A stretch of DNA of 23,327 nt. Origin: a virus. The notes under the pieces are model-generated. The model had not been told where the DNA came from. It did not search any database and saw nothing but the letters and a program-made list of their open reading frames with translations. Numbering within the stretch: position 1 is the stretch's first letter; the number at the start of each line of letters is the position of its first letter. This document shows, piece after piece, positions 1-23,327 of this stretch. The stretch is from positions 1 to 23,327 of the IMG/VR virus record IMGVR_UViG_3300041955_001116. One strand, written 5' to 3'. The position numbers and the translations under genes are program-made.

Positions 1-523
1 CCTCCAACATCTTCGTCTGCGAACGCAGTTGGGTGACGATTTGCGAGGGGCTGAACGCCTCGTGCCGGACGGCGGCGTCTTGCAGCGCCCGCTCGATGGT
101 GGAATCGCGGAACAGCGTCTCGAAGAAGGACGCCTTCTTTTCCGACTCCTGCAACTTGCCGGCGTAGACCTCTTCGACCTGCTTCTTTTCCAGAAGAAGC
201 TGCTCTTCCTTCGACCGCAGTTGGCCTTGGACCATCTCCAGGTTCGCTTTCAGGGCCTTCCGCTCCTGCTCGGTGAGACTCTGGCTGGCCAGCAAGTCCT
301 GATATTGTTTCTCGGTCTTCTTCAGCGAGTCTTCCAGCTTGCGGCGGTCGGTGGCTACGATCCGGTTGACTTCATCCTGGGTGAACGTCTTGCCGGCGGC
401 GGCAGCGGAAGCGGCCGAAGCGGCGGCATCGGCGGCGGCCTTGTCGGCGGCGGCCTTCGCGGCATCATCTTCACCCTCGAAACACGCGGACCACGGCCGG
501 GACAGGTACAGAGACGTGAACAT
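1..523 (-). CDS. Phage scaffold-like coiled-coil protein (3' end outside window)
   Basis: The visible 174 codons begin at ATG 521-523, preceded on the minus strand by AAGGAAG at a good spacing, and run off the left edge. After about 18 residues comes an Ala/Lys/Asp-rich low-complexity stretch (about 19-43), then a motif resembling FTQDEVNRIV (about 46-55). A long charged Glu/Lys/Gln helix follows (about 58-135), strongly predicted as coiled coil. The visible part ends in a segment resembling 'RDSTIERALQDAAVRHEAF'. This layout is typical of phage head-assembly scaffolds or capsid-associated proteins encoded just before the major capsid gene. The gene is last in the visible head operon (terminase, portal, virion protein, connector), which fits. 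The scaffold role is inferred from architecture and position; no catalytic motif is visible. Confidence 0.65.
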   Translation of the reverse strand, partial: MFTSLYLSRPWSACFEGEDDAAKAAADKAAADAAASAASAAAAGKTFTQDEVNRIVATDRRKLEDSLKKTEKQYQDLLASQSLTEQERKALKANLEMVQGQLRSKEEQLLLEKKQVEEVYAGKLQESEKKASFFETLFRDSTIERALQDAAVRHEAFSPSQIVTQLRSQTKMLE

Positions 524-632
524 GCAATTCTTCCTTACACCCGACAGGAATTTCACAGAGCATCCGCCTATTCGGTATCAGCGGCGTCCGACCCGGCAGT
601 GATCGCCGGTGAAAGGGAGCCAGGACACTCGC

Positions 633-1166
633 CTAGCTCATTCGTGACAAATGGAAGGCGTCCGAGTCTCGCAGGAACGGCATCAAGAGCCGCCAGGCGA
701 CGGAACTCGGCACCATGTTGATGATGTGCTCGATGGGCAGTTGCGCCCGCTCATAAGTCGTCTTAACCGTGCCGTAGCCCATCGCGCTGATGGCCAGGTT
801 CTCCAGTTCCAGTTCGGGGTCTTTACCGTCCAGCAGGGCGTGGGCAATCTCGTAAGCAGCCACACGAATGGACTCCGGCACCTCCGTATCCGTGCCGCGC
901 GGAAACTCCAAGGGCTGGCTCGCCTCGGCGGCCTGGATCACCGACGGGTCCACGCCGGAGGCGTCGGGGTCCGACGAGCCGCAGACCGTATAAACGCTCG
1001 CTTTGACCCCCTTGAAGTTCAGCGCGTCGATGGTCGCTCGGGCGGCGATCAGGGCCTTCTCGTGGTCGGCGTCCGATGCACCGCTCCAGGCCGTCTCGTG
1101 CAGGCGCTTCGAGAAGTACCCGTTCGCTTCGTCGAGCGTGCCGTAATAGGCCAAATTCAATGCCAT
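633..1166 (-). CDS. DnaT-like / head-tail connector-type phage protein
   Basis: 177 aa with ATG at 1164-1166 and an upstream TGAGG. The N-terminus (YGTLDEANGYFSKRLHETAW) followed by 'SGASDADHEKALIAARATID' matches the small phage family annotated as putative DnaT-like ssDNA-binding protein. Members of that family sit in structural operons and are thought to act near the head-tail junction. The rest is helical with no further motif that I recognise. It lies 9 bp after the tandem-repeat virion protein and 109 bp before the scaffold-like gene, in a strict head-gene order. I think a connector or virion role is more likely than replication. The family call rests on the N-terminal pattern and the exact function is inferred. 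Confidence 0.7.
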   Translation of the reverse strand: MALNLAYYGTLDEANGYFSKRLHETAWSGASDADHEKALIAARATIDALNFKGVKASVYTVCGSSDPDASGVDPSVIQAAEASQPLEFPRGTDTEVPESIRVAAYEIAHALLDGKDPELELENLAISAMGYGTVKTTYERAQLPIEHIINMVPSSVAWRLLMPFLRDSDAFHLSRMS

Positions 1167-1175
1167 GACGCCACC

Positions 1176-2075
1176 TCAGCAAGCGATCCACGAATAGTTC
1201 TGGTTCGCCGCCCCGCCCACGATGTAGACCTTGTTCAACTGGTCCACGTAGATCGGCGGAGAGACTTGACCGGCCGCGAGGATGAAGCCGTCGCTGGCGT
1301 TGGCCGCCGTGGTCCCAATCGAGATGATGCCCGAATTGGCCCCGTTGGCGCGGACGACCACGTACTTGTTGACTTCGCCGCCCACGTCCTGGCCCGGCGC
1401 GACAATGGCCACCGAGACCGCCGCGCCGCCGGCCTGGGCGACCGCCACGGCCACTGCATGGCCCGTGCCCGCAAGGTCCACGTCGGTCGCCGCCATCGTC
1501 GCCACGGGTTGCCCGGCCAAGGCACCCTTGAACTCCACGGTCCAAGGGCCACCGGCATCGCCGGTGACGCCCACGTTGCCGGTCCCCACGGAGGCAAGCG
1601 CCTCCAAAGCGGCTTGAACGTCCGTAGCGGCGGCGTTGTACGCGATGTTCACCGTCGTCTCGGCACCCAGGGAGAGGGTGAAGTGGCCGCCCGTGGCCGC
1701 AGTGACGGTCACAGTCTGCTTGGCGTTGGCGGCGGTCAGCTTGCTCGCATCGCCGACCATCGCCACCTGCGGCCGTCCGCCCTGGGCGTTCTTGAAGCTG
1801 ACGGTCCACGGGCCGCCGGCGCTGCCCGACACGACGACGTTGCCGCTGCCGACCACCGCCTCCAAGGCCGTCTGCACGTCGGCTGCCGCCGCGTTGAAGG
1901 CAATCGCGGCCGTCACACCATCGGCCACGGCGAGGGCGAAAGTCCCTGCGCTGGCCGCCACCGTCACGGTTTGTTGGGCGTCCCCGCAGCCCAGCCGCAC
2001 CACGTCGGTGCCGACCGTGCCGCTGCCGGTGCGAAAACTCGGCTGGGACTCACGAGCAACCTCAACTACGAACAT
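1176..2075 (-). CDS. Virion protein with two tandem beta-rich repeats
   Basis: 299 aa, ATG at 2073-2075 with AAGGGAGA upstream; the start lies just after the portal stop. Residues about 35-119 and 120-206 are two copies of the same ~86-aa unit. Each opens QTVTV.A, continues as an alternating strand with a '(I/F).(F/Y)NAAA.DVQ.ALEA' helix, and closes with 'GGPWTV.FK'. Such units recur in planctomycete and phage surface proteins. Residues 207-299 form a different C-terminal domain that ends in a 'NKVYIVGGAANQNYSW' segment. There is no signal peptide. Its place directly after the portal gene suggests a capsid decoration or head-surface protein, but that role is inferred. The protein is rich in Ala, Val and Gly and nearly lacks charged residues in the repeats. 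Confidence 0.75.
   Translation of the reverse strand: MFVVEVARESQPSFRTGSGTVGTDVVRLGCGDAQQTVTVAASAGTFALAVADGVTAAIAFNAAAADVQTALEAVVGSGNVVVSGSAGGPWTVSFKNAQGGRPQVAMVGDASKLTAANAKQTVTVTAATGGHFTLSLGAETTVNIAYNAAATDVQAALEALASVGTGNVGVTGDAGGPWTVEFKGALAGQPVATMAATDVDLAGTGHAVAVAVAQAGGAAVSVAIVAPGQDVGGEVNKYVVVRANGANSGIISIGTTAANASDGFILAAGQVSPPIYVDQLNKVYIVGGAANQNYSWIAC
1458..1973 (-). repeat. Tandem duplication inside the virion protein gene
   Basis: Two in-frame units of roughly 255-261 bp (about 1719-1973 and 1458-1718) encode homologous ~86-residue domains. Their protein identity is around half by eye, so the duplication is old rather than a recent copying event. Confidence 0.7.
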
Positions 2076-2078
2076 CGG

Positions 2079-3884
2079 TCATTCTCCCTTGAAGCGGCCT
2101 CGGCCGCGTACCGGCGGGACCACAGTGCCTTTGAGATCGGTGTTGCGACTGGCAGCCTTCTCTTCGGACCCGGCGTTGGGATCGGCCGACAGGTCCGGCA
2201 CTCCCCGCGCCGCCGGGTCGCTGCCGCCCTTGTTGCTCCCATCATTGATGCCCTGACTCTCGGCAATAAGCTTCAGTCGCTCGGCATGGTCCTTGCGGGC
2301 GGCCAGGTACTCGTCGTCGTCGAAGCCCAAGGCCACGGAGCCCGTCTTCTCGCCGACCAGTCCCGCCTGAGCGGCCAGGATGATCGTTTGCGGGTCGCCG
2401 TTGGTGTAATGGGCGTTGTCGATCTCTTCGTTGACCGCCGCCAGGTCGTCCACGCTGATCTTCCCGCCAAGGAGAGCCTGAACGATCCCCTTCGACAGTT
2501 CGCGTTTGACCTTGCGGCCGGGGACCGAATTCATCAGCTTCGTCAAGTCCTGCGCCTCCTTGATCCGGTCGGCGTCCGTCTTGAGCGAATAGCGATCCGG
2601 GTACTTGATCGTGGCCACTTCGCGCTTCGAGACGACCCGCTCCTCGTAGGCGGCCCAGTGCTCGCAAAGCTGCCGCTCGGCGCTTTCCAACAAGAGGCCG
2701 ATGTAGCTCAGGCCCGCTTCAAGCCCCTGGTTGTCCATCGCCTTCGATTCGGCGGAGGCCCGCACCGCCAGGCTCGACACGGCCAGGTTGACCAGTTCGC
2801 GGATGTCCCCCTTGAGCCGATCCTGCAATTCCAGGCTTGCCCGCAAGGGTTCGGACGGCGGGGCAATGAAGGCGGGTGGATTCATTCCCTTGTCGTAGCT
2901 GCGGCCGTGGGTCGCGCCGACCTGGATGTCCGTTTCGGCCGCGCCCTGGCCGCCTGTGCTGGCCGTACCGTCCGCCGTGGCGGCGTGCTTCAGGTGGGCA
3001 CCCACCGCCCGCAAGTCTTTCTGCTCGATGTAGAAGGGGAAGTTGCTCCGCAGAGCGTAGCTCACGTCACTGGAACCAAGATTGAGAAGAGCGATCTGAT
3101 GACCGCATACGTCTTTGATGAGGCTGTTGCCGATGTCCAGCATCACGAACGGAATGCGGGTCAGTTCCAACTCGACGGCCCCGGCCGGGTTCCCTTGCTG
3201 ATCGACCGGCGAGCCGGTGATGTCATAGAACTGCAAGTTGACCTTGCCGGTGTCCGGGTTGATCCACAGGTAGCGATAGCGTTGCACCTGGACGGTCGGC
3301 AGGAAGTAGCTCTGGTCGAACTGCATCACCGTGTCCCGCAGCAAGACCGCCTGGAACTCGGAAGGGGCTTCAGGCTTCGAGCAGGTCCAACTGAGGATGT
3401 CTTCGATGTCGTAGCGATAGAGGTAAGGCGCGACGTTGCCGGTGTTGGCCAGTGTCGCGGTCGGCGGAACCCAGGGGGCATCGACAAAGATGCCCACCCG
3501 GCCCATGACCAGCAGTTCCGTCAAGACCTTCACCCCGATAAAGGCGTTCATCGTCGAGCCGCGCCGGTCCACGCCGAGATTCAGGCCATTGACGGCGTTC
3601 TGGTACGCTTTGCTGCCGCCCCGCCGGGTGATGTCCCTCATCCGCTGGTAGATGGCGTTGCGGATGTCGTTGATGGCCGCGCCGGCGAACCTGGGAACTG
3701 GCGTCACTTGCAATCGGGCGTTGAACTCCAACTGGTCTTCCCGCCCGGAGAACTTCTCCAGGTAGATTTGGCGGAACTCGTCGCCGCCATCGTAGGTCAA
3801 GCGCCACTTGCGCCAGTCGGTCATCCCGCTCAAGTAGCCGGGATGGCGTGAATCGACCAGATTGATGACCGCACTGTCAGGCAT
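2079..3884 (-). CDS. Phage portal protein (DUF4055-like)
   Basis: 601 aa, ATG at 3882-3884, 12 bp after the terminase stop. Features recalling DUF4055/Gp4-type portals include 'HPGYLSGMTDWRKWRLTYDG' at the N-terminus and 'LLVMGRVGIFVDAPW' near residue 130. 'PYLYRYDIEDILSW' follows near residue 155, and a later 'IPFVMLDIGNSL...LLNLGSSDVSYALRSNFPF' segment precedes a helical stem. The C-terminal ~60 residues are Gly/Ser/Asp-rich and probably disordered. Portals form the dodecameric ring at the capsid vertex through which the terminase pumps DNA. The position immediately downstream of the large terminase is the usual one. The length is slightly larger than many members. I am confident of portal function and less so of the exact family. 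Confidence 0.85.
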   Translation of the reverse strand: MPDSAVINLVDSRHPGYLSGMTDWRKWRLTYDGGDEFRQIYLEKFSGREDQLEFNARLQVTPVPRFAGAAINDIRNAIYQRMRDITRRGGSKAYQNAVNGLNLGVDRRGSTMNAFIGVKVLTELLVMGRVGIFVDAPWVPPTATLANTGNVAPYLYRYDIEDILSWTCSKPEAPSEFQAVLLRDTVMQFDQSYFLPTVQVQRYRYLWINPDTGKVNLQFYDITGSPVDQQGNPAGAVELELTRIPFVMLDIGNSLIKDVCGHQIALLNLGSSDVSYALRSNFPFYIEQKDLRAVGAHLKHAATADGTASTGGQGAAETDIQVGATHGRSYDKGMNPPAFIAPPSEPLRASLELQDRLKGDIRELVNLAVSSLAVRASAESKAMDNQGLEAGLSYIGLLLESAERQLCEHWAAYEERVVSKREVATIKYPDRYSLKTDADRIKEAQDLTKLMNSVPGRKVKRELSKGIVQALLGGKISVDDLAAVNEEIDNAHYTNGDPQTIILAAQAGLVGEKTGSVALGFDDDEYLAARKDHAERLKLIAESQGINDGSNKGGSDPAARGVPDLSADPNAGSEEKAASRNTDLKGTVVPPVRGRGRFKGE

Positions 3885-3896
3885 GACTGGTCTTTC

Positions 3897-5600
3897 TCAC
3901 GTCACTTTTCCGATGTTCTCGCCGCCGGAAGAAATGGGTGCCAACGCCAGGCCGATGTCGGCGTAGCACAGCGAATGGGCAAAGTGGTCGGCCCCCGTGT
4001 TCACGTACTCGGCGGCCAGGTTGCCCATGTCATCCTTCTTATAGGTGCGCACCAGGTTTTTTGTGTGGTCGCGGTAGGTCATCGAAATGTCCCGCGGCAA
4101 TAGGATGCGAGGCGGATTGCTCTTGAAGCGACCGAGAGTACACGAGAGCCAGTTCGTCCTATCCACCGTGGCGAAGGGGGCACCCGTTTCCTCTTCACTC
4201 AAGGTCACTTCCTTGGCAGTCCGCCCTCGCCGGTATCGCGTCAGCCAGACGTAGCCGTGGAACTTCTTGGCGAAGCGACGGGCATCGTTGGTAAACGGGT
4301 CCGCGTCCACCACGCAGGCCAACACCTGCCACTCCCGCATCAACTCATCCAGGTAGCCCCATTCCTCGCCGGAGAACTTGCCGAACCACAGTAGCTTTCC
4401 GATGGCCGCCGCATTGATGTCGGTTCCCGGATGCCGGTCGAAAAGCCATTCGACGACCGAAATGTAGCCCGTCTTTCCCTGGTCCACTCCCATCGTTATC
4501 AGGCGGCTACCGCCGATCTGCGGCCGGGGATCGTTGATCGAGTGCGACTTGATGCAGTTCTCGATCATCTCGTCCGTGACCTGGGCACCCTCGCCGATGA
4601 ACGGCACGCCCAGCTTGCTGCAATGGAACTCCGTGTTCGCCGCCTCGTCGCCCAGCCCGCGATGGTAGGCGATCACCAGTTCGCCCGGCGTCACCGTGGA
4701 CGAGTAAAGCTGATTGATGTAAAAGCCCCGCGACTCCTCGGCCGAGACGTTCGGCTCCGTCGCCTGCCACTTGCCGCCGGCCAGGAACTCCGGCTTTGCC
4801 TCCTGCTCCAGCCTGTGCTTGCACTCGCGGCACTTGAGGAACGATTCCTTGCAGCGCGGGTCGTTGACCGATTCGCCGATGATCTCCACGCAGTCCGGCC
4901 AGACCAACTCTGTCCATCGGCCGCAGTGCGGACACTGAAAACAAAAGTGTTCCTGGGTGCTGGTGAGGTAGAGTTTGTGGATGCCGTACTTGGGCACGGT
5001 CGGCGTCGAGATCGCCAGGATGTGCTTCTCGATCTGCCCCGAGAGCCGCTCCAGCGCCAGCCACACCGAATGCGTGTCCATTTCGTCCATCTCGTCCAAG
5101 ACAAGCTCGGACACCGGGATGGACTTCAGGTTGCTGTCGCCGCGACTCCCGCGAATATAGAGGACGTTCGTGCCGGTCGATTTCAGCCCTACGGTGTTCG
5201 TATCGACAAACAGGTCTTTCAGGTAGGGGCTGAGCTTCAACGCCGTGGCGAAGCGGGCCTTGGAAAAGTCGCCCGCGTTCACCGCCGTGGGCAGCACGTA
5301 GAGCACGTCCCGCTTCAATTGGTCAAGCGTGAAGAAGGCCCGATTGATCCCAGTTTCGGTCACGCCCAACTGGGCCGCTTTCATGGCGACCGTCCAGGCC
5401 GCCTGACTGTCGTGAATCTCGCGGCACCACGGATGCCGCGCGAAACTGTAGGGACCGTTGAAGGGTGCCCCCATCACCCGTCGATGTTCGGCCCACCTGC
5501 TGCAACACGTAAGGATGCGGTCCCGCATCCGTTCCAGCATCGGTTTCAAGACTTCCTTGAACAGCGCCTTGCGCTCGTCGCCTGGGGATCGGCGCATCAT
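3897..5600 (-). CDS. Phage terminase large subunit, GpA-like
   Basis: 567 aa. The ATPase half carries a degenerate Walker A at 'AAQLGVTET' (about 75-83) and a Walker B 'SELVLDEMDEMD' (about 165-176), followed by a 'HILAISTPT' coupling segment. A zinc-binding insert follows (CPHCG and FLKCREC, about 220-265), typical of lambda GpA-type terminases. The nuclease half shows the expected acidic residues in 'MGVDQGK', 'CVVDADPF' and 'GADHFAHS'. It cuts and packages phage DNA at the portal. ATG 5598-5600 overlaps the stop of the thioredoxin lipoprotein gene (TGA 5597-5599), so the two are probably translationally coupled. Length and motif order fit an intact enzyme. Confidence 0.92.
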   Translation of the reverse strand: MMRRSPGDERKALFKEVLKPMLERMRDRILTCCSRWAEHRRVMGAPFNGPYSFARHPWCREIHDSQAAWTVAMKAAQLGVTETGINRAFFTLDQLKRDVLYVLPTAVNAGDFSKARFATALKLSPYLKDLFVDTNTVGLKSTGTNVLYIRGSRGDSNLKSIPVSELVLDEMDEMDTHSVWLALERLSGQIEKHILAISTPTVPKYGIHKLYLTSTQEHFCFQCPHCGRWTELVWPDCVEIIGESVNDPRCKESFLKCRECKHRLEQEAKPEFLAGGKWQATEPNVSAEESRGFYINQLYSSTVTPGELVIAYHRGLGDEAANTEFHCSKLGVPFIGEGAQVTDEMIENCIKSHSINDPRPQIGGSRLITMGVDQGKTGYISVVEWLFDRHPGTDINAAAIGKLLWFGKFSGEEWGYLDELMREWQVLACVVDADPFTNDARRFAKKFHGYVWLTRYRRGRTAKEVTLSEEETGAPFATVDRTNWLSCTLGRFKSNPPRILLPRDISMTYRDHTKNLVRTYKKDDMGNLAAEYVNTGADHFAHSLCYADIGLALAPISSGGENIGKVT

Positions 5601-6010
5601 GGTGTCGCATCATGGTGGTCTATGAGGTTGCCGCCAGGTCCGCGTAGGTCAGTGCTTGCACCCCAGCCGTTGCGGATGATTGCCAGGACTTCATTGGCGT
5701 CATTCGTGCGGAGCGGTTCTCTACCGCACAGATAGAAGATGTACGTCGGCGTGGCCGTGATGTCGTACTTCCGCACCATCTCGGGGTTCTCGTCCACGTC
5801 ATAGACACGCACATCGACGCCGGCCGCCTCGATCTGCGCCACCAGCGGCTTTTGCGCCTTGCACGGGCCGCACCAGGACGCCGTGAAGACGAGCATCACG
5901 GGGCGCTTGCAAGGGTTGCCCTTGGGCGGCGTCAATGGCTGCGGTTGCTCGCAACCGGCAGCCAACACGAGCAGGACCATAGCGGCAAGAGACAATCGTT
6001 GGTGCAGCAT
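5597..6010 (-). CDS. Thioredoxin-fold lipoprotein in phage operon
   Basis: 137 aa from ATG 6008-6010, chosen because CGGAGAAACCTG precedes it; an upstream in-frame extension is Arg/Pro-rich and crosses strong hairpins. Residues 1-20 form a lipoprotein signal ending LAAGC (Cys20), so the mature protein should be membrane-anchored outside the cytoplasm. It has WCGPC at 46-50 and the thioredoxin cis-proline 'TATPTY' near 85-90, so both redox cysteines are present. A Pro-rich linker (about 22-36) separates anchor and domain. It is likely a thiol-disulfide oxidoreductase. Its stop overlaps the terminase start. A thioredoxin lipoprotein coupled to a large terminase is unusual. It may keep envelope-active cysteine enzymes of the same operon reduced, or act as an outer-membrane spanin-like partner; both are inferences. 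Confidence 0.85.
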   Translation of the reverse strand: MLHQRLSLAAMVLLVLAAGCEQPQPLTPPKGNPCKRPVMLVFTASWCGPCKAQKPLVAQIEAAGVDVRVYDVDENPEMVRKYDITATPTYIFYLCGREPLRTNDANEVLAIIRNGWGASTDLRGPGGNLIDHHDATP

Positions 6011-6021
6011 CAGGTTTCTCC

Positions 6022-6101
6022 GATTCTCGGGTGGCTCGCGGAATGGTCCGGGAGCCACCGGAGAATCAGCCCCACGTATGACCGCAGGGCTGATGGTTCT
6101 C
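6022..6101 (-). promoter_or_regulatory. Two mutually exclusive hairpins before the thioredoxin lipoprotein gene
   Basis: In the minus-strand RNA, arm 6048-6067 pairs with 6022-6041 (18 of 20 positions, loop 6042-6047). This ends exactly next to the Shine-Dalgarno (complement of 6015-6021). A second hairpin pairs 6087-6101 with 6061-6072 through 7 + 5 bp and a 3-nt bulge. The segment 6061-6067 is needed by both, so only one can form. This resembles an attenuator or translation switch; a plain processing site or stabilising stem is the alternative. Confidence 0.5.
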
Positions 6102-6116
6102 AAGAGGCTATCGAGG

Positions 6117-6584
6117 TTACGACTTGGCGGGCGGGGCAGAGGGTGCCGGAGCAGAGGGTGCCGACGCGGCGGCTGCGGCAGCAGCAGCAGGTGCCGGCGC
6201 GACGGGTGCCGGAGCAGAGCCCTCAATCTCGGCGATCTTCGCCTTAATCAGGGCCAGGCCCTCGGGAGTCGCCAGCTTCTTCGCCAGGACGTTCTCGTAA
6301 GTCGCTTCCAATTCCTTCTCGATAGCATCGCTGCCGGCCTCCACCAGCTTGGCGAGATCGTGAATCTTCTCCACCATGTCCTGGACATCGCCCACGGCAA
6401 AGTCTTCCAGGAGGGCGGGAATCCACTTGAGGCCAGCGGCCCGCAACTTGCCGGCCAACACCTGGGCGGCGCGCTTCTTCTCCATCAGCTTGGCATTCTG
6501 GCCGAAGAGCCACTTGCCGACTTCACGGCCAACGAGCACGGCGACCACGACTGCGAGAATCCAGATCACGACGATGGGGTTCAT
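6117..6584 (-). CDS. Membrane-anchored helical protein with Ala/Pro tail
   Basis: 155 aa, ATG 6582-6584 with GGAGAAGAAC upstream. Residues about 3-19 are a single hydrophobic transmembrane segment, followed by a charged helix-rich region (about 30-122) likely to form coiled coils. The tail from about 125 on is almost only Ala, Pro and Ser. This is the general build of a phage i-spanin or of small membrane proteins in lysis cassettes. The next gene encodes a lipoprotein, which is the usual partner of an i-spanin. No sequence family was recognised, so the spanin idea rests on topology and context. It could equally be a structural or host-modifying membrane protein. Confidence 0.7.
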   Translation of the reverse strand: MNPIVVIWILAVVVAVLVGREVGKWLFGQNAKLMEKKRAAQVLAGKLRAAGLKWIPALLEDFAVGDVQDMVEKIHDLAKLVEAGSDAIEKELEATYENVLAKKLATPEGLALIKAKIAEIEGSAPAPVAPAPAAAAAAAASAPSAPAPSAPPAKS

Positions 6585-6660
6585 TGTTCTTCTCCGGTGT
6601 GGGATTGGCTGAACGGCAGCCAGGAATAGTCAGGAACGAGACTCGAACGCGAAACGGCGC

Positions 6661-7353
6661 TCACTTCACGGGCGGATTCATCTTCTGGTAGAGGGCCTTG
6701 CCGTAGGTGCAGGCAACGCCGACAACCAGACCGCCAAAGCAGCACAACGGCAGCAACGCCCACGGGACCGGAGCCTCGGCCGGCTGATTGTCGATGTTCG
6801 GTGTGCCGCCGTCGTCAATCGGCTGCGGCTCGGGATCGGGTTGAGGCTGCGGCTGGGGCTGTGGATTCGGGCAGGGGCCAGGGCACCGGCGCTCCATTTC
6901 TCGTCGCCACGGCAGGATAGGTCGAATCCCCTGAGCGGTGTTGACCGCGCCGGCCAGCGCCCCGTTCAGGCCGGCCGCCGTCATGGGCAGGTTCTTTCCG
7001 GCGGCCTCATAGACCACGGTGCCGTCCGCCTTCTGCATCCGCACGGTCGGCAGGCCCTTCACGTTGGGAGCATAGCGCTCCTGATAGATGGCAGTGTCGC
7101 TCGTGACCGGGCAGAAATGCACCTGGTCCTTCAGCTTCTTCAGGCTGGCGTTGGTGTCGAACCAGCCCACGATCTCGTTGTAGCGGGCATCGGTCGCGTT
7201 GCCGACGACGCTCACGTACCACTTGCATTGGTCTTGCGGCAGGTTCACGACCCGCTCCTCGGCCAGGACACCGTTGACGGTATCGCCGAGGCAGGGCACG
7301 ACCGCCGCGAACACGGCGAGCAGGCACAGCACACTCAGGAGCAGCTTGTTCAT
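6661..7353 (-). CDS. Exported thioredoxin-like protein with C-terminal membrane anchor
   Basis: 230 aa from ATG 7351-7353, chosen for AGGAAGAAC just upstream and because the signal peptide begins there (residues 1-23). Residues about 44-140 look like a thioredoxin fold: a 'KWYVSVVGNATD' strand and 'VKGLPTVRMQKADGTVVYEAAG', whose LPT resembles the cis-proline loop. There is no CxxC, so no classical redox activity is expected. A Pro/Gln dipeptide run (about 161-178) forms a rigid spacer, and residues about 198-217 are a transmembrane helix. The protein should therefore lie outside the cytoplasmic membrane, tethered by its C-terminus. It is the second thioredoxin-like gene in the operon. Function unknown. 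Confidence 0.75.
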   Translation of the reverse strand: MNKLLLSVLCLLAVFAAVVPCLGDTVNGVLAEERVVNLPQDQCKWYVSVVGNATDARYNEIVGWFDTNASLKKLKDQVHFCPVTSDTAIYQERYAPNVKGLPTVRMQKADGTVVYEAAGKNLPMTAAGLNGALAGAVNTAQGIRPILPWRREMERRCPGPCPNPQPQPQPQPDPEPQPIDDGGTPNIDNQPAEAPVPWALLPLCCFGGLVVGVACTYGKALYQKMNPPVK

Positions 7354-7385
7354 GTTCTTCCTCTCGTGTTTGTTAAAAGTGACCG

Positions 7386-7937
7386 CTATTGTGGAAGCGG
7401 AGCCGCCGGAGCGTAGATCGGCGTCACGGCCCAACCGTAGCTCGCCTTCCACTCAGCGATCAGCGTCTCTCGCGGAACCCAGATGATTTTCTCGACGCGA
7501 TTGTTGTCCAAGATGCCGGCCCAGGTGGCGTCGAGATGAACCAGGGCGACCATGTGGGCACCGCCCATGATCGTGATGCCGCAGCCCCTTCGCGTCTTGC
7601 AGGTCCATTCCAAAAACCGCACGTCGCCGCTGGTCACGTAGGCGTAACGGACGTTGGCTTGGTCGAACTTTGCCGCCAGGTCTTCCGGGTACTCGCCATC
7701 GCCCTGGGTCCGCCGCCAATTGTCCGCCGTCCTGTAGCGGCCCTGCCAACGCAGCAGGGAGATCATCGTGGCGTGGACGCACGAACCTTGCCCTTGCCTG
7801 CCGATCCAGTTGCTCTGCCGGTCGGCCCGTGGCACGTTGACCGTGGGCATCTCTCGCCTGATCGGCTGGCTCGCCAACGGCGCTTCGCATCCGACGCAAG
7901 CTGCAAGCAGGACGAGAACTGCCAGGAAACGATTCAT
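7386..7937 (-). CDS. Papain/C39-like cysteine peptidase lipoprotein
   Basis: 183 aa from ATG 7935-7937, which forms an ATGA overlap with the preceding gene's stop and marks the start of the lipoprotein signal; the lipidated Cys is 14 (LAAC) or 17. The motif 'GQGSCVHA' (Cys53), 'GGAHMVAL' (His128) and 'ILDNNR' (Asn145) give the Cys-His-Asn order of papain-fold enzymes such as C39 peptidases and NlpC/P60-type hydrolases. The substrate cannot be read; peptidoglycan peptides or bridge proteins are plausible for an envelope-anchored phage-encoded member. It is translationally coupled to a second, differently arranged papain-fold protein upstream. Confidence 0.75.
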   Translation of the reverse strand: MNRFLAVLVLLAACVGCEAPLASQPIRREMPTVNVPRADRQSNWIGRQGQGSCVHATMISLLRWQGRYRTADNWRRTQGDGEYPEDLAAKFDQANVRYAYVTSGDVRFLEWTCKTRRGCGITIMGGAHMVALVHLDATWAGILDNNRVEKIIWVPRETLIAEWKASYGWAVTPIYAPAAPLPQ

Positions 7938-8542
7938 TTGAGCCTCCGCGGGCACAACAAGACCTCGTGGAATCGCAGGTGCCTCACCAGATGGTTGGGA
8001 TTCCAACGGGCCGCGTTGGCGGTTGGCACGATGCCGATGTTCGCATAGGCGGCAGCCACCCATTCACTGCAAAAGATCGAGTGCAGGTTCGCCGGGTGGA
8101 ATAGTGACTCGACCCACGACAGGCCGACGCCGGCCGAACGGAACGCCCCCATTGCGTCGTAGGGCGTGTGGATCGTCGCCATCAGGAAATCAGTCAGCCG
8201 TCTGTCCTCGTAGTCATAGAGCAGCCGATAGAGCGGATAGTGCCACGCTTTGCCGTCGTACACCCGCAAGATGTCGTCCAACAGGTGGGCCTGCGTGCCG
8301 GTGAAATTCTCGTGGCTAATCTCGCAGGGCATGTTCTCCAGCGACGTGCTCTCGAAGATCAACAGCCGGCCGTCCGCCGCATGGGCCATCACGCCAACAT
8401 GGCTGATTCCCCACAGCGGAATCCCGTAGGTGGCAATGTTGATCGCGGCGCTCAGCCAGCTACGTCCGCTGAATCCGATGATGTCGCCGGCCTTGATTTC
8501 GACTTCTCCGGGCACCGCGGCATTTTGCGTCGGTATCAGCAT
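7934..8542 (-). CDS. Permuted papain-fold hydrolase (YiiX/NlpC-like)
   Basis: 202 aa from ATG 8540-8542, preceded by GAGAGAG; a GTG 35 codons upstream (8645-8647) is possible but has no good ribosome site and would bury more of the neighbouring small gene. The motif order 'KAGDIIGFSG', 'GISHVGVM' (His48), 'LLIFEST' (Glu64) and later 'IFCSEWVAAAY' (Cys158) is that of circularly permuted NlpC/P60-type proteins (YiiX/YaeF-like), with His before Cys. Such enzymes hydrolyse cell-wall peptides or other amides. No export signal is evident, so export would need a holin or partner. In phage context an endolysin-like role is plausible but unproven. Confidence 0.75.
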   Translation of the reverse strand: MLIPTQNAAVPGEVEIKAGDIIGFSGRSWLSAAINIATYGIPLWGISHVGVMAHAADGRLLIFESTSLENMPCEISHENFTGTQAHLLDDILRVYDGKAWHYPLYRLLYDYEDRRLTDFLMATIHTPYDAMGAFRSAGVGLSWVESLFHPANLHSIFCSEWVAAAYANIGIVPTANAARWNPNHLVRHLRFHEVLLCPRRLK

Positions 8543-8693
8543 CGCAACTCTCTCGGCTCGATTGAGCCATCGTGTGAATGTTGGCAGGCCGTCGTCTGTC
8601 GCAGCGCTCTTGATCGTCCGCCCAACAGTCCTCACAGCGAGACTCACCGGGATAGATCACCGGCTTGCCGCAGGCGCACCAGACGAGATTCAT
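8460..8693 (-). CDS. Small zinc-ribbon protein
   Basis: 77 aa. ATG 8691-8693 forms an ATGA overlap with the stop of the preceding gene, supporting a real start. The N-terminus contains 'WCACGKPV' and, eleven residues later, 'CEDCW', which together can bind one zinc ion. The C-terminal half is Arg/Ser-rich, loses family character, and overlaps the first ~80 bp of the permuted papain-fold gene in another frame. The overlap is odd; the functional part may be only the first ~30 residues, or the gene may have been extended past its original stop. Confidence 0.55.
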   Translation of the reverse strand: MNLVWCACGKPVIYPGESRCEDCWADDQERCDRRRPANIHTMAQSSRESCDADTDAKCRGARRSRNQGRRHHRIQRT

Positions 8694-9244
8694 TCACGGC
8701 CCGCGAGTTCGGGAGTGCCGTTGTCGATTTCCTCGATGATCCGCACCATGTCGCCGAGCAGGGCTTCGACAACCGACTCGTAATTCGGGATGCCCGTCAA
8801 CCGCTCCACGATTGCCTGACCAAGTTGTTGGCCCAGCCGCCGTAACGCCGACTTGGCGAGAAGATTGCCCATGCTCTGGTCCAAGGTGTGGCACGTCTTC
8901 AAGAGGCGCTCCACCTTCACCACGTATTCGCTGACCTTCGAGTAGGCGTTGATCTTCTCCACGTCGCTCTGGGCGTCGGCCAGCGTCTTTTGGATTATCA
9001 TGCGCAGCAGAGCGATCTCCTCCCGCAGCGACTTTAGCTCATCGTCGTCGGCATATTTCGCCAACAGCCCTTGGTCCTCAGCGCTGGCCAGCATGTACTT
9101 CCGCATCCGCCGGGCTGGGCCTCGGTCCACCCCATGATGGCACAGGCAGAACTCGGAGCCGTCCACCGCAAGGTTGAGACACTGCCCATTGGCGGTGCTG
9201 CCCTTGCAGCGGCGGGGGTCGGCCAGATCGGTGACGCTGGGCAT
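8690..9244 (-). CDS. Cys/His N-terminal phage protein, candidate small terminase
   Basis: 184 aa, ATG 9242-9244 with GGAGAT upstream. Residues 13-37 hold a C-x8-C-x10-C-x-C-H-H cluster (RRCKGSTANGQCLN...EFCLCHHG) that looks like a small zinc-binding DNA- or RNA-contact module. It is followed by a basic patch (about 44-50) and an all-helical segment rich in Leu/Glu (about 65-150). It is the first gene of the minus-strand packaging operon. The position and helical oligomerisation region suggest the small terminase subunit. No classical small-terminase helix-turn-helix is obvious, so the role is inferred from place. Confidence 0.6.
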   Translation of the reverse strand: MPSVTDLADPRRCKGSTANGQCLNLAVDGSEFCLCHHGVDRGPARRMRKYMLASAEDQGLLAKYADDDELKSLREEIALLRMIIQKTLADAQSDVEKINAYSKVSEYVVKVERLLKTCHTLDQSMGNLLAKSALRRLGQQLGQAIVERLTGIPNYESVVEALLGDMVRIIEEIDNGTPELAGRE

Positions 9245-9364
9245 CGCGCGTATCTCCTCACCATAAAGAAGAGCGCAAAACCGCCTTTATTTTCAGAGCA
9301 GTTTCAGATTTCCCACGCCACCCCTAAAACCAGCCCGACACAGGGCTTTCGTTGTAAGAAACAC
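9245..9364 (+). promoter_or_regulatory. Divergent intergenic region, probable promoters
   Basis: 120 bp between the start of the minus-strand packaging operon and the first plus-strand small gene. It is locally AT-richer (around 9262-9300) than the surroundings, as expected for promoters in both directions, but I see no convincing -35/-10 pair. A 5-bp AGCCC/GGGCT hairpin lies near 9332-9348. Confidence 0.35.
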
Positions 9365-9484
9365 ATGAGACGCTTCATCATCTATCACCGGCGCGAAGGA
9401 GACCGCTGGCGGCAATTGCAGCCAGGGATCGACGCCAGAGCGTGTAAACGCTGCCGTCCGAACCGCAATCCGCTACATGCGTGA
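9365..9484 (+). CDS. Small basic protein, unknown
   Basis: 39 aa, ATG 9365-9367, stop TGA 9482-9484. It is Arg-rich with one Cys-x2-Cys (ACKRC). Its end overlaps the next ORF by 8 bp in another frame, suggesting coupling. No family recognised. It opens a plus-strand run of three closely packed genes diverging from the packaging operon. Short length makes it uncertain. Confidence 0.4.
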   Translation: MRRFIIYHRREGDRWRQLQPGIDARACKRCRPNRNPLHA

Positions 9485-9590
9485 CAGCCCCGCTGTAGGT
9501 GGAATCGTGCTCCGGCTGGACGGCGACGACTTCCTCTTGATCGCCGCCGAGCCGGGCGATTGCTACGAATTCACCTTCCCCGAGGACTGA
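9477..9590 (+). CDS. 37-aa acidic small protein, unknown
   Basis: ATG 9477-9479 to TGA 9588-9590. The reading shows alternating hydrophobic strands ('VGGIVLRLDGDDFLLIA') and an acidic C-terminus (FTFPED), which looks like a genuine small beta fold rather than random sequence. The gap to the next ATG is only 2 bp, so an operon with tight coupling is likely. Function unknown. Confidence 0.45.
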   Translation: MRDSPAVGGIVLRLDGDDFLLIAAEPGDCYEFTFPED

Positions 9591-9592
9591 CG

Positions 9593-10114
9593 ATGCACTT
9601 CCACCGCGAGAAGCCCCCGGCCGCCCTGCCGGTAGGCCCCAAGCCGAAGCTGGACATGGTGCAATTGCCCATCTTCCGGGTCCACTACCGAAAGCTGGAA
9701 GACTATCTCTGCCGTATCTTCCGCTTCGACGGCTTCGACTTCCTGCGGGCGTCCGGGGCGGTCCCTGGGCTGGTCCCTGAATACCAGATCGGCCCGGACC
9801 TTCCACCGTCCGGTGACGCCGCAGGCCGCGCAGAGAGTGTTCGCAACGGCAAGCGCACTCAAGATGTGCCGCTGATGCTCACGGTGCTGTGCCGCGACGG
9901 TTATATCCCGGCGGGCAAGTACCTCATCGACACCCGGCCGGAGACGCCGCCGATAGAGACCTACAAGGCCCTGCTCCGGCAGACTGGGACGCCGGAATCG
10001 AACGAGTGCCGCGATTTCCGCGCGGCCTACCGGCACGATAAGGCGTTCACCCGGCTGGCGGCTGAGATCGACACGCTGGCGCTTAGCGCGCTGCGATCCC
10101 AGGGGAAGAGATGA
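9593..10114 (+). CDS. Hypothetical 173-aa protein
   Basis: ATG 9593-9595, 2 bp after the preceding stop; the frame is open further upstream, but this start fits the tight packing. The N-terminus is Pro-rich ('EKPPAALPVGPKPK'). The middle has 'LEDYLCRIFRFDGFDFLRASG', an apparent linker near 65-90, a strand-rich 'DVPLMLTVLCRDGYIPAGKYLIDT' and a helical C-terminus. Codon use is like its neighbours. I recognise no family; the context is accessory phage or element genes. Confidence 0.65.
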   Translation: MHFHREKPPAALPVGPKPKLDMVQLPIFRVHYRKLEDYLCRIFRFDGFDFLRASGAVPGLVPEYQIGPDLPPSGDAAGRAESVRNGKRTQDVPLMLTVLCRDGYIPAGKYLIDTRPETPPIETYKALLRQTGTPESNECRDFRAAYRHDKAFTRLAAEIDTLALSALRSQGKR

Positions 10115-10186
10115 GCCGACAGTCGGCACGACAGAATACTTGCCCCGGTCGTGTTGAAGAGTGCGCGAGAACGAGGCGGCCGATTG

Positions 10187-10480
10187 CTACTTCTTCTTCT
10201 TTGGCGCGGGTTTCTTCTTCGTGGCTTCCGCCTTCATTTGCGCGACTACGCCGCGAGTTTCGGCAAGCAGGGCCGATAACGCCTCGTGCCAAACCTGCGC
10301 GTCAACAAGCCGCAACGGGGCCGTCGGTGTGACAGCGGGGAACGTGATGCGGATTTCACTGCCCCGATTGTGGCGGTAGGGACCAATCTCGGCCTGAATC
10401 ACGTGGGCCTGGTTCGCGCCGCTCGTGAAGGGCCGTGCGGTCAGACGCAGCCCCCAATCGAAGGTTTCACGTTGGATCAT
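10187..10480 (-). CDS. Hypothetical 97-aa protein with Lys-rich tail
   Basis: ATG 10478-10480 with GGGAGAG upstream. The body has strands ('FDWGLRLTARPF', 'EIRITFPAV') and a helix ('HEALSALLAETRGVVAQMKAE'). The last ~12 residues are Lys with Pro/Ala, reminiscent of nucleic-acid-binding tails. It converges on the plus-strand 173-aa gene and has its own candidate promoter at 10516-10545. Function unknown. Confidence 0.6.
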   Translation of the reverse strand: MIQRETFDWGLRLTARPFTSGANQAHVIQAEIGPYRHNRGSEIRITFPAVTPTAPLRLVDAQVWHEALSALLAETRGVVAQMKAEATKKKPAPKKKK

Positions 10481-10515
10481 GGTCGTTCTCTCCCATTCTA
10501 ACTCGTGCGGACAAG

Positions 10516-10545
10516 TAAATATGCCTCAAGTTTGGCACAAGTCAA
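10516..10545 (-). promoter_or_regulatory. Candidate sigma70 promoter for the 97-aa gene
   Basis: On the minus strand TTGACT (10540-10545) and TATTTA (10516-10521) are spaced 18 bp and lie about 36 bp before ATG 10480. The stop codon of the upstream 51-aa gene lies within the -35 box. Confidence 0.45.
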
Positions 10546-10697
10546 GCACGCTTCCAGTAGATGGGGTCAAAGAGCCGCGTCAAGAGCCGGCAGGCATAGA
10601 TCGCGGCGTCCCGATTAGGCCGGTAATCCACCCAGTCCGGCGGCGCGGATGCCGGGCACCACAGATAAGGCGGCGGATCGGCCGCTGTCCAAGTCAT
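10542..10697 (-). CDS. 51-aa protein coupled to serine recombinase
   Basis: ATG 10695-10697 overlaps the recombinase stop (TGA 10694-10696) in an ATGA, and the frame is open to TGA 10542-10544. The sequence is rich in Trp, Pro and Tyr ('PPPYLWCPASAPPDWVDY') and ends with a helix and basic 'YWKRA'. The composition is protein-like and the coupling strong, so it is probably translated. It may act with the recombinase, for example as a directionality or control factor, but that is a guess from position. Confidence 0.55.
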   Translation of the reverse strand: MTWTAADPPPYLWCPASAPPDWVDYRPNRDAAIYACRLLTRLFDPIYWKRA

Positions 10698-11461
10698 GCC
10701 GAGGGCCTGGGCGGATGGCCAAGGAATCCCTTGCCGAGATAGCGTTCGATCAGTTGTTGGACGATGCCCAGCGAAAACGGGCGCTTCCGCTCACGGGTCG
10801 TGAAGCCTTGGCCGTTGAGCCAATCGACGATCTGTTGCAGCGTCTCGCCCGCCTCGCGGCGGCGCTTGATCTCCGGCACCAGAAATTGGCAGTAATGCCG
10901 CCGCGCCTCCTCCGCCCGAGCGGCCCGTGCTGCCGGCAGACCCTTGGCTTGTCCCCGCTTGCGGGCCTCGGCCCGCTTCGGCTCGTCCCAAAACCCTGGC
11001 CGGTTCGAGCCGAGCAAAGTGCCACGGGCCTTGGCGCTCTGCAAGGCGGCCTTCGTTCGAGCGGCGATCTGTTCCACCTCATGCTGCGCGATCAGCGCCA
11101 GGAAGCCGATAGTCAACGGAGTGGCATGTTCGTTATCGCAGCAGACAAAGGGCAAGCCCGATTTCTGCAAAGCCAGGGTGAAGGCAGCGTTGCGGGCCAA
11201 TCGGTCCAGCTTGGCCACGACCAGCGTGGCGTTGGACAACTGGGCGTGATGGATCGCTGCGTGCAGTTTGGGGCGGTCGGCCATCTTCCCCGTTTCGACT
11301 TCGACGAACTCCGCGACGATCGGGCCGTTGTTGCGCCCGGCCAGGGCGTTCACGTCACGTTGTTGCGCCTCCAGTCCCAAGCCGCTCTCTCCCTGCCGCC
11401 TGGTGCTCACACGGTAGTACGCAACGTATTTCTTCGGGGGTTCAATCAAGGTGCTCATCAT
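10694..11461 (-). CDS. Small serine recombinase, catalytically complete
   Basis: 255 aa; starts ATG 11459-11461, or the next codon ATG 11456-11458, with CCGGAGACT before them. The resolvase/invertase catalytic domain shows 'YYRVSTRRQGESGLGL' with the nucleophile Ser19. 'VVAKLDRLARN' follows at about 81-91, carrying the conserved Asp86, Arg87 and Arg90. A linker helix and a 'recombinase' domain (about 165-235, 'LVPEIKRRREAGETLQQIVDWLNGQGFTT') then contact DNA. The build is short compared with large phage integrases, as in many planctomycete copies. It could integrate the element or invert DNA. It lies in an operon with the SprT-like gene upstream and the 51-aa gene downstream. Confidence 0.9.
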   Translation of the reverse strand: MMSTLIEPPKKYVAYYRVSTRRQGESGLGLEAQQRDVNALAGRNNGPIVAEFVEVETGKMADRPKLHAAIHHAQLSNATLVVAKLDRLARNAAFTLALQKSGLPFVCCDNEHATPLTIGFLALIAQHEVEQIAARTKAALQSAKARGTLLGSNRPGFWDEPKRAEARKRGQAKGLPAARAARAEEARRHYCQFLVPEIKRRREAGETLQQIVDWLNGQGFTTRERKRPFSLGIVQQLIERYLGKGFLGHPPRPSA

Positions 11462-11509
11462 AGTCTCCGGGGTATTCGTTGTACTTCACGTTGCGAGTGG
11501 ATCGCGGCG

Positions 11510-12091
11510 TCAATCGTCGCTCTCGTCCTCGATCATCGCACCACCGCAGGCACAGGTCGGACAACCAGCCTCGTCGAGCCATTTGCGGGTCATGCGGACG
11601 ACGCACCCACACTCCTTGCAAACCACCTTCAACATGCGCGTCGATTGCTTGGGGGGCGCGTTGGAGCGCTTTAGCTCCGCGTGCGGATAGGGACCGACCT
11701 CCGCCGCCAGCAGTTCCAGCTTCCTCCGCAACTCCTCCCCAGCGGTCGTGGCCGTCATCTTGCCTTCCAGGCCCATCCGCTTCGCGCACTTGGGGAAGTT
11801 ACCCTTGTGCCCGTCCTCCAGGCCGACTGCACAGTGGGTCAACTCATGGACCAGCACGGCGGCAACCTCGATGGGGTCTTTAAGGACAGGGCTGATGAAG
11901 ACCTCGAACGAGTTGTCGCCGCTGTTCTTCGCCGACCAGGCTTCGCCGATGCGCCTCTTCTTCTGGGCCAGGCCACTCTTGCTCGGCCAGGAACACGAGG
12001 CCCTGATTTTCTCGGGCAACTCGAAACCCACCTCGATGAAGGCAGGCCGCAGCTTGTTCAGGCACTCGGACAGCCAGGCTTCTCGATTCAC
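11510..12091 (-). CDS. SprT-like zinc metalloprotein
   Basis: 193 aa with GTG start at 12089-12091 (CTGGAGATG upstream). HELTH at 82-86 with His95 in 'DGHKGNF' gives the SprT/Spartan-type zinc site. The C-terminal Cys158/161/163 and Cys177/180/182 form a zinc ribbon, as in many SprT proteins. Eukaryotic Spartan removes DNA-protein crosslinks; bacterial homologues are less understood. It is first in an operon followed 48 bp later by the serine recombinase, so a role in resolving covalent recombinase-DNA complexes is conceivable, though this is inference. Its promoter is at 12123-12150. Confidence 0.8.
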   Translation of the reverse strand: MNREAWLSECLNKLRPAFIEVGFELPEKIRASCSWPSKSGLAQKKRRIGEAWSAKNSGDNSFEVFISPVLKDPIEVAAVLVHELTHCAVGLEDGHKGNFPKCAKRMGLEGKMTATTAGEELRRKLELLAAEVGPYPHAELKRSNAPPKQSTRMLKVVCKECGCVVRMTRKWLDEAGCPTCACGGAMIEDESDD

Positions 12092-12122
12092 GGTTGCATC
12101 TCCAGGGTGCGACTCTCTACTT

Positions 12123-12150
12123 ACTATATCTCGAAATTGGCGTATGTCAA
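12123..12150 (-). promoter_or_regulatory. Sigma70-type promoter for SprT-recombinase operon
   Basis: On the minus strand TTGACA (12145-12150), 16 bp, TATAGT (12123-12128), about 32 bp before the GTG start. It is one of the best consensus matches in the window. The stop TGA of the upstream deaminase-like gene (12147-12149) is inside the -35 box. Confidence 0.65.
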
Positions 12151-12497
12151 GGCGCGGGCACGGATGTGTGCCAAGTCGCGGCGTACTCGTTCAGGATCGT
12201 TCGGCGGATACGTTGGATCGCTTGCGGCCGAAGATGGGCGGGAAACAAGCCATGCCGCAAGGCATCGTGCTTCGAGATGCCGTAGTAGACCGCCTTGATG
12301 CCGGCCGCCGCCGCCACAGTCAACTCCGCAAGGCTCGGCTCGCAGAAGAAGTACAGGGTAACACCATCGAGGTTCTTCGCTTCTCGCAGGTCGGTCCCTT
12401 GAAAGACCGCCCTTCCGTCACGCCCGGCGATCACGTAGTTCGACTTCAATGCCTTGGCGTGTTTGGTGGCGCAAGTCAGGAAGTTGAGCGGAGTCAT
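12147..12497 (-). CDS. Deaminase-fold protein lacking zinc ligands
   Basis: 116 aa from ATG 12495-12497 (ACGAGG upstream); a longer frame upstream crosses a strong hairpin and is not used. The order 'NYVIAGRDGRAVFQG', 'GVTLYFFCEPSLAE', 'AAAAGIKAVYYGISKHDAL' parallels the cytidine/guanine/tRNA-adenosine deaminase fold. In that fold the second part reads 'tlYvt.EPCpmC...agI..vvyG'. Here the PCxxC cysteines are replaced (EPSLAE) and no H-A-E is present, so zinc-dependent catalysis is unlikely. It may bind a nucleobase or nucleotide without turnover, or be a decaying relic. The fold assignment is by pattern only. Confidence 0.5.
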   Translation of the reverse strand: MTPLNFLTCATKHAKALKSNYVIAGRDGRAVFQGTDLREAKNLDGVTLYFFCEPSLAELTVAAAAGIKAVYYGISKHDALRHGLFPAHLRPQAIQRIRRTILNEYAATWHTSVPAP

Positions 12498-12900
12498 TCG
12501 ATGGGCCTCGTGGGTATCGCCGTTGCGTATAAACGGCGCAGATACCAACCAAAGCCCTGGAACGTGGCCGTTTTGGAGTAGAATCCGGCCTGGGACGCGC
12601 GAAGGATACGACGCCGCCTCAAGGTTGATGCAAACCGAGACAGACAACCAGGAGGAGGGGCAATGTCGTGCGAGGCAATCGAAAGCGCGACGCCGGGGCA
12701 AGCGGCTGCTATTTCATCCGTGGTCGCGGCAAAGGAGGGGCACTGACTCCGCAGCGCGCATAAACGCGATGTCCGACGCCGGGGCCGCCGCCTACTTGAC
12801 GCCGGTTGCCAAGATGGTCAGCCGCAATGACGCCAAGGCCGGCAACGGCAAGAATCCAAGCGTCGAGAAGGTCCGCTCCAAGGTCGCTGGCATCACAGTG
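12498..12900. other. Gap with two doubtful small plus-strand ORFs
   Basis: About 400 bp without a secure gene. Besides the hairpin at 12513-12546, the plus strand has a 27-codon ORF at 12663-12746 after a strong GGAGGAGGGG, and a 51-codon ORF at 12769-12924 ('SDAGAAAYLTPVAKMVSRND...') with no clear ribosome site that overlaps the end of the WD40 gene. They may be two halves of one frameshifted gene or chance frames. Confidence 0.3.
12513..12546 (-). promoter_or_regulatory. Long hairpin in leader of deaminase-like gene
   Basis: GGTATC (12513-12518) and GCCGTT (12519-12524) pair with AACGGC (12532-12537) and GATACC (12541-12546). This makes a 12-bp stem with a 3-nt bulge and 7-nt loop, ending about 15 nt before the gene's start. 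It could be an operator palindrome or an RNA stem; a TATACG sequence lies in the loop. Confidence 0.5.
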
Positions 12901-15900
12901 CTATGGCGGGGGCACATCGCGTAATTCAATTGTGCCGTCGTCATTTGCGGTCGCTATGCGTTGGCCGTCAGCCGAGAAAGCCAGTCTCAAGACAGCGGCC
13001 GAAGGCGAAAATGCTAACAGCGTTTTTCCGGTAAGTGTCTCATGGACGCGAACGATAGAGGAGTATTGCGCGTACCAAGACCACTCGTCGATGCCGGGCC
13101 AATCGTCCGGGCTACGCGATTTCGTTATCACAGCGGCGTAGCGAGTGCCATCGGCGCTGAAGGCGATGCTGCTCAGGTTGTGGCGAGGGAAGTCCCTTGC
13201 CGCAACCAGCTTCAGTGTTTGCCGGTCGAAAATGTGCGAGCCAATGTGGAAATACTTGCCGCCGGGAACCAACCCGAAGTCCCCATTGGGCTGGCGATCT
13301 ATCTTCGCCTCGTCTGAGTTCCGCGATGCCAACGTAGCCGTATCAATCCATTCGCCTTTCAGAGGCCCCCAGGTTCCTTTGCCCGCACCGTGAATGACAA
13401 AGAGGTGCCTTCCATCCTCCGTCAACTCCCCTCGGCCGTTCAACAGCGAATTCTGCGAGTCGATGTCGATTGGTCCGTCCTTAAGGACCTGGCCGGTTCG
13501 ATAGTTGAAACGCCACCAGTGGTCTCGTGCGCCGGTGCCGCTCTCGATAAAGTAACCTGTACACAAAGCCTCTTGATCGCCTAGCCAGTACACCCGTCTG
13601 ACACCGGCCGCCTTGTGCTCAGTTATTGCGAAGTGATCCCAAGTCACGGGCAACTTCACTTCACACAGCGCCTTTCCGGTATCCACGTCGATAACCTGAA
13701 TGGGCTCCTTCGGATCGCGGGTAAGCGGACAGAGAACATAACGGCCATCCGTAGGACGAACACTGGCCGCAAGCCGGCCGGCCGGCAATGGATTTCGCCG
13801 GAGCATCTTCAAGGTAGCAGCATCCCACGTACAAACAGTGTCCTCGCCGATGCTCCGCAGTGCTTTGCCATCGGGAAGAAATCGCAGATCAATCGGGTAA
13901 TGGCCGTGCCCTTCATAGGGCATCACCTCTTCACCGGTCTCCGCGCGGAACAATCGCGGTGTCGGGCGTCTTCCCTGACTTGCTACAAGCCACTTCCCAT
14001 CGGGCGAATAGACGAGCGCCGAAACGCGCTCATCACGCCGACTGTGACAGGGAAAATGAAACTCTCGTATCGTTTTCAAGTCAGGCAAACTATAGATTCC
14101 CAGTCGCACATCGCCAGATGCGATTGCGGCTTGCCCGCCGTCGGGAGAAACCGCCAACTTTAGGGTATTGTCCCACACGCTAGGAAACCGAGTCTCGGCC
14201 GCCACTTGGCCGCCAGCGGTCGCGCGCAATACCTGGAGTTGTACGAGGTGCTCCGCAGAGTACTTCTTGCTGGCCGTCACGCGATACTTTCCATCGGGCG
14301 TCAGCAGTGACTCTGTTGTGTGGTATCGCGGGTCTGCGACCTTCTTTCCAGGCCCTCCGGGCTGCTCGACCACAACCCCGGTGCGCCACTCGAAGCGGTG
14401 CTCGGTCAGATCGTTGCCGTCCGCCGAGGTAGCGGAAAGGAACTTGCCGTCAGGCGAAAAGCTAAGCCGACAGATTTGCCCTTCCTGCTCAATCGCGTGA
14501 AGGCACGTCCAATCGTCCGTATTCCAGATGCGAATATCGCCCCATTCGCCTCCGGTGGCCAGGAACTTGCCGTCATCAGTAAAGGCGACGGACAGGGCTC
14601 CGCGTGGGTGATAGATTCGGGGCTGGGAACGCAGAGACTTGGTCTGCCCCCGCTGTGCCAGGGCGACCAGTTCGAGGTTGTCTTCCACGTGGGCCGAATC
14701 CAACGCCAGTTGCAACTCGGCCTTCCAATGCCCCTTTGCTACGTCGCGCAGCTTCATAAGCCGATTGCCGTACCGCTCAAGCAGAAGTTGTTCGTCGATG
14801 GCAACTGCCAGCCAGGCCAGCGCATGGTTTACGGAATCGTCGTCGGCCTCGTTTCGATACCTCGATTCCAACGGGTGTTTCGGGGCAGGTGGTTCTGCTG
14901 GTTGCGACTTCACATAGTCTAACTCTTTTTCGAGCAGCCGGGACAAGGGGCCTCCAGACGAACCGCCGCCCAGCCGCCCGAGAAGTCGAATGAGATTGCG
15001 CAGTTTGCGAAACTCGCCCCACGCCGGCTCAGCCTGACGGAGCATTTCCCGTTCGATGGCTGCCGCAAGCTCCTCTCGCGCTGCGTCCTTCTGGCGTGTT
15101 ATCGCTCGAACCGCAAGGTTCACGCAGCCCATTCTCTCCGAACCGAGAAAGTCGATTGCTTCTTCCACGCTGCCGCGAAAGACCACCTCACGGCCTCGCA
15201 ACCTCTTGCCTCGCTCTACGGTATCGACTATCGGGTAAAGGTCACGACGTTTCAGGGCGGCTGCCACGTCGGCCTCGCACGCAATCGGCAGGCGTGTATC
15301 AACGCGATAGACCCGTTTATGCAAGAAGTCCTTCTCAATGCGAAGGAAGTACAACATGGGCTCGGGGCGAAGCTCAGCAACCTTACCCGAGAATCTGATA
15401 TGGTCAATTATCTCCATCGTGCTCTTCTCGCCCGCCTTCGGTTCTGAACCGCGCAGCAGGCGCACGACCTCGATCGTATGCTTGTGGTCGTCGGCAGCCT
15501 CTATGGCAGTCTCCTTGCCGACGAAAATGGAGTCGGCCGCCAGCGTGTGGTAATCAAGCCGTGCCGCCGACATCGCCATTTGCGATTTCTCTTCCTTAAC
15601 ATCGACGTGGTACTTCATGTCGTAATCTGTCGGGCCGCCATACGCTTGTGGAACCAGCGCGAAGATTTGCCGTTCGGGTCCCGGAATGTAGAAGTACTCG
15701 TGCAAATGCAGGGTCTTCTCAGGTGTGCCGCCGTACAGAACCTTCTCCACCTTCAGTTCATAGACCAATTCGCGCGGTTCATTTTTCTCGGCGGGACGTT
15801 TCGCCGTGCCAAGCACGACAAGCTTGATCGGGCCAAGATTATGCTCGGGAGGGCTGTTAATCAGGCGTTGTGACTCATCCACTTCGAGGGCCGGACAAGT

Positions 15901-16026
15901 AACGCGCACCTGCTCGGACTCTTGAGCCGGCGGACTTTCAGCCGACAAGGCCGCCGTGAGGGCATGGCCGGCCACACTGACGAGCACCACCGCCGACGCG
16001 GAGGCCACCAAATAGCGGGATAGCAT
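12901..16026 (-). CDS. Large exported WD40 beta-propeller protein
   Basis: 1041 aa, ATG 16024-16026 with GGGGAA upstream. Residues about 1-29 are a signal peptide ending near 'LTAALSAES'. Residues about 40-250 form a strand-rich domain of unknown type ('IKLVVLGTAK', 'YELKVEKVLYGGTPEKTLHLHEY'). Residues about 270-470 are mostly helical. From about 475 on, WD40-like blades recur, marked by 'VAFTDDGKFLATGG', 'LSFSPDGKFLSATS' and 'LVYSPDGKWLVASQ'. The last blade is 'LAFSADGQRIATANDDGTIELRD' at the C-terminus. Such long secreted propellers are common in planctomycetes and likely bind proteins or surfaces. No catalytic site seen. It sits between mobile genes and may be cargo. Confidence 0.85.
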   Translation of the reverse strand: MLSRYLVASASAVVLVSVAGHALTAALSAESPPAQESEQVRVTCPALEVDESQRLINSPPEHNLGPIKLVVLGTAKRPAEKNEPRELVYELKVEKVLYGGTPEKTLHLHEYFYIPGPERQIFALVPQAYGGPTDYDMKYHVDVKEEKSQMAMSAARLDYHTLAADSIFVGKETAIEAADDHKHTIEVVRLLRGSEPKAGEKSTMEIIDHIRFSGKVAELRPEPMLYFLRIEKDFLHKRVYRVDTRLPIACEADVAAALKRRDLYPIVDTVERGKRLRGREVVFRGSVEEAIDFLGSERMGCVNLAVRAITRQKDAAREELAAAIEREMLRQAEPAWGEFRKLRNLIRLLGRLGGGSSGGPLSRLLEKELDYVKSQPAEPPAPKHPLESRYRNEADDDSVNHALAWLAVAIDEQLLLERYGNRLMKLRDVAKGHWKAELQLALDSAHVEDNLELVALAQRGQTKSLRSQPRIYHPRGALSVAFTDDGKFLATGGEWGDIRIWNTDDWTCLHAIEQEGQICRLSFSPDGKFLSATSADGNDLTEHRFEWRTGVVVEQPGGPGKKVADPRYHTTESLLTPDGKYRVTASKKYSAEHLVQLQVLRATAGGQVAAETRFPSVWDNTLKLAVSPDGGQAAIASGDVRLGIYSLPDLKTIREFHFPCHSRRDERVSALVYSPDGKWLVASQGRRPTPRLFRAETGEEVMPYEGHGHYPIDLRFLPDGKALRSIGEDTVCTWDAATLKMLRRNPLPAGRLAASVRPTDGRYVLCPLTRDPKEPIQVIDVDTGKALCEVKLPVTWDHFAITEHKAAGVRRVYWLGDQEALCTGYFIESGTGARDHWWRFNYRTGQVLKDGPIDIDSQNSLLNGRGELTEDGRHLFVIHGAGKGTWGPLKGEWIDTATLASRNSDEAKIDRQPNGDFGLVPGGKYFHIGSHIFDRQTLKLVAARDFPRHNLSSIAFSADGTRYAAVITKSRSPDDWPGIDEWSWYAQYSSIVRVHETLTGKTLLAFSPSAAVLRLAFSADGQRIATANDDGTIELRDVPPP

Positions 16027-16492
16027 GACGGGATTCCCCAGCCTTTATTCGCTCGGGCTGCGGTCGGGCCGGGTATGGCGGCACGCATAAGCACGCATGA
16101 AAGAGTGGCTCGGCCAGCCTTGAGCATGTCCGCTTCTACGATACCCCTGACGGTGGATACTGTCCAGTAGCTCGGCCAGCCACGGAGGCAATCATCGTTG
16201 CTGCTGGAACTGGCTGTCTACTGGCTGCCTTGAGACGAGAACGCTTAACCAGCCCGCCCATGCTGGTTGTGATTCTGTGGTGGGGTGCCTTGGACGAACT
16301 TGGACGAGGGCGAGAATCAGGCGTCGGATGGCCGGCGCGATGGACGCGGCACCGCGGCGGAAAAGTTCTACTGGCGTGCAGTTCTCCCGAAGCACGCTGT
16401 TTGAGCTTGCAGGTCGCTACGCCCAGGGGGTTTCCGCCGATCGCCGATGACGTTATCGGTGCCCAGGCCACAGTTTGCCGCCTCGGCGGGCG
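16027..16492. other. 466-bp gap, possibly decayed coding DNA
   Basis: No convincing gene. A minus-strand GTG frame (16192-16395, 'LRENCTPVELFRRGAASIAPAIRR...') reads like protein for about 35 residues but lacks a ribosome site and then turns into low-quality sequence, suggesting a relic. No terminator or repeat was spotted. Confidence 0.35.
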
Positions 16493-16906
16493 CTAATAGC
16501 TGTAGCCATACTTCCTGCGAAACGCCGAGGTCTGTCGCTTGATGGCCAGGTTGACCGCCACCTGATTCGAGTTCGTCGCCCCGGCGACCGCGCACTTCCA
16601 CTGGTTGACGATGTGCCGGGTCACGCCCCAATAATGGCTCACAACCAACTCCTGCTCCTCGCACACGGCGCGAACCAGATCGCCGGTGAGGACAGGGAGC
16701 AAACCCGTGCGTGTCCCCTTGTTGTACGTGTACCCAGGCCAAGAGATCGGCGCGTCGGTGAACCCGTCCACCCTCACGTCGCCCCGGTACTCGTCGTGCA
16801 GGATAACGCCGATATTGACGGTTGGCGGATGATAAGGCCCGGCCCGCCACCGATATTGCAGCGGCGAGGGATATTTCTTCGCCTTGTTTACTGCTTTGCG
16901 CGCCAT
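16493..16906 (-). CDS. Planctomycete-type DNA-binding-like protein
   Basis: 137 aa, ATG 16904-16906, 4 bp after the second recombinase's stop. A basic N-terminus is followed by 'YRWRAGPYHPPTVNIGVILHDEYRGDVRVDGFTDAPISWPG', a pattern I associate with a recurring planctomycete family of unknown function. Next comes 'GDLVRAVCEEQELVVSHYWGVTRHIVNQWKCAV', which resembles a helix-turn-helix (residues about 75-107), and a basic C-terminus. It may be a transcriptional or recombination-control protein. The tight spacing argues for co-expression with the recombinase. Confidence 0.65.
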   Translation of the reverse strand: MARKAVNKAKKYPSPLQYRWRAGPYHPPTVNIGVILHDEYRGDVRVDGFTDAPISWPGYTYNKGTRTGLLPVLTGDLVRAVCEEQELVVSHYWGVTRHIVNQWKCAVAGATNSNQVAVNLAIKRQTSAFRRKYGYSY

Positions 16907-16910
16907 TTTC

Positions 16911-17624
16911 TCATGCCGTGACTTTCACCTTGCGGGTGTTGTTGCCGAGGAAGTCGTCGCCCAGGTAGCGTTTGACGATTCGCCACACCGCCACGTCCGT
17001 GAACGGCTTGCCGGCCGTCGTCAGGTGGTCGGTCTCGTTGAGCCACTGGGCGATCTCGGCCATCGTTTCGCCGCGCTCGCGGCGGGCCTTGATCTCCGGC
17101 ATGAGGAATTGATACGCCTCCGCGGCGCGCTGTTTCCGCTTGGCGATGGACCCCGCCACGGCCTGCCTCCAGCCACGCTTGTCCTCTCGCCCTTTCCAGT
17201 GGCCCTCTCGCTGGGAGCCGAGCTTGACTCCCTTGGCCTTGAGGGCAGCCATCGCGTCACGGGTCCGCTGGCGGGCTTGCTGCGATTCGTCCTGGGCCAG
17301 ATTGGCGAGGATATGGATGGTCCGCTCATTGGCGTTGGGCATGTCGCAGCAAACAAAGTTGACTCCGCTCCGTTGCAAGGCTACAGTAAAGGCCACGCTG
17401 CGGGAGAGCCGACCGATGTCGGCGATCACGAGCACCGCCCCATGTTTAAGGGCCGCCTCGATGGCTTTGTGCAGAACGGGCCAACCTTCCTCCTTGCCGT
17501 TCGTCTCCACGAAGCTGGCGACGATCTTCCCTGGGTTCAACTCGGCGTACTGGCGGACGGCAGCCTCCTGGGTGGCCCGGTCGAGTCGCTTCCCCAGGCG
17601 AACGTAGGAAATGTACTTTGACAC
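16911..17624 (-). CDS. Serine recombinase homologue without the catalytic serine
   Basis: 237 aa using GTG 17622-17624, chosen for the GGAGAATCATTA leader and because family homology starts there. It aligns along its whole length with the recombinase at 10694-11461 ('GVNFVCCD', 'LMPEIKARRERGETMAEIAQWLN', 'YLGDDFLGN'). The nucleophile motif Y-x-R-V-S-T reads YVRLGK, so Ser becomes Gly11. The 'KLDRLAR' motif reads 'DIGRLSR', so the conserved Asp becomes Gly71. Arg9, Arg72 and Arg75 remain. It should not cut DNA. It may have become a DNA-binding regulator, or be drifting toward loss, although its frame is intact. Confidence 0.85.
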   Translation of the reverse strand: MSKYISYVRLGKRLDRATQEAAVRQYAELNPGKIVASFVETNGKEEGWPVLHKAIEAALKHGAVLVIADIGRLSRSVAFTVALQRSGVNFVCCDMPNANERTIHILANLAQDESQQARQRTRDAMAALKAKGVKLGSQREGHWKGREDKRGWRQAVAGSIAKRKQRAAEAYQFLMPEIKARRERGETMAEIAQWLNETDHLTTAGKPFTDVAVWRIVKRYLGDDFLGNNTRKVKVTA

Positions 17625-17662
17625 TAATGATTCTCCGGTTTGGACTATCTCCAGACTACTTG

Positions 17663-17690
17663 ATCCTACACCAAAATCATGGTATGTCAA
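17663..17690 (-). promoter_or_regulatory. Candidate promoter of the second recombinase
   Basis: TTGACA (17685-17690), 16 bp, TAGGAT (17663-17668) on the minus strand, about 38 bp before the GTG. It shares TTGACATAC and spacing with the SprT-operon promoter. Confidence 0.55.
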
Positions 17691-17762
17691 ATTGGCCCCG
17701 GTAGCATCGGGCCGATATTCGTGGTAGACTTCAGAATTATTAGGAACGACAGGATTGCGAAA

Positions 17763-18218
17763 ATGAGCACACCCTCCATTCCGCCCGTTTCGCTACAATC
17801 GGAAATGCTGCGGCTCTTCCAGGCGGGCGCTGCCAGCTACCAGCCGGACGGCACGTCGGACGGCCTGGCGGCCGAGACTGGCGAGCCGAAGGTCGCTCTG
17901 GACAACCTGCATCGGCTGCTGGCCAATGGCCGCATGATCCTCACCGTCTTCACCCGCCCCACGGGCACGCTCTTTCTGTTCTCCAACGGCGAGCAGTACT
18001 ACACGCCGGCGCTCCGCCTCGGCCGGGAAGGACGCCAGACTGAGGGCTTGGCCGAGATCGCCGCCGAGGCCGGCTACGGCGACCTGGAGGACTTGCTCGA
18101 CTTCTACAGTACCTTTCCGGCCGACTACGAGGGGCAATTGCCGAATCTCTGCGACGCCGACAAAGACCGGACGCCCGACCTGCAAGCTGCCCCGAAAACG
18201 CAGGCGAAGACGCCTTGA
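17763..18218 (+). CDS. Hypothetical 151-aa protein
   Basis: ATG 17763-17765, chosen as the first Met after the divergent promoter region; the upstream extension has poor composition. The N-terminal ~75 residues mix helices with strand-like 'NGRMILTVFTRPTGTLFLFSNGEQYY'. A helical acidic segment follows ('GLAEIAAEAGYGDLEDLLDFYSTFP'), then a polar tail. It ends in a strong intrinsic terminator that includes the stop codon, so it is a single-gene unit. No family recognised. Confidence 0.65.
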   Translation: MSTPSIPPVSLQSEMLRLFQAGAASYQPDGTSDGLAAETGEPKVALDNLHRLLANGRMILTVFTRPTGTLFLFSNGEQYYTPALRLGREGRQTEGLAEIAAEAGYGDLEDLLDFYSTFPADYEGQLPNLCDADKDRTPDLQAAPKTQAKTP

Positions 18219-18251
18219 ATCGGCGAGTTACTCGGCGTTAAGGCGTTTTTT
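18210..18251 (+). terminator. Intrinsic terminator of the 151-aa gene
   Basis: ACGCCTT (18210-18216) pairs with AAGGCGT (18240-18246), followed by six T (18246-18251). The loop holds an inner CGAGTTACTCG palindrome, so the stem can extend as a branched structure. Confidence 0.65.
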
Positions 18252-18286
18252 CGTCATAGGTCGTTGGCATCTTGCAGGTTGCGGCG

Positions 18287-18313
18287 AAAAAAGGCCGAGT
18301 TACTCACTCGGCC
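18287..18313 (-). terminator. Intrinsic terminator on minus strand
   Basis: In the minus-strand RNA GGCCGAGT pairs with ACTCGGCC (8 bp, 5-nt loop), immediately followed by six U (complement of 18287-18292). No protein gene on this strand lies within 600 bp to the right, so it probably ends a noncoding transcript. Confidence 0.75.
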
Positions 18314-18376
18314 GGCGCATATAGGTCTACAGTGCGCTATGTGGTGTATAGAAAATCTATACCACTACGTCGCTTC
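18287..18376 (-). ncRNA. Candidate small RNA, about 90 nt
   Basis: A TATTAT box on the minus strand (complement of 18383-18388) would start transcription near 18376. The RNA then forms a hairpin around 18340-18367 (GTGGT/ACCAC plus ATAG/CTAT), a second GCGCA/TGCGC stem near 18316-18337, and the strong terminator at 18287-18313. No open frame of useful length lies in it. Two tandem GAGTAACTC sites occupy the -35 region, suggesting control by a regulator. No known RNA family was recognised; the start point is predicted, not shown. Confidence 0.5.
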
Positions 18377-18415
18377 TGTAGGATAATATGCGCGGAGAGT
18401 AACTCAGAGTAACTC

Positions 18416-18933
18416 TCCTGCCTCGATCTCTCCTTCGTACTCGCAACCTGGCTCGCTGCCAGTCTTTGAGTGCCCTCACTTTCCTGCCTGCGTTTTTGCC
18501 TCCTGTGGGGAGTGAGTAATTCTGACCGCCGCCGACCGCCGAAAACTTGCGTCGAAGGAGCGGCCAGTCGCGCCGGTTTCGCCGGTCGAACTGGTCACGA
18601 CGATTTTGACCCCACCCGGCCCCTGCCATCCGGCACAAGTCACACAATCTGCACAACCTGCCCGCTGCAATCGCCACAACCGATGCAATCGCAACTACTT
18701 AGGTTGTGGTTTACGTGGGATAAGCAGTATCTAAGCTGCCGATTCTGCCGAGACTGCGGCGCGATTCTAAGCATCTTGCGGGGCTTGGCGGCTCTGCCGA
18801 TCATGCCGGCCGTGCCGAATTGGGCGCGCACGGTTGGCGCGCGGGTAAGGGCGCGCCTAGACGCGCGCAACTCGCGGCGGACGGCTTCTTAGGCCACTTT
18901 TTGATCGACACAAGTCTTGGGGAGCAAGCAACC
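18416..18933. other. Noncoding stretch with short repeats and hairpins
   Basis: No gene supported. It holds a CCACAACC/GGTTGTGG inverted repeat (18674-18681 and 18702-18709) and TGCAATCGC twice (around 18666-18693). Several TGCCGA copies lie near 18738-18818. GCGCGC occurs four times (near 18824, 18837, 18851 and 18863) at 11-14 bp steps, iteron-like. A plus-strand frame with CxxC-like pairs (18470-18892) follows these repeats and lacks a start signal. Confidence 0.5.
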
Positions 18934-19077
18934 ATGAAGAATTACGCCCCACAACTCACCCGCCGCTGTTCCGCAGCGAGGATCGGCCGCCGGACCCCCG
19001 AGCCGCCCAACTCCAACAACGGTTCAGGCTGGTGGCCGACCTGTTTAGGGAGGCCCTGTTTTCTCGTCAATGCATAA
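18934..19077 (+). CDS. Small ORF 1 of shared-leader series
   Basis: 47 aa, ATG 18934-18936, directly after GGAGCAAGCAACC. The product is Arg/Pro-rich and unlike any family known to me. A second frame over the same DNA ('...PDPRAAQLQQRFRLVADLFREALF') reads more protein-like after about residue 9, so the gene may carry a frameshift. It is the first of three small ORFs with nearly the same leader. Confidence 0.35.
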   Translation: MKNYAPQLTRRCSAARIGRRTPEPPNSNNGSGWWPTCLGRPCFLVNA

Positions 19078-19112
19078 TGGGAGCAACCAACACAACTCAG
19101 GAGCAAGCAACA

Positions 19113-19214
19113 ATGAGAACTGCTTCCACCCTTCCCGAAACTGGGCACTACGCCCCCGAAGAGCTGGACGCCTCCGGCTTCTTCGCCCCGGAGACCAAAC
19201 ATTTTAGGACGTGA
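19113..19214 (+). CDS. Small ORF 2 of shared-leader series
   Basis: 33 aa, ATG 19113-19115 after CAGGAGCAAGCAACA. The product ('TLPETGHYAPEELDASGFF') is short and acidic with no known relatives. The strong, repeated ribosome site supports translation; the length does not allow a family call. Confidence 0.4.
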   Translation: MRTASTLPETGHYAPEELDASGFFAPETKHFRT

Positions 19215-19261
19215 CCAAGATTCGGACCCTCCGCCACTACACCATCTAGGAGCAATCAAGC

Positions 19262-19492
19262 ATGAGTACCCTTCGTGAAGTCGCCCTACGCAAGGACGGC
19301 CACACCTATCTGTTCCGCGCCGACGGCGAGAGCCACAGGGCTCTGTTGGCCGTCCTATGGCGATTCGCAACGAACCCCGAACTGAACTTCTCCTGGCGCG
19401 ATGCGGCGGCAGTGTGTAAGAAGTTCCGGCAACTGAGCGCCAACCGTACCTCCGCCGTATCGGCTCCCGCAACGGACCGCCTTCGGAAGTGA
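19262..19492 (+). CDS. Small ORF 3 of shared-leader series
   Basis: 76 aa, ATG 19262-19264 after TAGGAGCAATCAAGC. It reads as a real small domain: a strand pair ('LREVALRKDGHTYLFRAD'), helices ('HRALLAVLWRFA', 'WRDAAAVCKKFRQL') and a Ser/Ala-rich tail. No family recognised. It lies upstream of the YbjN gene and may share its transcript through a hairpin at 19530-19555. Confidence 0.6.
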   Translation: MSTLREVALRKDGHTYLFRADGESHRALLAVLWRFATNPELNFSWRDAAAVCKKFRQLSANRTSAVSAPATDRLRK

Positions 19493-19529
19493 GCGACTGT
19501 ATTCATTCCACCATCCACAAACCACGAGG

Positions 19530-19555
19530 CCGGGGGACGCATCCTGCGTCCCCGG
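19530..19555 (+). promoter_or_regulatory. Strong GC hairpin before the YbjN-domain gene
   Basis: CCGGGGGACGCA and TGCGTCCCCGG pair over 11 bp with one bulged G and a tight 3-nt loop. No T tract follows, so it is a transcript-stabilising or attenuating stem rather than a typical terminator. Confidence 0.5.
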
Positions 19556-19578
19556 CAACTAACCGAAAGGAGAATACC

Positions 19579-20067
19579 ATGCCCCAAGGCTATGACCCGG
19601 ACGAACTGTTCCAGCGTGTGAAGGACGCGCTCGAAGAGATGGACCAGGACTTCGCGGTGGAATCCGATGGGCGATGCCTGCGGATGATGGTGAACGAGAG
19701 GAACGGCTATTTCCCGTGCCTCCTGGTCGTGTGGCCGGATGATCCGCACATCGCCGTCTACACCCAGCTCCAGTGCCGCGTGCCGGAGGAAAAGCGGCTG
19801 GAAATGGCCGACTTCCTCAACAGGGCCAACATGAGCGGCTGGGACGGGACTTTCGGGATGGACGCGGATAGCGGCAGCGTCCGCTACCGGACCAGCCTGA
19901 ACCTTGCCGATGGCGTCCTCACCACACACATGCTCGCCGCGCTGCTGTACGGGAACGCCAACGCCATTAACAGCTTCCTGCCAGCGCTAATGAGCGTCAT
20001 CTGGAACGATGTTTCTCCCGAGGACGCCATCGGCTTTCGCCAAGATGCGGACGAAGAGGCGGCCTAG
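19579..20067 (+). CDS. YbjN-domain protein
   Basis: 162 aa, ATG 19579-19581 with AAAGGAGAATACC upstream. The pattern 'YFPCLLVVWPDDPHIAVYTQLQCRVPEEKRLEMADFLNRAN' followed by 'GSVRYRTSLNLADGVLTTHMLAALLYGNANAINSFLPALM' is that of YbjN / type III chaperone-like domains, covering about residues 30-150. E. coli YbjN has been linked to stress and motility control, but how such small domains act is unclear. No catalytic residues are expected. The C-terminus is acidic. Confidence 0.75.
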   Translation: MPQGYDPDELFQRVKDALEEMDQDFAVESDGRCLRMMVNERNGYFPCLLVVWPDDPHIAVYTQLQCRVPEEKRLEMADFLNRANMSGWDGTFGMDADSGSVRYRTSLNLADGVLTTHMLAALLYGNANAINSFLPALMSVIWNDVSPEDAIGFRQDADEEAA

Positions 20068-20080
20068 CGGGAGAAAACCG

Positions 20081-20100
20081 CATAGGCCGGGTCGCCTATG
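20081..20100 (+). other. Perfect 7-bp hairpin downstream of YbjN gene
   Basis: CATAGGC (20081-20087) pairs with GCCTATG (20094-20100) around CGGGTC. No T tract follows; it may be a weak terminator or an mRNA end stabiliser. Confidence 0.4.
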
Positions 20101-20259
20101 GCGGGAAAAACGTCAGCGATTCCTGCCATCAACCCACTGGCGGGCTGCTCCCGCAGCCGCGTTCCTTGGGGCGTCCGCTTCGGAGGGCCCGACAACTGCC
20201 GATCGTACAAGGACCTCCGTCGTTTTTCCTGTTACTGTTTTTTGTCGAGGATGCGTTCC

Positions 20260-20922
20260 ATGAAAGACACTCACCACACTCAAAAGACCTACCTTGCGCT
20301 CGGCGACTCGATGTCGATTGATGAGTACACTGGCGTCCGGGGCGGCGGGGCCGTGGCCCAGTTCTACCGCCGGCTCCAAGGCCGCCAGGACGGCCCCTGG
20401 CGGTTGATCGACCGCACCACGGACGGCCACCGCATGGCCGACATCGACTTCCGAGGGCCGGCCGACTTGATTACCATGACCATTGGCGGCAACGACCTGG
20501 TGCAGCACATCGCCGACGACCCGGCCGAGTTCGTTCCCCTCTTTGACGACGCCTACCGCGACCTGGCGGCGGCCATCCGCAAGGCCCACCCGCAGGCCAC
20601 CATCATCGTCGGCAACGTCTACCAGCCCCAGGGCGGCCTCCCCAGGCCCCTCCGCGCCGCCCTGGACAAGTGCAACTGGGCCATCGCCCGTTGGGCCCAT
20701 GTCGAGGGCTTCCACCTGGCGGACATCCACGGGGCCTTCCTGGGGCATGAGGCGGACTATTTGTGCCTGGGGATCGAGCCCTCGCTGGCCGGCGCTACGG
20801 TAATCGCCGGACTGTTCGAGAAGGCTTGGGCGACCCATGACCTGCCGGAGATGGTCCGAAAAGCAATGGCAATCCAACGATTAGGGGGGGAAACTGTTGC
20901 AGAGCGGGGAGGGAACCCATAA
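20260..20922 (+). CDS. SGNH/GDSL-like hydrolase
   Basis: 220 aa from ATG 20260-20262; the GAGG at 20247-20250 is well placed for it, while an upstream ATG (20251) is too close. It shows 'LALGDSMSID' (block I, Ser17), 'LITMTIGGND' (block III, Asn78) and 'ATIIVGNVYQP', giving the SGNH alpha/beta hydrolase layout. The block V Asp-x-x-His is replaced by 'LGIEPSLAGA'. I recall this Glu-Pro form from one subfamily of bacterial GDSL proteins, so it may still be active with a different dyad. There is no signal peptide. Substrate unknown; such enzymes hydrolyse esters of sugars or lipids. Confidence 0.75.
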   Translation: MKDTHHTQKTYLALGDSMSIDEYTGVRGGGAVAQFYRRLQGRQDGPWRLIDRTTDGHRMADIDFRGPADLITMTIGGNDLVQHIADDPAEFVPLFDDAYRDLAAAIRKAHPQATIIVGNVYQPQGGLPRPLRAALDKCNWAIARWAHVEGFHLADIHGAFLGHEADYLCLGIEPSLAGATVIAGLFEKAWATHDLPEMVRKAMAIQRLGGETVAERGGNP

Positions 20923-21319
20923 AATGAGCCGCCGGCTGTTTCGATTGTGCCCGAGGGTGACCACCTGGCCAAGATGCCCGAAGCCGATCGACCGGGGTTG
21001 GTCATTTCGTGGTCGTGACCGATGGCCAGGAGAATGCGAGCAAAGAGTTCTCCAAAGCGCGGGTCAAGAAGATGATCCAGCGGCAGCAGACGGAGTACAA
21101 CTGGCAATTCACGTTTCTCGGGGCCGACCAGGACGCCTTTGCCGAGGCTGGCGGATTGGGGATCGAAGTGGTCGGCACCGCGAACTTTGCGAAGAACAAG
21201 GTCGATGCGGCATTCATCGGGACCATCAAGAAAGTCGGTCAGATGAGGACGCAGCGCCGCGCAAGGGGCAGGCCGTCCGCAACGAGTTCACCGAGGAAGA
21301 GGGGGAGGAAATGGAATGA
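20923..21319 (+). pseudogene. Broken von Willebrand factor A domain gene
   Basis: Three frames together encode the C-terminal part of a VWA protein. The first is 'VPEGDHLAKMPEADRPGLVI' (about 20947-21005), which then slips one base in an ATTTCG run. It is followed by 'VVVTDGQENASKEFSKARVKKMI...WQFTFLGADQDAFAEAGG' and '...AAFIGTIKKVGQM' (21009-21242). After a second shift comes 'KGQAVRNEFTEEEGEEME' to the stop 21317-21319. The MIDAS DxSxS half is absent, so the gene is 5'-truncated as well. Sequencing error could explain the shifts but not the missing N-terminus. The last stop overlaps the next start in ATGA. Confidence 0.65.
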
Positions 21320-23327
21320 GCATCAATCGTGTCTTTCTCGACTGGGAGCGGCGCGCCCTGCCGACCGCAGTGGATTGGCTCATCGAGCGGTTCTCCGCAG
21401 CGGGCCAACTCGACCTTGAGAACGTCATATTGGCCCTGCCGGGCAACCGCGCCGGGCGGCGGCTGCTCGAAATCCTCGTCGAGCAGGCGGAGAGGCGGAA
21501 GCTGCCACTCTGCCCGCCGCGGATCGTCACCGTGGGCAAGTTGCCGGAGTTGCTCTACGAGGCGAAGCGGCCGTTTGCCAGCGCGCTGGTTCAGCAGTTG
21601 GCCTGGGTCGAGGCCCTCCAGGGCAGTGAGCCTGGACAGGTCCAGAAGATCGTTTCCGCGGTGCCCGCAGCGGACGACCTGTTGGCGTGGCTGCCGCTGG
21701 GCGAGATGCTCAGCCGGTTGCACCACGAACTGGCCGCCGACGGCCTGGACTTCCCCCGCGTGGCCGAGTGCGGCTCGCAAATCGACGGCTTCCGGGAGGC
21801 CGCCCGCTGGCAAGCGTTGGCCGGGGTCCAGAAGCGGTATCTGAAGACCCTGCTCGACCTGGGATTGTGGGACCAACAGAGCGCGAACCTGGAGGCGATC
21901 CGCAAGGGCGAATGCCGCGCAAAGGCTCATATCGTGCTGGTTGGCACGGCGGACCTGAACCGCTCCCAACGCATGATGCTGGACCAGGTGGCAGATCGCG
22001 TAACCGCCCTGGTGTGCGCGCCGGAGGCGTTGGCGGAACGGTTCGACGAACACGGCTGTCTTTGCCCGGCCGCCTGGTTGGCACAGGAAATTGCGTTGGC
22101 CGATGACCAGATCGAAGTGGCCGACGATCCCGCGGGCCAGGCGGAGGCGGCAGCCCGCATCATCATGGCTTTCGGCGGGCGCTACACCACCGAGCAAATT
22201 GCCGTAGGTGTTGCCGACAAGGAGATCGTGCCTTACCTTCGGCAGCGATTCGAGCAATGCGGGCTTCCAGCCCGGTACGGCGTTGACACGCCCATCGCGC
22301 GCTCAGCCCCGTACCGGCTGCTGGCTTGCGTGGCAGATTACGTCGAGACGCATGGATTTTCGGCCTTCGCGGCTTTGGTGCGGCATCCCTGGGTCAACGA
22401 CCGGTTGGCGCGCAAAGGGATTGCGGGTGACTGGCTGAGCCAGATGGACCGTTACCATACCGACCACATGCCCCACGCTCTGGACGGCCAGTGGCAGGGG
22501 GATGACAAAGACTTTGCGGACCTGAAAGCGGCCTACCGCGAGGTCGAACGGCTCTGCCGCCCCCTGCGGGGCGAGTCGCGGCGGCTGGCCGATTGGAGGG
22601 AGCCGACCCTCGACATTTTGGCCACCCTGTTCGGGGGCCGGCCTTTGGACGCGGATGTCGAGCCCGACCGGACGATCCTGGCTGCTTGCTCGAAGTTTCG
22701 CAAAGTGATCGAAGAGTATCAGGCGATACCTTCAAAGCTAATGCCGTCGCTTGAGAGCGTCGAAGCCATTCGGCTGGTGCTTGAGCAGGTTGCGAGGGAA
22801 ACAATTCCCCCGCCCGCCGACTGCGGCGCGATTGAACTCTTGGGTTGGCTGGAATTACCGCTGGACGACGCGCCCGCCCTGGTGGTGACGGGATTCAACG
22901 AAGGCCGCGTGCCCGAGTCGCTCAATTCGGATTTGTTCTTGCCCAACCAACTGCGGCAAAAATTGGGCATTGAGGACAACGACCGGCGCTACGCCCGTGA
23001 CGCCTATGCGCTCTCGCTTCTGGCCGCATCGCGTGAAAAACTTCACGTGGTTGCCGGGCGGCGGAGCGCCGACGCCGATCCTTTGCTGCCGAGCCGGCTC
23101 TTGTTCGGCTGTGACGACGCGAGCATGGCAAGCCGGGTGATTATGTTCTTTCCGGCGGAGGACTCCGCCGCCGAGGAACCGGCCGGCCCAGCCAGGCCGT
23201 GGAAGGGGCAGGACCGTTCGCAGTTGGAGGTGCCCCGCCCGCAGCCTCCAAAGCCGAAGATTGAGTTCATGCGGGTAACGGAGTTCAAGGACTACTTGGC
23301 CTGCCCGTACCGGTATTACCTGAGACA
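21316..23327 (+). CDS. AddB-like / PD-(D/E)XK nuclease protein (3' end outside window)
   Basis: 670 codons are visible and open to the edge; ATG 21316-21318 overlaps the preceding stop. The N-terminus ('VILALPGNRAGRRLLEILVEQAE') and 'EIALADDQIEVADDPAGQAEAAARIIM' resemble the inactive helicase-like half of AddB/RexB. 'ALVVTGFNEGRVPESL' and 'RDAYALSLLAASREKLHVVAG' resemble helicase motifs VI-like segments. The final 'MRVTEFKDYLACPYRYYLR' (about 652-670) is the typical entry to a RecB-family nuclease domain, whose catalytic residues lie beyond the window. It likely processes DNA ends with an AddA partner that should follow. It looks like host DNA-repair machinery. Confidence 0.8.
   Translation, partial: MSINRVFLDWERRALPTAVDWLIERFSAAGQLDLENVILALPGNRAGRRLLEILVEQAERRKLPLCPPRIVTVGKLPELLYEAKRPFASALVQQLAWVEALQGSEPGQVQKIVSAVPAADDLLAWLPLGEMLSRLHHELAADGLDFPRVAECGSQIDGFREAARWQALAGVQKRYLKTLLDLGLWDQQSANLEAIRKGECRAKAHIVLVGTADLNRSQRMMLDQVADRVTALVCAPEALAERFDEHGCLCPAAWLAQEIALADDQIEVADDPAGQAEAAARIIMAFGGRYTTEQIAVGVADKEIVPYLRQRFEQCGLPARYGVDTPIARSAPYRLLACVADYVETHGFSAFAALVRHPWVNDRLARKGIAGDWLSQMDRYHTDHMPHALDGQWQGDDKDFADLKAAYREVERLCRPLRGESRRLADWREPTLDILATLFGGRPLDADVEPDRTILAACSKFRKVIEEYQAIPSKLMPSLESVEAIRLVLEQVARETIPPPADCGAIELLGWLELPLDDAPALVVTGFNEGRVPESLNSDLFLPNQLRQKLGIEDNDRRYARDAYALSLLAASREKLHVVAGRRSADADPLLPSRLLFGCDDASMASRVIMFFPAEDSAAEEPAGPARPWKGQDRSQLEVPRPQPPKPKIEFMRVTEFKDYLACPYRYYLR

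Follow-up and report, generated by a model that had tools for sequence, protein, structure and literature searches.

A conserved gene block between the terminase genes of planctomycete phages as a candidate late lysis module

The window analysed here, a complete IMG/VR virus record of 23,327 bases, carries a block of five genes (PP, C39, EM, Hel and Trx; minus strand, 8542-5597) between a small-terminase-like gene (TerS-like) and the large terminase gene (TerL), as the initial annotation had described. We consider this block to be probably, though by no means certainly, a late envelope-breaching (lysis) module of planctomycete phages. Lysis is the best explanation because the block is obligatory in one phage group, common to unrelated phages of a single phylum and situated among late genes, and because it combines envelope proteins with two intact cysteine enzymes; we infer late expression from the position of the genes among structural genes. 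We found no description in the literature of how phages escape planctomycetes, a topic that appears little studied, and the block is absent from the annotated phage collection searched, so that it may represent an undescribed lysis route.

Gene layout and conservation of the block

The genes and their borders are listed in Table 1. The TerS-like gene keeps its position in relatives (37-49% identity), with weak PHROG matches only. Conservation of the zinc-ribbon-like ORF in relatives is limited to its first ~30 residues (CxC...CxxC), and a longer GTG start for PP (8647, giving a 237-aa ORF) was rejected because it is not conserved, the ATG at 8542 being preferred. Consecutive genes had been described as coupled by ATGA overlaps; these occur at PP/C39 and Trx/TerL, and between the TerS-like gene and the zinc-ribbon ORF, but at no other junction, the inner ones having gaps of 32 (C39/EM), 76 (EM/Hel) and 106 bases (Hel/Trx). 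TerL shares about 25-27% identity at most with annotated phages, which places the window in a phage group without close cultured relatives; the portal-like gene is ~63-67% identical to the post-TerL gene of its relatives.

Table 1. The gene block and its surroundings in the window
Feature	Position	Strand	Remarks
TerS-like gene, 184 aa	8690..9244	-	upstream border of module; small-terminase role suggested by position
Small zinc-ribbon-like ORF	8460..8693	-	overlaps start of PP; ATGA overlap with TerS
PP, permuted NlpC/P60 (YiiX/C92-like, predicted), 202 aa, without signal peptide	7934..8542	-	AlphaFold model and fold matches
C39, papain-fold C39-type peptidase-like lipoprotein, 183 aa, predicted exported	7386..7937	-	model and lipobox
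EM, predicted exported, Pro-rich linker, C-terminal TM anchor, 230 aa	6661..7353	-	hydropathy
Hel, single N-terminal TM helix and helical domain, predicted N-out/C-in, 155 aa	6117..6584	-	
Trx, CGPC thioredoxin lipoprotein, 137 aa	5597..6010	-	PF00085; ATGA overlap with TerL
TerL, large terminase, GpA type	3897..5600	-	downstream border; phrog_675 E 7e-87, PF05876 E 1e-30
Portal-like gene after TerL (context)	2079..3884	-	role suggested by position and size

Scans seeded with PP returned 12 and 32 IMG/VR loci, which carry the identical order TerS-PP-C39-EM-Hel-Trx-TerL. Since seeding with PP is circular, the scan was repeated with TerL as the seed, keeping the best 80 of 265 relatives, some loci being near-duplicates. 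All five genes are present in this order in 39/39 viral contigs that matched TerL and extend at least 4 kb upstream of it. The genes had been taken for an inserted cassette, a reading that we reject, since every testable relative has the block and this gene arrangement is the norm in the phage group. Pairwise dN/dS between the window and four relatives is 0.06-0.34 for every gene which, together with invariant catalytic residues (below), indicates that these are not chance reading frames; the five genes are real and under purifying selection. One scan of genome contigs seeded with PP only found zero relatives, and comparison of PP, C39 (three versions) and EM with 50,697 annotated phage records gave nothing significant, the best match of PP having an E value of 0.2.

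Many relatives have two small genes, X90 and X170, after Trx and before TerL (at about 10040-10760 in L003 and at equivalent positions in others), X170 having an Ala/Pro-rich tail; the window is without both. A 103-kb viral contig (G017; L064-L069) contains the TerS-module-TerL block twice in opposite orientation (3.5-8.9 kb and 72.1-77.8 kb), beside a 578-aa serine recombinase, representing either adjacent prophages or an assembly chimera. Elsewhere in the window (12901-16026, minus strand), a 1041-aa protein with WD40-like repeats, recognised by eye, is predicted to be exported; its gene is absent from relatives G003, G008 and G010, and G017 carries other genes in about that position, a variable presence that suggests a cargo site. 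The window further encodes two serine recombinases that are related to each other (43% identical; about 240-255 aa; 10694-11458 and 16911-17624, minus strand) and are retained together as a pair in relatives, besides a large integrase located elsewhere. An SGNH-hydrolase-like ORF (20260-20922, plus strand; GDS motif by eye) had no counterpart seen in annotated relatives, and a trypsin-like protease, predicted to be exported, is present in some relatives (G010 33017-33952; G017 44380-45330) and was not found in the window.

Predicted folds and topologies

PP had been described as a permuted papain-fold protein, and its AlphaFold model (pLDDT 71) agrees. The best matches are YiiX (2if6) and BcPPNE (3kw0), at Z 12.7 with 22% identity over ~150 residues (Foldseek E 9e-5), followed by TseH (6v98) at Z 8.8 and lower values. 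Residues H48, E64, Y128 and C158 are invariant in 26/26 homologues and lie in permuted order, with His early and Cys late, plus the Glu and Tyr of the active site; the numbering is near-identical to that of the BcPPNE active site, H49/E64/Y127/C154 (PMC3142127). By modelled fold and active-site residues, PP is a YiiX-type permuted NlpC/P60 enzyme. It differs from the YaeF/YiiX enzymes (MEROPS C92) in being a phage late gene without a signal peptide and in scoring below threshold against Pfam PF05708 (C92; 13 bits vs a gathering cut-off of 27), which 5/10 members match with a best E of 0.014. Sequence searches of the PDB with PP, C39 and EM returned nothing significant beyond low-complexity matches.

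This family is considered to target lipid or acyl groups and not murein (PMC3142127, PMC12994826). The pocket of YiiX holds a fatty acid (PMC3142127), and lipoprotein N-acylation requires LnsA, which is related to the permuted group (PMC7387801). By analogy, the target of PP may be lipids rather than murein. The T6SS effectors Tox-Act1 and TseH belong to the same permuted NlpC/P60 fold class and are envelope-directed, as PP putatively is; they differ in being secreted effectors, with phospholipase activity reported for Tox-Act1 (PMC12994826).

The description of C39 as a papain/C39-like lipoprotein is likewise backed by its model (pLDDT 78), which resembles C39 peptidases (ComA/PCAT1 domains, 3erv and the pseudomurein endoisopeptidase PeiR; Z about 9-11) in papain-type fold and Cys-His-Asp order; a sequence-level family match was not found in Pfam and PDB searches. 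H128, D144 and N146 are present in 53/53 homologues and C53 in the 51/51 that could be aligned. A lipobox (LAACVGC) is visible by eye, and 5/10 relatives match LPAM_1. On this modelling, C39 is an exported C39-type papain-fold protein with an intact Cys/His/Asp set. Domains of the ComA/PCAT1 type are fused to an ABC transporter and act as double-Gly leader peptidases, whereas C39 is a stand-alone lipoprotein, predicted to be exported. A role for C113/C119 as a caged-cysteine redox switch was dropped, neither cysteine being kept in distant homologues.

EM had been called an exported, thioredoxin-like, tail-anchored protein. Its signal peptide and C-terminal TM anchor stand, by hydropathy, but its likeness to thioredoxin does not: CxxC is absent and hhalign against thioredoxins, using a small template alignment, gave a probability of 0.2% compared with 98.5% for Trx as the positive control. 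We therefore reject EM as a thioredoxin, although it may still be remotely related in fold; zero relatives were found in Pfam, PHROG or PDB. Hel, with one N-terminal TM helix, is a single-pass helical membrane protein as proposed; K/R residues are more frequent just after the TM helix than before it in 30/30 homologue sequences, from which an N-out/C-in topology is predicted. An i-spanin (N-in, with a periplasmic coiled coil) would have the opposite topology, and this identity for Hel was rejected. Trx matches PF00085 with 48.5 bits (cut-off 23.5), has a lipobox, and retains CxxC in 32/32 tabulated family members and P88 (cis-Pro) in 10/10; judged by sequence it is, as initially annotated, a genuine CxxC (CGPC) thioredoxin lipoprotein.

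Late lipoproteins and membrane proteins could instead alter the envelope and so keep other phages or released virions from infecting again. Exclusion systems typically include such proteins, of which the block has two of each kind, and the phages look temperate, having a large serine recombinase and prophage contexts. We regard such superinfection exclusion or surface remodelling as unlikely, because genes of this sort are usually accessory and variable, yet this block is in all of the testable relatives, and because it sits inside late structural operons.

The C39-EM(-Hel) core in other prophages and the host wall

Searches of Planctomycetota genomes seeded with C39 and with EM show that a C39-EM(-Hel) core recurs in late regions of prophages with unrelated packaging types. 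EM matched 30/397 Planctomycetia genomes; C39 lies directly upstream in 28/30 fetched loci (the two others being one short-stretch match and one weak Pro-rich match), and Hel was detected in about 15. Terminases around the core are of GpA type, phrog_38 type (L283, L288) or, with a portal, HK97-type phrog_9 (L287), and in G400 the core comes last among the late genes. In L283 the neighbouring portal, capsid/protease and tape-measure genes are of one type; in prophages like it the product of the third gene, 92-113 aa long, shares the N-out single-TM layout of Hel, similarity to Hel being undetected. PP precedes C39 in G703, L296, L299, L300 and further IMG/VR loci, and Trx was undetected in most other lineages. 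Recurrence of the gene order in other planctomycete prophages, which the initial annotation had suggested looking for, is thus found, and occurrence in non-phage loci, which it had held would speak against a phage function, is not: every genomic occurrence inspected sits among phage genes.

Because the block adjoins the terminase in several lineages, and always falls within the late block, its products could alternatively serve in assembling virions or packaging DNA, with virion or connector proteins processed by C39 and PP, and Trx and EM helping cysteine-containing virion proteins to fold. This is very unlikely, given that predicted export signals and TM anchors put four of the five products in the envelope, that the block travels between head modules of unrelated kinds and can close the late genes as in G400, and that prophages of the L283 type already encode a head maturation protease.

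When bacterial genomes were scanned with TerL as the seed, the block turned up complete in the Planctomycetota MAG MB_PLM_2, on a contig of 444 kb whose phage genes extend to about 92 kb and then give way to chromosomal-type genes; a second relative of TerL is on a contig binned as Anaerolinea that begins just before TerL, so that planctomycetes are the probable, though perhaps not the sole, hosts. MB_PLM_2 has 19 YTV-domain matches vs 0 in 14 control genomes. Published accounts portray YTV proteins as rich in cysteine and the wall as a disulfide-containing protein sacculus (PMC8567305, PMC2754498), and the YTV matches give MB_PLM_2 the type of cysteine-rich wall protein known from Planctomycetales (PMC8567305). 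With 6 Mur-ligase matches and one PBP transpeptidase, MB_PLM_2 may also make murein; after the Mur-ligase matches, a murein-free host was dropped as a firm premise.

Envelope breach and host cell lysis

The initial annotation proposed a lysis cassette built from unusual parts, against which it would have set a canonical holin-endolysin-spanin set elsewhere in the prophage. Standard endolysin families were not found in the relatives scanned: Amidase_2, Phage_lysozyme, Amidase_3 and M15_3 are each absent from 10 relatives, the largest reaching 103 kb; most ORFs in G010 (84 kb) and G017, when scanned with Pfam, gave zero lysis families; and two unrelated module-bearing prophages, G703 and G408, gave zero endolysins among the best 25 of 52 Pfam families, these tests covering known families on possibly incomplete contigs, with some ORFs straddling fetch borders and genes called by a simple model. 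A holin-like single-TM protein of 76-100 aa is encoded after the capsid gene, outside the block, in the window's lineage, and inside the block in G703 and L279; comparison of the small N-out single-TM proteins with holin families gave nothing significant.

Phage T7 has the order holin (17.5), TerS (18), spanins (18.5/18.7), TerL (19). The likeness lies in the placing of envelope-directed genes between small and large terminase genes; the module differs in comprising five other protein families without spanin, amidase or holin homology, and Hel is predicted to be C-in, opposite to an i-spanin. The proposal of a lysis cassette is thus partly supported, by the recurring order, the phage contexts, the failure to find a canonical endolysin and, in two lineages, a holin-like gene within the block, but not in its details: EM gave no sign of thioredoxin likeness, the predicted topology of Hel is opposite to that of an i-spanin, and the family of PP is linked to lipid or acyl substrates.

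Several observations stand against a lysis module: the holin-like protein matches no holin family significantly and is outside the block in the window's own lineage, homologues of PP are implicated in lipid rather than wall chemistry, the host MAG may have murein, and one phage of a cultured planctomycete, a chronic and non-lytic one, is reported to leave the cell without lysis (PMC10945688). The last might suggest that the module lets particles through the planctomycete envelope without cell death. We consider chronic release of this kind highly improbable, as tailed dsDNA phages normally lyse and two hydrolase-type enzymes fit breakage better.

If the block is a lysis module, the small N-out single-TM proteins (Hel and the separate 76-100 aa holin-like protein) would disturb the inner membrane. 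PP, without a signal peptide, would be released or membrane-active, working on acyl- or amide-linked lipids, on lipoproteins or on peptides of the wall; the exported lipoprotein C39 would cleave a protein or peptide layer of the envelope; and EM would display a domain in the periplasm while anchored in the inner membrane. For the lineage of the window, Trx could reduce thiols, so as to maintain the C39 nucleophile in its active state or else to open disulfides of the cysteine-rich wall. A more specific version, that lysis is adapted to a disulfide-bonded, cysteine-rich protein wall, is attractive given Trx and the YTV proteins; it is still an inference, and we hold it as a tentative and rather doubtful proposition. 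Here the lipoprotein reductase would open disulfides, the lipoprotein C39 protease would cut wall protein and the YiiX-type enzyme would attack lipids or lipoproteins, with no murein endolysin of a known family, the C39-EM-Hel core being common to unrelated planctomycete phages.

Planctomycete walls differ from those of model bacteria, and a mobile late module, strictly conserved and with its enzymes intact, supplies named candidate genes. If the module lyses, then C39 and YiiX-type enzymes can make up a lysis system in place of known murein hydrolases, and the module would offer new enzymes for opening planctomycete cells.
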